Below are positions 1 through 64,000 of a stretch of DNA of 64,000 nucleotides, piece by piece. The DNA is taken from positions 806,001 to 870,000 of the forward strand of contig NZ_JACHWN010000001.1 of assembly GCF_014191375.1 (NCBI RefSeq), given 5' to 3'. The notes beneath the pieces were generated by a model. That model was not told where the DNA came from. It ran no database searches and saw only the letters and a list, made by a program, of their open reading frames with translations. This DNA comes from Mesorhizobium sp. RMAD-H1. Its GTDB lineage: Bacteria > Pseudomonadota > Alphaproteobacteria > Rhizobiales > Rhizobiaceae. The number at the start of each line of letters is the position of its first letter. The first letter of the stretch is position 1. Made by a program: the position numbers and the translations under genes.

Positions 1-1449
1 GAAAAGGGTGTCGCTATCGTCCTGGTCACGAAGGACGGCAAATTTGCCCGGGAAGCCGAAGCCATTGGCGGCGCCTCGCTGATTGCCCGCTTGATCGAAA
101 TATCGCAGTTCAAGGGCAAGCTGGGCGCGACAGCGGAAACAATGGCGCCCGAGGGGGCGGGAATCGACCGGGTGGTGCTGGTCGGCGTCGGCGATCCGGC
201 GAAGCTTGCCAATGACGACTGGCTGAAGATCGGCGGCGCCGCCTTCTCCAGGATCGGCCATTCCAGTACGGCTTCCGTCACCTTTGCCCTGCCGGAAACC
301 CAGCTTTTGCCGGAGAATGCAGCCGATTTCGCGCTTGGCATGCTGCTTCGCGCCTACCGCTTCGACAAGTACAAGACGAAGAAGAACGAAGATAATGGCG
401 AGGAGCCGAAGGGCGGCGTGAAGATCACGCTGCAGGCCGAAAATCCCTCCGCCGCCAAGAAGGCGTTCGCCGATGCGGAGGCCATCGCCGCCGGCGTCAA
501 GCTCGCGCGCGACCTCGTCAACGAGCCGGCCAATGTCATGGGCCCGGTGGAGTTCGCCGAGGAGGCGGTGAAGCTCGAAAAGCTCGGCGTCAAGGTCGAG
601 ATCCTCACCGAAAAGGAATTGAAGAAGCTCGGCATGGGCGCACTGCTCGGTGTCGCGCAAGGCTCCGTCCGTCCGCCGCGGGTCGCGGTGATGGAGTGGA
701 ACGGCGGAAAGAGCAAGGAGAAGCCCGTCGCCTTCATCGGCAAGGGCGTGGTCTTCGACACGGGCGGCATCTCGATCAAGCCGGCCGCCGGCATGGAGGA
801 CATGAAGGGCGACATGGGCGGCGCCGCTGCCGTCACCGGTCTGATGCATGCCCTTGCCGCGCGCAAGGCGCGGGTCAATGCCGTCGGTATCATCGGGCTT
901 GTGGAAAACATGCCTGACGGCAACGCGCAGCGCCCTGGCGACATCGTCACCTCCATGTCGGGCCAGACGATAGAGGTGCTCAACACCGATGCGGAAGGGC
1001 GTCTCGTGCTGGCCGACGCGCTCTGGTATGCCAATGACCGCTTCAAGCCGCGCTTCATGGTCAATCTGGCGACCCTGACCGGCGCGATCATGGTGGCGCT
1101 CGGCCAATACCATGCCGGCCTCTTCTCCAATGACGACGAACTGGCGGGCCAGCTCAATGCCGCGGGCCAGGCGACGGGCGAGAGGGTCTGGCGGATGCCG
1201 CTTGGCCCCGACTATGACAAGCTGATCGATTCCAAGACCGCGGACATGAAGAACATCGGCGGCCGCTATGGCGGCGCGATCACCGCCGCGCAGTTCCTCA
1301 AGCGCTTCGTCGGCGACACGCCCTGGGCGCATCTCGACGTGGCGGGAACGGCCATCGGCGCGCCGAACAACGAGTACAGCCAGTCCTGGGCCTCGGGCTT
1401 CGGCGTGCGGCTGCTCGATAGGCTTGTAAGAGATAATTTCGAGGGTTAG
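1..1449 (+). CDS. pepA: Leucyl aminopeptidase (PepA, M17), 5' truncated by window
   Basis: Cytosolic M17 metallo-aminopeptidase that removes N-terminal residues from peptides. The frame is open from base 1, so the start lies upstream; 482 residues are visible, so only a short N-terminal piece (roughly 15 residues, from the usual family length) is missing. The C-terminal catalytic domain is intact: the metal/active-site stretch [15 protein letters not shown] lies around residues 246-262 of the fragment, [12 protein letters not shown] follows, and the signature NTDAEGRL begins near residue 328. It is followed by a long inverted repeat and then holC, the usual pepA-holC order of proteobacteria. 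Identification is secure; the exact start cannot be seen. Confidence 0.96.
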
Positions 1450-1477
1450 GCAGATCGGTTTTATGGAATCGCTAATC

Positions 1478-1636
1478 ACCCCCCTTTGCCCTGCCGGGCA
1501 TCTCCCCCTCAAGGGGGGAGATTGGCTGATATATCCTTTTTCGCTCACTCCGCGACATTCGAGATTGATGCCGAACGTTCATGAAGGCGAAATCTCCCCC
1601 CTTGAGGGGGAGATGGCCGGCAGGCCAGAGGGGGGT
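1478..1636. repeat. Long inverted repeat in pepA-holC gap (RIME-like)
   Basis: Two 46-bp arms (1478-1523 and 1591-1636) are near-perfect reverse complements, with a 67-base spacer. Each arm contains its own small palindrome, CTCCCCC-TCAA-GGGGGAG. Such C/G-run intergenic palindromes are typical of rhizobial mosaic elements (RIME-like). The open frames across it only reflect the repeat and are not genes. Confidence 0.8.
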
Positions 1637-1676
1637 GCCTCGAACTGCCGGGTCCGCCGGAACAGGAACCGCTCTC

Positions 1677-2126
1677 ATGGCTGAAATCCTGTTCTACCAT
1701 CTGACCGAATCGACGCTCGAGGATGCGTTGCCCGGTCTCGTGGAGCGTTCGCTTTCACGCGGGTGGCGGGTGGTGATCCAGACCGCCACCGAAGAGCGTC
1801 GTGATGCCTTGGACAGCCATCTTTGGACCTGGTCCGACGCATCGTTCCTGGCGCATGGGACGGACAGGGAGCCATATCCGGCCGAGCAGCCGGTTATCCT
1901 CACCACGACGGATGCCAACCCCAATGGCGCGACGGTGCGTTTCATCGTCGAGGGGGCGGAAATCAGCCGGGCGGGTGATTACGAGCGCCTCGTCGTCATG
2001 TTCGACGGCCACGACCAGGAGCAGCTCGAGCGGGCGCGCGCCCAGTGGAAGGCGCTGAAGGAGGAGGGACATCAGCTGACCTATTGGCAGCAGACGCCGG
2101 ATCGCCGATGGGAGCGCAAGGCGTGA
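1677..2126 (+). CDS. holC: DNA polymerase III chi subunit
   Basis: Accessory clamp-loader subunit that links the DnaX complex to SSB during replication. The 149-residue frame starts MAEILFYHLTES and contains the family's typical W(S/T)W and TTDANPNGA stretches and the late LVVMFDGHD segment. The open frame extends upstream through the inverted repeat, but the ATG at 1677 matches the family N-terminus. It directly follows pepA, as in many proteobacteria. Its TGA overlaps the ATG of the next gene (TGATG at 2124-2128), suggesting translational coupling. Confidence 0.9.
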   Translation: MAEILFYHLTESTLEDALPGLVERSLSRGWRVVIQTATEERRDALDSHLWTWSDASFLAHGTDREPYPAEQPVILTTTDANPNGATVRFIVEGAEISRAGDYERLVVMFDGHDQEQLERARAQWKALKEEGHQLTYWQQTPDRRWERKA

Positions 2127-2966
2127 TGCCCATCCATATCCGCAATGCCAGCCGCGGCGAGCTCGATACCATCATCGACTGGGGCGCGCGAGGGCTGGAA
2201 TCCCGGCATCGAAGACGCGCCGGCATTCTGGGCGGCCGATCCGGAGGGCTATTTCGTGGCGGAGATGGAAGGCAGGCTCGCAGCCGCCATCTCGCTGGTG
2301 CGCTATGGCGAGAGCCATGCCTTTCTCGGCTTCTACATGGCGCATCCGGATTTTCGCGGACGCGGCATAGGCTGGACCCTGTGGCAGGCTGCAATGGGGC
2401 ATGGGGAAGGCCGCACCATCGGCCTTGATGGCGTCGTTGCCCAGCAGGAGAATTACCGGAGATCAGGTTTCGCCTATGCGCACGCCAATTTCCGCCATGG
2501 CGGCCATGTGGCATGCGACGAGCCCGTTGCTGGCGATCTGGTGCCCGTGACGCCGGCGCATCTGCCGCTGCTTCTCGACTACGACAGGCAGTTCAATCCG
2601 GCGCCCCGCGAGGCCTTTCTCCGTGAGTGGTTGAAGCCGGTCGGGACGCGCCGGAGTTTCGCGCTGATCGATGGCCCCGACGTCTCCGGCTTGGGGACCA
2701 TTCGTGCCTGCCGGGAAGGGTTCAAGATCGGGCCGTTATACGCCGAGAGCGAAGCCAAAGCCGGTCTCCTGTTCCGCAAGCTCGTCGCCGGGGTCGGCGG
2801 CGGCCTCGTCTTTCTCGACATTCCAGGACCGAACGCCGCCGCGCGCGATCTTTGCCAGCGCTACGGCATGAAACCCGTCTTCGAGACGGCGCGCATGTAT
2901 CGCGGCGCGATGCCGGACCTGCCGCTCGACCGTCTCTACGGGATCACCACGTTCGAACTGGGGTAG
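2126..2966 (+). pseudogene. GNAT family N-acetyltransferase with apparent frameshift
   Basis: Two-domain GNAT acetyltransferase of unknown substrate. The natural start is the ATG at 2126, overlapping the holC stop, and reads MPIHIRNASRGELDTIIDWG. After about 22 codons this frame leaves the family pattern, and the family-like sequence EGWNPGIEDAPAFW continues in another frame to 2966. The switch lies in a GC-dinucleotide run at about 2183-2191; two extra bases there would restore one 281-codon gene. The acetyl-CoA motif FRGRGIGWTLWQ is intact further on. Either the gene is broken, or it restarts at the ATG at 2145 (which would give a non-family N-terminus), or the base call is wrong. Its 3' end faces the GST gene with a 5-base gap. 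Confidence 0.75.
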
Positions 2967-2971
2967 GCTCG

Positions 2972-3601
2972 TCAGGCGGTTGCCTTCTTCATGGTTGCCG
3001 CCGCTTCGTCGTCCAGCCGGGTTGCGCGGGCCACTGCCTCGCGGTCCTTCAGCCGGTCCCAATAGGCGGCGAAGGCGGGGCGCTGTGGAAGCGTGCCGAA
3101 TTGCGTGCCCCAGGAGACATGCGAGCCGACATAGACATCGGCCGCGGTGAAGCGCTCGCCGGCGATATAGGGATGCCGCGATACGGCCTTTTCCAGCGTG
3201 TCGACAACGGAGGCATAGCTCCCATAGCCGACCATGCCGCTCTTATCGACGGGCGGTTCGAGGCCCAGTGCATGATTGGTCAGTGCCGCTTCGACAGGGC
3301 CTGCGGTGAAGAACATCCAGCGATAGTAATCGGCGCGTTCCTCGCGACGAGGCGCCAGTCCCGCTTCCGGAAAGGCCTCGGCCAGATAGGCGCAGATCGC
3401 GGCGGCCTCGGTCACGACATGGGCGCCATGGCGCAGCGCGGGAACCTTGCCCATCGGATTGATCGTGCAGTACTGGTCGTTCTTCATCGGCGGGCCGAAA
3501 TCGAGGATTTCCACATCATAGGGCTCGCCGATTTCCTCCAGCATCCAGCGGGCGATGCGGCCGCGCGACATCGGATTGGTGTAGAGCGTGAGTTCGGCCA
3601 T
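2972..3601 (-). CDS. Glutathione S-transferase family protein
   Basis: A 209-residue soluble GST. The N-terminal thioredoxin-like domain begins MAELTLYTNPMSRGRIARWM, with a serine/arginine start of helix 1 as in bacterial beta-like GSTs, and carries the cis-proline GKVPALRHG segment near residues 50-58 followed by TEAAAICAYLAE, the glutathione-binding SNAIL-like position. The helical C-terminal domain has the usual ERFTAADVYVG N-capping motif. AGGAGG lies 6 bases before the ATG at 3601. It is a monocistronic-looking gene between two convergent or tandem neighbours. The substrate cannot be told from sequence. Confidence 0.88.
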   Translation of the reverse strand: MAELTLYTNPMSRGRIARWMLEEIGEPYDVEILDFGPPMKNDQYCTINPMGKVPALRHGAHVVTEAAAICAYLAEAFPEAGLAPRREERADYYRWMFFTAGPVEAALTNHALGLEPPVDKSGMVGYGSYASVVDTLEKAVSRHPYIAGERFTAADVYVGSHVSWGTQFGTLPQRPAFAAYWDRLKDREAVARATRLDDEAAATMKKATA

Positions 3602-3660
3602 GGCGATTTCCTCCTGTGCGAGCTTATTTTTCCGGCAGATGCAGGATGCACCAGCTTCGT

Positions 3661-3691
3661 GAAAAGAAAAACCCGGCCTCGCGGCCGGGTT
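3661..3691 (-). terminator. Rho-independent terminator of icd
   Basis: A 9-bp perfect GC-rich stem (AACCCGGCC / GGCCGGGTT, 3670-3678 and 3683-3691) with a 4-base loop. It is followed on the minus strand by a T-rich run (TTTTCTTTTC). It sits about 28 bases behind the icd stop. Confidence 0.85.
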
Positions 3692-3718
3692 GGAAATTTC
3701 ATTCGCTTCGGCGGCCGC

Positions 3719-4933
3719 TTACGCAGCCATCGCCTTCTGCAGGTTTTCGTCGATCTTGTCGAGGAAGCCGGTGGTCGAGAGCCAGGGCTGATCCGGGCCG
3801 ATCAGCAGCGCCAGGTCCTTGGTCATGTAGCCGGATTCGACGGTGTCGACGCAGACCTTCTCCAGCGTCTCGGCGAAGCGCTTCAGCTCCGCATTGTCGT
3901 CGAGCTTGGCGCGGTGCGCAAGGCCGCGCGTCCAGGCGAAGATCGAGGCGATGGAGTTGGTCGAGGTCTCCTGGCCCTTCTGGTGCTGGCGGTAGTGGCG
4001 GGTGACGGTGCCGTGCGCGGCCTCCGCTTCCACCGTCTGGCCATCCGGCGTCATCAGCACGGAGGTCATGAGGCCGAGCGAACCGAAACCCTGCGCCACG
4101 ATGTCCGACTGCACGTCGCCATCATAGTTCTTGCAGGCCCAGACATAGCCGCCGGACCATTTCAGCGCCGAGGCGACCATGTCGTCGATCAGGCGATGCT
4201 CGTACCAGATCTTCTTCTTCTCGAACTCGGCCTTGAACTCGGCGTCATAGACTTCCTGGAAGATATCCTTGAAGCGGCCGTCATAGACCTTGAGGATGGT
4301 GTTCTTGGTCGAGAGATAGACCGGATAGCCGCGCTGCAGGCCGTAATTGAACGAGGCGCGGGCGAATTCCTTGATCGACTCGTCGAGATTGTACATGGCA
4401 AGCGCCACGCCCGAGCCCGGCGCGTCATAGACTTCGTGCTCGATGACCTCGCCGTCATCGCCGACGAACTTGATGGAGAGCTTGCCCTTGCCGGGGAACT
4501 TGAAATCGGTGGCGCGGTACTGGTCGCCGAAGGCATGGCGACCGACGATGATCGGCTGCGTCCAGCCCGGCACGAGGCGCGGCACGTTCTTGCAGATGAT
4601 CGGTTCGCGGAAGATCACGCCGCCCAGGATGTTGCGGATAGTGCCGTTGGGCGATTTCCACATCTTCTTGAGCTTGAATTCCTCGACGCGGGCCTCGTCG
4701 GGCGTGATGGTCGCGCATTTGACGCCCACGCCATACTGCTTGATCGCATTGGCGGCATCGATCGTGACCTGGTCATTGGTGGCGTCGCGGTTCTCGACCG
4801 AAAGATCGTAATATTTCAGGTCGATATCCAGATAGGGATGGATGAGCTTGTCCTTGATGAACTGCCAGATGATGCGGGTCATCTCGTCGCCATCGAGCTC
4901 GACAACCGGGTTCGCAACCTTGATCTTTGCCAT
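3719..4933 (-). CDS. icd: NADP-dependent isocitrate dehydrogenase
   Basis: TCA-cycle enzyme converting isocitrate to 2-oxoglutarate with NADPH formation. The 404-residue length and the N-terminus [20 protein letters not shown] match the eukaryote-like homodimeric type used by rhizobia. The open frame extends 18 codons further upstream, but the ATG at 4933 has an AAGAGG-type ribosome site at suitable distance and matches the family start. Substrate and cofactor loops ([14 protein letters not shown], the [12 protein letters not shown] block) are intact. A clear terminator follows. It is transcribed alone, head-on from no gene. Confidence 0.95.
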
Positions 4934-5068
4934 GGAAAAAGCCTCTTTCTTGGTGGGTCGCGCCCCTATAGCACCGGCTCGCGCCAAGGCAAAGCTCTAT
5001 GGCGTTTTTCTCCGCAAGGGTTGATGGAAGTTGCGTCTTTCTGTGCCGTCGCGCCCGGCTTGGATGGC

Positions 5069-5109
5069 GAGGCATGGATCCCAGTGACAAGCACAGGAAT
5101 CCATGCCTC
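5069..5109. repeat. Short palindromic intergenic element
   Basis: Inverted repeat GAGGCATGGATCC...GGAATCCATGCCTC with a central CAGTGACAAGCACAG segment. The form (GGCATGGAT / ATCCATGCC around a GTGACAAGCAC core) looks like a dispersed rhizobial palindrome. It lies between icd and the ribbon-helix-helix gene; no coding role seen. Confidence 0.6.
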
Positions 5110-5168
5110 AACGTCTTCGCTATAGAAGCGATTGAGAATGGTCGTCAGGCTGAAATACCGCTCAATAA

Positions 5169-5561
5169 TCAATGCCGCGGCGCCGCCAAGCCGAAATGGC
5201 GCGCCTTGCCGCCCGCATAGCGGCGCTCCTCGCGAGCCAGCACGCTTTCCGCATCGAGCGAGGCGATAGTCGTATTCGTGTCGGCGGGGATCGAGCCGTC
5301 GAGCTGCAGGGCGAGATAGCGGCCGCAGCAGACGCGCAGGAACGAGGCGAAATTATCGAGATCGTGCCCGGCCTGCAGCGATTCATTGTAGAGCCGGCCG
5401 ATCAGTTGGCTGAGCGTCAGCCGGTCGCGCGCGGCGATATCCTCCAGTGTCCACCAGAAGAAGCTTTCGAGCCGCACGCTGGTGACGACGCCATCGATCC
5501 GCATGGAACGGGTGACACTTTGCCAGAGTGCCGGATCAGCACCGATGAAAAGCTTGCACAT
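5169..5561 (-). CDS. Ribbon-helix-helix domain protein
   Basis: A 130-residue protein whose middle part, RIDGVVTSVRLESFFWWTLE followed by DIAARDRLTLSQLIGRLYNE, reads as an RHH_4-type ribbon-helix-helix domain: a short beta strand (VTSVRLE) and two helices. This suggests DNA binding or a small regulatory role. The N-terminus MCKLFIGADPALW and the C-terminal DRLT..SLQAGHDLDNFASFLRV helices are shared by a conserved rhizobial family of unknown function. A GGGAGGATCCG ribosome site precedes the ATG at 5561. It is monocistronic, with no obvious target nearby. Confidence 0.75.
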   Translation of the reverse strand: MCKLFIGADPALWQSVTRSMRIDGVVTSVRLESFFWWTLEDIAARDRLTLSQLIGRLYNESLQAGHDLDNFASFLRVCCGRYLALQLDGSIPADTNTTIASLDAESVLAREERRYAGGKARHFGLAAPRH

Positions 5562-5636
5562 CGGATCCTCCCAGCGATGTTATGGGCTTCAGTGTCACCC
5601 GAAGCCGTGATCATTGCAAGCCGATAGGCTCACACA

Positions 5637-6245
5637 TCAGGCGGCCGATTTGACGCCGCTCGCGCCATGGCTGATCTCGGTGCCGAGTACCGCGAAGAAC
5701 TGCGAAAGCCAGGCCGGGTGGGCGGGCCATGCAGGCGCGGTGACGAGATTGCCGTCCGTGACCGCCTGATCGACGGGAATGTCGGCATAGGAGCCTCCCG
5801 CAAGCTCGACTTCCGGCCGGCAGGCGGGATAGGCCGAGCAGGTGCGGCCCTTCAACACCTTGGCGGCGGCGAGAAGCTGGGCGCCATGGCAGATGGCGGC
5901 CACCGGCTTGCCGGCATCGAAGAAATGCCGGACCATCGAGATGACGGTGTCGTTCAGCCGGAGATATTCCGGCGCCCGGCCGCCGGGGACGACCAGCGCG
6001 TCGTAGCTCTCCGGCTTGATATCGGCGAAGCTGGCATTGAGCGTGAAATTATGGCCGCGCTTTTCCGAATAGGTCTGGTCGCCTTCGAAATCATGGATGG
6101 CGGTGGCGATGGTGTCGCCGGCCTTTTTGTCCGGGCAGACGGCATGGACGGTGTGGCCGACGGCGAGCAGCGCCTGGAACGGCACCATCGTCTCGTAATC
6201 CTCGCCGAAATCGCCGCAGATCATCAGAATGCGTTTTCCTTGCAT
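5637..6245 (-). CDS. DJ-1/PfpI family protein
   Basis: A 202-residue glutamine-amidotransferase-fold protein of the DJ-1/PfpI superfamily (glyoxalase/deglycase or chaperone-like members; exact role not predictable). The nucleophilic elbow AICHGAQ places the reactive cysteine near residue 119, and the acidic partner sits in the DFGEDYE segment near residues 12-18. Start chosen at 6245, where AGGGAGG lies 7 bases upstream; the open frame begins six codons earlier without such a site. It stands alone between the RHH gene and trmJ. Confidence 0.88.
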
Positions 6246-6436
6246 ATCAACCTCCCTGATCAATCATGAACCCTTACAAGCTTGGCACAGGATCACGGCG
6301 CGGGGGTGTTATCCCGCTACTACATGGAAGCCTTCGGGCACCGGCGCCTCTTGAACATCACCGCGCCGTAATTCTTTGAGTTTTGGATTGCGTTGTGCCA
6401 CTGAGGACGCATTTCCAATCGCATATCGAGAATAGC

Positions 6437-7291
6437 ATGGCAGGAACGGACAGACATCGCCCCTTTATCGCCGAAGGCCCGGCCATCATCCTGGTTGAGC
6501 CGCAACTGCCGGAGAATATCGGCATGGTGGCGCGCGCCATGGCGAATTTCGGCTTGAGCGAATTGCGTCTGGTCAATCCGCGCGAGGAATTTCCCAACGA
6601 GAAGGCGAGGGCGGCGGCGAGCAAGGCCGACCATGTGATCGACGGCGCGAAGGTCTATGAGGATCTTCCCTCGGCCATCGAGGATCTGAATTTCGTCTTC
6701 GCCACCACGGCGCGCGAGCGCGACGGCTTCAAGCCCGTGCGCGGGCCGGTGGAGGCGGGCAGGGCGCTGCGCCAGCGCTTCACCGCCGGAGAGAAGACGG
6801 GCATCCTTTTCGGGCGCGAGCGCTTCGGCCTCAGCAATGAGGAGGTGAGCCTCGCCGACGAGCTGGTGACCTTCCCCGTCAATCCGGCCTTCGCCTCGCT
6901 CAATATCGCCCAGGCAGTGCTGCTCATGTCCTATGAATGGATGAAATCGGGGCTGGAGAGCGAGACCGACACCGCCTTTCGCGGGCCGGAACTGGAGCCG
7001 GCGCGGAAGGAAACGCTTCACGGTTTCTTCAATCATCTGGAGGAAGCTCTTGATGTCCGCGGCTATTTCCGTCCCGCGGCGCGCAAGGAGATCATGGTGC
7101 ACAATCTGCGCTCGGTGTTGACCCGCGCCGGCTTCGCCGAAGCCGAGGTGAAGCTGTTGCGCGGCGTCGTCTCCTCGCTCGATTATTTCACGCGCAAGGG
7201 GCCGCGCGGCTCCGGCGCGCCGGAAGGCCGCGAAAAGCCGAAGCCGGCGCCGCGCGCGAAGAAGACGAAAAGCGAAGACGTAGAGGAATGA
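6437..7291 (+). CDS. trmJ: tRNA 2'-O-methyltransferase, SPOUT (TrmJ-type)
   Basis: SPOUT-class (trefoil knot) methyltransferase expected to methylate ribose 32 of certain tRNAs using SAM. Typical motifs are present: [19 protein letters not shown] near the N-terminus, then [29 protein letters not shown] and [14 protein letters not shown], which form the knot and SAM site. The 284-residue frame starts at the ATG at 6437 ([10 protein letters not shown]); the open frame runs slightly upstream via a TTG. The basic, Pro/Lys-rich tail is variable in the family. It overlaps murI by 4 bases, so the two are probably co-transcribed. Confidence 0.9.
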
Positions 7292-8136
7292 TGCTGGAGG
7301 AACCGATGGGATTATCCGCAGCGGCGGCTCTTGAAAACTTGGCGGCAGAGGCCGCGCCGGCCCGTCCCATCCTGGTCTTTGACAGCGGCATCGGCGGGCT
7401 GACGGTGCTGCGCGAGGCGCGGGTGCTGATGCCGGACCGCCGCTTCGTCTATATAGCGGACGATGCCGGCTTCCCCTATGGCGGCTGGGAGGAGGAGGCG
7501 CTGAAGGAGCGTATCGTCACGCTTTTCGGCGCGTTTATCGCCCGGCACGATCCGGAGATCGCCATCATCGCCTGCAATACGGCCTCGACGCTGGTGCTGG
7601 AGGATCTGCGCCGCGCCTATCCCGCGACACCCTTCGTCGGCACGGTCCCGGCGATCAAGCCCGCGGCGGAGCGCACGCGCTCCGGCCTCGTCTCGGTGCT
7701 GGCGACGCCCGGCACGGTCCGGCGCGCCTATACGCGCGACCTGATCCAGTCCTTCGCCACCAGGTGCCATGTGCGCCTCGTCGGCAGCGAGAACCTCGCC
7801 CGGATGGCAGAAGCCCATATCAGGGGCGAGACGATTGACGACGATGCGGTCGTCAAGGAAATCGAACCATGCTTCATCGAGACCGATCGCGGGCGCACGG
7901 ATATCGTCGTGCTCGCCTGCACGCATTACCCCTTCATGGCCAATGTCTTTCGCCGGCTGGCGCCCTGGCCGGTCGACTGGCTCGACCCGGCGGAGGCGAT
8001 CGCGCGGCGCGCCCGCTCGCTCCTGTCAGGCAGCGACGGACAGCCGGAACATGGCGACGACATCGCCATCTTCACCTCCGGTCAGCCGGATTTCTCGACG
8101 AGGCGGCTGATGCAGGGGTTTGGATTAAGGGAGTAG
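7288..8136 (+). CDS. murI: Glutamate racemase
   Basis: Supplies D-glutamate for peptidoglycan. The cofactor-independent two-cysteine mechanism is supported by IIACNTAS (Cys96) and VLACTHYP (Cys211); the N-terminal [11 protein letters not shown] and [11 protein letters not shown] segments complete the active site. 282 residues, normal length. The ATG overlaps the trmJ stop. The last codons and the TAG stop lie inside a large palindromic repeat (8131-8228), so the C-terminal end may have been reset by insertion of that element. Confidence 0.93.
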
Positions 8137-8228
8137 TGAGATAGTGAGTAGTGAGGTAGAGAAAGCTGCTCTTCTCTACCTCACTACTCACTATCTCACT
8201 ACTCACTATTCCCTATTCCCTATCTCAC
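8131..8228. repeat. Perfect 33-bp hairpin built of GTGAGATAG units
   Basis: Arms 8131-8163 and 8172-8204 are perfect reverse complements with an 8-base loop. Each arm is itself made of short repeats (GAGTAGTGAG, ATAGTGAGTAGTGAG). A further GTGAGATAG copy on the minus strand ends at 8220. The element supplies the murI stop on one side and the last codons plus stop of the luciferase-like gene on the other. It could also act as a bidirectional transcription barrier, but there is no T-run. Confidence 0.85.
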
Positions 8229-9251
8229 TGATTTCCTCACCTCCGGCGCCACCCGGGTGCCGAAAAGCTCGATCGTCTTCATCATCTTGTCGTGCGGCAG
8301 ATTGCCGAGGCCTGATTGCATCAGGAAGCGGTCGTGCTTGAAATAGGAATGTTCGAGCAGGATCTTGTCGACCACTTCCGCAGGACTTCCCACCAGCAGC
8401 GAGCCGCGCGGGCCGCGCATGGCGTCGAACTGGGCGCGGGTTGTCGGCGGCCAGCCCCGCTCGCGCCCGATCTGGCTCATGACATGGGCATAGGGCGGGA
8501 AGAAATCGTCGGCGGCAGCCTGCGAATCGTCTGCGACATAGCCATGCGAGTTGATGCCGACGCGTAAAGCGTCCGGCGCGTGGCCGCCCTTGGCGCCAGC
8601 CTCGCGGTAGAGCTCGACCAGCGGCGCAAAACGCGCGGGATCGCCGCCGATGATGGCGAGGGCAAGCGGCAGGCCGAGCAGGCCGGCGCGCACCACCGAT
8701 TGCGGCGTGCCGCCCACGGCGATCCAGACCGGCAGCGGCTCCTGCAGGGGACGCGGATAGACGCCGCGATCCTTGATCGGCGCGCGCAGCTCGCCCGACC
8801 AGGTGACGCGCTCGCTCTGCCGCAAGGCCAGGAGCAGGTCGAGCTTTTCGGCGAAAAGCTTGTCATAGTCGTTGAGGTCATAGCCGAAGAGCGGATAGGA
8901 CTCGATGAAGGAGCCGCGCCCCGCCATGATTTCGGCCCGGCCGTTCGAGAGAAGGTCGAGGGTGGCAAAGCTCTGGAAGACGCGGATCGGATCATCCGAG
9001 GAGAGCACCGTCACCGCGCTGGTGAGGCGGATGTTCTTCGTCCGTGTGGCGGCCGCGGCAAGCACCACGGCGGGGGCTGAAACGGCGTATTCCGGGCGGT
9101 GATGCTCGCCCACGCCGAAGACATCGAGCCCGACCTGGTCGGCGAGCTCGATCTCCTCGATCAGGTTCTTGAGCCTTTGCGCGGGCGTCATCGGCCGTCC
9201 GGTCTTCGGGTCCGGTCCCATATCCGCGAATGTGTAGATGCCGAGTTCCAT
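8220..9251 (-). CDS. LLM-class flavin-dependent oxidoreductase
   Basis: Bacterial-luciferase-like TIM-barrel monooxygenase/oxidoreductase that uses reduced flavin. The 343-residue frame starts at the ATG at 9251 ([20 protein letters not shown]); the open frame continues upstream with no family-like sequence. [20 protein letters not shown] and the RIGVN..GYVADD region are typical of the subgroup with a solved Agrobacterium structure (LLM_2I7G-like). Substrate unknown. Its final codons GTG AGA TAG coincide with a copy of the neighbouring hairpin's repeat unit. A 24-base motif upstream (9304-9327) recurs before the next gene. Confidence 0.85.
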
Positions 9252-9303
9252 GGCCGTGAGCCTTTCGGTGAAATGTGATCCCGGCAGCAAATAAGGTGCG
9301 CCC

Positions 9304-9327
9304 CGCTCGTTGTTAAGGACGCACCTT
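9304..9327 (-). promoter_or_regulatory. Operator-like motif, copy 1 (upstream of LLM gene)
   Basis: 24 bases 53-76 bases before the start of the LLM oxidoreductase match 20 of 24 bases of a stretch at 10084-10107 in front of the next gene. The shared core on the minus strand is AAGTGCGT-type followed by TTAACAA or TTTACAA and GAGCG. In copy 1 the AAGGTGCG half is also mirrored at 9293-9300. Confidence 0.5.
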
Positions 9328-9369
9328 TTCGTGTTCAAGTCACCCGGAGGAAACCGGGGGACGCGGATT

Positions 9370-10014
9370 TTAGTACGCAGCGGTGAAGCGCTTGCGGATG
9401 TGCTTGCCCTGTTCGGCCTCGTCGAGAATGGCGACGGCCAGGTCTGCAGCCGAAATCCTGCTCTCTTTCTCATCGTCGAAAACCGGCCGGTCGCTGCCGA
9501 GGCGATACTTCCCCGTGCGCTCGCCCGGTTCCAGATGGATGGCGGGGGAGACGAAGGTCCAGTCGAGCCCGTTTTCGGCGCGAAGCTCGTTGAGCGCGTC
9601 GCGGGCGCCGAGCGCGCCTTCTTTCCATTCCGCTGGGAATTCGGGCGTGTCGACCAGCTGGACGCCGGGGGCGATTTCCAGGCTGCCGGCACCGCCGACG
9701 ACGATCAGCCGCTTGACGCCGGCTTTCTTCGTTGCCTCGTTGATGGAGCGGCTGCCCTTCACATGGGTCTCGCGGATTTCAGGATCACCCCAGCCAGGAT
9801 TATAGGCCGAGATGACGATGTCATGGCCGGCAAGCGCCTTCGCGAGTGCATCGGTATCGAGAACGTCCGCCTTGACGGCGGTGACATTGTCCAGCTTTTC
9901 CACCTTTTCGGGATGGCGGACGAGGGCGGTTACCATATGGCCGCGCGTGGCGGCCTCTTTCAGGATCTGCGAGCCGACGAAGCCGGTGGCGCCGATGAGG
10001 GCGATCTTTGCCAT
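9370..10014 (-). CDS. NAD(P)-binding reductase (NmrA/SDR-like)
   Basis: A 214-residue atypical short-chain dehydrogenase / NAD(P)H-binding protein. The N-terminal dinucleotide-binding motif is [11 protein letters not shown] (residues 8-18). RHPEKVEKL and the later [12 protein letters not shown], together with [15 protein letters not shown], are the hallmarks of the YwnB/NmrA-like group, often induced by HxlR-type repressors in response to electrophiles. No HxlR gene lies beside it here, but its promoter carries a motif also found before the upstream-reading LLM gene, so both may belong to one regulon. The ATG at 10014 is preceded by a weak purine-rich site (GAGAG). Confidence 0.85.
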
Positions 10015-10083
10015 GGAGAGGGTCCTTGATTCCAGGTATTCAAAGTGATCAGGTTATCAACAGTAACTGGCTATAAAGGACTT

Positions 10084-10107
10084 CGCTCTTTGTAAAGAAC
10101 GCACTTT
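10084..10107 (-). promoter_or_regulatory. Operator-like motif, copy 2 (upstream of NAD(P)-reductase)
   Basis: Second copy of the 24-base motif described at 9304-9327, lying 70-93 bases before the reductase start. Mismatches fall at only four positions. The location in both promoters argues for a common regulator. Confidence 0.5.
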
Positions 10108-10201
10108 TCCCTCATCAGGGCACATCAGCGTAACCACGCCTGGAGAAGAGGAAAACGCTTGCGCCCGCCCCTCTCTACACCTGCGGATCAATCCGAAGGC
10201 G

Positions 10202-10819
10202 TTATTTCGATTTGCCGAATTCGCGTTCGAGGCGATAGGTCAGCAGCCGCTCGAAACGCTTCTCGAAATTGAGGGTCTCGACGCGGTCGAACCTTTTCTG
10301 CGCGGCATCGTGTTCCTTCATCACGCGCTCGGTGATCTTGTCGATATCCTGGCGCAGAAGCGAGCAATCGGGCCGCGAGGGCAGCGCCTTCACCTGGCGC
10401 TCGATCTCGCTCGCATGGCTGCGGGCGATGACGATATGACTTTCCTCATGGCGCTTGATGTCCTGCGAAAGCGTGTCCCAGACCATCGCCAGTTCCGGCG
10501 ATGCCGTCCGGCGCTGCTTCCAGCGCGGCAGGAAGACCTTGGCGTAGACATTGACGTAAACGCCGGTGACGCGGCAGGCCTTGCCGTTGGAGCCGTATCG
10601 CGCCTTGGCGTCGAAACGGATCTGTGCCGCGCCGGGATGGCGCTGGCCCGTGCTTTTGACGAAATGGCCGCCGCTCGACAGCGCCTTGTCGAGGTCGGCC
10701 GCTGACTTGCCGGTGACGGTGTAATAGCTGTAGCTGCGGTAGATCGAGGCGGCATCCGCCGTGCCGGCCGCAAGGGCGAGCATGGCGGTCAGGGCCAGAA
10801 CCTTGTGCATGGACATCAT
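10202..10819 (-). CDS. Secreted DUF922 (putative Zn-protease-like) protein
   Basis: A 205-residue protein with a signal peptide: hydrophobic VLALTAMLALAAGTADA after a short basic start. The HEESH motif (KRHEESHIVIA) around residues 125-130 matches the metal-binding site of the DUF922 family, predicted secreted Zn-dependent proteases. The N-terminal SYYTVTGKSAADLDKAL and the GKACRVTGVYVNV segments are also family features. No biochemical role is established that I can name. GGGG lies shortly before the ATG at 10819; an internal ATG at 10810 is an alternative. A TATAAT-like hexamer lies on the same strand at 10853-10858. Confidence 0.8.
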   Translation of the reverse strand: MMSMHKVLALTAMLALAAGTADAASIYRSYSYYTVTGKSAADLDKALSSGGHFVKSTGQRHPGAAQIRFDAKARYGSNGKACRVTGVYVNVYAKVFLPRWKQRRTASPELAMVWDTLSQDIKRHEESHIVIARSHASEIERQVKALPSRPDCSLLRQDIDKITERVMKEHDAAQKRFDRVETLNFEKRFERLLTYRLEREFGKSK

Positions 10820-10852
10820 TTTACCCCGGGTTCTCTTGCAGCTTCGGACGCC

Positions 10853-10902
10853 ATTATAACATTCTGATGGCGGATAGGTTCAGCATGGCGCAGAATCGTC
10901 AA
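10853..10902 (-). promoter_or_regulatory. Candidate promoter(s) of the DUF922 gene
   Basis: On the minus strand TTGACG (10897-10902) and ACCTAT (10874-10879) are spaced by 17 bases, and a TATAAT hexamer lies at 10853-10858. Either could serve as a sigma-70-type promoter. The assignment is by eye only. Confidence 0.35.
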
Positions 10903-11004
10903 GACAAATATAATTGTCATAAAATTAGCCTGTCGGGGCCGGTTGACGTGCCTGCTTCCCGTCGTCACAAACGGGGAAGAGACGATTGAGGGGAGCGAGA
11001 CGGA

Positions 11005-11841
11005 ATGCGGAGAGAATGGCGGCTTGCCCATGGGCGCAGCCTGATCCTGGGCGAGGAAGCCGTCATCATGGGCATTCTCAACGTCACGCCCGATTCCTTT
11101 TCCGATGGCGGCCTGCATGACGACCTGCCGCGGGCGCTCGCTGCCGCCCGTGCCATGCGGCAGGCGGGGGCCGCGATCATCGATGTCGGCGGGGAATCGA
11201 CGCGGCCGGGGGCCGAGCCCGTCGACGCGGCGATGGAACAGGCGCGGATCCTGCCGGTGATCGAGGCGCTCGCCGGCGAGACCGACTGCATCATTTCCGT
11301 CGATACCTATCGCGAGGAAACGGCGCGGCTCGCCGTGGCCTCCGGCGCGCATATCGTCAACGACGTCTGGGGGCTGCAGCGCGAGCCGGGGATCGCCAAT
11401 CTCGCGGCTGAGACGGGGGCAGGGCTCGTCATCATGCATACGGGCCGGGAACGTGAGCGCGATCCTGATGTGATCGCCGACCAGTTCGCCTTCCTCAACC
11501 GTTCGCTGGCGATCGCCCGCGCGGCCAATGTCGAGGAAAGCCGCATCGTGCTCGATCCCGGCTTCGGCTTTGCCAAGGATTCAGAGGAAAACATCGCGCT
11601 GATGGCGCGCTTCGCGGAGTTGCAGAAATTCGGTTTTCCGCTTCTCGTCGGCACATCACGCAAGCGGCTCATCGGCGCCCTGACCGGACGGGAGGCGGCG
11701 GACCGCGATGTCGGCACGGCGGCGACCTCCGCCATCCTGCGGCTGTCGGGCGCCGATATCTTCCGGGTGCATAATGTTGCCGTCAACCGGGATGCGCTGG
11801 TCGTCGCCGACGCTATCCTGAAAAGCCGTGCAGGCGCATGA
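11005..11841 (+). CDS. folP: Dihydropteroate synthase
   Basis: Folate-pathway enzyme that joins p-aminobenzoate to 6-hydroxymethyl-dihydropterin diphosphate; sulfonamide target. The pterin-site signature MGILNVTPDSFSDGG (residues ~22-36) and DVGGESTRPGA (~58-68) are intact, as are SVDTYREE, IVNDVWG, LDPGFGFAKD and VGTSRKRLIG of the TIM barrel. 278 residues, normal length. It overlaps folK by 4 bases (ATGA). The folB gene that often lies between these two in rhizobia is absent here. Confidence 0.95.
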   Translation: MRREWRLAHGRSLILGEEAVIMGILNVTPDSFSDGGLHDDLPRALAAARAMRQAGAAIIDVGGESTRPGAEPVDAAMEQARILPVIEALAGETDCIISVDTYREETARLAVASGAHIVNDVWGLQREPGIANLAAETGAGLVIMHTGRERERDPDVIADQFAFLNRSLAIARAANVEESRIVLDPGFGFAKDSEENIALMARFAELQKFGFPLLVGTSRKRLIGALTGREAADRDVGTAATSAILRLSGADIFRVHNVAVNRDALVVADAILKSRAGA

Positions 11842-12365
11842 CGACCGGCGGCATCCGCAAAGCGTGGCTCGGTCTTGGCGGCAACATCGGCGATCCCGTT
11901 GCGGCCATGGGGAGGGCGCTCTGCGCGCTCGATGCGCGGGCCGATACGCGCGTCCTGGACGTTTCTTCCGTCTACCGCACGCCGCCATGGGGCAAGACCG
12001 ACCAGGACTGGTTCCGTAATGCCTGCGCGGAGGTGGAAACGGGCCTTGCGCCTGTTGCCTTGCTTGAAGCCTGTCTGGACATAGAAAGGCAGATGAAGAG
12101 GCAGCGGGCGGAGCGCTGGGGCCCGCGCACCATCGATATCGACGTGCTGATGTTCGAAGGCGTGGAGGCGTTGCAGGATCCGGCGTTGACATTGCCGCAC
12201 CCGCGCATGACCGAGCGCGCCTTTGTTCTGGTGCCGCTGGCCGAGATCGCGCCCGGCCTGAAGGTAAATGGGCGCACGGTCGCGGAATGGCGAGCGGATT
12301 GCGACCTCTCGGGCATAGAAAAAGCCCGCGACGACGCGGGCTGGTGGAAGCGCTTCAGGGAATAG
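11838..12365 (+). CDS. folK: HPPK (6-hydroxymethyl-7,8-dihydropterin pyrophosphokinase)
   Basis: Transfers pyrophosphate from ATP to the pterin, the step before FolP. Motifs are AWLGLGGNIGDP at the N-terminus, SSVYRTPPWG, and the metal/ATP site RWGPRTIDIDVLMF followed by LPHPRMTERAFVLVPL. 175 residues. Translation is probably coupled to folP through the ATGA overlap. The last 15 codons carry a stem-loop that looks like the terminator of the opposing gene (12319-12342). Confidence 0.95.
   Translation: MTTGGIRKAWLGLGGNIGDPVAAMGRALCALDARADTRVLDVSSVYRTPPWGKTDQDWFRNACAEVETGLAPVALLEACLDIERQMKRQRAERWGPRTIDIDVLMFEGVEALQDPALTLPHPRMTERAFVLVPLAEIAPGLKVNGRTVAEWRADCDLSGIEKARDDAGWWKRFRE
12319..12342 (-). 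terminator. Terminator of the 12373-12906 gene, inside folK coding sequence
   Basis: Perfect 8-bp stem AGCCCGCG / CGCGGGCT (12323-12330 and 12335-12342). A five-base A run at its left (12319-12323) becomes a T run on the minus strand. It serves leftward transcription and lies wholly within the 3' end of folK. Confidence 0.75.
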
Positions 12366-12372
12366 TTGCCGG

Positions 12373-12906
12373 TCAGTTCTTGGCGATGCTGCCCACGGCC
12401 GCGCCGTCGACGCGCTTGAGGCTCATGCCGATGACGGGAACGAGCTCCTCTTCCACACGGACGGAGACCGTGACATTCATCGTGTTCTCGTCGGCGATGC
12501 GGGCGAGCATCGCGCCGTTCAGCTGCTTGCGGTTGAGGCCGAAGACGACCCGGTCGCCGCTGACGGTGCCGGAGGTGACGTCCAGCCCCTTGCCCGCCGA
12601 GCCGTCATTGAACACGCCTGTATAGGTCTTGCCCTTGCGCACGACCGTCGCCTTCATCGGTTGCGAAAACACGCCGACGCGGCAGCTGCCGTCGAGCGTC
12701 ATGCCGACGGCGTCTTCCGGTGTGGTGCCCGCGAGCGTGCAGGTGAATTTCGTGCCCTTGTACTTGCCGGCGACGATTTCGCCCGGACCCACCCACTGGC
12801 CCTCGACGCTGCGGAAAAAACGCGCGTCCGTATCCGCGGCCAGCGCCGGGAAGGCTGCGCCTGCCAGAGGCAGCAGGAAGAGACATGCGGCAACGCGATT
12901 TTTCAT
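12373..12906 (-). CDS. Exported hypothetical protein
   Basis: A 177-residue protein with a clear Sec signal peptide (MKNRVAACLFLLPLAGAAFPALAA). The mature part is a small beta-rich domain with a repeated GxxxG and turn pattern: VEGQWVGPGEIVAGKYKG, TCTLAGTT, then MTLDGSCRVGVFSQPM. Two cysteines (in FTCTLAG and GSCRVG) could form a disulfide. It looks like a conserved rhizobial periplasmic protein of unknown function; I cannot assign a role. Start chosen at 12906 to place the signal peptide first; an in-frame start at 12951 is possible. Its terminator lies in folK. Confidence 0.7.
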   Translation of the reverse strand: MKNRVAACLFLLPLAGAAFPALAADTDARFFRSVEGQWVGPGEIVAGKYKGTKFTCTLAGTTPEDAVGMTLDGSCRVGVFSQPMKATVVRKGKTYTGVFNDGSAGKGLDVTSGTVSGDRVVFGLNRKQLNGAMLARIADENTMNVTVSVRVEEELVPVIGMSLKRVDGAAVGSIAKN

Positions 12907-12992
12907 GGACTGGACTCGGGGTTCTGCACAGGGCGATTCAAGGCCGATCATCGGCCGGATTGGTTAATGCTTGGTTTGCATCGCGCCGATTG

Positions 12993-14111
12993 TCAATCCT
13001 TCTTCTGCCCCTCCTTCTGGCCGTTGAGCCTGGCGAGGTCGCCGATGAAATCGCCGATGCCCGGCCGTTTCTCGGCATTGAAGGGGAAGGGGCGGACGAG
13101 GTCCATGGCGGAAATGCCGATCCGCGCCGTCATGAGGCCATTGATGACGCCTTCGCCGAGTCTCGCGGAAAGCCGCGAGGCAAGGCCATGGCCGATAATC
13201 TGCTGGACGAGACTGTCGCCGACGGCGATGGTGCCGGTGACGGCGAGATGGGCGATGACACGCCTGGTCAGCTTCAGGAAACCGAGTGTGCCCGGCCGGC
13301 CGCCATAGAGCTCGGACAGGCGGCGGATCAGCCGCGCCGCTTCGAAGAGCACATAGCCGATATCGACCAGCGCGCGCGGGCTGACCGCCGTGACGATGGA
13401 AACCCGCTTGGCGGCCGCGAGGATCATGCCGCGGGCCTCCCTGTCGAGCGGGCGCAGGATCTCGGTCTCGGCCAGCCGGATCAGGTCACGCCCGTCGATG
13501 ATGTCACCCTCGAGCGCATTGAGGTTTTCACGCCCGCGTGCCGTGGCGGGCAGGCCGGCCGCGATGGAAGTCAGCTTCGCGACGGCGTCGCGCGCGGCGC
13601 GGGCATCATCGCGTGCAGCCGCGTCGGCGGCTTCCTCGCGCAGATATTGCACGGAAGCAAGGCGCCTGAGCGCCAGCGCCTCCCGGATGACAATGACGAC
13701 AAGCGCCATGAGCGCCACCGCGGCAACGCCCAGCGCGGCCCAGCCGAGCCACGTCGCGCGATCGAAGAGCGCGCGGATCAGGTCGTCGGTCCATATGCCG
13801 ATGGCAAGCGAAACGAGGATGCCGAGGGCGCCGGCCAGAAGGCCGGCGAAGGAGAAGCGCCGGCGCTGCGGCAGGGCCGGAGGCGGGGTGAGGGCGTCGA
13901 GCTCGGCCGGATCCATGCCTTCCGTCTCGAAGACGTCGACAGGCGCGGGTGTGACGACGGCGATGTCGCGGATCGCGGTCGGCTTGCGGATGGCTGCCGG
14001 CTTCTTCCTCTCGGGGCTTGAAGCGGATTTGTCCCGCTCTTCTCCCCCCGCGGAAGCCGTGGGGCTGTCGAGACGGAAGGCGGCGGGCCTGCGCGGCGGT
14101 GTCTCGGTCAT
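12993..14111 (-). CDS. YcjF/DUF697 family inner-membrane protein
   Basis: A 372-residue TIGR01620-type protein. A Pro/Ala-rich cytoplasmic N-terminus (about 85 residues) is followed by two membrane helices (FAGLLAGALGILVSLAIGIW and LGWAALGVAAVALMALVVIV) and a cytoplasmic helical domain ending with the DUF697 part (RLIRRLSELYGGRPGTLGFL, HLAVTGTIAVGDSLVQQIIG). It overlaps the upstream ycjX-like gene by 4 bases; the two always travel together in proteobacteria, and in enterobacteria belong to phage-shock/stress operons. The molecular function is not settled. Confidence 0.85.
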   Translation of the reverse strand: MTETPPRRPAAFRLDSPTASAGGEERDKSASSPERKKPAAIRKPTAIRDIAVVTPAPVDVFETEGMDPAELDALTPPPALPQRRRFSFAGLLAGALGILVSLAIGIWTDDLIRALFDRATWLGWAALGVAAVALMALVVIVIREALALRRLASVQYLREEAADAAARDDARAARDAVAKLTSIAAGLPATARGRENLNALEGDIIDGRDLIRLAETEILRPLDREARGMILAAAKRVSIVTAVSPRALVDIGYVLFEAARLIRRLSELYGGRPGTLGFLKLTRRVIAHLAVTGTIAVGDSLVQQIIGHGLASRLSARLGEGVINGLMTARIGISAMDLVRPFPFNAEKRPGIGDFIGDLARLNGQKEGQKKD

Positions 14112-15568
14112 GCGAGGCGGTCTCCGATCAGGAACTGGAGCGCGCGGTCGAGCCGGATATGCGGCAGCGACAGCGTGATGCCCTCGGCGGTCCTCTCCAG
14201 CTTTGGCGGACGGAAGCGGACAAAGCGGATGATATCATGCGCTGGATGGGCGGATTCTTCGAAAATCGCCGCCGGATTTTTCGGCAAATCGCCGGGAAAT
14301 ATCGCCGTTTCCGTCTTTCCGTCGAAGATTTCGCCGTCGATCATCTCGCCCTTGAGCGGCGTGCCGACGATGACGGGCAGGGTTTCCTTTCCTTGTGTCA
14401 CGGTCGCTTCGCGCGTGGCGCGGACCGCCGCCATGGCCAGCACGTCGATGCTGGCGCGGGAAAAGCCGGCGCGCCTGATCGCCCGGTCGACCAGGCGGCG
14501 GACGATCGCCTCCAGCCGGTCATGGCTTTCATGGTGCAGGTGATCCGCCTTGGTGGCCGCGACGAGAATGCGCCCGATGCGCCGCTGCACCAGGCCGGTG
14601 AGGAAATTGGTGCGGCCCGGGCGGAAGCAGGAGAGGATTTCGGTGAGCGCCCGTTCGAGATCGGCGACGGCGGGGGCGCCGGCGTTCATCGCCTGCATGG
14701 CGTCGATGAGCACGATCTGGCGGTCGAGCCGGGCGATATGCTCGCGGAAGAAGGGCTTGACCACATGCGTCTTGTAGGCCTCGTAGCGCCGCTCCATCAT
14801 GGCGGCGAGCGATCCCGCCTTGGGGCTTCCGGGCTTGAGATCCGGCAGCGGCGCGAAGGTCAGCGCCGGCGAGCCGTCGAGATCGCCCGGCATCAGGAAG
14901 CGTCCGGGCGGCAGGGTGGAAAGCGCCTTTTCGTCGGCCTTCCCGGCACGCAGATAAGCGGTGAAGCTTTTCGCCAGCCTTTGCGCCGTCAGTTCGTCGG
15001 CTTCCCCGTCCGGCTGCACGGTCTGGGCTTCGGCGAGCCATTCCCGCGCCAGTTCCGCATGGGCCGGCATCCGTGCAAGCTCGAAGGAATCCTTCGAAAA
15101 ATCCGCATAGGTCTTGGCCAAAAGCGGCAGGTCCAGCAGCCATTCGCCGGGATAGTCGACGATATCGACGGAAAGCCGGCCCGCCGAAAACACCCGGTTC
15201 CACGAGGATGCGGATTCATATTCGATGGTCAGGCGCAGTTCGGAGATGGCGCGGGTGGATTCCGGCCACTCCCGCTCGTCTATGAGCGCCTTCAGATGCT
15301 CCTCATACTGAAAGCGCGGAACGGCATCATCCGGCTGATGTTCCAGAAAGGCGCGGGAGATGCGGCCCTGTTTCTGCGCCTCGAACAGCGGCAGCCGCCC
15401 GCCCTGGATGAGATTGTGTACAAGCGCGGTGATGAACACCGTCTTGCCGGCGCGGGACAGGCCGGTCACGCCGAGGCGCAGCGACGGGGATACGAGATTG
15501 CTCGTCCGGTCGGCCAGCGTGTCGAAGGCGATTTTCGCCTCGTCCGTCAGGGTGGTCAGTGTTCCCAA
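14108..15568 (-). CDS. YcjX-like P-loop NTPase (DUF463)
   Basis: A 486-residue GTPase-like stress protein. The Walker A motif GLSRAGKTVFIT is near residue 35, DIVDYPGEWLLDLPLL (Walker B / switch-like DxPGEW) near residue 135, and VAATKADHLHHES near residue 345 serves as the TKxD base-specificity motif. The long ERRYEAYKTHVVKPFFREHIARLDRQIVLID region is typical of the family. Start is a TTG at 15568 with GAGGGC upstream. Forms a two-gene operon with the YcjF-type gene. No evidence in sequence for its physiological trigger. Confidence 0.88.
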   Translation of the reverse strand: MGTLTTLTDEAKIAFDTLADRTSNLVSPSLRLGVTGLSRAGKTVFITALVHNLIQGGRLPLFEAQKQGRISRAFLEHQPDDAVPRFQYEEHLKALIDEREWPESTRAISELRLTIEYESASSWNRVFSAGRLSVDIVDYPGEWLLDLPLLAKTYADFSKDSFELARMPAHAELAREWLAEAQTVQPDGEADELTAQRLAKSFTAYLRAGKADEKALSTLPPGRFLMPGDLDGSPALTFAPLPDLKPGSPKAGSLAAMMERRYEAYKTHVVKPFFREHIARLDRQIVLIDAMQAMNAGAPAVADLERALTEILSCFRPGRTNFLTGLVQRRIGRILVAATKADHLHHESHDRLEAIVRRLVDRAIRRAGFSRASIDVLAMAAVRATREATVTQGKETLPVIVGTPLKGEMIDGEIFDGKTETAIFPGDLPKNPAAIFEESAHPAHDIIRFVRFRPPKLERTAEGITLSLPHIRLDRALQFLIGDRLA

Positions 15569-15646
15569 AATGCCCTCGCCGAGATTGCTTTCGGTTCGGA
15601 TATAAGGGGCGAACGGTTAAAATGACAAGAAAACCGGTGAAATCGG

Positions 15647-16150
15647 TCAAATATCTGCTGGCGTGATAAAGGCGCGCAGGGTTCCGCCGGCCGTGGCTTC
15701 CGTGAGGGGGCCTTCGAAATCGATGACGGCGAGGCCCGCCGTCGGGAAGCCCTGCGAAAGGTGTTTCAGAAGGGCAGGGTGGCCCTCGGTCGCGAGCGCC
15801 AGCGCCAGTTCCTCCATCGCCGGATTGTGCCCGATCACCAACACCGAAGAGGCTTCGCCGGCATCGCGGATCGCATCGAGATAGCCGTTTGCATTGGCCG
15901 TATAGAGCGCGCCGCTGTCGAGGACGGGAAAAGGCGCGGTGAGGGTGAGGCGGAGATTGTCGAGCGTTTCCCGCGTGCGCTTTGCTGTCGAGCAGATTGC
16001 CTGATCGGGTGTGAAACCGGCGGCCGCCATGGCCGAGCCCATCTTCCTGGCCGCTTCCGCGCCTTCATTGGTGAGCGGCCGGTCGAAATCCTTCATGCCG
16101 GGAGTGGCGCCAATCGCCTTCGCATGGCGCAGCAGATAGAGACGGCTCAT
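15647..16150 (-). CDS. SixA-like histidine phosphatase
   Basis: A 167-residue branch-1 histidine phosphatase. The RHG-type motif is LYLLRHAKA (residues 4-12), so His9 is the likely phospho-acceptor. FDRPLTNEGAEAARKMG, CSTAKRTRETL and VLVIGHNPAMEELAL supply the remaining catalytic arginines and the second histidine. Short length and motif order match SixA/phosphohistidine phosphatases, which in E. coli act on a phosphotransferase protein. ATG at 16150 has GGAAAAC upstream; a longer open frame lacks support. Monocistronic, upstream of the divergent dksA region. Confidence 0.85.
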   Translation of the reverse strand: MSRLYLLRHAKAIGATPGMKDFDRPLTNEGAEAARKMGSAMAAAGFTPDQAICSTAKRTRETLDNLRLTLTAPFPVLDSGALYTANANGYLDAIRDAGEASSVLVIGHNPAMEELALALATEGHPALLKHLSQGFPTAGLAVIDFEGPLTEATAGGTLRAFITPADI

Positions 16151-16577
16151 GTTTTCCTTCCCCGATGTCGTAAATGCTGTTCTGTCATGAAAAACGGCGT
16201 TTTGCACGTCCAGAACTGCTGCGCATCATGGGATGGCGGGAGAACACATTTTTTTGTTTGGCCACGCTCGGTTGAGCATGATGGAATAAAAGCAGGCCTT
16301 GATTAAATTTTATGCAACCGCCGGAATCCTTTGTGACGGCAATTTTATGCGAGTAATTTTCTTCAAAGTTCGGGAAGAGCAAGCAGATGGCGGCAAACAA
16401 ACCCGCAGTTCCCGCAGCAATATAGGACCGAATTAGGAATAAAAACTCAGATTTGCTGCATTTTTGAGCAAAATCAATGCACTAAAAAGTGGTGCCCGGT
16501 GGTCATTTCTTGTTGTGCGACGTTTCGTCAGGACATATATAGGCCCTCGCGTCTCCTAGATGTGGGGTGATTCAGAT
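16151..16577. other. 427-base intergenic region before dksA
   Basis: A+T-rich stretch between divergent genes with no credible coding sequence. Near its right end sits the candidate dksA promoter (16513-16541). No hairpin or riboswitch was recognised. Confidence 0.5.
16513..16541 (+). promoter_or_regulatory. Candidate sigma-70 promoter of dksA
   Basis: TTGTGC (16513-16518), a 17-base spacer, and TATATA (16536-16541). This places a start of transcription about 30 bases before the dksA ATG. Assigned by eye. Confidence 0.45.
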
Positions 16578-16994
16578 ATGAGTGAATTGATCGACCTTGA
16601 CTACAGGCCCACTGAAGACGAGCCGTTCATGAACGAACGGCAGAAGTCTTACTTCCGCGCAAAGCTGATCGCCTGGAAAAACGACATCCTCCGCGAGGCA
16701 CGGGAAACGCTCGAAGCCTTGCAGCAGGAAAATGCCAACCATCCCGATCTCGCCGACAGAGCCTCATCGGAAACGGACCGCGCGATCGAACTGCGCGCCC
16801 GCGACCGCCAGCGCAAGCTGATCGCCAAGATCGATGCCGCCCTGCAGCGGCTCGAGGACGGCACCTATGGCTTCTGCGAGGAAACCGGCGAGCCGATCAG
16901 CCTCAAGCGGCTGGACGCCCGCCCGATCGCGACGCTCTCCATCGAGGCGCAGGAGAGGCACGAGCGGCGGGAGAAGGTTTACCGCGACGACTGA
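16578..16994 (+). CDS. dksA: DksA-type RNA polymerase-binding factor, cysteine-poor
   Basis: 138-residue secondary-channel factor that works with ppGpp in the stringent response. The coiled coil (RQKSYFRAKLIAWKNDILRE onward, then AIELRARDRQRKLIAKIDAAL) is intact, with the acidic tip segment ADRASSETDRAIE. The globular end reads YGFCEETGEPISLKRLDARP then ATLSIEAQERHE: only the first of the four zinc cysteines of E. coli DksA remains. Such Zn-independent forms are common in alphaproteobacteria, so this is expected rather than decayed. Start at 16578; the open frame begins six codons earlier. A terminator follows. Confidence 0.9.
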   Translation: MSELIDLDYRPTEDEPFMNERQKSYFRAKLIAWKNDILREARETLEALQQENANHPDLADRASSETDRAIELRARDRQRKLIAKIDAALQRLEDGTYGFCEETGEPISLKRLDARPIATLSIEAQERHERREKVYRDD

Positions 16995-17070
16995 GTTTCG
17001 AGGCGACCGGCGGGAGAGGCCGGCAGTTATGCGTCCGAAGATGGACCTGTTTAACGATTTCATCTGATTG

Positions 17071-17098
17071 GCTGCGGAATTTTCCGCGGCTTTTTTTT
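17071..17098 (+). terminator. Rho-independent terminator of dksA
   Basis: Stem GCTGCGGAA / TTCCGCGGC (one G-T pair) at 17071-17079 and 17082-17090, followed by eight T residues. It lies about 75 bases behind the dksA stop. Confidence 0.8.
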
Positions 17099-17207
17099 GA
17101 TCTGCCGTGCGGGCGCGGCGAGAATAGCGCCATCTTCGAAATTTCCGTCTCCCCTTTCCGCGCAAGGAAGGGGAAGGCGGTGCTCTTCAGCCGATCATGG
17201 AAATCCG

Positions 17208-18476
17208 TCAGCTCTTGGATTTCGACAATTCACCCAGCAGCTTTTCCATCTCGTCCTCGATATCGCCGGGCTTGTCCGGCGCGTTTTCGCTGGGCGAGAT
17301 GTCGAGTTCGCCGGAAAGCTGGTCCTCGAAGATGTTGACGAGCTCGGCATCCGGGATGCTGTTCTCGGCGGGAGCGCTCTCCTTGCCCTGGGCCGCTTCC
17401 GGCTCTTCCACGGCGAATTCCTCGAAGATGGCGTCCTGAATATCCGCGCCGAACGTATCGAGCTTGGCCGAAACGTCTTCCCGAACAGGCGGCGCCGGTG
17501 TGAACGTTTCGGCCGGGCTTTCCTCGAAGCCCGTTTGCGGGCGGTCGGCCGATTTTTCCGCATCGGAAGGCTGCGCCCTGGTTTCCGTATCCGCAGGGCT
17601 GGCGGCCTGCGGCCTGTCGCGGCCCGGCGCAATGTTGAGGCTGGCTGCGGCGGTCGATGCCGCGGCGGCGCCCGACGTCGCGCTGATCACGCCTTTGGCG
17701 ACCTGACTGAGCGGATAGGCCGGATGGGCGCGTGCCGCCGGCTGGGGGGCCTGCGGCAGGACGGTGCGCGGCTGCGGAGGATAGGAGGGAGCCGGGCGGG
17801 GTGCCTGCGTGAATTGCGGCGCGGGTGCGAACTGAGGCGCAGGCTTCGGAGCGGCCGGCTGGGCAGGCGCTGCCGGCTGAGCCGGTGCCGCCGGCCGGGA
17901 AGGTGGCACGGGCGGACGCGGACGTTCCTGCGGCCTCTCCGCCATTCGCTCCGCTGCAGAGGGAGCCGGCGCAGGCGGCTGCTTCACGTTCTGGGCGCTC
18001 ACCGGCGGTGCCACGGGGGGCGTCGGCTCGGGGGCGGGGGCTGGCGGCTCCGGCTGCCGGGCTTCCGCGGCCTGCGGTTCCCTGGCCGGAGCGGAAAAAG
18101 CCGGAGAAGGTGCGGGCGGCGTGGCGACGAGAGGCTCGGTCTCGGCCTTCGGCGTATGCGTGCGGCTCTGCGGGCGGCCCGCATGGACGATGTTCTGCTC
18201 GACGACGACATCCGTCGGGCCGCCGATCAGGATGAGATGCTCGACATCGTCGCGGCGCACCAGGACAAGGCGCCGGCGGTTGTCGACAGCGGCGGCATCC
18301 ATCACCGACAGGCGCGGCGCGCGGCCGCGTCCCCCCGCCACGAAGGTGCCTCCCGTCAGGCGGCGAATGATGGCGAAGACGATGACGATCGCCACAAGGA
18401 TCAGCAGAAACAGAAGAATGAACCCCGCAATACGCGCGGCGTTCTCGCCGACAATTCCAGCCAACCACTCGTTCAT
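17208..18476 (-). CDS. FliO/MopB-like membrane protein with long Pro/Ala linker
   Basis: A 422-residue protein anchored by one N-terminal membrane helix (AGFILLFLLILVAIVIVFAI), followed by a small domain, LSVMDAAAVDNRRRLVLVRR then DDVEHLILIGGPTDVVVEQ, which matches the FliO fold of flagellar export gates. The next ~200 residues are a low-complexity Pro/Ala/Gln linker, and the last ~100 residues are acidic (LSGELDISPSE..DIEDEMEKLLGELSKSKS). Rhizobial genomes often carry such a gene beside dksA and away from the flagellar locus, so a flagellar role is uncertain. GGAGAGAG precedes the ATG at 18476. Confidence 0.65.
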   Translation of the reverse strand: MNEWLAGIVGENAARIAGFILLFLLILVAIVIVFAIIRRLTGGTFVAGGRGRAPRLSVMDAAAVDNRRRLVLVRRDDVEHLILIGGPTDVVVEQNIVHAGRPQSRTHTPKAETEPLVATPPAPSPAFSAPAREPQAAEARQPEPPAPAPEPTPPVAPPVSAQNVKQPPAPAPSAAERMAERPQERPRPPVPPSRPAAPAQPAAPAQPAAPKPAPQFAPAPQFTQAPRPAPSYPPQPRTVLPQAPQPAARAHPAYPLSQVAKGVISATSGAAAASTAAASLNIAPGRDRPQAASPADTETRAQPSDAEKSADRPQTGFEESPAETFTPAPPVREDVSAKLDTFGADIQDAIFEEFAVEEPEAAQGKESAPAENSIPDAELVNIFEDQLSGELDISPSENAPDKPGDIEDEMEKLLGELSKSKS

Positions 18477-18869
18477 GCCGCTCTCTCCTTGTGCAGTTGC
18501 GCCTGCATCATCCCAAAAAAGACCTTTGCGATGCGTCCCCGTGCCGCAAATCCCGCGCTTATAACGCATAACCGACCAAGACGGCTAAAGGAAACAATCA
18601 TCGGTTGAAATATTCCTGCTCTAATTGAAATGCGCGAACAGCCAACAGAAAATGTGGCAATCGGGCAAGAATGCGGCTCGACGGCTGGAATTTGTTTGCA
18701 TATCGCTCATGTGGGGTTTTCGCGTGCAGGAATGTATGATTCAAGCAATCGGCGAATCGAGCATTCCAGCGCTCGCGGGGGCGTCTCGTGCCTGTTTCTG
18801 GCGCAGGCGGAGCGACAGTGAGCGGCACGCCCGGCGGAAGACGGCTGACAGGAAGAGGGGTTGAGGCAT
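18477..18869. other. 393-base intergenic region between FliO-like gene and cckA
   Basis: Holds the promoters of two divergent genes. I see no convincing CtrA box (TTAA-N7-TTAA) and no coding sequence with family-like content. Confidence 0.4.
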
Positions 18870-21476
18870 ATGTCTCACGAGGCAAGGACCGATCTTTATC
18901 CAAAGCCGATCGTTTCGGGCAAGAGAGGGCCCGGAGCGGCGATCAGGCTTCTGGTCCTCGGCGTCGTGCTGACGGGCGCTGCCTTTCTCTATTTCATCTT
19001 CCGCGATCAGCTTGGCGACGCCTTCCTGCTCGGTCTGCTCGGCATTCTGGCGATGATCGGCGTCTTCTATCTGTTCGGCGCGGCCATCGGCCTCATCCAG
19101 TTCACGCCGCGCGTTCTGGGCGACGATCTCGCTCACGCCTTCATCGATTCGCTGCCCGAGGGCACGGTGATCCTCGATGCCAAGGGCCGCATCGTCTATG
19201 CCAACCAGGCCTATGCCGCGATAACGGGGGCCACGGAGGCCACCGATGTGCGCACGCTCGACACCATGTTGTCGGGCGAGGTGGCGGCATCCGACGCGAT
19301 CTACCGGCTGGCCAATGCGGTGCGCGACGGCGTGCCGGCGCAGGAGGAGATCCGCCTTTCGCACGCGATGGCGCCGGCACCTGACGGCGCGGTGGCGAGC
19401 GGAGGTCCCACCTGGTATCGCATCAAGGCGCGGCCGATCGCATCCACGCCCGACCACAAGGGGCCCCTCTTTGCCTGGCAGATCGCCGATATCTCGGAGG
19501 AGCGGGCCGAGCAGGAACGCTTCTTCCAGGACCTGCAGGAAGCCATCGACCATCTCGACCACGCGCCGGCCGGCTTCTTCTCCACCGATCCGTCGGGCCG
19601 CATCATCTATCTCAACGCGACGCTTGCGGAATGGCTCGGCGTCGACCTCACCAAATTCGTTCCCGGCTCGCTGATGCTGAGCGATATCGTCGCCGGCAAC
19701 GGCATGGCGCTGATCAATGCCGTCAAGGCCGATCCGGGTTCGAGCCGCAACACGGTGATCGATCTCGACCTCGCCAAGCTGAACGGCCAGAGCCTTGCCG
19801 TGCGCTTTTACCACCGGGTGCAAGCGCAACGTGACGGCAAGCGCGGGACGAGCCGTACCATCGTGCTCAACCGCGCCGAGGGGCAGGACGCATCCGCGGC
19901 GCTCAGGGCGGCGGAAGTCCGCTTCACCCGGTTCTTCAATTCGGCGCCCATGGCGATCGCCGCCGTCGACGCCAAGGGCCAGACGGTGCGCACCAATGCG
20001 CGCTTCCTCGATATCTTCGCTCCCGTCGTCGATAGCGACGCGGTCGACCGCCGCATCAAGCTCGAAAGCGTGGTGCATGAGCGGGACCGCGATGCCTTTT
20101 CCCGGGCGCTGGCGGCCGCCTTTGCCGGTCAGGCGGAAATATCGCCGGTCGATACGGTGCTGCCGAATGACGAGCAGCGGCACATCCGCTTCTATGTAAG
20201 CCCGGTCTCCGATGTCGGGGGCGAGGGAGCCGAGGAGGCGGCGATCGTCTCGGCCGTCGAGACGACGGAGCAGAAGGCCCTGGAAGGCCAGATGGCACAG
20301 AGCCAGAAGATGCAGGCGGTGGGCCAGCTCGCCGGCGGCATCGCGCATGATTTCAACAATGTGCTGACGGCGATCATCATGTCGTCGGACCTGCTCCTGA
20401 CCAACCACCGCGCCTCCGATCCGTCCTTCCCGGATATCATGAACATCAAGCAGAACGCCAACCGCGCCGCCTCGCTGGTGCGCCAGTTGCTCGCCTTCTC
20501 GCGCCGGCAGACGCTGCGGCCGGAGGTGCTTGATCTCACGGATGTCCTGGCCGATCTCAGGATGCTGCTCGCCCGCCTCGTCGGCAAGGACGTCGAATTG
20601 AAGATCGACCACGGCCGCGATCTGTGGCCCGTGCGCGCCGATCTCGGGCAGTTCGAGCAGGTGGCGGTCAATCTGGCGGTGAATGCGCGCGACGCCATGC
20701 CGGAGGGCGGCACGGTCACCATCCGCACCCGCAATGTGAGCCAGGCGGAGGCGGCCACCTTCAACTATCGCGAGCTCCCGGCCGCCGATTACGTGCTCGT
20801 CGAGGTCGAGGACACAGGCACCGGCATCGCGCCCGATGTGATCGAGAAGATCTTCGAGCCCTTCTTCACCACCAAGGAAGTCGGCAAGGGCACCGGTCTC
20901 GGCCTGTCCATGGTCTACGGGATCATCAAGCAGACGGGCGGCTTCATCTATTGCGATTCGGAAGTGGGCAAGGGCACCATTTTCAAGATCTTCCTGCCGC
21001 GGCACGTGGCGGCGGCGGGCGCCGCCGAGGATGCATCCGCGGAAAACGGCAGGAAGGAAGCCGCGAAGGAAAAGAAGGTCGAAAAGCCGCGGGACCTTTC
21101 CGGCTCGGCGACCGTGCTTCTCGTCGAGGACGAGGACGCGGTGCGCATGGGCGGGGTGAGGGCGCTGCAGTCGCGCGGCTATACGGTGCACGAGGCATCG
21201 TCCGGCGTGGAGGCGCTGGAAGTGCTCGCCGGCCTCGGCGGCAAGGTGGACATCGTGGTTTCCGACGTCGTCATGCCCGAGATGGACGGTCCGACGCTCC
21301 TGCGCGAATTGCGCAAGGAGCATCCCAACATCAAGTTCATCTTCGTATCGGGCTATGCCGAGGACGCTTTTGCCAAGAATCTGCCAGCTGACGCCAAGTT
21401 CGGCTTCCTGCCCAAGCCCTTCTCGCTCAAGCAGCTGGCCACCGCCGTGAAGGAAATGCTCGAAGCGGACGACTGA
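18870..21476 (+). CDS. cckA: Cell-cycle hybrid histidine kinase CckA
   Basis: Membrane hybrid kinase/phosphatase that feeds the ChpT-CtrA phosphorelay controlling the alphaproteobacterial cell cycle. Order: two membrane helices (~25-75), PAS-like sensor domains (~90-200, ~215-330, ~345-460), HisKA with [14 protein letters not shown] (phospho-accepting His493), HATPase with [24 protein letters not shown] and [14 protein letters not shown], and a C-terminal receiver with [10 protein letters not shown] (Asp799) and PKPF. 868 residues. The start at 18870 follows GAGG; a TTG three codons upstream is possible. Not in an operon with its known partners. Confidence 0.92.
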
Positions 21477-21613
21477 CGGTTTTCAGCGTATGGTTCTGTC
21501 GTTCGCCTCTTGCAACCGGACCGCAGAACTGCATTAACTTCCCTACACAAGTGGTGCCAACATCTTGTATTTAGACCAATCGCCCCAGGGGGGCTCTCAT
21601 GAAGGAGGAAATC

Positions 21614-22720
21614 ATGCGTTTTTCGTTGTTTTCTGGGGTTACGCTAGCGGCGAGCATCATGTTCGTGCCGCTGGCGCAAGCTGATATCACCATCGGCCTC
21701 ATCGCGCCGGTGACGGGGCCGGTGGCGGCCTATGGCATTCAGGTCAAGAACGGCACTGAAAGCGCCGTCGAGGCCATCAACAAGGCCGGCGGCATCAACG
21801 GCGAGAAGATCGTGCTGAAGCTCGTCGATGACGCCGGCGAGCCCAAGCAGGCCGTCTCCGTCGCCAACCAGCTCGTCGGCGACAATATCCGCTTTGTGGT
21901 CGGCCCGGTGCTGTCCGGCACCTCGATGCCCGTCTCCGACATTCTGGCGGAGAACGGCGCCCTGATGGTGACGCCGACCGCGACGACGCCGGCCCTGACC
22001 AACCGCGATCTGTGGAACGTGTTCCGCACCTGCGGCCGTGACGATCAGCAGGCGGAAGTGGCCGCCAATTACGTGCTGAAGAACATGAAGGACAAGCGCA
22101 TCGCCATCGTCAACGACAAGGGTCCCTACGGCAAGGGCCTTGCCGATGCCTTCAAGGCGACGCTGAACAAGGGCGGCGTCGAGGAAGTGCTCGACGAGTC
22201 GCTCAATGTCGGCGACAAGGATTTCGGCGCGCTCGTCACCAAGCTCAAGGCTGCGAATGTCGACGTGATCTATTTCGGCGGCTACCATCCCGAGGGCGGC
22301 CTCCTGGTCCGCCAGCTCAGGGATCAGGGCGTGAAGGCCACGATTATCGGCGGCGAAGGCCTGTCGAACACCGAATATTGGGCGATCGGCGGCGACGCCG
22401 CTGCCGGCACGATCTTCACCAACGCGGTCGACGCCACCAAGAACCCGGCGGCTGCCGACGTGATCAAGGCGCTTGAGGAAAAGAATATCCCCGCCGAGGC
22501 GTTTACGCTCAATGCCTACGCCGCGGTGCAGGTCCTCAAGGCCGGCATCGAGAAGGCGGGCTCGGCGGACGACGCCCAGGCGGTCGCCACGGCGCTGAAA
22601 TCCGGCGAAGCCATCGACACGGTGATCGGCAAGCTGACCTATGGCGAAAGCGGCGACCTGTCCTCGCCCAGCTTCTCGCTCTACAAATGGGAAGGCGGCA
22701 AGATCGTCGCGGCCGAGTAA
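21614..22720 (+). CDS. Branched-chain amino acid ABC transporter substrate-binding protein
   Basis: Periplasmic LivJ/LivK-type binding protein (Peripla_BP_6), 368 residues. It has a Sec signal ([23 protein letters not shown]) followed by [18 protein letters not shown], the standard N-terminal strand, and [20 protein letters not shown]. No permease or ATPase genes lie beside it, so it is an orphan receptor. Start set at 21614 because AAGGAGG sits just upstream; the earlier ATG at 21599 would put that site inside the gene. A strong terminator follows. The ligand is probably a hydrophobic amino acid, but this is inferred from the family only. Confidence 0.9.
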
Positions 22721-22749
22721 GCCGTTCTTTTAAGGCTGAATACAGAAGA

Positions 22750-22786
22750 AAGCCGCCGCTTCGAGGCCCGAAGCGGCGGCTTTTTT
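22750..22786 (+). terminator. Strong, possibly bidirectional terminator
   Basis: A 13-bp perfect stem (GCCGCCGCTTCG core) with a short GGCC-type loop and T6 on the plus strand. The minus strand reads AAGCCGCCGC stem then TTCTTCTG, so it may also end groEL transcription arriving from the right. Confidence 0.85.
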
Positions 22787-22810
22787 GGTCTGCGGACCGG
22801 ATGGCGGGTA

Positions 22811-24451
<1,641 letters not shown>

Positions 24452-24482
24452 TCATGAGGCAGTATCATCGACCGGTCGGCTT

Positions 24483-24797
24483 TCAGGCAGCCTTCGCCTG
24501 CGCGGCATCGGCCTCCACGATGCCCATCACATCGGCTTCCTTCATGATCAGCAGATCCTCGCCATTGAGCTTGATCTCGGTGCCCGACCATTTGCCGAAG
24601 AGGATGCGGTCGCCGACCTTCACCTCCAGCGGCTGCAACTGCCCGCTTTCGTTGCGGGCGCCCGCGCCGACGGCGATCACCTCGCCTTCCTGCGGCTTTT
24701 CCTTGGCGGTGTCGGGGATGATGATGCCACCGGCCGTTCGTTCCTCGGCCTCGACGCGGCGAACAAGAATGCGATCATGCAATGGGCGGAACTTCAT
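24483..24797 (-). CDS. groES: Co-chaperonin GroES (10 kDa)
   Basis: Heptameric lid of GroEL, 104 residues. Starts [20 protein letters not shown] with mobile-loop [20 protein letters not shown], and ends with the [14 protein letters not shown] strand. GGAGGAGAAC lies just before the ATG at 24797; the longer open frame upstream has no family match. First gene of the groESL operon. A heat-shock-type promoter candidate lies about 100 bases upstream; no CIRCE element was seen. Confidence 0.96.
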
Positions 24798-24898
24798 TGT
24801 TCTCCTCCTGGACAAACAAGGGTGGAAAGCTCCTCGTGCCGGGCCGGATACGCCCGGCACGGGACGCGCAACCCGTTCACGGCATCGCGCGCGCGAAA

Positions 24899-24928
24899 AA
24901 TCTGGTTGCGCCGAAAATCCGTTTCAAG
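24899..24928 (-). promoter_or_regulatory. Candidate RpoH (sigma-32) promoter of groESL
   Basis: On the minus strand CTTGAAA (24922-24928) is followed after 16 bases by CCAGATT (24899-24905), resembling the alphaproteobacterial heat-shock promoter pattern. The -10 part is imperfect. Confidence 0.35.
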
Positions 24929-25016
24929 AGGAGTATAGCAGAAAAATTCAGGGCATCGCAGCAGCCTGGCGGGAGGCCTTCTACGGCGTGATTTTTCCGC
25001 TGCCATCCGGCCTGGC

Positions 25017-25238
25017 CTACATCTCTTCCTCCTCGTCCTGCGACAGGAGATCGACGAGTGCCGCCGCCCGTCCGGAGGGAGGCGGAATTCCCTCCTTCAC
25101 CAGCGCCTCGTCATTGTTGATCCATCCCCATGCACGAACGAGCTCTTCGAGCGTCGCACCGGTAGTCACGATATCGGCGACCAGCGTGTCGTCGACCGGC
25201 CCCAGCACGGAGATGACCTCTTCTCGGGTGATGCTCAC
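25017..25238 (-). CDS. Small acidic conserved hypothetical protein
   Basis: A 73-residue protein. The GTG at 25238 is chosen because GAGGAGGG lies 8 bases upstream; the open frame extends to 25307 without a ribosome site. Sequence begins (V)SITREEVISVLGPVDDTLVA and contains DIVTTGATLEELVRAWGWIN and LPSGR-like PPPSGRAAALVDLLSQDEEEE. It is helical, acidic at the C-terminus, with no membrane segment or known motif. It lies upstream of groES on the same strand with a 219-base gap; I see no proof of co-transcription. Function unknown. Confidence 0.7.
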   Translation of the reverse strand: MSITREEVISVLGPVDDTLVADIVTTGATLEELVRAWGWINNDEALVKEGIPPPSGRAAALVDLLSQDEEEEM

Positions 25239-25554
25239 GATCGCAACCCTCCTCGATCCGATCCGGACTATGGTCCTTCCTCCGACCAGATAGGCAAACG
25301 CAGGCAACGATCAACGGTTGCACGAAGGTTTGTTTTGCCGGCGCGCCGGCGCGCGATGACGCGCGCCGGCCAATGCATCGTCCCGGAGCCATTATCCTTT
25401 TGTACTAACGACTTTCCGATTTATATGCATTTTTAAGTATTTACTTTCCTGTGTTCTATCGCCTCAAAGGTCTTTTTAGTGGTTCCCATCTGCGTCATCT
25501 GCAAATAATATCATTTTTTAAACGGGGAAAAGACAGGCTGTTGGGGAGGGCGGT
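25239..25554. other. 316-base intergenic region
   Basis: Divergent promoter region between the small acidic protein and the GGDEF-EAL gene. It contains a GC palindrome (GGCGCGCCGGCGCGC near 25340) and an A+T-rich right half. No gene seen. Confidence 0.4.
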
Positions 25555-27951
25555 GTGCTGACCGTATACAATTGTATTGTCAACGAGCATGATCTGAGGC
25601 TGGTGCTGCTGGCCGCGGTCGTCTGCGCGCTTGCCTCCTTTGCCGCGGTCAATCTCATGCGTTACGCCCGCAGGTCCAACGCCCCGGGGTTGTGGCTTGC
25701 GGTCGCGGCGGTTGCCTGCGGCTTCGGCATCTGGGCCACGCATTTCATCGCCATGCTCGCCTTTTCCCCCGAATTGCCGCAGGGCTACGATATCGCGCTT
25801 GCCGCCGTTTCGCTGGTCATGGCGGTGGTGATGACGGGCCTTGGCGGTCTGGTGGCGGTGAAAAGCCGGCACGCCTATGCGGATCTCCTTGGTGGGGCCA
25901 TTGTCGGCGGCGGCATTGCGGCAATGCATTTCACCGGTATGGCGGCTTTCAAGGTTGAGGGGCGCATCGCCTGGGATCCCGCATTCGTCATCGCGGCCAT
26001 CGCGCTGGGTGTGCTCCTCGGGGCCGCCGCGATGCGCACCGCATTCCGCGCCGGCGCCGGAATGAAGGGCAAGATCGCGGGCGCCGCGCTTCTCACCCTC
26101 GCCATATGCAGCCATCATTTCACCGCCATGGGCGCGGTCACCATCTTGCCCGATCCCTCGGTCAGCGTTCCCGCCACCGCGATCGCCTCGGGCTGGCTTG
26201 CAGCGGGGATCGCCTTCGCCAGCATCGTCGTGCTGCTTTCGGCGCTGGCCGTGGCGGCTCTCGATATGCGCAGTCGCCGCACGGCTACGGAAATGGATCG
26301 CATGCGCAAGCTCGTCAATGCGGCGGTCGAGGGGCTCGTCATCTGCGACGGGGACATCATCGTCACCGCCAATGAGAGCTTTTCCGTCCTTTCCGGCGTC
26401 GGCAGCCAGGCGCTCATCGGCGCTTCGATCGGGGCGATGCTGCCCGACGCCCATGTCCGCGGCAAGCTGGCAGGCGGCCACAACGGCGTGCTGGAGACGG
26501 ATCTGAGGACGGGGAAGGGCGAGCTGATCCCGGTGGAGCTGATCGCCCAGAACATCGAGTTCGGCGGCAAGCGGCACCGGGCCATCGCCATCCGCGACCT
26601 GCGTGCCCGCAAGGAGGCGGAGGCCCATATCAGCTATCTCGCGCATCACGACATGCTGACCGGCCTGCCGAACCGCCGCAGCTTTGCGGCGAGGCTCGAC
26701 CAGCTGATCGCGGCCACCGACATCCGCGGAGAAAACCGCGTCGCCCTGCTTTGCCTGGACCTCGACCGGTTCAAGGAGGTGAACGATCTCTTCGGGCATG
26801 CGGCCGGCGACGAGATCTTGCAGAAGGTGGCGACGACGGTCAGTCGCCTGCTGGGCAGCGAGGACATGCTGGCCCGCCTCGGCGGCGACGAGTTCGCCAT
26901 CATCATGCCCGGCATTTCCGGTACAGCCGCCGTCAGCCGGCTGGCGGAAGACATTCTGGAGGCCCTCCAATCGGAAAGCGAGGCATCCCCCATGCGCTCG
27001 ATCGTGTCGAGCAGCATCGGCATCGCCATCTTTCCGACCGACGGCACGGACCGCGAGACATTGCTGAACCATGCCGACACGGCGCTCTACCGCTCCAAGG
27101 CCGAGGGGCGCAACACCTATCGTTTCTTCGAGGCGAGGATGGGCGAGGAGGCGAAGGAGCGCCGGCTGATCGAGCATGAATTGCGCCGGGCGGTATCGGG
27201 GGGCGAGCTGAAGCTCGTCTATCAGCCGCAGATACAGATCGACAGCGGCGAGGTCATCGGCTTCGAGGCGCTGCTGCGCTGGCACAATAGGCGGCGCGGC
27301 GATGTGCCGCCGAATGTCTTCATCCCCATTGCCGAGGAAAGCGGCCTCATCGTCGAGCTCGGCGACTGGGTGCTGCTGGAGGCCTGCCGCGAGGCCGCCT
27401 CATGGGACGAGCCTCTGACGGTGGCGGTCAACGTCTCGGCTGTCCAGCTGCACAGCCAGGAATTCCCGCACAAGGTGCATGACGTGCTCATCAGGACGGG
27501 CCTGCCGCCGCACAGGCTGGAGCTCGAGATCACCGAGACGGCGCTGATCAAGGACATGAACCGCGCGCTGGCCGCCTTGCGTCAGGTGAAATCGCTGGGC
27601 GTGCGCGTCGCCATGGACGATTTCGGCACCGGCTATTCCTCGCTCTCGAACATCCGGGCCTTTCCGTTCGATGTCATCAAGATCGACCGCTCCTTCATCA
27701 AGTCGGTCGACAAGAACGAGCAGGCCGCCGCCATCGTCCGCGCCGTCCTGGGGCTAGGCCGCGGGCTGGGCCTGCCGGTCATGGCCGAAGGGATCGAGAC
27801 GTCGGACGAGCTGCGTTTCCTGACGGATGAATATTGTGCGGCGGGGCAGGGGTTCCATCTTGGTGAGCCGGCTGCGATCGAGCATTTCGATCATATCGTG
27901 CGCACCGGCAGCCGCTTTGGCAAGCGGAAGGCGGCCGCTGCCGCTTCGTGA
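25555..27951 (+). CDS. MHYT-PAS-GGDEF-EAL cyclic-di-GMP enzyme
   Basis: A 798-residue inner-membrane protein. The N-terminal MHYT sensor (seven helices, ~10-240) keeps the repeated motifs ATHFIAMLAF, MHFTGMAAF and HHFTAMGAV, thought to bind copper. A short PAS domain follows (~250-350). The GGDEF domain (~360-520) has an intact ARLGGDEF, but the inhibitory RxxD site is GSED, so product feedback is likely lost. The EAL domain (~540-785) has GFEALLRW, NVSAVQL, ELEITET, DDFGTGYSS, KIDRSF and AEGIET, so it looks active. GTG start at 25555 with GGGGAGGG upstream. Net c-di-GMP effect cannot be told. Confidence 0.92.
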   Translation: MLTVYNCIVNEHDLRLVLLAAVVCALASFAAVNLMRYARRSNAPGLWLAVAAVACGFGIWATHFIAMLAFSPELPQGYDIALAAVSLVMAVVMTGLGGLVAVKSRHAYADLLGGAIVGGGIAAMHFTGMAAFKVEGRIAWDPAFVIAAIALGVLLGAAAMRTAFRAGAGMKGKIAGAALLTLAICSHHFTAMGAVTILPDPSVSVPATAIASGWLAAGIAFASIVVLLSALAVAALDMRSRRTATEMDRMRKLVNAAVEGLVICDGDIIVTANESFSVLSGVGSQALIGASIGAMLPDAHVRGKLAGGHNGVLETDLRTGKGELIPVELIAQNIEFGGKRHRAIAIRDLRARKEAEAHISYLAHHDMLTGLPNRRSFAARLDQLIAATDIRGENRVALLCLDLDRFKEVNDLFGHAAGDEILQKVATTVSRLLGSEDMLARLGGDEFAIIMPGISGTAAVSRLAEDILEALQSESEASPMRSIVSSSIGIAIFPTDGTDRETLLNHADTALYRSKAEGRNTYRFFEARMGEEAKERRLIEHELRRAVSGGELKLVYQPQIQIDSGEVIGFEALLRWHNRRRGDVPPNVFIPIAEESGLIVELGDWVLLEACREAASWDEPLTVAVNVSAVQLHSQEFPHKVHDVLIRTGLPPHRLELEITETALIKDMNRALAALRQVKSLGVRVAMDDFGTGYSSLSNIRAFPFDVIKIDRSFIKSVDKNEQAAAIVRAVLGLGRGLGLPVMAEGIETSDELRFLTDEYCAAGQGFHLGEPAAIEHFDHIVRTGSRFGKRKAAAAAS

Positions 27952-28168
27952 GGCAGGCTCGCGCTCGAGCCCGGCCCAGTTGCTCCGCTTCTTCCGGCTT
28001 TCCCGCGTACCGTCGATCGCAGGCCCGCGTCGCTCATCGCGAGGAGGGCAGGGCGGTGACCGGACTGTCTTTATGGAAAGGCTTCTGTAGAAAGGCGAAA
28101 TTGGCCATTGAAGCGGCGGAAGCCTTCGGCTAGAAACGCAACGCGCATCCGGTTCTGCCCGGATGTCT

Positions 28169-28245
28169 GCACCCGTAGCTCAGCTGGATAGAGTGCTGCC
28201 CTCCGAAGGCAGAGGTCACAGGTTCGAATCCTGTCGGGTGCGCCA
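28169..28245 (+). tRNA. tRNA-Arg (anticodon CCG)
   Basis: 77 nucleotides including an encoded CCA. Acceptor stem GCACCCG / CGGGTGC, D arm GCTCAGCTGGATAGAGC-like, anticodon loop CTCCGAA (anticodon CCG at 28203-28205), and T arm CAGGTTCGAATCCTG are all complete. It reads CGG codons. It marks the left edge of the accessory region, next to a recombinase remnant. Confidence 0.96.
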
Positions 28246-28255
28246 TTCTCGAACA

Positions 28256-28650
28256 AAAGAGAGAACTGCGGGCGGGGTCTTTCCCGTTTCTTGAGAGGCT
28301 GCCTTTGCAAGGATCGCCTTCGAGCCGCTGATCCTGATCTCTTCCTTCGTAACACGCACCTCCTGCATGAGGATTCGCGCATAGGCCTGCCGGAATTCCG
28401 GGGAGCCGTTCGTCAGCCGGTCGCACAATAATCGGGCGAACCGCTCGAGGGCGGGCGGACCGCCGGTTGCAGCTGTCACTGCGGTTGAAATGGTATCTGC
28501 CGATATAAGTGGCGGACGTCAGCAGATCGTGGATGCCTCCGGTGGAAAGAAAACCGCGATCCGTGCCGGGTGATGGCGCGTTCGTTGAGGTAAGTCGCGA
28601 TCGCCTTCACACCCAGCGGCCGCCCGCGCTCAGCCGAAGCCAGGTCGCAG
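28256..28650 (-). pseudogene. Serine-recombinase remnant beside tRNA-Arg
   Basis: Pieces of a large serine recombinase (Recombinase-domain family) on the minus strand. [20 protein letters not shown] lies in one frame around 28640-28580. [20 protein letters not shown] follows in another frame around 28545-28480. A C-terminal piece ([38 protein letters not shown]) ends near 28256. The catalytic N-terminal resolvase domain is absent, there is at least one frameshift, and sequence between the second and third pieces is lost. This is a dead integration gene lying directly against the tRNA. Recognition is by eye. Confidence 0.75.
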
Positions 28651-28895
28651 CACACCCGCCAGATCGCCTATTTCCTCACCTTGCATCGGATTTTGTTCCG
28701 GTGCCAGAATAGCCGTGCAATCATCCAGACGTGGCCATCATGAGAGGGCTAGCCTGTCGATCCAGCTTCATTGATCCCTCCAGCGAACGGTGAGTTCTCC
28801 GTCAAGGGCCTGAACCGCGCGGCTGATCATTCGATGATGAAGCGTTTGCGCGTGTCGCCACTTAGCGTTTCCGAAATAGCCTTTGGTTTTATCTA

Positions 28896-29936
28896 GAGCA
28901 GGTCCTGTGATCGATGAATCAATTGTGAAGTGACTGGCTGAGCCGAAGCTGATTCAACATCCCCAGCTAAGAGGTGGATGATGGCGCAGGCATTGAGCGA
29001 TGATCTTCGGTTACGTGTGTTGAAAGCCTCAGCGGCGGGCATGTCCGCTCGGCAGGCGGCCGCCAGGTTCGGGGTTGGGATTTCGACGGCGATCCGCTGG
29101 ATAGCAAGAGCGAAGGAAGGTGAGCCGACTTCCCGGCCGCAAGGCTGGAGGCGACCGTCGGCGCTGGATGCACACGAGGCCTTCGTCGTGGCACTGATCG
29201 AAAACCGTAAGGACGTGACGCTCGATGAAATGGTCGAGCGCTTGTCCGTTGAGCGGCAGGTGAAGATCAGCCGGAGTGCACTTGGCGGCTGGCTGCGAAG
29301 ACGCGGGTGGACGTTTAAAAAAGTCCGCACATGCATTGGAGCAAGACCGGCCGGATGTCCTGAAGCGTCGGCGCATCTGGTTTGATGGTCAGCTCGATCT
29401 CGATCCGGAGAAGCTGATCTTTATCGATGAAACCGGCCTTTCAACAAAGATGGCACGTCTGCGTGGACGTGCGCTTCGAGGCGAGCGTTGCCGAGCAGGC
29501 GTGCCGCACGGACATTGGAAAACAACGACATTCACCGGAGCACTGCGCCTTACCGGAATGACCGCACCGTTTGTTTACGATGGCGCAATGAACGGTAACG
29601 TCTTTCTGGCCTACGTCGAGCAGGTGCTGGTCCCGACCCTTCAGGCCGGGGACATCGTCGTGATGGACAACTTGCCGGCACACAAGACAGCCGGAGTTCG
29701 CGATGCCATCGAGCGCGCCGGCGCTAAACTCATGTTCCTCCCGCCCTACAGCCCCGACTTTAATCCAATCGAAAACGCATTCTCCAAACTGAAAGCCATG
29801 TTGCGAGGCCGGGCGGAGCGAAAGATCGACGCCCTCTGGGGCGCAGTCGGTGCTTTGATCCCTCGCTTCACACCGGCAGAATGCGCCAACTACTTCAGGG
29901 CCGCAGGATATGACCCGGATTGAACAGGATCTGCTC
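28896..29936 (+). mobile_element. IS630-family insertion sequence
   Basis: 1041 bp, flanked by TA on both sides (28894-28895 and 29937-29938), as expected of IS630/Tc1 elements. Ends are imperfect inverted repeats GAGCAGGTCCTGT and ACAGGATCTGCTC. One transposase gene in two frames fills it. It interrupts a leftward gene described at 28768-30143. Confidence 0.9.
28978..29923 (+). CDS. IS630 transposase, two overlapping frames
   Basis: DDE transposase in two pieces. The first frame (28978-29385) has the helix-turn-helix: [20 protein letters not shown] then [18 protein letters not shown]. The second (entering near 29312, ending 29923) has the catalytic residues: LIFIDETG (first Asp), VVMDNLPAH (second Asp) and [11 protein letters not shown] (Glu). 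The family-like reading switches at TTTAAAAAAG (29314-29323), WTFKK then [12 protein letters not shown], requiring a +1 or -2 shift. This could be programmed slippage on the A-run, common in this family, or a loss of two A's. Activity is therefore uncertain. Confidence 0.88.
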
Positions 29937-30329
29937 TAGTGCGTCCAAATCTCTCATCGAATAATTAAATTCGAAGCACCTCAGTCGAATGGCATCGAGA
30001 ATCGGATAACCTGTTGCTTTCAATGGTGCCTTCAGGCGGTATATTCCGCGATACCGACAGATTTTCCTAGTCTGCGTTAATGTTCTATGCGGGAACGCTA
30101 TTCGGATCTCATCGGGTGTCTCATTTGGAACGATCTTCCGCATTTTCGAAAGTTCGCAAGCGGTGACTAAATTCCGTTTGGGCAGAGGCCAAGCCTTTGA
30201 CGACGATCCCTTATGGAAAAGTACGAGCGGTAAGGCAACTTCTTGCGAAGTATGGAATAATCGTGGCCATACTTCCTGCAGAGTTGGTCTTCTTCGGGTG
30301 TCCATACAGCACGGCCATTTGGCGTTGTC

Positions 30330-30718
30330 CCGCGTGAATGGATGCGGCGAACTGAGCGATCTGATCGCTCGTCGTGGCAAGCCGGGAATGATCGTGTCCG
30401 ACAACGGCACCGAGTTTACTTCGAACGCTATCCTGGCCTGATCGAAGGATCATCGAGTCGAATGGCACTACATCGCGCCCGGCAAGCCGATGGCAGAACG
30501 GTTACGTCGAGAGCTTCAACAGGCGGATGCGCGACGAACTCTCGACTGAAAGCCTGTTCTTCGGTCTCGATCATGCTCGCAGCGCCATCACCGGATGGGT
30601 GGAGGATTTCAATATGACGAGGCCACACTCCTCGCTTGGCGATCAAACCTCGGCGGTCTTCGCCGGGACCCTAGCCGCAACCGGTAATCCGGCTGCTCAA
30701 CCCGCGCCTCGGGCGTAA
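30330..30718 (+). pseudogene. IS3-family transposase (OrfB) relic
   Basis: C-terminal half of an rve-type integrase: LIARRGKPGMIVSDNGTEFT, then SNAILA followed by a TGA (30439-30441) in place of the usual Trp codon, then KDHRVEWHYIAPGKPM, a one-base insertion at 30493 (ATGGCAGAAC), and NGYVESFNRRMRDELSTESL onward in a new frame to the end at 30718. The N-terminal half and OrfA are missing. Nonfunctional relic of the IS407/ISRm-like type. Confidence 0.8.
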
Positions 30719-30783
30719 CAGAAACGGTCAAGGCTCTAATCGCGCTGGATGAAAACTCAGTGGCAGGTCAGTCAGAGGCGTCA

Positions 30784-31008
30784 TCAGGGTTGTCGATCAA
30801 CTGGCTTCTTTCGCTTCCTGGAAGGAGTCGGTGGAGACAGCGCCGGTTCCCTCGCAAGGCGTGCCTCGCGGAGCCGTCTGGTCTTTTCTTCGCGCAGCTG
30901 TAATTGCGGTTCTATGATTGCCCGGGCGGAGCTGTTTGTCTTTTTGAACAAGTCATCTCGTTTTGTAAAGGTGGACTTCAGAGAGGCGGACTCATTGCTC
31001 TCTTCCAT
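30784..31008 (-). CDS. Small charged hypothetical protein
   Basis: 74 residues starting MEESNESASLKSTFTKRDDL at the ATG at 31008, with GGGAGG 7 bases upstream. It is highly charged and helical: LFKKTNSSARAIIEPQLQLR, then EEKTRRLREARLAREPALSP and a basic end RKRKKPVDRQP. It resembles short rhizobial plasmid-borne proteins of the KSTF..RDD..AIIxxE..REKKTxRLRxLRLA pattern, whose role I do not know. The frame extends 19 codons further up without a ribosome site. It lies between the IS3 relic and an acyltransferase gene. Confidence 0.55.
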   Translation of the reverse strand: MEESNESASLKSTFTKRDDLFKKTNSSARAIIEPQLQLREEKTRRLREARLAREPALSPPTPSRKRKKPVDRQP

Positions 31009-31320
31009 GGCTGATCCTCCCGTTTGTGATGCCGACGTTGGCACATTTGAAGCGCCCGCAAACAACGGAACATCAAGCCGTTTAGTTCCTGATAAATAAG
31101 CAACAGAGAATTGGCGGAGTTCCTAGAGATCATCCTGTTGCTTGGCGGCCATCACCACACGAATAATCCCAGGTCTTTAGTAGCCGTGTACAACCGCAGT
31201 AAGTCGACCCTGCTCTAGATCTTGGCACCGAAGTCCCCGCGAGATCAAGCTGCCTAACCTGCGGCCGTGACCGGATGGTTACGATTAAGCTGGCGGTACG
31301 CCGATGGAACAGCGGTTTAG
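31009..31320. other. 312-base intergenic region, nothing recognised
   Basis: Between the small charged protein and the 3' end of the acyltransferase gene. No gene, repeat or terminator could be supported. Confidence 0.4.
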
Positions 31321-32412
31321 CTATCCTGCTCGGATCAGGTGAATAACAGCAACGAAAGTATAAAGAAGAAGGAAGACATTGACGCGATTAACGATGGTTT
31401 GCTGTGGGGCAAATCGGATATATTTCTTTGCTTCGGCATGAATGTAGATATCTAATTTACCCAATGCGATTGTTGCCAGAACGGCTGCTGTGACGCACAG
31501 CATGTAGGTGACTTCTGGCAGCGATTCCAGCTGCATGGTCCTGACAACGAGCAAGATAATCGGTACGTGGATCAGATACATCGCATAACTCCAGTCTCCC
31601 AGATTGCGCATGATCCTTGCATGCCACCCACTCAACAACGGAGCCGAGTTCTGTGCCGCTGCAGCTACCAAGAAGGCGGCTCCAATGCCAGCCGTCGTTC
31701 GGGCATAGGTTGCAGGATAGAAATAACTAATGGGTACAGCGGCCACAAAAAAGATCAGCAGCAGCCATCGCATCGGTGGAAGAAACCTAAGGGCAAACGG
31801 TATCGTAAGCCCCGCTGCGAAGCCCGCATTTGCATTCATGAAGAATATCTGGGTGAGATCGGCTCGGCCGATCCTTGGCATTGAAGGGTCATGCCGCAGA
31901 ATTAAAACCATCAGCCAAGTGAGCCCCAGCAACGGAAGATAACGCTCCCCCCGCATATAGATCATCGCGAAAACAATAACGTAAAAAAACATTTCATGGA
32001 CCAGCGTCCATTCAACATTCAATGCATAAAAGACCGGTCCTGCGGGAACGAGGCCTAAAGCAGCTATATCAAGATTTGGCAGGATTCGTTTCGGATCAAC
32101 TATCGCGGCAATTGCTGTTGCAATCCACATAGCCGGGTAGATCCGCGCAATTCGCGACGCAAGAAAATGATGCGCGGACTGCTTTCCAGCCAAAGTTGCC
32201 ATCAGGTACCCTGAGAGAGCAAAGAATATCGCAACGCCGTATAAGCCCAAAAAATGGTGGAATACGTCATATAGACCCGGTCCCAGATGTCCGTGAACAT
32301 AATGGGCGGCATGGTACAGCATCACCGCTGAAGCGGCGACTGCGCGAAGATACTGCAGATTTTCGTTAAAACTATATGTTGAATGCCCTGAGACGTCTGC
32401 CCGCGTGTCCAT
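31321..32412 (-). CDS. Acyltransferase-3 family membrane protein (OafA-like)
   Basis: 363-residue multi-spanning acyltransferase that typically O-acetylates or succinylates surface polysaccharides. It starts at the ATG at 32412 (AGGGG upstream) and begins NLQYLRAVAASAVMLYHAAH, the conserved R-x10-H of the family. The next blocks are GLYGVAIFFALSGYLM and FLASRIARIYPAMWIA, followed by about ten membrane helices. The catalytic His is in MLYHAAHYVHG. The open frame continues 32 codons upstream without family similarity. It belongs to the surface-glycan genes of the island; substrate unknown. Confidence 0.88.
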   Translation of the reverse strand: MDTRADVSGHSTYSFNENLQYLRAVAASAVMLYHAAHYVHGHLGPGLYDVFHHFLGLYGVAIFFALSGYLMATLAGKQSAHHFLASRIARIYPAMWIATAIAAIVDPKRILPNLDIAALGLVPAGPVFYALNVEWTLVHEMFFYVIVFAMIYMRGERYLPLLGLTWLMVLILRHDPSMPRIGRADLTQIFFMNANAGFAAGLTIPFALRFLPPMRWLLLIFFVAAVPISYFYPATYARTTAGIGAAFLVAAAAQNSAPLLSGWHARIMRNLGDWSYAMYLIHVPIILLVVRTMQLESLPEVTYMLCVTAAVLATIALGKLDIYIHAEAKKYIRFAPQQTIVNRVNVFLLLYTFVAVIHLIRAG

Positions 32413-32764
32413 CCACCCCTCATGGTCCGCCTTTTCTAAGGCTTTATTGCCGATGAGGATTGAGATAGCAATAACTGTCCCATCCGAGCAGCTTCTCTGT
32501 TCCGGCAAATGCCTCCTGCTGCGCTGATACGCTTTGCCATCAAACAGAGCGACGGGGCGCGATGACGATGGAAAATTTTAAGCGTTCGCTAACTCCATCA
32601 TTTATCGTTTGCTGGCATCACTGCCGGAATAATCCCCGGCACAGAACGGGCCCCGCAATGACGGACGGACAGATCAAGACGGCTGCTGCTCGATAGGGTT
32701 GCGTCCCCTGAGATAACACGCCGCTACTGCGCGGCAATTCCTCCCAAAGCGCAAAGGAAACATC
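32413..32764. other. Intergenic region with dispersed repeat copy A
   Basis: 352 bases. About 32610-32705 resembles 39525-39617 (see that entry). No gene supported. Confidence 0.45.
32611..32703. repeat. Dispersed ~92-base repeat, copy A
   Basis: Shares GGCATCACTGCCGGAAT, a GACGG..GACAGATCAA block and CTCGATAGG-TTG with copy B at 39526-39617, in the same order and orientation; roughly 70% identity by eye. On the minus strand both could encode the end of a short hydrophobic peptide (YRAAAVLIC / YRVAALLIC). Confidence 0.5.
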
Positions 32765-33295
32765 GTGGATAAAACCGTACCGAAAGGCGCGGCGATTCTG
32801 CTCGACTTCATCCGCCAAACGGAGACAGGCCGCAGCGACCGCGTATCTTATGATGTCATCTACGGCCATAATCAGGACAAGCTACCAAAGCCCATAACGA
32901 GCATGACGCTGGGCGATCTCGTTGACGCTCCGGCGAGTTTCAACAAGCGGCTCAAGTCGTCGGCTTCGGGGGCGGCTATCATTGACCTTTCAAAGAGCCT
33001 GGATTGAGCGGAAATCAGACCTTCGATCCAGACCTAAAGGACCGACTGGCCTACCACCTGCTCAAACGACGCGGTTACGAGGACTTCATAAGCGGCAAGA
33101 TCAGTCGAACGGAATTCGGCAAGCGCCTGGCTATGGAGTAGGCTTCCTTTCCGGTCCTTGCCGCAACCAAGGGCGCGCACCGGCAGCTTCGCACGGGCAG
33201 TCCTATTACGGCGGCGATGCCCTGAATAGGCTCTTGTTTCCCCGGCGAAGATCGAAGCCGTTTTGAACAAGGTCAAGACTGCCGAGACCGCGTAA
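32765..33295 (+). pseudogene. Phage-type muramidase (endolysin) pseudogene
   Basis: N-terminus intact: MDKTVPKGAAILLDFIRQTE, then GRSDRVSYDVIYGHNQDKLP and TLGDLVDAPASFNKRLKSSASG. After about 32970 the family-like sequence moves frame (GLSGNQTFDPDLKDRLAYHL, LKRRGYEDFISGKI, SRTEFGKRLAME) and meets a TAG at 33139. It resumes as ASFPVLAATKGAHRQL, shifts to RGQSYYGGDALNRLL, and ends in a third piece IEAVLNKVKTAETA* at 33295. Intact relatives in rhizobial phages are single-frame lysozyme-like proteins of about 175 residues. At least two frameshifts and one stop make it dead. Evidence of former prophage DNA. Confidence 0.78.
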
Positions 33296-33599
33296 CCGGT
33301 ATCGGCTCCTACGGAAGTTATCACCGTTGAAGCCTATCGTGACAGAGCCCGGCGAACTTGAAAAGCACCCAGCAAAGAGCAAGCTGAAGGAGGGGATCCG
33401 TATCTTGGCAGATGAGCCGATCATGGGATCCCACACGAAGCAACTTGCTGTCTGCAATCTCATCGACGTGAAACGCCAAAATTCTCTATCAGACAGCCGT
33501 TTCTCGACTTCATAACCCTGTCTTCAGGATCGATTCGCCTGATCGCCATGTATTGGTCATCCTCAAGCGCAGAGTACAATAACGCTGGGGAGTGCCGCG
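33296..33599. other. 304-base gap, no gene supported
   Basis: A 62-codon open frame (33327-33515) has no ribosome site or recognised content. The last bases form the leader of the Gly-rich gene. Confidence 0.4.
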
Positions 33600-35531
33600 A
33601 TGACCGATACACTGAACATGAACAATGCGCATGCGAGTGAACCTGCACCGTTGCAATTGGCCACGGCTTCCGGTGGAGGCGCAGGTGCCACAGGTGCTGG
33701 CGGAAACGGGGGCGCCGGCGGCAGCAGTGAAGGCGGAGGGACTGGTGGCAATGCGGGCAGTTTTGCCGGTGAGGTGGGAACGCCACAAAAAGGCGGCGAC
33801 GGCGGCGGAAACATCATTCTCGTTGTCGGAAAAGGCGGCCAGACCGGTGCGATGTATCCTGCTGGAGGCACGATCACTGCCGATATCAAGGGAGAAACGG
33901 GAGGAACCGCGCAAGGCGGTGGCGGAGGCGGCGGCGCCGGGGTGACGGCGAGTGGCACCCTCACAGTGAACGCATCAGTCTTGGGCGGCGATGGAGGTGC
34001 TGGCGGCGAAACTTCCCTATTCATGGCAGGCGGCGGCGGTGGCGGAACAGGTCTTCTGTTCACCGGCCCCGGTAGGGTCACTGTCAACCAATCTGGCGTT
34101 GTCACCGGCGGCAGTAGCCTCAATGAAGGCAGTAACGCCAATGGTGGTGGCGCTGTCGGCCTCTATTTTGATGGTGACCACGCCCAGGATAGCAGCCTCG
34201 TCAATCGGGGGGCTATCAGGGGAGGAAACTCTATCGGTGGTGGGGGTGGCGCGGCAGTGGTGCTCACCGATAATGTAGTCCTTAACAATCAGGGAACCAT
34301 TCTCGGCGGTATTGCCGATCTCGCCTCGGACGGCAGCAAACAGGCCGGGGGTGCGGGCGTGCTGGTCCTTGGCGATTACACTGTAATCTCCCACACTGCT
34401 ACCGGCGCGACCATCGAGGGCGGCAGCAGTCCAGATGCTACAGTTCCTATTCCTCCAGCCATTCGCATGGTGGGGAATACCAATGAGGTATACACCTCCA
34501 GCCATATCTTGGGAGGCACCAATCTGTCTGACAAGAGCCGGGGTAATGCCATTGAACTCTTGGGCATTAGGGGTAAGCTTGGCATCCAGAATGGCTATTC
34601 TTTTTCCGGTAATGTCGTTTGCAACGGACAGGGACCCTATATTCTTCAGCTCGGCGGCCCAACCGACGTCGCCAATTTGGACCTATCTACGATTGGCCCT
34701 GTTGGTAGTGACGCACTGCTTCAAGGCTTCACGCAATTCGAAAAAGTCGGAAATACCACCTGGACCTTAACGGGACGCCTCGGGACGGCTGGCCTTTGGA
34801 CAATTTGGGAAGGCGTGCTGAAATTGAGCGGCACCGGCGATCTCAGCCTTGCAAGCGATATATTGATCGGAGAGGGCACAGGGGCGAGTCCTGTTCTTGA
34901 TATTTCGAGCGTTTCGGCAGGTACATCAACCGTCCAAAGGTTATCAGGAACGCGAGATGCACGCGTCATTCTTGGTGAGAAAACATTGGTAATCGCAAAC
35001 GGCGTAGGAATTTTTGAAGGCGTTATATCCGGTGCTGGCGGCGTTACGATTGCGACTCCTACGTTCCAGACATTTTCCGGCAACAATAGTTATACGGGCA
35101 TGACGACGGTGGAAGGTCGACTTGTTCTCAACGGCGCTCTCAGTGGCGATGTCACAGTGGCGGCCATCTTGGTGATGGAAGCCGCCACGATCAGCGGTAC
35201 CGTTACCGTGGGGGAATACAGCTACATTGACATAGGAGTTGGTTCTAAGACCATTAAAGGTGATCTTGTCTTCATCAACGCTAGAAGCCACGTGAGATAT
35301 TATCCCATTCCAATCACTCCTGACGCCTTGATGATCAAGGTCAACGGAAATGTGAATCTTAACAATGTCACCGTGTCAATTAATCCGCTTGCCGGATCAT
35401 ATGCGCCAGGTACTTATGGTCTCATCGAGGCTGGCGGCAAAATGACCGGCGTAGCCACTCATGGATCCCTACCCCCGGGCGGTACATTGCAGGTCTTAGG
35501 CAATCGCCTCAATCTCGTCGTGGCCGGGTAG
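33600..35531 (+). CDS. Gly-rich autotransporter-passenger-like protein without beta-barrel
   Basis: 643 residues. Residues ~25-160 are extremely Gly-rich (GGGAGATGAGGNGGAGG type), as in PE_PGRS or rhizobial adhesins. The second half forms repeated beta-strand units with PATR-like signatures: WEGVLKLSGTGDLSLASDIL, GGVTIATPTFQTFSGNNSYT followed by GMTTVEGRLVLNG, and a typical pre-barrel end APGTYGLIEAGGKMTG. The frame then stops, so the ~280-residue autotransporter barrel is missing and no remnant follows. The N-terminus (MTDTLNMNNAHASEPAP) is not a normal Sec signal. It may be a truncated gene, or a passenger exported by another route. GGGGAG lies 7 bases before the start. Confidence 0.7.
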   Translation: MTDTLNMNNAHASEPAPLQLATASGGGAGATGAGGNGGAGGSSEGGGTGGNAGSFAGEVGTPQKGGDGGGNIILVVGKGGQTGAMYPAGGTITADIKGETGGTAQGGGGGGGAGVTASGTLTVNASVLGGDGGAGGETSLFMAGGGGGGTGLLFTGPGRVTVNQSGVVTGGSSLNEGSNANGGGAVGLYFDGDHAQDSSLVNRGAIRGGNSIGGGGGAAVVLTDNVVLNNQGTILGGIADLASDGSKQAGGAGVLVLGDYTVISHTATGATIEGGSSPDATVPIPPAIRMVGNTNEVYTSSHILGGTNLSDKSRGNAIELLGIRGKLGIQNGYSFSGNVVCNGQGPYILQLGGPTDVANLDLSTIGPVGSDALLQGFTQFEKVGNTTWTLTGRLGTAGLWTIWEGVLKLSGTGDLSLASDILIGEGTGASPVLDISSVSAGTSTVQRLSGTRDARVILGEKTLVIANGVGIFEGVISGAGGVTIATPTFQTFSGNNSYTGMTTVEGRLVLNGALSGDVTVAAILVMEAATISGTVTVGEYSYIDIGVGSKTIKGDLVFINARSHVRYYPIPITPDALMIKVNGNVNLNNVTVSINPLAGSYAPGTYGLIEAGGKMTGVATHGSLPPGGTLQVLGNRLNLVVAG

Positions 35532-35690
35532 CGCTCTCCCAGAGACGATAGCAGAACTGCTACCAACCATGAGACCTGCCGCAAGACGACCGCAAGTTCC
35601 GGTCGACCTATGCGAACAGACCTGACTTTGCCGCCGATTGCCTCACGGCGCCGGGGCTCTATGAATGACTCGCAAGCAGGATGGTAGGCA

Positions 35691-35930
35691 ATGAGCAATG
35701 AGAATGACGATCAGCCGATCGATGTTTTCGCGTTGCTGCATTCCGCAGCGGAGTCACGGGTGAAACTGGCTAGGCCAATGCTTGATGCCTACGCTGCCGA
35801 CGCACTTGATGAGCCGCCTACGCCTGATATTGCATATTGGAAGCAGGAACTCGCTGATACGGAAATCGAGTTCACGCTTGTCCTCGCGGGGCTAAAGGCG
35901 TGGCTCGAGCACGGCTCCAGTTGGACCTGA
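35691..35930 (+). CDS. Small acidic hypothetical protein
   Basis: 79 residues, MSNENDDQPIDVFALLHSAA onward, with an AGGATGG-like site before the ATG. Predicted helical and acidic; contains DALDEPPTPDIAYWKQELAD. No recognised family. It lies in decayed island DNA between the Gly-rich gene and the glycosyltransferase, so it may be a phage-type leftover. Confidence 0.45.
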   Translation: MSNENDDQPIDVFALLHSAAESRVKLARPMLDAYAADALDEPPTPDIAYWKQELADTEIEFTLVLAGLKAWLEHGSSWT

Positions 35931-36172
35931 CGCTCGATCGCTATCCGAAGGGGATCGAGGACCAACAGTTTGAGTAAGGCCGAGCGGTATGCACGAGCAG
36001 CGGCCAACATGAGACTTGAATACCAGCAGTGTGCTGGGAGCGAGACTGCGAACAGCGCGATCAGCTCACCGTTGGGGAGTTCTTAGCTGAACTGCCTATA
36101 TTCGAGTGGCCCAGCGTGAATTGATGCGACAGGATTGGCGCTGCCTCATCCGTCTTGAGCAGCCTGTTGGGC

Positions 36173-38287
36173 TCATTTCTCGCCAAACAAGGCGCTCCTC
36201 ACACTCTCGAGATGATGCGCGGGGGAGTGCTGCTTTTGGATCAACTCAATGGCAGCAGCCCCCATCTTCTTTCGCGTGTCGGCCGAATCCTTGAGACGTG
36301 TAATAGCGTCGATATAGGCTTCGATAAGATCAGCATCGCTGAGTGACGCGTCTACGACGAGACCGGTCTTTTCGTGGAGAACGATCTCAGGAATGCCGCC
36401 GATCGAGGGCGCGATCACCGGAAGACCAGCTCCCAAGGCGGAGAGCAGGACCGTGGGAATGCCGTCAAAGCGCGTGGTGTATATGAACATGTCCGATTGC
36501 CGATAGGGCAGATCTTCAAATGAAGAGAATTCGCCCCGGAGAACGACGTTTTCCTGTTGCTCGAGTTCCGTCAAATCCATCGCATTGAGCACCCGGGTGC
36601 CCCACACTTCAAGGATGGTGCCCGGGAACCGCTCCTTGATGGCGCGGGCCAGCGGCGCCAGAAGCTCCGGGCGCTTCTGATAATCCAGACGTGATGCCCA
36701 TAGGATCCTGTTGTGGAGGGTTGAGTACCGCCCCTCGACTTCGGAAGCTTCGGCTAGCGGCTTTGATGGCGAGTAAAGAACTTTCGTTTTGCCGGCGATA
36801 AACGGCAGGCGCGCTTGATCCAGATTTATGACGTGCTGGTTGTCGGAGAGGATCACTGTCAGGGCGTCCCCGTGCTCTGCCACGAAACCGAAATCGAACC
36901 CGACGGTGAAGGGGGCACCGTCGAGTTCGAACGCCCCGTCGCAGAAGCGGAGCATTACCGCTTCATGGCCGCTTAGGAGCTTCCTGTAGCGGTCATAGAA
37001 GCGGTAGCCGTAGGATGAGCTCTTGATGAATATCCGGGCGCCGGGGGCAAACGTCTGGATGGTCCGCAGCGTCAAGAGGTCGATCGTCTCGTCGTTGGCC
37101 TGATCAGAAAAGCGGTTGATATCGCAATAAGTAACGGATGCAGGCAACCGATCCAGCCATTTGTGTTCAGGCGTGTGCATCCCGAACAGCAGCAGCACTT
37201 TCCGGGCAGGATCGATCTTGAGCATTGCTTCCAAGGTGTCGATGATGACTTTCTCGGCGCCTCCGATCATGAAATACGGCAACAGGAAAACGTCCGTGAA
37301 GATCTTTCCTTGCAGGGTCTCGCATATCCGATAATAGGCAGCGCCAGCGCGAAGGTCCTCTTTCAGATTGGAGAAACAGTCCGCGGGACTGATGTATCGC
37401 AGGTTAACTGAAGGATCGATGAAATTGGCCGCGGAGCACAGTTCGATCATGAGACGGTTCGAAAAGAAGCGGTCGTGCAATTCCAAGCCGCTCGGCGCCC
37501 GTGGCGTCGAACCGACTGTATAGGACTGCCGCCCGTCTGCGCATACTTTGAGATAGTTCTCAGGCTTGAAAAAGTCGGAATAGGGGATGGTCTTCATCGA
37601 CGACGAGTTGACGGACGACAGCATGCTTACCCCCTTCTTGCGATAGAAGAAGACTGTGTTGGGGCAGGGCATCAGCGTGAAGCCGTGGGCCGCGAGATTG
37701 GAGTTATGGTGCCAATCCTCGTAGGCATACAGCCCATTGTGAGGGACGTCAGCCAAGCGAATTTGCAGGGCATGCTCACGGCGCAGGAACGATCTGGAAA
37801 TGAAAGGGTGATGATCGAACAGTGCCAGCTCGTTCACCTCAAAAAGGGGGAACATGCGGTAGAGATAGTGCTTGCTCCCGAAGGCAACGAGCCATTCAGG
37901 GAAGAGGACATGCTTCTCGGAAAGCTCTTCAGCCAACCGGTACATATCCCAAATGGAATTGTAGGAGATGAGATCGTCGGCGTCGGAAAGGGCAACATAC
38001 TTCCCTGAAGCCGCATCAATCCCGGCTTGGCGGCATGGCCCGAGAGACCCAACGGAAACGATGATGGTGATCACATTCGCGAACGAACCGAAATCACAAG
38101 CCGACAGGGCGGCCTTGATCGATGCAGTCGGATTATCCTGTACGATCACGAGCTCAGTCGTTACCCCATATCGGTGCGCGTAAGCGGCGGCCTCTGAGAA
38201 CGACCAAATGGTTCGCGCAAGGTATTTCGCGTCATCGTGAACGCTGAGGATGAGCGATACGTGAAATTTTTCTGCAGATTGTGACAT
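36173..38287 (-). CDS. Two-domain glycosyltransferase (GT2 + GT4)
   Basis: 704 residues. The N-terminal GT-A domain of family 2 (~8-230) starts HVSLILSVHDDAKYLARTIW and has the metal site YVALSDADDLIS plus the acceptor-side ED in YAYEDWHHNS. The C-terminal GT-B domain of family 4 (~330-700) contains FMIGGAEKVIIDTLE, ILWASRLDYQKRPELLAPLA and the donor loop TTRFDGIPTVLLSALGAGLP. One chain thus could add two sugars to a surface glycan. ATG at 38287 lies 4 bases after the stop of the upstream methyltransferase gene; a start at 38311 would overlap it. Co-transcribed with that gene. Confidence 0.88.
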   Translation of the reverse strand: MSQSAEKFHVSLILSVHDDAKYLARTIWSFSEAAAYAHRYGVTTELVIVQDNPTASIKAALSACDFGSFANVITIIVSVGSLGPCRQAGIDAASGKYVALSDADDLISYNSIWDMYRLAEELSEKHVLFPEWLVAFGSKHYLYRMFPLFEVNELALFDHHPFISRSFLRREHALQIRLADVPHNGLYAYEDWHHNSNLAAHGFTLMPCPNTVFFYRKKGVSMLSSVNSSSMKTIPYSDFFKPENYLKVCADGRQSYTVGSTPRAPSGLELHDRFFSNRLMIELCSAANFIDPSVNLRYISPADCFSNLKEDLRAGAAYYRICETLQGKIFTDVFLLPYFMIGGAEKVIIDTLEAMLKIDPARKVLLLFGMHTPEHKWLDRLPASVTYCDINRFSDQANDETIDLLTLRTIQTFAPGARIFIKSSSYGYRFYDRYRKLLSGHEAVMLRFCDGAFELDGAPFTVGFDFGFVAEHGDALTVILSDNQHVINLDQARLPFIAGKTKVLYSPSKPLAEASEVEGRYSTLHNRILWASRLDYQKRPELLAPLARAIKERFPGTILEVWGTRVLNAMDLTELEQQENVVLRGEFSSFEDLPYRQSDMFIYTTRFDGIPTVLLSALGAGLPVIAPSIGGIPEIVLHEKTGLVVDASLSDADLIEAYIDAITRLKDSADTRKKMGAAAIELIQKQHSPAHHLESVRSALFGEK

Positions 38288-38291
38288 AAAT

Positions 38292-39440
38292 TTACCGAAC
38301 GACTCTGGCAACGATACGGCGAGCTAGGCGTAATACTCTGCCCACCACGGGAATATCGTAAGCCCTTGAGAGACGGCGGATCATTCGGAGAGACTTTGAT
38401 CTGCGATACATCTCCAGTTCCGCCAGAAAGGAAGCTCGTGTTGCATCCATTTCTTTGCTGAGCTCTATCAACCTGCTTCGGTATGCGCTCAGTTCTTTGC
38501 CTTCGACCGCCAATCGCTTGGTCAGCGTCTCCTTTTCGTTACTGAGCTTTACTAACCTGCTTCGGTATGCGCCCAGTTCTTTGCGTTCGACCGCTAATCG
38601 CTTGTTCAGCGTATCGATCACCACGTCTTTTTCATCGAGAGTGCGTTCGAGATGCTCAATCTTCTGCCACGGGGAAACGAATGCAGGGTAGCACCAGGGC
38701 GAAACTACGGCGCTGGCGCCGACGCTTTTTCCCCACACCCCTACGAAATAGAGACATGAAGACGGATCAGCCGCAACCGCCGGCATCGGCGCGATGAGAG
38801 ATGTCGAGCTGATATCAGAGGGGGTCACGATTTCTATCAGCTTGGCATCTCGGTTGCTCGCTACCGCATCGTTGATGTCAAAGTTGACGATCCCCTGCTG
38901 AGGGGTGCCGAGAATCCAGTTCTTCGCCGGCCCGAGAATGTCCTCTGTCAGTCGGCGGAACTCGCCAAGGGTGTACGCAGCGACGTGGAACGGGTTTTCT
39001 TCCGGGTTGGAGAAATCGTTCTTTTCGTTCGGGCAACTGATGACAATCAGTCCATCGCGTTTAGCTAGACTCTTAATCGCCTTCAGGAACTTTGTAGCAT
39101 CGGCAAGGTGCTCGATAGTCTCAAAACATGCGATGACATCGAATTTTTTGCCCTTGAGAAAGGCATCCACGGTATGCGCGTCACCTTGATGGAACTGAAT
39201 ATTTTCTCTTTCGAATAGCCGTTTTGCTTCCGATATCGCCTCGGATGAAACATCGATCCCGGTGATGTTGGAGGCGCCCCATTCTGCGAGCAACGCAGAG
39301 CCGTATCCCTCGCCGCAGGCGATGTCGAGAACGGTTTTGCCGCGACAGTAATCTTTCAGGATCTGATACCGGCCAACATGCTGAGCCGCATAAAACGCAT
39401 CATAGTACTGGGCCTCAAGGTGCATCCGTTCTTCAGCCAT
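38292..39440 (-). CDS. SAM methyltransferase with repeated coiled-coil tail
   Basis: 382 residues. Residues ~15-200 are a class I methyltransferase: GKTVLDIACGEGYGSALLAE is motif I, NITGIDVSSEAISEA motif II, and FDVIACFETIEHL motif IV. A long C-terminal coiled coil follows, with a 28-residue unit in tandem (KRLAVERKELGAYRSRLVKL / KRLAVEGKELSAYRSRLIEL), and a basic end LRMIRRLSRAYDIPVVGRVL. The design recalls WbdD-like chain terminators that cap O-polysaccharides and measure length with a coiled coil; that is an analogy only. GGGAGG lies before the ATG at 39440. Confidence 0.85.
   Translation of the reverse strand: MAEERMHLEAQYYDAFYAAQHVGRYQILKDYCRGKTVLDIACGEGYGSALLAEWGASNITGIDVSSEAISEAKRLFERENIQFHQGDAHTVDAFLKGKKFDVIACFETIEHLADATKFLKAIKSLAKRDGLIVISCPNEKNDFSNPEENPFHVAAYTLGEFRRLTEDILGPAKNWILGTPQQGIVNFDINDAVASNRDAKLIEIVTPSDISSTSLIAPMPAVAADPSSCLYFVGVWGKSVGASAVVSPWCYPAFVSPWQKIEHLERTLDEKDVVIDTLNKRLAVERKELGAYRSRLVKLSNEKETLTKRLAVEGKELSAYRSRLIELSKEMDATRASFLAELEMYRRSKSLRMIRRLSRAYDIPVVGRVLRLARRIVARVVR
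38464..38604. repeat. Tandem 84-base coding repeat
   Basis: Two ~57-base near-identical blocks (38464-38520 and 38548-38604) repeat with an 84-base period, encoding the 28-residue coiled-coil unit of the methyltransferase. Confidence 0.75.
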
Positions 39441-39525
39441 GTCGCCTCCCGAATTGAGTAGCGACCTAGTACATGAGTGGCCGATTGGGGGCAATTTTTA
39501 TTCGACTGTCGCGTTTTCCTCGCGG

Positions 39526-39617
39526 CGGCATCACTGCCGGAATGGTCGGAGCTAAAACACCACGGCCGCTATGACGGCCAGACAGATCAACAGGGCGGCA
39601 ACTCGATAGGTTTGTAT
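39526..39617. repeat. Dispersed ~92-base repeat, copy B
   Basis: Partner of copy A at 32611-32703. Lies in the 286-base gap between the methyltransferase and membrane glycosyltransferase genes; the rest of this gap shows no gene. Confidence 0.5.
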
Positions 39618-39726
39618 GGCCGCGCCAGCTAGAACCGCCTCCCTTCCGGAGGGTTACCGGGCCAGCCACGAATCCGCCGCTGGAGTAATCCGCCTTGATG
39701 GGATGTCATTCTTGAGCTGAATAACC

Positions 39727-41715
39727 CTATTTTGCGACTTCAATAAAAATATGATCGCACGTCGGGTTTTTGTTATTGGCTATCGTCAGCTTGATTTTCG
39801 GTCCAACAAACTTGCTCGTGTCAAAGACTGTAGGTTCGGTTTTGGTCACAGCTTTTTCCAACCGATCTCCGTTCCCTTCGATCGACACTACAACACCGTC
39901 AGACCCTTCACACGGTCTGACTAGTCCGATTCCCAGATTTCTCCCGGTCTCAAGTGTGAAGGTGGTTGGCGTGGTTTGACCTGGATGGGCTTCAATTCGG
40001 TTCTTCTCCATGTTGAACCATACGAAGCCCCACCTGTCTCCGGGTGAGATGACAGAGAGCATTTGATCTTGCAAAAGACTATTTTCATAGCGTTGCCGCC
40101 AGCCAGGATAAATAGCGTAGATCTCATCAAATACGCGGGCAATTTGCTCTCGAGTGATGGGCCGATTTTTTTTGAAAACCTGGGCCACTATTCCTTCAGC
40201 TAGGGTGTAATTGCCGCCGACTTGCGTATAGGTACCATCTGCAACAAATCTTCTGAAATTATCAGCGTAAGTGCGAATAACCTCCTGTCCCCTGACTAGA
40301 TGCGTTGCCATTGGGTTTGACAGTACAATAATGTCTGCAGAAAAGGGCTCCGGCATAAACCCGTGCATTTTATCTACATGCGGAATTGGTACGAAACGCT
40401 TGGTCAGTTTTTCACCTGATAAACTAGACATCATCGAATCATTGAAGTATCTGCCGGATCCGATCAGCGCAATTTTCTCTTCGCCGAGTGAAGTTAAATC
40501 TTCGGCTAGGCGCTCATATTCGGGATAGTTGGCCACTCGTAGCGGCCGGACGGCTGAGGGAACAAGATAACCCGGTGTATTAATCTTTGCTGGCAGAAAT
40601 GCCCAAGGCAGTACAAACACAAGCGCAGTATAGGCAATGGCTATTGAGTGCGTCTTAAACCCAGTTTGTTTAGCTATCACCGAAATTGCCAGCGCCTGAA
40701 GGAATAGAAGCCAAAACCCGATCATTAGGAAGTGATGGTTCTCAAATTGTTGGGTTCGGATAAAGGAAACGTACGTAATAATGCAGCAGGCCAACGTGTA
40801 GATGACATAGGGGCGAGCATGGTGATTTCGGATTCCGATTATTGCGCCTATGAGAGACAGACAAAGAGGTATTACCCCAAAGTGCGAATAAACTCTCCAA
40901 AGATGGAACGGTAATTCTCTCTGATACGCATCATACATATCGCCGTAGCTAGTGCCTAATATCCGCATCACAAGATCATATTGCAACGTCAACAGCAATA
41001 TTAGAGTTATGCTACCAGCAATTGCGTAGTTTATGATGGTATAAACAGCAGCGGTCTTGAGAGGCTTTTTATCAACAACGGTTGATAGATAGAGTGTCAG
41101 AAACGGCGCAAGTAGCGCTATTGGTATCACTCCGAACGCGTACCATCGTCTAGCAAGAAAAGTCGACCAAACAGAGACACCTATGATTAGTGCGGTACCT
41201 AGGTGAACTCGATCAGACCTAATCTGGAAAATCGCGCCTACTATGATGGTCATTGCGATCAAGCCAGCAACATCTGGTGCCCCCCGTAAGAGCGTTGACC
41301 AGATTGGCATGAATGCAAATGCGAGTAACGAAAAAATCCATGGCGAGACTTTTAGGAAAAAAACACGATCTGTAAAATTCTCTAAAAATATTCCAAATAC
41401 TATTGTAAATGGGATAAAGTACAGCAAAAGTAATGTTGATAAAAATGCTTCTCGAGTCTCGCTAGTAATGGAAATTAGTAATGACGGGATTGCTACGATA
41501 AGGTTATTATAGTCCGAAGAGCGGATGCTAGAATATACGCTATTTAGAAACTGTTTTTGGTTTTCAATGGCAAGATTACCAAGGTCCATGTATTGGACCC
41601 AATAGCCGCGGTAGTCCCACATATAAATTCGCTGCTCGAAGCAGATAAATATTCCTATCAATGCAAGGCCAAGTGTCGCAAATACGAACGTGGGAAACCA
41701 GTTTATCTTATTCAT
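39727..41715 (-). CDS. Large membrane glycosyltransferase (GT-C-like)
   Basis: 662 residues in an A+T-rich stretch. About ten membrane helices are followed by a ~250-residue soluble C-terminal domain. The first periplasmic loop contains FEQRIYMWDYRGYWVQYMD, an acidic pair after helix 1 as expected of polyprenyl-phosphate-sugar-dependent GT-C enzymes. The position directly downstream of a GtrA gene suggests it is the serotype-specific Gtr transferase that moves the sugar from the lipid carrier to the surface polysaccharide. ATG at 41715 chosen; an upstream GTG at 41799 would overlap the small membrane ORF. Sequence is not close to a named enzyme I know. Confidence 0.72.
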   Translation of the reverse strand: MNKINWFPTFVFATLGLALIGIFICFEQRIYMWDYRGYWVQYMDLGNLAIENQKQFLNSVYSSIRSSDYNNLIVAIPSLLISITSETREAFLSTLLLLYFIPFTIVFGIFLENFTDRVFFLKVSPWIFSLLAFAFMPIWSTLLRGAPDVAGLIAMTIIVGAIFQIRSDRVHLGTALIIGVSVWSTFLARRWYAFGVIPIALLAPFLTLYLSTVVDKKPLKTAAVYTIINYAIAGSITLILLLTLQYDLVMRILGTSYGDMYDAYQRELPFHLWRVYSHFGVIPLCLSLIGAIIGIRNHHARPYVIYTLACCIITYVSFIRTQQFENHHFLMIGFWLLFLQALAISVIAKQTGFKTHSIAIAYTALVFVLPWAFLPAKINTPGYLVPSAVRPLRVANYPEYERLAEDLTSLGEEKIALIGSGRYFNDSMMSSLSGEKLTKRFVPIPHVDKMHGFMPEPFSADIIVLSNPMATHLVRGQEVIRTYADNFRRFVADGTYTQVGGNYTLAEGIVAQVFKKNRPITREQIARVFDEIYAIYPGWRQRYENSLLQDQMLSVISPGDRWGFVWFNMEKNRIEAHPGQTTPTTFTLETGRNLGIGLVRPCEGSDGVVVSIEGNGDRLEKAVTKTEPTVFDTSKFVGPKIKLTIANNKNPTCDHIFIEVAK

Positions 41716-41771
41716 GTTTTTAATTCTGAATGGGTTTCCAATGGTAGATCCAAATCGTCCTGCTGGTTGTA

Positions 41772-41894
41772 TTAGAAGGCGTCTATAAGCAAAATACACA
41801 AAGCCAACAAGAAGAATGCGATAGCAGCGAATATCCCGATTATCGATATCGCCGTCGCCAGAGCAGTTCTTTTCTGGTAGTCTACGGCTGTCAT
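41772..41894 (-). CDS. 40-residue single-span membrane protein
   Basis: ATG at 41894 overlaps the stop of the GtrA gene (ATGA). It reads MTAVDYQKRTALATAISIIG, then IFAAIAFFLLALCILLIDAF, ending at TAA 41772-41774. One membrane helix with a short basic cytoplasmic start. The tight overlap and the location between gtrA-like and glycosyltransferase genes argue that it is translated. It is too short to match a family by eye; it may be a subunit or regulator of the glucosylation complex. Confidence 0.6.
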   Translation of the reverse strand: MTAVDYQKRTALATAISIIGIFAAIAFFLLALCILLIDAF

Positions 41895-42262
41895 TTTTTA
41901 AATACCCAAGCCCGTGAGAGAATGAAGAATGAAACAGTGTATGAAGCCATAGCTATGAATTGCGGGACTAACACGTGGTAGCGTTCTAGTGGAAGGCTCA
42001 CATGCAGCACCAGAACATTGACAGCATAGCAAAATGCGAACGCAACCAGAAAGCGTGCGCTTGTGGTCCAGTTGCTGTCTGACTGGAACGTCCACTTCAT
42101 GTTTCCGAAGTAGCTATTCAATAAGCCAACGACATAGCCAGCCCCATTAGCGACAAATGGCGAAGTCCCAAGCCATGTTAAAACAGCAATCACGATCAGC
42201 GTGATGAGCGTATTCAGTAGCCCAACCAGGCCGAACCGGCCAAACTGCATTAACACATTCAT
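41891..42262 (-). CDS. GtrA-family membrane protein (putative flippase)
   Basis: 123 residues with four membrane helices. The GtrA signature FGRFGLVGLLNTLITLIVIA opens the protein, and GYVVGLLNSYFGNMKWTFQS is the conserved loop. Proteins of this family are thought to flip undecaprenyl-phosphate-glucose across the inner membrane for glycan decoration, and are common in serotype-converting phages. First gene of a leftward operon with the 40-residue ORF and the large transferase. Divergent from the GtrB-type gene, 78 bases away. Confidence 0.88.
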   Translation of the reverse strand: MNVLMQFGRFGLVGLLNTLITLIVIAVLTWLGTSPFVANGAGYVVGLLNSYFGNMKWTFQSDSNWTTSARFLVAFAFCYAVNVLVLHVSLPLERYHVLVPQFIAMASYTVSFFILSRAWVFKK

Positions 42263-42340
42263 CGCAAGTCCATCGATTGTTTTTTTCCGCTGCTTCTGGC
42301 AGTTGACGTGTCCAAGGGCAAGGGAATTTCAGGGCCGAAG

Positions 42341-43336
42341 ATGATTTCTATATCGATTGTTGTGCCGGTGTATTCAGGCGAGGCATACATCCGGAAGTTT
42401 TGTGAACGGGTTTCAGCGTTGCGTTCCTGCCTGACGGAGAAATCGGCGCCGTTCCAAATCATCGAGTTGATCTTTGTCGAGGATGGAGCAAAGGACAGAT
42501 CTGGCGCGATAATTGATGAGCTGGGTTCCCAATTGGATTGGGTAAAGCCGTTCCATCTGTCGCGAAATTATGGGCAGCACGCGGCGACGGTTGCGGGCAT
42601 TATGAAAAGCGGGGGTGATTGGGTCGTCACCATGGACGAGGACATGCAGCACCCGCCGGAGGAAATCGAACGCCTGTTGGAAAAGGCCATAAAGCAGGGC
42701 GGCGATGTGGTTTATGCAAACCCGGAAGAGGCCGTTCACCAAAGTTTCATGCGCGATTGGACGTCGAGGAAATTCAAGTCGTTAATGGTCAGGTTGAGCG
42801 GGAACAGGAACATAACGGTATTCAATAGCTTCCGGCTCATCCGTGGGAGCGTGGCTCGTGAGGCTTCAAGGGCGTGCGGTCATAGCACCTATTTCGACAT
42901 GGCCCTGTCATGGTTCACTGAGCGCGTATGCAACGTCACGATGCGCCTGAAGGATGAGCGGTTTATCGCCACCGGGAACAGCGGCTACAATCTTAAAAGG
43001 CTGTTCAGTCATGCGCGTCGATTGCTGTTCTCGACTCAGGTGAAAGCGTTGCGCATTGGCAGCGCAATCGGAGGTCTCGCGGTCTGTCTTGCGGTCCTGT
43101 TCTCTGCCGTTCTGATTGCCGCAAAACTGATCGATCCATCAATAATACCGGTTTCTGGTTGGGCATCGTTGATGATCACCATTATGTTTTTCGGTGGGAT
43201 ATCTATCTTCCTGATAGGATTGGTCATCGAGTATATTTCGATCCTGATAATGGATACGCACGGCAAGCCTCTTTTCAACTTCGTGGACAGAAGCTCAGAC
43301 AGGGTTCTGCAGGAATATTTTAACGGGAAGAGTTAG
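42341..43336 (+). CDS. GtrB-type polyprenyl-phosphate glycosyltransferase (GT2)
   Basis: 331 residues. The cytoplasmic GT2 domain begins MISISIVVPVYSGEAYIRKF; VFVED-like LIFVEDGAKDRSG and TMDEDMQHPPEEIERLLE give the nucleotide and metal residues. Two C-terminal helices (AIGGLAVCLAVLFSAVLIAA and IMFFGGISIFLIGLVIEYIS) anchor it, as in GtrB, which makes undecaprenyl-phosphate-sugar. ATG at 42341 fits the family; the frame begins with a GTG at 42308. It probably supplies the lipid-linked sugar for the divergent GtrA/transferase pair. Terminator at 43378-43402. Confidence 0.88.
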   Translation: MISISIVVPVYSGEAYIRKFCERVSALRSCLTEKSAPFQIIELIFVEDGAKDRSGAIIDELGSQLDWVKPFHLSRNYGQHAATVAGIMKSGGDWVVTMDEDMQHPPEEIERLLEKAIKQGGDVVYANPEEAVHQSFMRDWTSRKFKSLMVRLSGNRNITVFNSFRLIRGSVAREASRACGHSTYFDMALSWFTERVCNVTMRLKDERFIATGNSGYNLKRLFSHARRLLFSTQVKALRIGSAIGGLAVCLAVLFSAVLIAAKLIDPSIIPVSGWASLMITIMFFGGISIFLIGLVIEYISILIMDTHGKPLFNFVDRSSDRVLQEYFNGKS

Positions 43337-43377
43337 CCCAACGGTCCGAACGCCACACCAGCATTTTGTGACGTCTG

Positions 43378-43402
43378 AGCCGCCCGATGAGGCGGCTTTT
43401 TC
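43378..43402 (+). terminator. Rho-independent terminator of the GtrB-type gene
   Basis: Stem AGCCGCC / GGCGGCT (43378-43384, 43391-43397) followed by a TTTTTC run. Confidence 0.8.
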
Positions 43403-43424
43403 TATGGCATCGCCATGATCGCCG

Positions 43425-43560
43425 TGGGAAGGCACGAAGAATGTCGCCTATTGGGAAGCCTGGTAAAGGTCTGAACCGTTTGCACCGGCGAGACCAAATG
43501 CGTGAAGAAAGGCGACCGGTACACCGACGAGCAGTGTGCCGAAATGCTCTGCTAGACACG
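43425..43560 (+). pseudogene. GH24-type phage lysozyme relic
   Basis: WEGTKNVAYWEAW followed by a stop, then in a second frame TVCTGETKCVKKGDRYTDEQ and CAEMLC before another stop. The combination W-E-G..AY..(G)..TVCTGET..(K)GD..TDEQC is the start of phage lysozymes of glycoside hydrolase family 24, including the catalytic Glu in WEG. The remainder is lost, and the rest of the 487-base gap up to 43823 shows no gene. Second dead lysis gene of the island. Recognition is by motif only. Confidence 0.55.
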
Positions 43561-43823
43561 AGAGAAGGACCATCGCCGGCCGTTCCTGGCGTGCACCAAG
43601 GGGGATCGCCTTCCGATCAGGTTCAACAAAGCCGGCGACAAAGCCATCCGTGGCTTGGTGCTTGGCTCAGGGCACGGGTGCAGAGCGATTGAGCAGGGTC
43701 CAATCTGAAACCAAGATAGACTGTTCGCCAAGGACACGTGCCATATATAACTTGGGTCGGCATGGGCCGTTACACTCTTTCGGTTGCGAACGCAGAACGC
43801 CGCCGCACCGCGCTGCACGCGTC

Positions 43824-44234
43824 TCAGTCAGCACGTTCAATTCTTACCGTGACGGAACCGGGACGATCAAAGATCGAAACATTGCCGGCGATCTTCCCGA
43901 GTACAATGATGCCGGGCGAAGGGACGCGACCATCCCGGTAGTAGATCACGAAATGATCGGAACTCCACAGCCCAAGCGTGCCGACCGAGAAGTCGCGCTG
44001 CCGTGTCTGTTCCGGCAATGGAGCCGGTAGATTGCCGGTCTTCTCCTGGTGTAGATGGTCGCTCATCTCGACGGCAAGCGGCAACATCTGAGCAAGAGAT
44101 TTTGCGGCTTCGTTATCGGCAAGATTGGCGGTGACCTCGCCCCAGTCTGATGAAATGCGAATGCGTTCCTGAGCCATCGGGGGTCCAATCATTCCAAATG
44201 CAATAACGCTAGCGCTCAGCAGTGATTTCAGCAC
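43824..44234 (-). CDS. Exported cyclophilin-like fold protein
   Basis: 136 residues starting with a GTG at 44234 (GGAGG 8 bases upstream). It has a signal peptide (LKSLLSASVIAFGMIGPPMA) and a cyclophilin-like domain (PF18050-type): RIRISSDWGEVTANLADNEA, then MLPLAVEMSDHLHQEKTGNL, and the GTLGLWSSDHFVIYYRDGRV plus PSPGIIVLGKI signature. These small proteins often sit in operons with alpha/beta hydrolases; function unknown. Last gene behind the hydrolase, 66 bases downstream of it. Confidence 0.78.
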   Translation of the reverse strand: MLKSLLSASVIAFGMIGPPMAQERIRISSDWGEVTANLADNEAAKSLAQMLPLAVEMSDHLHQEKTGNLPAPLPEQTRQRDFSVGTLGLWSSDHFVIYYRDGRVPSPGIIVLGKIAGNVSIFDRPGSVTVRIERAD

Positions 44235-44300
44235 GGGTCATTCCTCCGTTTTTAATGCAGATGGAGCCTGTTTCAGCAAGTGCAGGCTCCATCTCGCCAC

Positions 44301-45416
44301 TCACGCGGAGAGGTGCTGATTGAAGAAGCTGGTCAACTTTTCGAACGGAATCAGGTCCACGCGGTCGTAGAGATCGACGTGACCGGCACCCTGGACCCAG
44401 ACCAGTTCCTTCGGCTCGGCTGCCAGTCTGTAAGCTTCCTCGCTGAATTCCTTCGAATGCGCCTGATCGCCGCTGATGAACAGCATCGGGCGCGGCGAGA
44501 TCGTCTCGATATCGTTGAACGGGTAGAAGTTCATGAACTTGACGTTGCTGGTCAGCGTCGGCTTGGTCGTTATCTGGTTGGAGACGCCCGCCGGGGTAAA
44601 CTCTCCGCGGGGTGTCCGATAGAAGTCGTAGAACTCACGCTGGATGGGATGCGTCGACGCGGTCAGTTCGAGATCAGTTCCGCCCGTATACTGGATTTGG
44701 CCACCTTCGAATTCGGAGTAGCGCTGCGCGGCGGCCGCCGCGATGATCTGCTTGCGCTGCTCGACGGAGAGCGAGTGATTGAGTGCGTTCCGGTTCGCCG
44801 CGCCCATGTCATACATGCTGACCGTGGCGATGGCGCGCATGCGCGGGTCGATCTTGGCGGCGCTGATGACGAAGCTGCCGCTGCCGCAAACACCAATTGC
44901 GCCAATGCGGTTGCGGTCCACGAACGCGCGTGTCCCGAGGAAGTCCACCGCCGCGCTGAACGCCTCGGCATAGACATCCGGTGAAACGATCTGTCGGGCT
45001 TCGCCCTCGCTCTCGCCCCAGAAGGGCAGGTCTATTGCCATGGCGATGAAGCCCTGCTCGGCCATCTTGGTGGCGTAGAGGGTCGCGCTCTGTTCCTTCA
45101 CCGCGCCCATTGGGTGGCCAACGACGATCGCTGGATGACGCACATTGCGGTCAAGGTTCTTGGGAACGAGCAGATTCCCCGCGACATTCATCTGGTATTG
45201 GCTTCTAAAGGTGACTTTCTCTAGCGTCACCTGATCGCTCGTATAAAAATTGTTCGCACCATTGGACATGTCTTGAGCCTTTGCGAAGGTTAGGTTTCCA
45301 AGTGACATCGTGCCGAATGCGGCGATGCCCGCCCCGGTCAGCTTCATCAACTCGCGCCGGTGGATGGCTCGGGCCGGTGCTTTCCGGTTTGTCGTATCAG
45401 GGGTGTTCTTAGGCAT
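44301..45416 (-). CDS. Tat-exported alpha/beta hydrolase (dienelactone-hydrolase-like)
   Basis: 371 residues. A twin-arginine signal (HRRELMKLTGAGIAAFGTMS) predicts folded export. The alpha/beta-hydrolase core has HPAIVVGHPMGAVKEQSA, AIDLPFWGESEGEAR, and the nucleophile elbow IGVCGSGSF, where a Cys rather than Ser sits at the nucleophile position as in dienelactone hydrolases. The late GAGHVDLYD carries the catalytic His. It lies downstream of an MFS gene on the same strand (52-base gap) and upstream of the cyclophilin-like gene. GCAGGAG precedes the ATG. Substrate unknown. Confidence 0.82.
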   Translation of the reverse strand: MPKNTPDTTNRKAPARAIHRRELMKLTGAGIAAFGTMSLGNLTFAKAQDMSNGANNFYTSDQVTLEKVTFRSQYQMNVAGNLLVPKNLDRNVRHPAIVVGHPMGAVKEQSATLYATKMAEQGFIAMAIDLPFWGESEGEARQIVSPDVYAEAFSAAVDFLGTRAFVDRNRIGAIGVCGSGSFVISAAKIDPRMRAIATVSMYDMGAANRNALNHSLSVEQRKQIIAAAAAQRYSEFEGGQIQYTGGTDLELTASTHPIQREFYDFYRTPRGEFTPAGVSNQITTKPTLTSNVKFMNFYPFNDIETISPRPMLFISGDQAHSKEFSEEAYRLAAEPKELVWVQGAGHVDLYDRVDLIPFEKLTSFFNQHLSA

Positions 45417-45468
45417 CTGTGATCTCCTGCAAGGTTAGAGTGGGTTTGAGATTGGCCGATCCTGCCGG

Positions 45469-46656
45469 TCATTCGGGTTTCAGCAGCCGCCGGCCACTGC
45501 CGATCAGCATGATTGCGAAGCCCGCGAGAACTGCGCTGCCGATGAAGGTCGCGACGATCGACATGCTGTCGAGCAGCAGCCCACCGACCACGGCACCGAG
45601 CAGGATCGACGCCTGGATCGCTGCGACCATCAGGCTGCCTGCGGCCTCTGGTGCATCGTCCGCATTCTGCGATAACCAGGTCATCCAGATCACCGACATT
45701 GCGGTGTTCATCGCGCCCCAGAGCAGGAGAAACAGGCCCGCCGTGACCACCGAGCCGCCTAAAAGCAGGAGCCCCAGCGTGCAGCCACCCATCAGCAGCG
45801 CGGGCAGCCTCAACAGCGGCGCGACGCTGCCGCTCAGGAAGCGGCCAGATGCCCATGTCCCGACGAAGCCCGCGCAGCCCAGCACGAGCAGCAGGATCGA
45901 GAGCGTCGTCACATCCGCACCGGTCTCCTGCTCCAGAAACGGGCGCAGATAGGTGAACATGGTGAAGGCCGATCCCCAGGACAGCATCGACGCAATGAGG
46001 CCGCGCACGAAATAGGAGCGCTTCAGCAGGCCGAACATGGTCCGGAAATCCTGCCGCTGGCGTGCAGGCAGTGAGGGCAGCGCGATGAGGTGCCAGACGA
46101 GGTTGACGGCAACGACAGGCGTCAGCGCCCAGAACACCGCGCGCCAGCCGAACATGCCGCCAAGATAGCTGCCGATCGGAGCGGCAAAGGCGGCCGCAAT
46201 GGCCTGCCCGCCATACATCAGCGCGAGCGCGCGCGGCACATCGCTTTCTGGGACCAGCCGCATGATGACGGCGGTGGCCAGCGCCCAGAACCCGCCGATG
46301 CAGATGCCCAGCAGGCCTCGACCGATCATCAGCACAGGGAAATTTGGGGCCGCCGCAACCAGAATCAGTGACAACAGCATGAGAGCCGTCATCGCGACCA
46401 GAACCCATTTGCGGTTCAGCGTTCCAGCGGCGGTGGTGATGACCATGCTCGCCGCCACCGCGAAGAGGCCGCTGGTCGAAATCGCCTGTCCGGTTTGTCC
46501 CTCGGTTGCACGCAGCCCTTCGGCCATCGGCGTCAGCAGGCTGACTGGCATGAATTCCGAGGCGATCAGCATCACCACGCAAAGCGCCATCGAGAGAACC
46601 GCGCCCCAGGCGGCGTCCGGTTTGCTACCTGCATCTGCCGTGGCGGCAATCGCCAT
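45469..46656 (-). CDS. MFS transporter (DHA1-type efflux)
   Basis: 395 residues, twelve predicted membrane helices. LIASEFMPVSLLTPMAEGLR with ATEGQTGQAISTSGLFA, and RGLLGICIGGFWALATAVIM are typical of the sugar-efflux/AraJ-like branch of drug:H+ antiporters. GGAGCG lies before the ATG at 46656. First gene of a leftward set with the hydrolase and cyclophilin-like genes and divergent from a LysR regulator that likely controls it. The cargo is unknown. Confidence 0.88.
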   Translation of the reverse strand: MAIAATADAGSKPDAAWGAVLSMALCVVMLIASEFMPVSLLTPMAEGLRATEGQTGQAISTSGLFAVAASMVITTAAGTLNRKWVLVAMTALMLLSLILVAAAPNFPVLMIGRGLLGICIGGFWALATAVIMRLVPESDVPRALALMYGGQAIAAAFAAPIGSYLGGMFGWRAVFWALTPVVAVNLVWHLIALPSLPARQRQDFRTMFGLLKRSYFVRGLIASMLSWGSAFTMFTYLRPFLEQETGADVTTLSILLLVLGCAGFVGTWASGRFLSGSVAPLLRLPALLMGGCTLGLLLLGGSVVTAGLFLLLWGAMNTAMSVIWMTWLSQNADDAPEAAGSLMVAAIQASILLGAVVGGLLLDSMSIVATFIGSAVLAGFAIMLIGSGRRLLKPE

Positions 46657-46701
46657 ATTCTTTCGCTCCTGCTGAATTGTTGCAGTGCAAATCTAATGGT
46701 T

Positions 46702-46730
46702 TTGACATAAAGCGATTACCCGTCGAAATT
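46702..46730 (+). promoter_or_regulatory. Candidate promoter in MFS-LysR intergenic region
   Basis: TTGACA (46702-46707), 17 bases, GAAATT (46725-46730). TCGACTGTATCGA (46743-46755) nearby could be part of a LysR site. Weak, by eye. Confidence 0.3.
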
Positions 46731-46790
46731 GGCATGAACTAATCGACTGTATCGAATAATCTGTCGCGAGACGGCAAAAGAAGGAACCTC

Positions 46791-47684
46791 ATGGCCAGAG
46801 CCGACCTCAATCAACTGACGTGGTTTCAGGCCGTCGCGGAGGAGCGCAGTTTCACCAAGGCGGCGGCAAAGCTCGGGGTCGCGCAATCGACGCTCAGCCA
46901 CACGATCAAGCAACTCGAAGCGCGAATGGGCATACGCCTCCTGACCCGCACCACGCGCAATGTCGCAATGACCGCGGCGGGCGAAAGATTGTTGCAGACG
47001 ATTACCCCGCGCATCGCCGAAATAGAGGATGAGATTGCGGCACTGATGGCCTTCCGCGAGAAACCGTCGGGCTCGATCAGGCTGACTTTGTCCGACCACG
47101 CGTTGGAAAGTGTGGTCTGGCCCAAGCTCAAGCCGGTCCTCGGCGCCTATCCCGATATCAGTGTCGAACTGATCCTGGACAGCACGTTCCGCAACATCGT
47201 CGAGGAAGGCTTCGACGCCGGCATCCGGCTGGGGGAGAGTGTCGAGAAAGACATGATCGCGGTCCGCATCGGTCCGGACTGGCGCCTGGTGGCTGTCGCG
47301 TCGCCGGGATATTTCGCCACCCGGGGCATGCCGGAACACCCGCAGGACCTGGTCAGGCATGTCTGCATCAACATGCGTCACGAGACCGCCGGCGGTCTTT
47401 ATGCCTGGGAATTCGAGAAGGATGGGCAGGCGCTGCGTGTCCGGGTAAACGGGCAACTGACCTTCAACAATTCCTATGCCATGATCGACGCGGCGGTGAA
47501 CGGCTACGGCATCGCCTATGTGCCCGAGGACATCGTGGAGCGCCACATCGCTTCGGGCCTGCTGGTGCAGGTTCTCGATGATTGGTCGCCCTTCTTCGAC
47601 GGCTATTTCCTCTATTATCCGAGCCGCCGTCAGAATCTTCCCGCGTTCAAGGTCATCGTCGATGCGCTACGATATCGGGATTGA
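46791..47684 (+). CDS. LysR-family transcriptional regulator
   Basis: 297 residues. The N-terminal winged helix has LNQLTWFQAVAEERSFTKAA, then AKLGVAQSTLSHTIKQLEAR, and is followed by the periplasmic-binding-like effector domain (~90-290) with GSIRLTLSDHALESVVWPKL. LysR proteins usually regulate a divergent operon; here that is MFS-hydrolase-cyclophilin-like. AGGAAC lies before the ATG. Confidence 0.92.
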   Translation: MARADLNQLTWFQAVAEERSFTKAAAKLGVAQSTLSHTIKQLEARMGIRLLTRTTRNVAMTAAGERLLQTITPRIAEIEDEIAALMAFREKPSGSIRLTLSDHALESVVWPKLKPVLGAYPDISVELILDSTFRNIVEEGFDAGIRLGESVEKDMIAVRIGPDWRLVAVASPGYFATRGMPEHPQDLVRHVCINMRHETAGGLYAWEFEKDGQALRVRVNGQLTFNNSYAMIDAAVNGYGIAYVPEDIVERHIASGLLVQVLDDWSPFFDGYFLYYPSRRQNLPAFKVIVDALRYRD

Positions 47685-47986
47685 GGCAAGAGGATCTTAA
47701 CCCGCGCGATTGGCTCACGCCCAATTGGGGAGGATTCCAGAGGGCAATGAAGTAGACATAGTTCTCATCAATCACTCGGTGGGGCGCGCCATTTCAGTAC
47801 AGAACCATGAATGCCGAACCCTGCCGATTGCGCGCCTGATGCGCGAATGGGCCATCAGCCGTTCCGACTTCTACCCCTCCCTGTCGGCGAGCCCGTGCTC
47901 CAGGGCGGTGCAGAACGGCCCGGGAGCGGCTTGAGGAAGGCTGCGCCCGGCTCCGGGAGGGGCGCACCGGACAATTTGGCCAGCCG
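47685..47986. other. 302-base gap, nothing recognised
   Basis: Lies between the convergent LysR and SulP genes. No supported gene or terminator. Confidence 0.4.
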
Positions 47987-49474
47987 TCAATGCAATGAGG
48001 CGCTGGCTGCCTCCCGCTCTTCCTTGTCATGAAGCGCGAACCTGTCGACCATGTCCGCGCTGGCCTTGTTGAAGCCGAGCACCCGGACATCCACGCCCGC
48101 CCGCCGGAACTTGATGACGATCTTGTCGAGCGCGCCGACGGCTGTGATATCCCAGAGATGGGCCCTGCTGACATCGATGACCACCTTCTTTCCCGCATTC
48201 GCGAAATCGAACGCGCCGATGAAACTCTCGGCGGAGGCAAAGAAAATCTGGCCTTCCACGATATAGGTCACGGCATCGCCATCCATATTGTCCCGCCTGG
48301 TGACGCTGAAGAGCCTTGCAACCTTGCCTGCAAAGAAGATGCCTGACAGCAGCACGCCGACGACCACACCCTTGGCGAGATCGTGCGTCGCCACCACCGT
48401 GACCACCGTTGCCAGCATGACCACGGAGGAGGGCAGCGGATTGCGCCGGAGCTCCAGGATCGAGCGCCACGAGAACGTGCCGATCGAGACCATGATCATG
48501 ACGGCGACGAGGGCGGCCATCGGGATGATCCGGACGAGATCGTTGAGGACGACGATCAGGAACAGGAGGAAGGCGCCCGCAACGAAGGTGGAAAGCCGGC
48601 CGCGGCCGCCGGAAGTGACGTTGATGACCGACTGACCAATCATGGCGCAGCCGCCCATGCCGCCGATCAGGGCGGAGGCGATGTTGCCGGCGCCCTGGCC
48701 AATGCATTCCTGGCTCTTGTTGCTCGGCGTGTCGGTCATGTCGTCGACGATCTGCGCCGTCAGCAGGGATTCCAGCAGGCCGACGGCGGCCAGCGTCACT
48801 GAATAGGGAAGGATGATCTGCAGCGTCTCCCAGGTGAACGGCACCTGCGGGAACACCAGGAAGGGCATTGTGGAGGGAAGCTCGCCGAGGTCGCCGACGG
48901 TGCGCAGGTCCATGCCTGTCCACCAGGCGACGAAGGTCAGCGCGGCAATGGCGACCAGGGGCGACGGGACGGCCCGCGTGACATAGGGAAAGAGATAGAT
49001 GATCGCCAGGCCGCCGGTGATCATGAAATAGGTCTGGACCGGCACGCCGATGAGTTCCGGCAATTGCGCGAGGAAGATGAGGATCGCGAGCGCGTTGACG
49101 AAGCCCGTGATGACCGAGCGCGAGACGAAACGCATCAGCCGCCCGAGCTTGAGAAAGCCCGCAGCGATCTGGATCACCCCCATGAGGATGGTGGCGGCGA
49201 AGAGATACTGAAGACCATGCTCCTTGACGAGCGAGACCATGACCACGGCGGTCGCGGCCGTTGCGGCGGAGATCATGCCGGGGCGCCCGCCGGTGATCGC
49301 CGCAACACAGGCAATGGCGAAGGAGGCATAGAGGCCGACCTTTGGATCGACGCCGGCGATGACGGAGAAGCCGATCGCTTCGGGAATGAGGGCGAGCGCG
49401 ACGACGATGCCCGACAGGATATCGCCACGAATGTTTGAGAACCACTCCAGACGGTAGTTGGAAAGAGATCGCAT
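47987..49474 (-). CDS. SulP-family anion transporter (STAS domain)
   Basis: 495 residues. The SulP membrane domain of 10-14 helices starts [20 protein letters not shown] and includes [20 protein letters not shown], close to the family signature. A C-terminal STAS domain (~395-490) reads [20 protein letters not shown] and [20 protein letters not shown]. Such proteins carry sulfate, bicarbonate or other anions. ATG at 49474 chosen; the frame extends 9 codons via a TTG. No operon partner. Confidence 0.9.
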
Positions 49475-49817
49475 ATGGAAAATTTTCACAGTTGAATGCA
49501 ACGGGCCGGGCTGGACCCGGTCCTGGAAATAGGTTGCGTTGCTGTGTTATCTGGCGGATCGGCGGCCAGAGGAGCCACCCGGAGTCTCACCGGGTCCTTG
49601 CGGATGCTCTTCCCTAACCCAGAGCTTGATGCAATGCAACATCGGCCGGACCCGCGGAGAGGGGCGGGAAGGTGCGGACGGGTCGCGAGGATGGCGGATG
49701 CGCGACATGCCGCAATTTATGTCAGCGAGCACCCCGGGGCGTCTATACCGCAATGTGCGACAACGTCTCGGCCTCTCTCGAAGAGCAAAGTACGGTGTAA
49801 GCTGCGGAAGTCGTTGC
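49475..49817. other. 343-base gap, nothing recognised
   Basis: Between the SulP promoter region and the DUF1127 gene's 3' end; presumably contains the SulP promoter. No gene supported. Confidence 0.4.
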
Positions 49818-50081
49818 TCACACCCGCTCCTTCTTCGGCAGATAGCCGTGGAATCGGGCGGGATCGACCTCGTCCCAGCTGCCGTTGAGGGCCGCGTAGA
49901 TCTCTTCCGGATCGAAGCCCATGTCGCGGATGACATGCGGGGCAAGGCGGGAGAGGGCGACGAACTCGCGGCGCTCCTGGCGATGGTGGCGCATGGCGGT
50001 CCAGCCGGCGATGAGCGTGCCCAGAAAATCGTAGCGGTCGGTCTTCTGGCGGAACCTCGTGGATAATTCTATCGCGGTCAT
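49818..50081 (-). CDS. DUF1127 protein
   Basis: 87 residues, starting MTAIELSTRFRQKTDRYDFL at 50081, with AAGGAG 9 bases upstream. The C-terminal RREFVALSRLAPHVIRDMGF then DPEEIYAAL is the DUF1127 (YjiS-like) motif of small basic proteins that can bind RNA in some rhizobia. The open frame runs further up through the operator region, which is not coding. Likely controlled by the adjacent LacI protein. Confidence 0.85.
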   Translation of the reverse strand: MTAIELSTRFRQKTDRYDFLGTLIAGWTAMRHHRQERREFVALSRLAPHVIRDMGFDPEEIYAALNGSWDEVDPARFHGYLPKKERV

Positions 50082-50109
50082 TGGAATAACTCCTTCCCAT
50101 TCGGTCTCA

Positions 50110-50123
50110 TTGGACCGGTTCAG
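50110..50123. promoter_or_regulatory. LacI-type operator, site 1 (imperfect)
   Basis: TTGGACCGGTTCAG; the outer bases deviate from the TTGAACCGGTTCAA palindrome of the other two sites. It lies nearest the DUF1127 start. Confidence 0.65.
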
Positions 50124-50142
50124 AAAGTGGGAAAGCGATCGC

Positions 50143-50156
50143 TTGAACCGGTTCAA
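50143..50156. promoter_or_regulatory. LacI-type operator, site 2
   Basis: Perfect palindrome TTGAACCGGTTCAA, with the central CG typical of LacI-family operators. Centre is 33 bases from site 1. Confidence 0.8.
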
Positions 50157-50190
50157 TAATAGGCATTTCATGCTTCAGGTCAAGGAAAAT

Positions 50191-50204
50191 TTGAACCGGT
50201 TCAA
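50191..50204. promoter_or_regulatory. LacI-type operator, site 3
   Basis: Second perfect TTGAACCGGTTCAA, 45 bases before the LacI gene start and 48 bases from site 2. Confidence 0.8.
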
Positions 50205-50249
50205 GATCGATGCTATATCAAGGGCTTAGGAAGGAGCGCAAAGCACGGC

Positions 50250-51323
50250 ATGGCGAAGATCAATTTCGGAAAGGCGCCGACGCTGCATGATCTGGCCCAG
50301 GCGGCGGGGGTGTCGAAGGGAACGGCATCCAATGTCTTCAACCGGCCGGAGATCGTGCGCGAGGAGGTGCGCGAGCGCGTGCTCGGGGTCGCGAGAGCCA
50401 TAGGCTACCGCGGTCCGGACCCGAAAGGGCGACTTTTGAGCGCCGGCAAGGTGAACGCCATCGGCGTGGCGACGGTGCTGCCGCTCGGCTATTTCTTCGA
50501 GGATCCCTATGCGCGCGTGCTGATGGCCGGCATCACCGAGGCCTGCGATGCCGCCGGCACCGGCATCTCGCTGGTCTCCGCGGGCAATGAGGAGGAGCTT
50601 GCCTGGAACATGCAGAACGCGCTGGTCGACGGCTTCATCCTCTTCTGCCTCGAGGGCGCGGACAAGCTGATCCAGTCCTCGCGCGAGCGGCAATTGCCTT
50701 TCGTGGCGCTGTCGCTCGGCAGCGACGATGAAACCATGTCGGTGGTCGGCATCGACGATGTGGCCGGCGCGCGGCTTGCCGCGCAGCACCTCCTCGATCT
50801 CGGCCACCGCCGTTTTGCCGTTCTCGCCATGCGGTTCGTCGAGCGCGGCGGGTCGGGGCCTGTCACCATGGAAAGGATCAGCGCGACCGGTTTCCTTTCC
50901 TCGCGCGATCGCGTGAGGGGGTATTTCCAAGCAATTGAGGCTGCGGGCATCGATTCGGCCGAAGTGCCCATCTTCGAGACGAACCATGACAGGGAGACCG
51001 TCTATTCCGCGCTGGAGGCGATCTTTTCCTCGCCGTCGCCGCCGACGGCGATCCTGGCGCAGTCGGACCGCATAGCCTTCATCGCCCTCGACTGGCTGAA
51101 GGAGCGGGGGCTGTCGGTGCCCGGCGACGTCTCCATCGTCGGTTTCGACGGCGTGCCGGAAAGCGCCACCTCCATCCCGCCGCTCACCACCATCCAGCAG
51201 CCGATCGCCGAGATCGGCCGACGGGCGGTCAGGGCGATCCTCGACCATGCCGGCGAGGTCTGGCGCGAGAAGATCGATGTGGAGCTCGTGGTGCGGGGCT
51301 CGACCGCGCCGCCGCGGCCTTGA
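50250..51323 (+). CDS. LacI-family transcriptional regulator
   Basis: 357 residues. N-terminal helix-turn-helix and hinge: PTLHDLAQAAGVSKGTASNV, FNRPEIVREEVRERV. The sugar-binding-like domain (~65-350) has LPFVALSLGSDDETMSVVGI, AAQHLLDLGHRRFAVL and SIVGFDGVPESATSIPPLTT. The three matching palindromes upstream imply autoregulation and control of the divergent DUF1127 gene. Ligand unknown. AAGGAGCG lies before the ATG. Confidence 0.92.
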   Translation: MAKINFGKAPTLHDLAQAAGVSKGTASNVFNRPEIVREEVRERVLGVARAIGYRGPDPKGRLLSAGKVNAIGVATVLPLGYFFEDPYARVLMAGITEACDAAGTGISLVSAGNEEELAWNMQNALVDGFILFCLEGADKLIQSSRERQLPFVALSLGSDDETMSVVGIDDVAGARLAAQHLLDLGHRRFAVLAMRFVERGGSGPVTMERISATGFLSSRDRVRGYFQAIEAAGIDSAEVPIFETNHDRETVYSALEAIFSSPSPPTAILAQSDRIAFIALDWLKERGLSVPGDVSIVGFDGVPESATSIPPLTTIQQPIAEIGRRAVRAILDHAGEVWREKIDVELVVRGSTAPPRP

Positions 51324-51392
51324 GAGAGCGGGGTTGATCTGAAATCGCGCGGCCTATGTTAGATATATATCGGCTGTGCGAGGATCGGATCT

Positions 51393-51878
51393 ATGGTCGA
51401 CGCCTTCCATGTTTTCGCGCTGCTGCTGGTAGCGGTGGCGATGGCCTTGTCGCTTGCGCATGCGTTGGAGTTGCCGGGCAAGATGCGGCTTCCGAAGGAA
51501 ACCTATCTCGCCGTCCAGCAGATCTATTATCCGGGCTTCACCTATGGCGGCTTCAGCGAAATCGGCGGCATGATGGCGCTTGCCGTGCTCCTGTTCCTCG
51601 TTCCGTTCGGGGCGGAGCGGTTCTGGTGGCTTTTCGCATCACTGGTGCTGCTGGCAGCCGCACACCTGACCTACTGGCTCTTCACCCATCCGGTGAATGA
51701 TTTCTGGTTGAAGGATATGGGGCTGAAGGGCGCGAGCGGGCTGTTCTTTTCGGTGCGTGCCGGCAACGGCACCGCCGACTGGACGCAACTGAGGGACGTC
51801 TGGGAATATTCGCATGTCGCGCGCGCCGTTCTCGCCATGCTGAGCTTCATCGCGGCGGCGGTCGCCCTAGCCCGATAA
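51393..51878 (+). CDS. DUF1772-like membrane protein
   Basis: 161 residues with four membrane helices (FHVFALLLVAVAMALSLAHA, MMALAVLLFLVPFGAERFWW, LFASLVLLAAAHLTYWLFTH, HVARAVLAMLSFIAAAVALA). LELPGKMRLPKETYLAVQQI and the WEYSH near the end resemble DUF1772/anthrone-oxygenase-like proteins. Function unclear. 13 bases upstream of the dehalogenase-like gene, so probably co-transcribed. Confidence 0.7.
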   Translation: MVDAFHVFALLLVAVAMALSLAHALELPGKMRLPKETYLAVQQIYYPGFTYGGFSEIGGMMALAVLLFLVPFGAERFWWLFASLVLLAAAHLTYWLFTHPVNDFWLKDMGLKGASGLFFSVRAGNGTADWTQLRDVWEYSHVARAVLAMLSFIAAAVALAR

Positions 51879-51891
51879 CGGAGACGGGAAG

Positions 51892-52779
51892 ATGCTGAGC
51901 GGATTTCGGGATGCACAGATCCAGACCGCGGGGACGAACATCTTCGTCCGCTGCGCCGGCTCCGGAGCACCGCTGCTTCTCCTGCATGGCTTTCCCCAGA
52001 CGCATCTGATGTGGCGGGATGTGGCGCCATTGCTGGCGCGGGACTTCACGGTGGTCTGCGCGGATCTGCGCGGCTACGGCCGCAGCGGCTGTCCGGCCGC
52101 TTTGCCCGACCATTCGCCCCATGCCAAGCGTGCAATGGCCGGCGATATGGTAGAGGTCATGAAGGCGCTCGGCTTCGACAGCTTTGCGGTCGCGGGACAC
52201 GACCGGGGAGGGCGGGTCGCCTACCGCATGGCGCTCGATTACCCGCAGGCGGTAACGAGGCTTGCGGTCCTCGACATCGTGCCGACCGGGACGGCCTGGG
52301 ATCGCGCCGATGCACGGCTTGCGCTCGCATTCTGGCCGTGGAGCCTGCTCGCGCAGGCCGAGCCGCTGCCCGAGCGCCTCCTCATCGCCGCGCCGGAAGC
52401 GATCGTCGACAACGCAATCTGGCAATGGGGCTCGCGAGCCGAAACCTTTCCGGCGGAGGTGCGGGCGGCCTATGTCGAAGCCCTCGGCGACCCGGCGCAT
52501 GTGCATGCGATATGCGAGGAATACCGCGCCGCGGCGTCACTGGACCGCGAGCATGATGCCGCCGATCTGGCCGCCGGGCACCGGATCGCCTGCCCGACGC
52601 TGGCGCTGTGGAGCGCCGAGGGCGGGCTGGCGGAATGGTATGCCGACGAGGGCGGTCCGCTCAGGCTCTGGCGGGATTGGGCCGACGATGTGCGCGGCGG
52701 GCCGATTCCCGGAGGCCATTTCTTTCCGGAGGAAAGGCCGCACGAGACGGCGGCTGCGCTGGCGGCCTTCCTGAAGTGA
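51892..52779 (+). CDS. Haloacetate-dehalogenase-like alpha/beta hydrolase
   Basis: 295 residues. LLLLHGFPQTHLMWRDVAPL forms the oxyanion region, DLRGYGRSG follows, and the nucleophile elbow GHDRGGRVAYRMALD has Asp instead of Ser, as in fluoroacetate/haloacetate dehalogenases and epoxide hydrolases. VLDIVPT, the WQWG segment and the C-terminal PGGHFFPEE (catalytic His) match the FAcD subgroup. It may cleave haloacids, but the natural substrate cannot be deduced. Confidence 0.83.
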   Translation: MLSGFRDAQIQTAGTNIFVRCAGSGAPLLLLHGFPQTHLMWRDVAPLLARDFTVVCADLRGYGRSGCPAALPDHSPHAKRAMAGDMVEVMKALGFDSFAVAGHDRGGRVAYRMALDYPQAVTRLAVLDIVPTGTAWDRADARLALAFWPWSLLAQAEPLPERLLIAAPEAIVDNAIWQWGSRAETFPAEVRAAYVEALGDPAHVHAICEEYRAAASLDREHDAADLAAGHRIACPTLALWSAEGGLAEWYADEGGPLRLWRDWADDVRGGPIPGGHFFPEERPHETAAALAAFLK

Positions 52780-52782
52780 GGC

Positions 52783-53667
52783 TTATGCGAACATGAGCGA
52801 GCGGTGCGCCGCCGCTCCCGCGAATGCGCCATCGCCGACGGCAAGCGAAACCGAACCGGCCGCCCGTGCCGCGTCGCCACAGGCGAAGACGCCGGGGAGG
52901 GAGGTCTCCTTGGTATCATTGACGCGGATATAAGATCCTATAGGCCCTTCCTCCAATGCGCAGCCCAGTTGCCCGGCGAGCGGGCTTGCCGGCCGGGTGG
53001 CAGGCGCGGTGAAAAGGCCGGTGAGTGAAACGGTACGGCCATCGGCGAGGTTCACGTCGGCATGGCCGGAGATGCTGGTAACGGGCGTGGATTCCACCAC
53101 GACGCCGCGGGCGGCAAGCTGCGCCAGCTGCTCCTCGTCGGGAGAGAAAGTGCCGTTGGTGAAGAAGGTGGTGGAGCCCCAGTCAGGCAGCATCAGCGCC
53201 TGATGCATCGAAACGGGCCCGACGGCGAGGACGCCGATCTTGCCCTCGTTGAGCTCATAGCCGTGGCAATAGGGGCAGTGGAAGATGCTCTTGCCCCAGC
53301 GCTCTTTCAGGCCGGGGAGGTCGGGCAGCAGGTCCTCGACCCCGAGCGCCAGGATCAGGCGCCGCGCGTCGAAGCTTTCTCCGGCCTCCGTCTCGATATG
53401 GAAACCATCGTCGGTCCTTGCGGCTTTGCCGGCCTTGCCCTCGGTCCAGGTGACGGTGGGGTAGGCGAGAAGCTGCCTTTTCGCTTCCTCTGCAATTGCA
53501 CCCGGCGCATGGCCGTCGCGCCCGAGGAAGCCGTGCGAGTGCTCTGCAAACCGGTTGCGGCGCAGGCCTGCATCGATCACCATGATTTTGCGCCGCGCCC
53601 GCGCCAGCTGCAATGCGGCCGCCATCCCGGCATAGCTGCCGCCGACAATAATGACGTCATACTGCAT
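52783..53667 (-). CDS. Thioredoxin-reductase-like flavoprotein
   Basis: 294 residues. FAD-binding GGSYAGMAAALQLARAR at the N-terminus, the redox motif HCPYCHGYE (CxxC, ~135-143), and the C-terminal GVFACGDAARAAGSVSLAVG FAD site define a class II pyridine-nucleotide disulfide oxidoreductase. It lacks the usual NAD(P)-binding GGG motif (VLAVGPVSMHQ instead), as in ferredoxin- or other-donor variants. Starts at 53667, overlapping the Rrf2 gene by 11 bases, so both form one operon. Confidence 0.86.
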   Translation of the reverse strand: MQYDVIIVGGSYAGMAAALQLARARRKIMVIDAGLRRNRFAEHSHGFLGRDGHAPGAIAEEAKRQLLAYPTVTWTEGKAGKAARTDDGFHIETEAGESFDARRLILALGVEDLLPDLPGLKERWGKSIFHCPYCHGYELNEGKIGVLAVGPVSMHQALMLPDWGSTTFFTNGTFSPDEEQLAQLAARGVVVESTPVTSISGHADVNLADGRTVSLTGLFTAPATRPASPLAGQLGCALEEGPIGSYIRVNDTKETSLPGVFACGDAARAAGSVSLAVGDGAFAGAAAHRSLMFA

Positions 53668-54118
53668 TCTCTTGCTTCCCTGTCTTTTGACGATGGGCGG
53701 CAAGGCGCCGGGCGAAATCCTCGGCAAGCTGCGCCAGCGTCAGCCGGCCGAACCGCTCCATCAGCAATGTTTCGATCTCATGAAACGTATCGTCCAGCGC
53801 CGTATTGACCGCCTGCTCGACGAGGCATTGCGGCGCTTCGTTGCGATTGCCCATGGCGAAAATGGCGGGCTCGCCCAGCGCCATGTGGATGTCGCGGAGC
53901 GTCACCGCGTTCAGGTCGCGGCCAAGCGTCCAGCCGCCATTATGCCCTTTTTCAGAGCGAACCAGGCCGGCTTCGCGCAGGCCCGCCATGGTGCGCCGGA
54001 CGACGACCGGGTTGGTGTTCATGCAATGCGCCAGCGCTTCCGAGGTCATGGGACCGTCATTGGCGGCCATGTGCAGGAGGGCGTGGAGGACGGAGGAAAG
54101 GCGACTGTCACGTTTCAT
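53657..54118 (-). CDS. Rrf2-family transcriptional regulator
   Basis: 153 residues. The winged helix is in SRLSSVLHALLHMAANDGPM, then TSEALAHCMNTNPVVVRRTM and AGLREAGLVRSEKGHNGGWT. The Fe-S cysteine triplet of IscR/NsrR types is absent (only two cysteines, in AHCMN and PQCLV), so a thiol or non-cluster signal is likely. A palindrome CATGTAA-N9-TTACATG covers its start codon. It precedes a disulfide-reductase gene with which it overlaps. Confidence 0.88.
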   Translation of the reverse strand: MKRDSRLSSVLHALLHMAANDGPMTSEALAHCMNTNPVVVRRTMAGLREAGLVRSEKGHNGGWTLGRDLNAVTLRDIHMALGEPAIFAMGNRNEAPQCLVEQAVNTALDDTFHEIETLLMERFGRLTLAQLAEDFARRLAAHRQKTGKQENAV

Positions 54119-54138
54119 GTAACTTTACTTATTACATG
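54116..54138. promoter_or_regulatory. Putative Rrf2 operator covering the start codon
   Basis: Perfect inverted repeat CATGTAA (54116-54122) / TTACATG (54132-54138) with a 9-base A/T-rich spacer. The ATG of the Rrf2 gene is part of the left arm. Suggests autorepression. Confidence 0.6.
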
Positions 54139-54209
54139 AATGGGCGAGATGCAAGAGACGTTTCTCCTCAAGCCGATAAAGCCGGAGATGCTGGGCTTAC
54201 CGGCGGTCG

Positions 54210-55400
54210 TTAGGCATATTTCCGCGGCTGAAGACGCGATGCCAGACGCACGATGCCTGCACAGGCCGCATCGATCTTGTCGTCGGCGACGCTGAGACTG
54301 AGCCGGAGATAGCCGGACAAATTGTCGCCGAAGGATTCGCCGGGCATGACGGCGACATGCTCCTCCTCGAGCAGCCGCATGGCGAAATCATTGCCGCTCA
54401 AGCCGGTCGAGCGGATATCGGCGAGGATGAACATGCCCGCCTGCGGCACCTTGCAGGCAATGCCGGCCACGCCGTCGAGCTGGGCGGAAATGCGTTTCGC
54501 CCGGCGCAGATAGTTCTCCCGCATCGTGGCCGCCGCCGCCGATGGCCGCCCCAGGGCATAGGCCGTCATGTCCGAGATGAAGGGTTGGACGCCGAACAGC
54601 ATGGATTCCGACAATGGCAGCAGCCGCTGCGTGAATTCCTCCGGGCCCACACACCAGCCGCTGCGCAAGCCCGGCGCGGCGTGGGATTTCGAGATCGACG
54701 ATACGACGATCGTGCGCTCAGCCAACTCCGGCAGATCGAAGGGCGAGGTGAACTGGCTGTCGAAGATCAGAAGCTCGTAGACCTCGTCCGAGACGATCCA
54801 GAGATTGTGCTTGCGGCAGACCTCGCCGATCTCCGCCAGCTCCTGCCTGTCGAGCACGGCGCCGGTCGGGTTGTGCGGCGTGTTGAGCAGCAGGACGCGC
54901 GCCTTCGGCGTGATCACCTTCTCCAGGTCCGCCGCCTGCATCCGGAAGCCCTTTTCCGGGTGGAGCGGCACGGAAACGCGGGCAGCGCCGGTGGCGCGGA
55001 TGACGCCGTCATAGGTGGCGTAGAGCGGATCACCGGTGATGACTTCGTCGCCATGCTCGGCAAGGCCCAGCATGACGATCGACAGGGCCGTCTGCGTTCC
55101 GGGAAAGCACATGACGTTCTCGGGCGTCACCGCCCTGCCGGTTCGCGCGCTGTATTTGGCGGCAAGCGCCGCAAGGATGCCCTGTTCGCCGCGTCCGTTG
55201 GAATAGCCGGTGCGGCCCGCGCGCATCGCCTGCTCGGCCACCTCGATCATATCCGGCGGCGTCGGGATGTCGGGCTCGCCGATCGTCAGCTCGATGATTT
55301 CCGTTCCGGCCTTGCGCATCTGGCGCGCGCGGACGTGGACCGCCCATTTCTCCGAGCCCAGTCCGGCCAGCCGGCCGGTAACGGATGCATAGCGCATCAT
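54210..55400 (-). CDS. PLP-dependent aminotransferase (class I/II)
   Basis: 396 residues, fold type I. IGEPDIPTPPDMIEVAEQAM, the substrate loop SNGRGEQGILAAL, NTPHNPTGAVLDRQEL, VSDEVYELLIFD (PLP aspartate), and SSISKSHAAPGLRSGW, where the lysine forms the Schiff base, are all present. ATG at 55400 has GGAGG 6 bases upstream. It lies 146 bases downstream of the esterase of the carnitine operon and may or may not share its transcript. Amino donor unknown. Confidence 0.87.
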   Translation of the reverse strand: MMRYASVTGRLAGLGSEKWAVHVRARQMRKAGTEIIELTIGEPDIPTPPDMIEVAEQAMRAGRTGYSNGRGEQGILAALAAKYSARTGRAVTPENVMCFPGTQTALSIVMLGLAEHGDEVITGDPLYATYDGVIRATGAARVSVPLHPEKGFRMQAADLEKVITPKARVLLLNTPHNPTGAVLDRQELAEIGEVCRKHNLWIVSDEVYELLIFDSQFTSPFDLPELAERTIVVSSISKSHAAPGLRSGWCVGPEEFTQRLLPLSESMLFGVQPFISDMTAYALGRPSAAAATMRENYLRRAKRISAQLDGVAGIACKVPQAGMFILADIRSTGLSGNDFAMRLLEEEHVAVMPGESFGDNLSGYLRLSLSVADDKIDAACAGIVRLASRLQPRKYA

Positions 55401-55546
55401 CTGCGCCTCCTTCGGTCTGCAGTAAAATTCTGGAGCCTCGATAGCCGAAATGCCTGTTCCCGCCAACTCGTCTTCGGCAAAACAGTCCTCCAGCGGGGGG
55501 CCGCGATGCCCCTTTTAGGAAAATCCTGACGGAAAGCCGGATTTTC

Positions 55547-56497
55547 TCATAACGCCACCGGCCAGCCGTTCAACCCGAGTGCCTGAACCGCCTTGCAGAT
55601 GCGGCGGAAGCTCGCGCCGGCGCGTCCGGCGCTGTGGCGGGCGCGGAGAAATCCATGCACGAGGCCATGCTCGTTCCTCCACAACGCCCTGCCGCCGGCG
55701 GAAGCGATTCGCTCGCAATAGTGCCGTCCGTCATCGGAAAGCGGATCGCATTCGGCCGCTATGACGATTGTTGCGGGGAGTTTTGAGAAATCAGCGTCGC
55801 AGAGCGGCGCGAAACGTGGATCATGCGACCAATCGCGGCCGCCGCTCCTGATCTCGGCGTAAAAGCGCACATCATGGTTCGTCAGCATCGGCGCTTGTGC
55901 ATGGGTGATGTAGGAGCCTTGCTCCATGTCGCCGCCCAGCGCGGGGTAGATGAGGACCTGGCCAACGGGGGCACGCCCGTGCCCGCGAGCGTGATGCGCA
56001 ACGGCTGCGGCCAGATTGCCGCCGGCGCTGTCGCCGCAGAGCACGATCGGCAGGTCGGATGCTCCCGCAATATGCCCGAAGACGGCAAGGCAATCGTCAA
56101 ATGCTGCGGGATGGGGATGCTCGGGCGCCAGCCGGTAGGCGACCGAAATGATCCGGAAGCCGGTCGCCTCGCACAGCTCGGCGCAGACATCGTCATGGCT
56201 CTCGAGCCCGCCGACGACAAAGCCGCCGCCATGGAAATAGAGGCAGACAGCCCCCGGCTCGCTGCCTTTCCTGACATAGACCCTGATCGCGATCCGGTGC
56301 TCGCCGGCTTCGATATATGTATCGGCGGAAGCGATGCCGACGGGATAGCCGGCATGAAACGCCTGGGCCATGCGGTTATAGACCTCGCGTTGTTCTTCGA
56401 TAGCGAGATCGGCCGCATCGGGCGGATAGAAACCGTTGGTGCGTTCGATGAACGCCCAGGTTTCCCTGTCGATCAGCCTGGAATAATGGGTGCTCAT
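55547..56497 (-). CDS. Alpha/beta hydrolase, HSL-type esterase
   Basis: 316 residues. The hormone-sensitive-lipase family motif LYFHGGGFVVGG and the nucleophile GDSAGGNLAAAVA are intact, followed by AECDPLSDDGRHY (Asp) and HGLVHGFL (His). Begins MSTHYSRLIDRETWAF, overlapping the stop of the CaiD-like gene (ATGA). Last gene of the six-gene operon. It could hydrolyse acyl-carnitine or a CoA ester; this is inferred from position only. Confidence 0.85.
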   Translation of the reverse strand: MSTHYSRLIDRETWAFIERTNGFYPPDAADLAIEEQREVYNRMAQAFHAGYPVGIASADTYIEAGEHRIAIRVYVRKGSEPGAVCLYFHGGGFVVGGLESHDDVCAELCEATGFRIISVAYRLAPEHPHPAAFDDCLAVFGHIAGASDLPIVLCGDSAGGNLAAAVAHHARGHGRAPVGQVLIYPALGGDMEQGSYITHAQAPMLTNHDVRFYAEIRSGGRDWSHDPRFAPLCDADFSKLPATIVIAAECDPLSDDGRHYCERIASAGGRALWRNEHGLVHGFLRARHSAGRAGASFRRICKAVQALGLNGWPVAL

Positions 56498-57276
56498 CTG
56501 CCTTTCCACACGGGATCGCGCTTCTCGGCGAATGCCCGGAAGCCCTCCCGATTGTCCTCCGATGCGTAGAGAATATCCACTGTGCGGAACTTGCGCTTGG
56601 TGATCATGTTCATGGCCTGCTGAAAGCTCATGTTCTCCGCTTCCCGCGCCACCTCCTTGATGGCGGCGAAGACGAGCGGCGGGCCGTTGTCGAGCAGGTG
56701 GGCGACCGCCCAGACGCGCTCCATCAGCTTCTCCTTCGGCAGGATCTCGTTGACGAGGCCCCAGCGATGCGCTTCGGCCGCATCCATCCATCGGCCTGTC
56801 AGGAGCAGGTCCATGGCGACGTGATAGGGGATGCGCTTCGGCAGCCTGACCGTAGCCGCATCGGCCAGCGTTCCCGCGCGGATCTCAGGCAGGGCGAAGC
56901 TGGAATGGTCGGAGGCATAGACCAGGTCGCAGGAGAGGGCGAGTTCGAAGCCGCCGCCGACCGCAATGCCGTTGACGGCGGCGATCACCGGCTTGTTGAG
57001 ATCGCGCAGTTCCTGCAGCCCGCCGAAGCCGCCGACGCCATAGTCGCCGTCGACCGCATCGCCATTTGCCGCCGCCTTCAGATCCCATCCGGCTGAGAAG
57101 AACTTGTCGCCCGCCGTCTGGAGGATGGCGACGCGCAAATCGGGATCGTCGCGGAAGGCCTGGAACGTCTCGCCCATCAGCCGGCTGGTCTTGAGGTCGA
57201 TGGCATTGGCCTTCGGCCGGTCCAGCGTGACCTCGAGAATGCCGCCTTCGCGTCGCGTCCTGATCACGTCGCTCAT
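56494..57276 (-). CDS. Enoyl-CoA hydratase, CaiD-like
   Basis: 260 residues, crotonase fold. VTLDRPKANAIDLKTSRLMG, the oxyanion regions FSAGWDLKAAANG and AAVNGIAVGGGFELALSCDL, and ALPEIRAGTLADAATVRLPK resemble carnitinyl-CoA dehydratase (crotonobetainyl-CoA hydratase, CaiD). It would add water to crotonobetainyl-CoA. The ATG overlaps the ligase stop and its own stop overlaps the esterase start, both by 4 bases. Confidence 0.85.
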   Translation of the reverse strand: MSDVIRTRREGGILEVTLDRPKANAIDLKTSRLMGETFQAFRDDPDLRVAILQTAGDKFFSAGWDLKAAANGDAVDGDYGVGGFGGLQELRDLNKPVIAAVNGIAVGGGFELALSCDLVYASDHSSFALPEIRAGTLADAATVRLPKRIPYHVAMDLLLTGRWMDAAEAHRWGLVNEILPKEKLMERVWAVAHLLDNGPPLVFAAIKEVAREAENMSFQQAMNMITKRKFRTVDILYASEDNREGFRAFAEKRDPVWKGR

Positions 57277-59348
57277 TTCAGCTCTCCTTTCGTGACGAGC
57301 AGCGCATCGGCAATCCATGCGCCTTTTCCCTCGCCGCACACAAGCAGCGGATTGATGTCGAGCTCGATAATCCGCCCGGCGTGCTCCACGGCGAAGGTGG
57401 CGATGGCGTCAATGGCGTCGATTGCGGCGCCAAGATCAGCCTTGGGCTTGCCACGATAGCCGTCAAGAAGCGGGAACATCCTGAGAGAGCGCAGCGCCTC
57501 CTCGATCTCGTCGCGGCTCGATGGCAGGAGCAAGGTTACGCTGTCCTGCAGGAGTTCCACGAGAACGCCGCCTGTCCCGAGCGTCATGACCGGGCCGAAC
57601 TGCGGATCGTCGAGGATGCCGACCAGCAATTCGCCGACGGCGCCGGTCACCATGCGTTCGACATAGAGGCCGGATCCGAGAGGCATGAGTTCGTTTGCCG
57701 CCGATCTGACCGCTTCGGCATTCTTCAAATTGAGGCGAACGGCGTTCATCTCGGATTTATGGGCAATCCCCAATGCCTTGATCGCTACGGGATAGCCGAG
57801 GCTTTCAGCGGCCGTCACCGCCTCATCGGCATTCGTGCCGCGGCTGCCCTCCGGTACGGACAAGCCGTGCCTGCGGAGAACGGCTTTCGCCTGCGCTTCG
57901 TCATGTTCATGGATATCGGGATCAGCCTTTGCCTTGCGGCAGGCGACAGGTGGCGCGGGCTCCCTTTTCCATGCCTGGCCGATGAAGGCCGCCGCTTCCG
58001 CCGCGTCGAGGGCCTCGATGATGCCGCAGAGCGGTGCGATGCCCCGCACCGTCAGGTTCATGATGTCCTCCTCTGGAATGCTCTCCGGCAGGGAAGCAAT
58101 GATCGCACCTTTGGCCCCATCGGCCCTCAGCGCCGCCTCAAACCCGCGCACTGTCGTCCACCAGTCGACATCCGAGCAGCGGTCCCGGCGCGGAAAATCG
58201 ATGACGAGGCAGTTGAGCGAGAAGCCGCCGGAAATCATCGCGGTGAATGTGCGGGTCATCGCCGGCTCGTCGTTCCAGATGAAGGTGTGGTAGTCGAGCG
58301 GGTTGGCCACGGTGACAAGGGGCCCGAGCGTCGCTTTGACCTTGGCGCGATGCTCCGTCGTCAGCGGCGGGAACGTGATGGAGCGGCCTTCCGCGGCGTC
58401 AGCCATGACGGAAGCCTCGCCGCCGGAGCAGCTCATCGAGGAGAGCGTGTTACCATCCAGCGATCCGTGCACATGCAGGAGCTTCAGCGCTTCGAGGAGG
58501 GAAGGGATCGAATGGACGCGGGCGATGCCGAGCCTTTTCAGAAAGGCGTCGGATGCGGCGTCCGACCCGGCGAGCGAGGCCGTATGCGAGACGGTCGCCG
58601 CGCGCGCCTGGGCGGAGCGGCCGACCTTCATGGCGACGATGGGTTTGCGCAGTTGACGCGCGCGTTTCGCCAGCGCCTCGAAGCCCGCCGCCGACTGGAA
58701 CGCCTCGATATGGAGGCCCAGCGCCGTCACCCGCTTGTCCTCGATCAGCGCAATGGCCATGTCAGAGACGCCGGTCTGCGCCTGGTTGCCCGCCGTCACG
58801 ACATGGGCGATCGGCAGGCCGCGCCGCTGCATCGTCATGTTGATCGCGATGTTGGAGGACTGGGTGATGATGGCGACGCCGCGCTCGCCGGGAGCGAGCC
58901 GCCGCCCACCATGCTGGTCGGGCCAGAGCAGCGCGCCGTCGCAATAATTGATGAGGCCGTAGCAGTTCGGCCCGATGATCGGCATGTCGCCGGCGGCTTG
59001 AACCAGCTCCTGCTGCAGTTGCGCGCCCTCCGCATCGTCTCCCGCCTCCAGAAAACCTGAGGCATAGCAGACGGCGGCGCCCGCGCCGGCCGCGCGCAGG
59101 TCGCGCACGATGTCGAGGGTGAGGAAGCGGTTGACGCCGATAAAGGCCGCATCGGGGCTGCCGGGCAGGTCGGCGACGGAGCGATAGGCTTTCAGGCCCT
59201 GCACTTCGTCGTGCCTGGGGTGCACAGGCCAGATCTCGCCCGCGAAACCCATCTTCTGCGATTGCCGGATGACCTCGGCCGCCTGCAGGCCGCCGAAGAC
59301 GGCAATGGTTTTCGGGCGAAGCAGACGGTCGAGCCTATGCGCCATCAT
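57273..59348 (-). CDS. Acyl-CoA ligase, ADP-forming type (fused subunits)
   Basis: 691 residues. Order: CoA-binding Rossmann domain (RLLRPKTIAVFGGLQAAEVI), succinyl-CoA-ligase-like domains with SHTASLAGSDAASD (the position of the phospho-histidine), and a C-terminal ATP-grasp domain (HEHDEAQAKAVLRRHGLSVP onward, ending LDINPLLVCGEGKG). This is the ADP-forming acetate-CoA-ligase family, not the AMP-forming CaiC type. In this operon it likely activates gamma-butyrobetaine, crotonobetaine or carnitine. Overlaps neighbours by 4 bases on both sides. Confidence 0.87.
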   Translation of the reverse strand: MMAHRLDRLLRPKTIAVFGGLQAAEVIRQSQKMGFAGEIWPVHPRHDEVQGLKAYRSVADLPGSPDAAFIGVNRFLTLDIVRDLRAAGAGAAVCYASGFLEAGDDAEGAQLQQELVQAAGDMPIIGPNCYGLINYCDGALLWPDQHGGRRLAPGERGVAIITQSSNIAINMTMQRRGLPIAHVVTAGNQAQTGVSDMAIALIEDKRVTALGLHIEAFQSAAGFEALAKRARQLRKPIVAMKVGRSAQARAATVSHTASLAGSDAASDAFLKRLGIARVHSIPSLLEALKLLHVHGSLDGNTLSSMSCSGGEASVMADAAEGRSITFPPLTTEHRAKVKATLGPLVTVANPLDYHTFIWNDEPAMTRTFTAMISGGFSLNCLVIDFPRRDRCSDVDWWTTVRGFEAALRADGAKGAIIASLPESIPEEDIMNLTVRGIAPLCGIIEALDAAEAAAFIGQAWKREPAPPVACRKAKADPDIHEHDEAQAKAVLRRHGLSVPEGSRGTNADEAVTAAESLGYPVAIKALGIAHKSEMNAVRLNLKNAEAVRSAANELMPLGSGLYVERMVTGAVGELLVGILDDPQFGPVMTLGTGGVLVELLQDSVTLLLPSSRDEIEEALRSLRMFPLLDGYRGKPKADLGAAIDAIDAIATFAVEHAGRIIELDINPLLVCGEGKGAWIADALLVTKGELK

Positions 59349-60508
59349 GCACCATATGGGCGCAGCAGGGCGCGGGAGATGATGTGCCGCTGGATTTCCG
59401 ACGTGCCTTCCCAGATGCGCTCGACGCGGGCGTCGCGCCAGATGCGCTCCAGCGGCAGGTCGTCCATCAGGCCCATGCCGCCGTGGATCTGGATCGCCTC
59501 GTCGGCGACAAAGGCGAGCATTTCCGTCGCCTTGAGCTTGGCCATGGCCATGTCGGCGTCGGTCACCGTGCCCTGATCGAACTTCCAGCCTGCCTCGAAT
59601 GTCAGGAGATCGGCAGCCTTCAACTCGGTCGCCATATCGGCCAGTTTAAAGGAAATTCCCTGGAATCTGCCGATTTTCTGGCCGAATTGTTCGCGTTGCG
59701 CGGCATATTCGATCGCGTGCGAGAGCGCGCGCTCGGCACGGCCGAGGCAGGTGGCGGCCACCTGCAGGCGTGTCGCGCCGAGCCAGGTTTTGGCCACCTC
59801 GAAGCCCTCGTGCACTTCGCCGAGGATGGCCTCCTCCGGCAGCCGGCAATCGTCGAACTCGATGGTGGCGTTGGAGTAGCCGCGGTGCGAGACATTGCGG
59901 TAGCCCTCGCGGATCGTCATCCCCGGATGCCCCCTGTCGACGAAGAAGGCGGTGATCTTCTTCTTTTTGCCGCGCGGCGTATCCTCCTCGCCGGAGGCGA
60001 CGAAGAGGATGACGAAATCGGCCTCCATCGCATGGCTGATGAAGTGCTTGGTGCCATTGATCACCCAGTCGCCGCCTTTTTTGACGGCTGACGCCTTCAT
60101 GCCGCGCAGGTCTGAGCCGGCGCCGGGCTCCGTCATGGCCAGACAATCGGATTTCTCGCCGCGAACGCAGGGATAGAGATATTTTTCCTTCTGCGCCTCG
60201 GTCCCGGCAAGGAGGATGTTGGAAGGCCTGCCGACGCAGGTCCAGTGCAGCGCATAATTGGCGCGGCCGAGCTCCTTTTCGTAAAGCAGCCAGGAGACGG
60301 TATCGAGCCCCGCGCCGCCGACCGCTTCAGGCATGTTGGCGGCGTAGAGGCCGGCTTCAATGGCTTTCTGCTTGATCTCCTCTACGAGTTCCCTGCGCAG
60401 GACGCCGGTGCGCTCGACCTCCGCCTCATGCGGGTAGAGCTCGTTCTCGACGAAGGCCCGCGTCGTCCCGACGATCAGCCTCTGCTCCTCGGTCAGGCCG
60501 AAATCCAT
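59345..60508 (-). CDS. Acyl-CoA dehydrogenase
   Basis: 387 residues starting MDFGLTEEQRLIVGTTRAFV at 60508. FAD-binding and substrate loops: CLAMTEPGAGSDLRGM, WVINGTKHFISHAMEAD, RFQGISFKLADMATE, IQIHGGMGLMDDLPLERIWR and WEGTSEIQRHI. Resembles CaiA-like gamma-butyrobetainyl/crotonobetainyl-CoA oxidoreductases; an oxidising direction to crotonobetainyl-CoA fits the operon. The frame extends upstream of 60508 without family sequence. Four bases separate it from the dehydrogenase gene. Confidence 0.86.
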   Translation of the reverse strand: MDFGLTEEQRLIVGTTRAFVENELYPHEAEVERTGVLRRELVEEIKQKAIEAGLYAANMPEAVGGAGLDTVSWLLYEKELGRANYALHWTCVGRPSNILLAGTEAQKEKYLYPCVRGEKSDCLAMTEPGAGSDLRGMKASAVKKGGDWVINGTKHFISHAMEADFVILFVASGEEDTPRGKKKKITAFFVDRGHPGMTIREGYRNVSHRGYSNATIEFDDCRLPEEAILGEVHEGFEVAKTWLGATRLQVAATCLGRAERALSHAIEYAAQREQFGQKIGRFQGISFKLADMATELKAADLLTFEAGWKFDQGTVTDADMAMAKLKATEMLAFVADEAIQIHGGMGLMDDLPLERIWRDARVERIWEGTSEIQRHIISRALLRPYGA

Positions 60509-60512
60509 CGCG

Positions 60513-61577
60513 TCAGCCTTTCTTCCTGCGGGCCTTGGCGGCCTTTGCCTTCTCGGCCGCCTTCGAGATCGTCGGTTTCTGTGCGAGCTTCGACAGGCGC
60601 CTGGTGTAGTCCTTGTGGAGCGCGCCGGCGCCCCAGCCCTTGCCCCTGTTCTGGCGCGAGAGCGCTTCCATGATGGCGACCAGATTGTCGTCGCGGATAC
60701 GTTCGAGCTCGCGGATGGAGAGGCCATGCGCCTGCGCGTCGGACTGGCTGGCGATCTTGTCCACCAGCTCGTCCGTCAGTTCCGGCACGTCCATGAGCTT
60801 GGTCCACGGCCAGGAGAGGCAGGGACCGAACTGGGCCATGAAATGGCGCATGCCGGCCTCGCCGCCGGCGATGCGATAGACCTGGAACAGCCCCATCTGC
60901 GCCCAGCGGATGCCGAAGGAATAGCGCATGATGTCGTCGAGTTCTTCCACCGTGGTGATGTCGTCCTTGATCAGCCACAGCGCCTCGCGCCACAGCGCCT
61001 CGAGAAGGCGGTCGCCGACGAAAGCCTCGATCTCCTTGCGGATCACCACCGGCTTCATGCCGATCGAGGCATAGAGCGCGCGGGCCCGCTCGACGGCTTC
61101 GCCCGAGGTCTGTTGGCCGCCGACGATCTCGACCAGCGGCAGGAGGTAGACCGGATTGAAGGGGTGGCCGACGACGAGCCGCTCCGGATGGCTCATTGCC
61201 GTCTGCATCTCGGAGGGAAGAATGCCTGACGTGGACGAGCCGATGATGGCGTCCGCTGCCGCGTGGGCGTCGATTTCCGCCAGCACCTTGTGCTTGAGGT
61301 CGAGCCGTTCCGGCACGCTTTCCTGGATGAAGTCGGCCCCTGCGACCGCTTCGGCAATGGACCCGGCAAAGGCGAGCTTTCCTTCCCTGGGCAAGCCGTC
61401 CGGCAGCATGGCCTTATAGGCGCGGCGGGCGTTCTTCATCACCTCGCTCACCTTCCGTTCCGCTTCCGGATCGGGGTCGAAGATCGAGACGTCGATGCCG
61501 TTGAGGAGGAGGCGGGCGACCCAGCCCGCGCCGATGACGCCGCCGCCTATCGCTGCGGCCTTGCGAATTCTTGCCAT
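60513..61577 (-). CDS. L-carnitine 3-dehydrogenase-like 3-hydroxyacyl-CoA dehydrogenase
   Basis: 354 residues. NAD-binding AAAIGGGVIGAGWVARLLLN, then FIQESVPERLDLKHKVLAEI, SSTSGILPSEMQ and GHPFNPVYLLPLVEIVGG (catalytic His of GHPFNP). The C-terminal helical domain is LLEALWREALWLIKDDITTV. The family and its neighbour BKACE point to carnitine 3-dehydrogenase: carnitine to 3-dehydrocarnitine with NADH. A Lys/Ala-rich tail (SKAAEKAKAAKARRKKG) is unusual. GAGGCGG lies before the ATG; 7 bases after BKACE. Confidence 0.88.
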   Translation of the reverse strand: MARIRKAAAIGGGVIGAGWVARLLLNGIDVSIFDPDPEAERKVSEVMKNARRAYKAMLPDGLPREGKLAFAGSIAEAVAGADFIQESVPERLDLKHKVLAEIDAHAAADAIIGSSTSGILPSEMQTAMSHPERLVVGHPFNPVYLLPLVEIVGGQQTSGEAVERARALYASIGMKPVVIRKEIEAFVGDRLLEALWREALWLIKDDITTVEELDDIMRYSFGIRWAQMGLFQVYRIAGGEAGMRHFMAQFGPCLSWPWTKLMDVPELTDELVDKIASQSDAQAHGLSIRELERIRDDNLVAIMEALSRQNRGKGWGAGALHKDYTRRLSKLAQKPTISKAAEKAKAAKARRKKG

Positions 61578-61584
61578 GACCGCC

Positions 61585-62490
61585 TCACCAGCGCTTCGTC
61601 AGTTTCATGCGCGCGCGGACATCGCCGGGTCCCAGGATTTTCGCGCCCATGCCCTCGGCAATTTTGACCGCCCGTTCGACCAGCGGGCCGTTGGTGGCGA
61701 GAACGCCCTTGTCGAGCCAGAGATTGTCTTCCAGCCCGACGCGGATGTTGCCGCCGGCCAGTACGGCCATCGCCGCATAGGGCAGCTGGTTGCGGCCGAT
61801 GGAGAAGGCGGAGAATGTCCAGTCAGCGGGCAGATTGCTGGTCAGCGCCAGGAACGTGGCCATATCATCTGGCGCGCCCCAGGGAATGCCCATGCAGAGC
61901 TGCACCATGACGGGATCGTCCAGGAGGCCCTGATCGTAGAGCCATTTGGCAAGGAGCAGATGGCCCGTATCGAAGATCTCGACTTCCGGGCGCACGCCCA
62001 GCGCCTTTATCTGCGCCGCCATGGCCTTCAGCATGGCGGGCGTGTTGGTCATGACGTAATCGCCTTCGCCGAAATTCATCGTGCCGCAATCGAGCGTGCA
62101 GATCTCCGGCAGGAGCTTCGCTACATGGGCCAGACGTTCGGTCGCGCCTGCCATGTCGGTACCGTCAGGCGAGGGGGGCAAAGGCTTTTCGACATTGCCG
62201 AGCGTCAGGTCGCCGCCCATGCCGGCGGTAAGGTTCAAGACCATGTCGACGCCAGAGGCCTTGATGTGCTCGACCACCTCCGCGTAGAGCGCCACGTCGC
62301 GCGCGGCCTTGCCGGTTTCCGGATTGCGGACATGGATATGCGCGATCGCCGCGCCGGCATTGGCGGCTGCGATGCATTCGTCGGCGATCTGGCGCGGCGT
62401 CACCGGAACCTTGTCCGAACGGCCGGTCGTATCGCCCGCGCCCGTAACGGCACAGGTGATGAATACCTCGCGATTGGGCGACAATCCCAT
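61585..62490 (-). CDS. BKACE (3-keto-5-aminohexanoate cleavage family), 3-dehydrocarnitine cleaving
   Basis: 301 residues starting [20 protein letters not shown] at 62490 with GGGAGAAC upstream. TIM-barrel beta-keto acid cleavage enzyme: [14 protein letters not shown] contains the zinc-binding His-x-His, [10 protein letters not shown] and [11 protein letters not shown] follow, and [12 protein letters not shown] is the C-terminal metal/substrate site. In carnitine clusters this family splits 3-dehydrocarnitine with acetyl-CoA into betainyl-CoA and acetoacetate. First gene of the operon, divergent from the GlxA-type regulator. Confidence 0.9.
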
Positions 62491-62522
62491 TGCGTGTTCT
62501 CCCTTTGATTCTCTTTGCTTTC

Positions 62523-62566
62523 GCAAATCCGGACGGAAAACCGGTTCCCACTTTTCCTGGATTTGC
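62523..62566. repeat. Inverted repeat in the BKACE-regulator gap
   Basis: GCAAATCCGG and CCTGGATTTGC with about 23 bases between, including AAAACCGGTTCCCACTTTT. The pattern resembles a dispersed rhizobial palindrome seen between many genes; it may equally be the regulator's site, so the role is open. Confidence 0.5.
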
Positions 62567-62625
62567 TTTGTCCTGATCATGCCGCGATTGCCAAAAGGTG
62601 TTTTACGATATACGAATCGAAATTG

Positions 62626-63609
62626 ATGAATAGCGAAGCCTCACCTCTCTTTCTGCCTGACCCGAAAGCGCTTGATGTGACGGTCCTGATCTTCAGCGGC
62701 GCGTCGTTGATGTGCGTGGCCTCGACCATCGACCCGATGCGCGCGGCCAATCGCGTTTCGGGCGGCACGCTGTTCCGGTGGCGGATCGTGTCGCTCGACG
62801 GCCAGCCGGCGATCACCACCTGCGGCCTGCCGATTGCCGTATCAGGTTCATTCGATGCATCAGAAAAGGCGGATATGTTGCTGGTTGTCGGCGGTTTTGG
62901 CGCGGCCGATATCGCGCGCACGACCTTCACGGCCCATCTGCGGCGTGCCGTCCATAATTACCGGATGATCGGCGGCATCGAGGCCGGTTCCTGGCTGCTC
63001 GGCCGTGCCGGGCTTCTGTCGGGGCGGAAGGCGACCACCCATTGGGAGGACATGGAGGAATTCACCGCCGCCTTTCCGGAGTCAGATGTGCGGCCCGACC
63101 GCTATGTCATCGACGGCCCGGTCTTCACCAGCGGCGGCGCCTCGCCGACCTTCGACCTGATGCTGCATCTGATCCGCTCGCGCTTCGGCATGTCCGTGGC
63201 GCTCGATGTGGCGAGCGTCTTCATCTATGACGAGGCCCATGCCTCCAGCGATGCGCAGCCGCTGGTCTCGCTCGGGCGGCTCGACGATGTGCATCCGAAG
63301 CTGGCGGTCGCGATCCGCCTGATGGAAAGCCATATCGATGCGCCGCTGACAGTCGCGGCCATCGCACGACGCTGCGGCCTCTCAGCGCGCAGCCTCGAGA
63401 AGATCTTCCTGAAGGCGGTGGGCGAGGGGCCGGGGCGCTATTATCTGCGCCTGCGGCTTAAAATGGCCCGGCGGCTGATCACCGATACGAAATCGCCACT
63501 CGCGGATATCGCGGCGCGGACCGGGTTTTCCTCCGCGGCCGCCTTCACCCGCACCTTCAGGCAGTTCGAGGGCAGGCCGCCCAGCGCACTGAGGGCGTCC
63601 AATCGCTAG
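62626..63609 (+). CDS. GlxA-family transcriptional regulator (CdhR-like)
   Basis: 327 residues. N-terminal DJ-1/PfpI-like domain (~15-190: [36 protein letters not shown]) and C-terminal AraC helix-turn-helix pair (~215-325: [40 protein letters not shown]). Carnitine clusters of Pseudomonas carry such a regulator (CdhR). Probably activates the divergent operon and the thioesterase behind it. Start at 62626 chosen; the frame extends upstream without family sequence. Confidence 0.88.
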
Positions 63610-63640
63610 TTTTCGACGAAAATCCATGAAGGAGCACGAT

Positions 63641-64000
63641 ATGCCAGAGGGTGAACTCTACCATTCCGCGCCGATTGCGATCGAGAAGGAGTGGATCGAC
63701 TATAACGGCCATCTGAACATGGCCTATTACAACGTCATCTTCGATCGCGGCGGCGACGAGTTCCTGGCGGCGCTCGGCTTCGGCCCGTCCTATGCGGCCG
63801 ATCGCAGGCTGACGATCTACACCGCCGAGGTCCATATCTGCTATGTCAGGGAATTGCATCTGGGCGACACCGTCACCGTGACGAGCCGGCTCATCGATTT
63901 CGACGAGAAGCGCCTGCACAGCTATAATGAGATTCTGCACAAGGACGGCTGGCTGGCGGCGACTGCGGAGGTCCTGTCGCTGCATGTCGACATGAGCGGC
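63641..64000 (+). CDS. Thioesterase of the carnitine cluster (3' truncated by window)
   Basis: Hot-dog fold, 120 codons visible. IEKEWIDYNGHLNMAYYNVI contains the conserved D-Y-N-G-H-(L/M)-N active-site motif of 4-hydroxybenzoyl-CoA-type thioesterases; YTAEVHICYVRELHLGDTVT follows. In carnitine loci this enzyme releases glycine betaine from betainyl-CoA. AAGGAG lies 8 bases before the ATG, 31 bases after the regulator. Confidence 0.86.
   Translation, partial: MPEGELYHSAPIAIEKEWIDYNGHLNMAYYNVIFDRGGDEFLAALGFGPSYAADRRLTIYTAEVHICYVRELHLGDTVTVTSRLIDFDEKRLHSYNEILHKDGWLAATAEVLSLHVDMSG

Follow-up and report, generated by a model that had tools for sequence, protein, structure and literature searches.

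A probable 5' remnant of a replaced GtrII-type gene at the gtrA junction of a phage-type Gtr-like cassette in Mesorhizobium sp. RMAD-H1

Does the 40-codon membrane frame lying between gtrA and a large transferase gene of Mesorhizobium sp. RMAD-H1 encode an additional component of a Gtr-like surface glycosylation module, as proposed in the initial annotation, or is it what remains of another gene? The locus was analysed within a stretch of 64,000 nucleotides (C1:806001-870000, hereafter the window) of the 5.14 Mb host genome, assembled in 21 contigs. Four frames, all intact, occupy positions 39727-43336: gtrA, the 40-codon frame, joined to it by an ATGA overlap, and a 662-residue transferase on the minus strand, and a divergent gtrB on the plus strand, as previously described. 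The features are listed below in window coordinates, with identities to two viral contigs, L046 (IMGVR_UViG_2565956514_000005) and L047 (IMGVR_UViG_2844220540_000005).

39727..41715, minus strand: type-specific multi-span transferase (putative GT-C-like), 662 aa; homologues 28-31% identical
41712..41771, minus strand: continuation of the 40-codon frame beyond its TAA, 19 open codons to a TGA overlapping the transferase ATG
41772..41894, minus strand: 40-codon single-span membrane frame, with ATGA overlap with gtrA; frame and overlap seen in the sequence, in-register match to the start of the L046 transferase
41808..41873, minus strand: codons 8-29 of the 40-codon frame, the portion alignable with L046; 11/22 residues and 34/66 bases identical, then 7/36 bases
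41891..42262, minus strand: gtrA, flippase-like, 123 aa; PF04138 2e-22; 76% identity to L046 GtrA
42263..42340, no strand: divergent gtrA/gtrB spacer, 78 bases; inside the 73%-identity block aligned with L046
42341..43336, plus strand: gtrB, bactoprenol-sugar transferase-like; PF00535 1.3e-24; PHROG 841 3.1e-51; 81-82% identity to L046 and L047
43377..43398, plus strand: terminator-like hairpin 3' of gtrB; stem of 8 pairs (6 G-C) and a T-rich stretch after it
43424..43705, plus strand: broken lysozyme (endolysin) remnant; PHROG 7 9.6e-06 over remnant residues 14-59; Phage_lysozyme (Pfam) just below cut-off

In such sets GtrB charges bactoprenol phosphate with a sugar, GtrA flips the product across the inner membrane and a type-specific transferase passes the sugar to a surface polysaccharide. 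The GtrA-type and GtrB-type identities first assigned by eye were borne out by the profile searches. The gtrA product, the sole PF04138 match of the host genome, also matched PHROG 2224 (1.6e-08), so that the GtrA component of a Gtr-type cassette is present, and gtrB, matching PF00535 and PHROG 841 (annotated as 'GtrB-like O-antigen conversion'), has the character of a family-2 transferase with C-terminal membrane helices. The likelier start of gtrB is ATG 42341, common to L046 and L047, rather than GTG 42308. A simple scan found no sigma-70-like site in the 42263..42340 spacer, no inverted repeats able to flip gtrB flank this gene, and the terminator-like sites in the stretch (three, against a shuffle mean of 1.9) are not clearly above expectation. 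The higher A+T content already remarked upon was confirmed, G+C being 0.42-0.46 in 1-kb windows between 40000 and 42499 and 0.59-0.69 from 44000 onward.

Close relatives of gtrB were found in 2 of 121 relatives and, at E 1e-100, in 6 of 394 family genomes, the own genome being counted in both. The top matches came from the viral contigs L046 and L047, followed by the prophage L045 (69% identical), and all three loci are bordered by tail fibre genes at one end and an endolysin at the opposite end. The order in L046 is tail fibre, leftward transferase and gtrA, rightward gtrB, endolysin; its GtrB is 81% identical to that of the window, and window positions 41891-43321 align with L046 positions 5545-6975 at 73% DNA identity, the alignment ending at the gtrA stop. 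Three genes in the same direction are usual, not defining, for such sets, and gtrB of the window is divergent. The split arrangement had been considered unusual; this does not hold among the related loci, since gtrB, as read from the frames, points away from its gtr neighbour in five out of seven (L045, L046, L047, L057 and L060). Of the other two, L058 has another membrane protein as the neighbour of gtrB and in L059 gtrB lies at the contig end; the viral locus L048 (GtrB 31%) was left out of this count as too distant. A split arrangement is thus common among members of this gtrB lineage.

A phage origin is also suggested on the right flank, where the broken lysozyme 3' of gtrB is itself weakly supported: its Pfam match (Phage_lysozyme, 1.9e-04) reaches 22.2 bits, just short of the 22.3 required. 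Dead lysis genes had been reported on both sides of the cassette; the right one can be retained, weakly, on its PHROG 7 match, and the left one cannot, as the left-flank fragment has no PHROG match, a Pfam match at chance level only and, in the fetched loci, no match save a partial repeat inside the window. A genome of the same genus, G005, becomes 95% identical to the window from position 43735, just beyond the lysozyme remnant, and to the left of this lie frames that by their look may be mobile-element genes. The right edge of the acquired DNA is accordingly placed near 43735. The tRNA-Arg end has no second copy in the window, hence no att pair was found there. One could instead assign the cassette to a chromosomal glycan locus that takes in the nearby methyltransferase and glycosyltransferase genes (36173-39494), with the phage fragments as bystanders. 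In favour of this, those neighbours are of glycan type, and replicons of Phyllobacterium, Thioclava and Paracoccus carry split gtr sets whose displayed annotated neighbours include no phage gene; yet the closest gtrA/gtrB relatives, which belong to two viral contigs and one prophage, are flanked by tail fibre and endolysin genes, and the window too has a lysozyme remnant after gtrB. We hold the chromosomal origin to be improbable. With the same genes and layout as L046 and the lysozyme remnant after gtrB, the cassette is, as judged from the sequence, a Gtr-like surface glycosylation set of phage origin.

The type-specific gene of the window belongs to another family than that of L046. It was listed from GTG 41799, and alignment with a plasmid homologue supports a start at ATG 41715, 56 bases beyond the stop of the 40-codon frame, so that no overlap with this frame is required. 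No Pfam or NCBIfam model matched the protein, and a Pfam search with it and seven homologues gave one match, at chance level. With approximately 29% identity over 92%, it is homologous to X, the last gene in the gtrA-gtrB-X sets that 17 records of enteric plasmids contain, and homologues at 28-31% identity were found on these plasmids and in L041, L042 and L057. Homologues in Tatumella and Snodgrassella were the two confirmed among 86 candidate stretches, both following gtrA and gtrB (as read from the frames). A first viral scan with the transferase and single-protein scans of genome contigs yielded no confirmed relative. Among 101 genomes searched, of which five besides the host belong to the genus, the gene was seen in its own genome only; within the class it was found in 4 of 385 genomes, own included. 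No relative of solved structure was found, and the structure model, built with three sequences, is poor (mean pLDDT 52), leaving the GT-C-like fold putative. The family has no Pfam model despite also occurring on enteric plasmids.

What, then, is the frame between the two genes? It might be a working small single-span protein, translationally coupled to the gtrA stop and working together with GtrA or the transferase. The ATGA coupling, a clean membrane helix and the intactness of the other three cassette genes speak for this, as does the fact that the reading frame, its own TAA aside, stays open for 19 codons to a TGA sharing an ATGA with the transferase start. By a rough estimate, such an open extension would arise by chance about once in ten times (one frame in three, 19 open codons), and for this reason we gave it little weight; it may mark where the end of a donor gene was joined on, or be the trace of a former 60-codon gene. 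Compared with ten GtrB C-termini, these 19 codons gave a best match equalled by 22 of 500 shuffles. The searches argue against a separate gene. The initial annotation had made its proposal depend on conservation of the frame among relatives, and no close relative with the same small frame was found in the collections searched. No match was obtained in the plasmid and phage records at E 10, a weak result in that low-complexity filtering may hide so hydrophobic a sequence. Among the 394 family genomes a good score was given by the own copy only, 51 other genomes having matches at E 0.03-1; the best of these (L032) was set aside, as no gtr genes occur there. Moreover, the transferase homologues of enteric plasmids, L041, L042, L028 and L029 stand in three-gene sets in which no extra frame was noted. 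A title-and-text search found no published work on a small ORF with gtrA and gtrB, on gtrA with Rhizobium prophages or on gtr gene order in Alphaproteobacteria. On balance, we consider a working partner protein to be improbable.

A different origin is suggested by L046, where the gene overlapping the gtrA stop (GTGA) encodes a 480-residue transferase matching PF14264 (GtrII) at 1.5e-10. Residues 8-29 of the small frame align without gaps with residues 8-29 of this protein, within its first membrane helix, and 11 of these 22 residues are identical; in the next 11 codons a single residue is. By codon position the identities are 11, 18 and 5 of 22 for positions 1, 2 and 3, respectively, that of position 2 being inflated because both segments are membrane helices, so that controls were needed. 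The alignment score of 57 was reached by none of 1000 shuffles and by none of 1985 start-aligned membrane segments (maximum 41), and codon shuffles equalled the DNA identity once in 10000. When 602,112 residues in 9,288 segments of the fetched loci and the window were scored exhaustively, the start of the L046 transferase ranked first at 57, the next two reaching 44. Under free local alignment, with controls that included loci fetched for their resemblance to the small frame, 7 of 1044 segments reached 57, one of them being L046 itself; on the start-aligned diagonal none of the same set did (maximum 35). The match was absent from BLAST even at E 10, presumably owing to seeding, and was found by full dynamic programming.

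Out of 15 transferases compared with the small frame, L046 alone gave a clear result, followed by L027 (score 32, 43/1000 shuffles); the L045 transferase, a distant homologue of that of L046, scored 29 (96/1000 shuffles). A derivation from GtrA or GtrB was considered and rejected, as the similarity is weaker than to the L046 transferase. It nevertheless counts against the L046 match that a membrane helix of the L046 GtrB came second (score 44) and that, in L042, GtrB gave 34 (7/200 shuffles) and the transferase 37 (11/200 shuffles). Third-position G+C speaks for the match: at 0.56 in the small frame, a figure from 41 codons only, it resembles that of gtrA (0.55) and not that of the transferase (0.45).

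As to PF14264, the N-terminal membrane helix at the gtrA junction is present and in register with L046, and the transferase body is absent: the frame ends at 40 codons, has no Pfam match and is followed by no more L046-like sequence in the window. The frame is therefore best read as a putative remnant, not a member, of the GtrII transferase family. An L046-like transferase turned up neither in the rest of the window nor in the plasmid and phage records, nor in 180 relatives (other than G835), which counts against the identification; this, based on one relative and 22 membrane-helix residues, though at the expected position, is most likely correct. The alternative that the frame opened by chance between gtrA and an inserted transferase, with no gene ancestry, has in its favour that the frame is short and found nowhere else, and that any gene ending in ...A TGA yields an ATGA overlap; the in-register similarity to the L046 gene at the same junction, above the controls, argues against it, and we regard it as unlikely, if slightly less so than a working partner protein or a chromosomal origin.

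The reading that we favour, and consider probable, is that of a surface-sugar conversion cassette of a decayed prophage whose small frame is the 5' stub of a replaced GtrII-type gene. In this phage lineage gtrB runs rightward, whilst gtrA and an exchangeable type gene run leftward, the set being enclosed by tail fibre and endolysin genes. Recombination would have put a transferase of another family in place of the GtrII-type gene, leaving behind about 29 codons of the old gene with the 4-base gtrA overlap intact; these would now stop as a 40-codon frame, the incoming gene beginning 56 bases beyond. Gene identities, the layout held in common, the in-register similarity to the L046 transferase and the L047 remnant described next are observed directly; the swap event, the present activity of the cassette, the sugar and its target are matters that we infer. 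A second case is offered by L047, which carries between tail fibre and gtrA a fragment of approximately 134 residues that matches the C-terminus of the window transferase at 33% identity (5.8e-16) and is what remains of the 3' end of a gene from the same family. Beyond its gtrA there is also a convergent 527-codon membrane frame with no family match, taken for another type gene by position and look only. Together, the window and L047 suggest that the type gene has been exchanged at this spot, with remnants left at either end.

It is very improbable, in our opinion, that the stub persists as a protein in its own right, a single membrane span produced through coupling to gtrA that acts in trans on GtrA or the new transferase; if true, a new small component would have been born of a gene swap. 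The 40-residue frame is most likely a scar rather than a new membrane protein, and the cassette, with its type gene probably swapped, is of a known kind. Of the module with an extra small protein that was first proposed, the phage-type Gtr cassette stands, and the extra protein, on its in-register match to L046, seems to be a stub left by truncation. What looked like a new small membrane protein would thereby become a record of specificity change in phage surface-conversion cassettes: the genes for flippase and carrier loading persist, exchange affects the type gene next to the tail fibre, and gene pieces are left, a 5' stub here and a 3' fragment in L047. It also calls for caution with short membrane frames found where operon genes meet, since these can be scars of truncation.

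Among the systems compared, L046 is like the window in its leftward gtrA and transferase with a 4-base overlap, its divergent gtrB and its DNA identity across gtrA-gtrB, and is flanked by a tail fibre gene to the left and an endolysin gene to the right; it differs in that its type gene is a full-length GtrII-type (PF14264), whereas the window has the putative stub and an unrelated transferase. L047 has the divergent gtrA/gtrB in the same place and keeps the 3' remnant of the window's transferase family, but differs in its convergent frame beyond gtrA. The gtrA-gtrB-X sets of enteric plasmids (e.g. NZ_CP073960.1, WP_023312628.1) share a homologous X, but their three genes run in the same direction with no small frame annotated. 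The gtrABC operons of Salmonella belong to other bacteria, and the sections of PMC3688519 drawn on here mention no stub of a replaced gene; like the window, they have a type gene that varies independently of gtrA/gtrB, the gtrC families not tracking these genes and recombination within the operon being described (PMC3688519). With gtr-gene recombination published for Salmonella, the present cassette would represent a tidy case of a known process (PMC3688519).

Homologues of the window's transferase, the multi-span GT-C-like protein of the gtr-type cassette, were found in 17 enteric plasmid records (NZ_CP073960.1 and 16 others) from Klebsiella, Escherichia, Raoultella and Enterobacter, where they are mostly annotated as "hypothetical protein". 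In the viral contig IMGVR_UViG_2844220540_000005, a gene of this transferase family has left a 3' remnant (3222-3644, minus strand) between a tail fibre gene and gtrA.

To the left of the cassette, the following features were recorded in the window:

28169-28900: tRNA-Arg, followed by a broken frame on the minus strand
29276-29923: DDE transposase frame, the next feature after the broken frame
31321-32508, minus strand: acyltransferase of the Acyl_transf_3 family (family match 9.7e-23)
32614-32701 and 39527-39614: imperfect repeat, roughly 90 bases long, in two copies on the same strand
36173-39494, minus strand: glycan-type gene pair coding for a 712-residue glycosyltransferase protein and a methyltransferase, adjoining the cassette

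The broken frame, as judged by eye, resembles the end of a serine recombinase; together with the tRNA-Arg and the transposase frame, it may mark where an island begins on its left side. At the chromosomal place in G005, a near relative of the same genus, that matches the one occupied by the cassette, the DNA (locus L065, 1-7473) differs from that of the window and holds a tRNA-Met together with frames that, by eye, are recombinase-like and mobilisation-like. Repeated uptake of mobile DNA seems to have occurred at this chromosomal site, shared by the window and G005.

The 712-residue protein carries both family-2 and group-1 glycosyltransferase domains. The 39527-39614 copy of the repeat is situated upstream of the methyltransferase gene, the 32614-32701 copy upstream of the acyltransferase gene. 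The acyltransferase and the cassette share a low-G+C stretch. O-acetylating enzymes of this kind are likewise used in serotype conversion.
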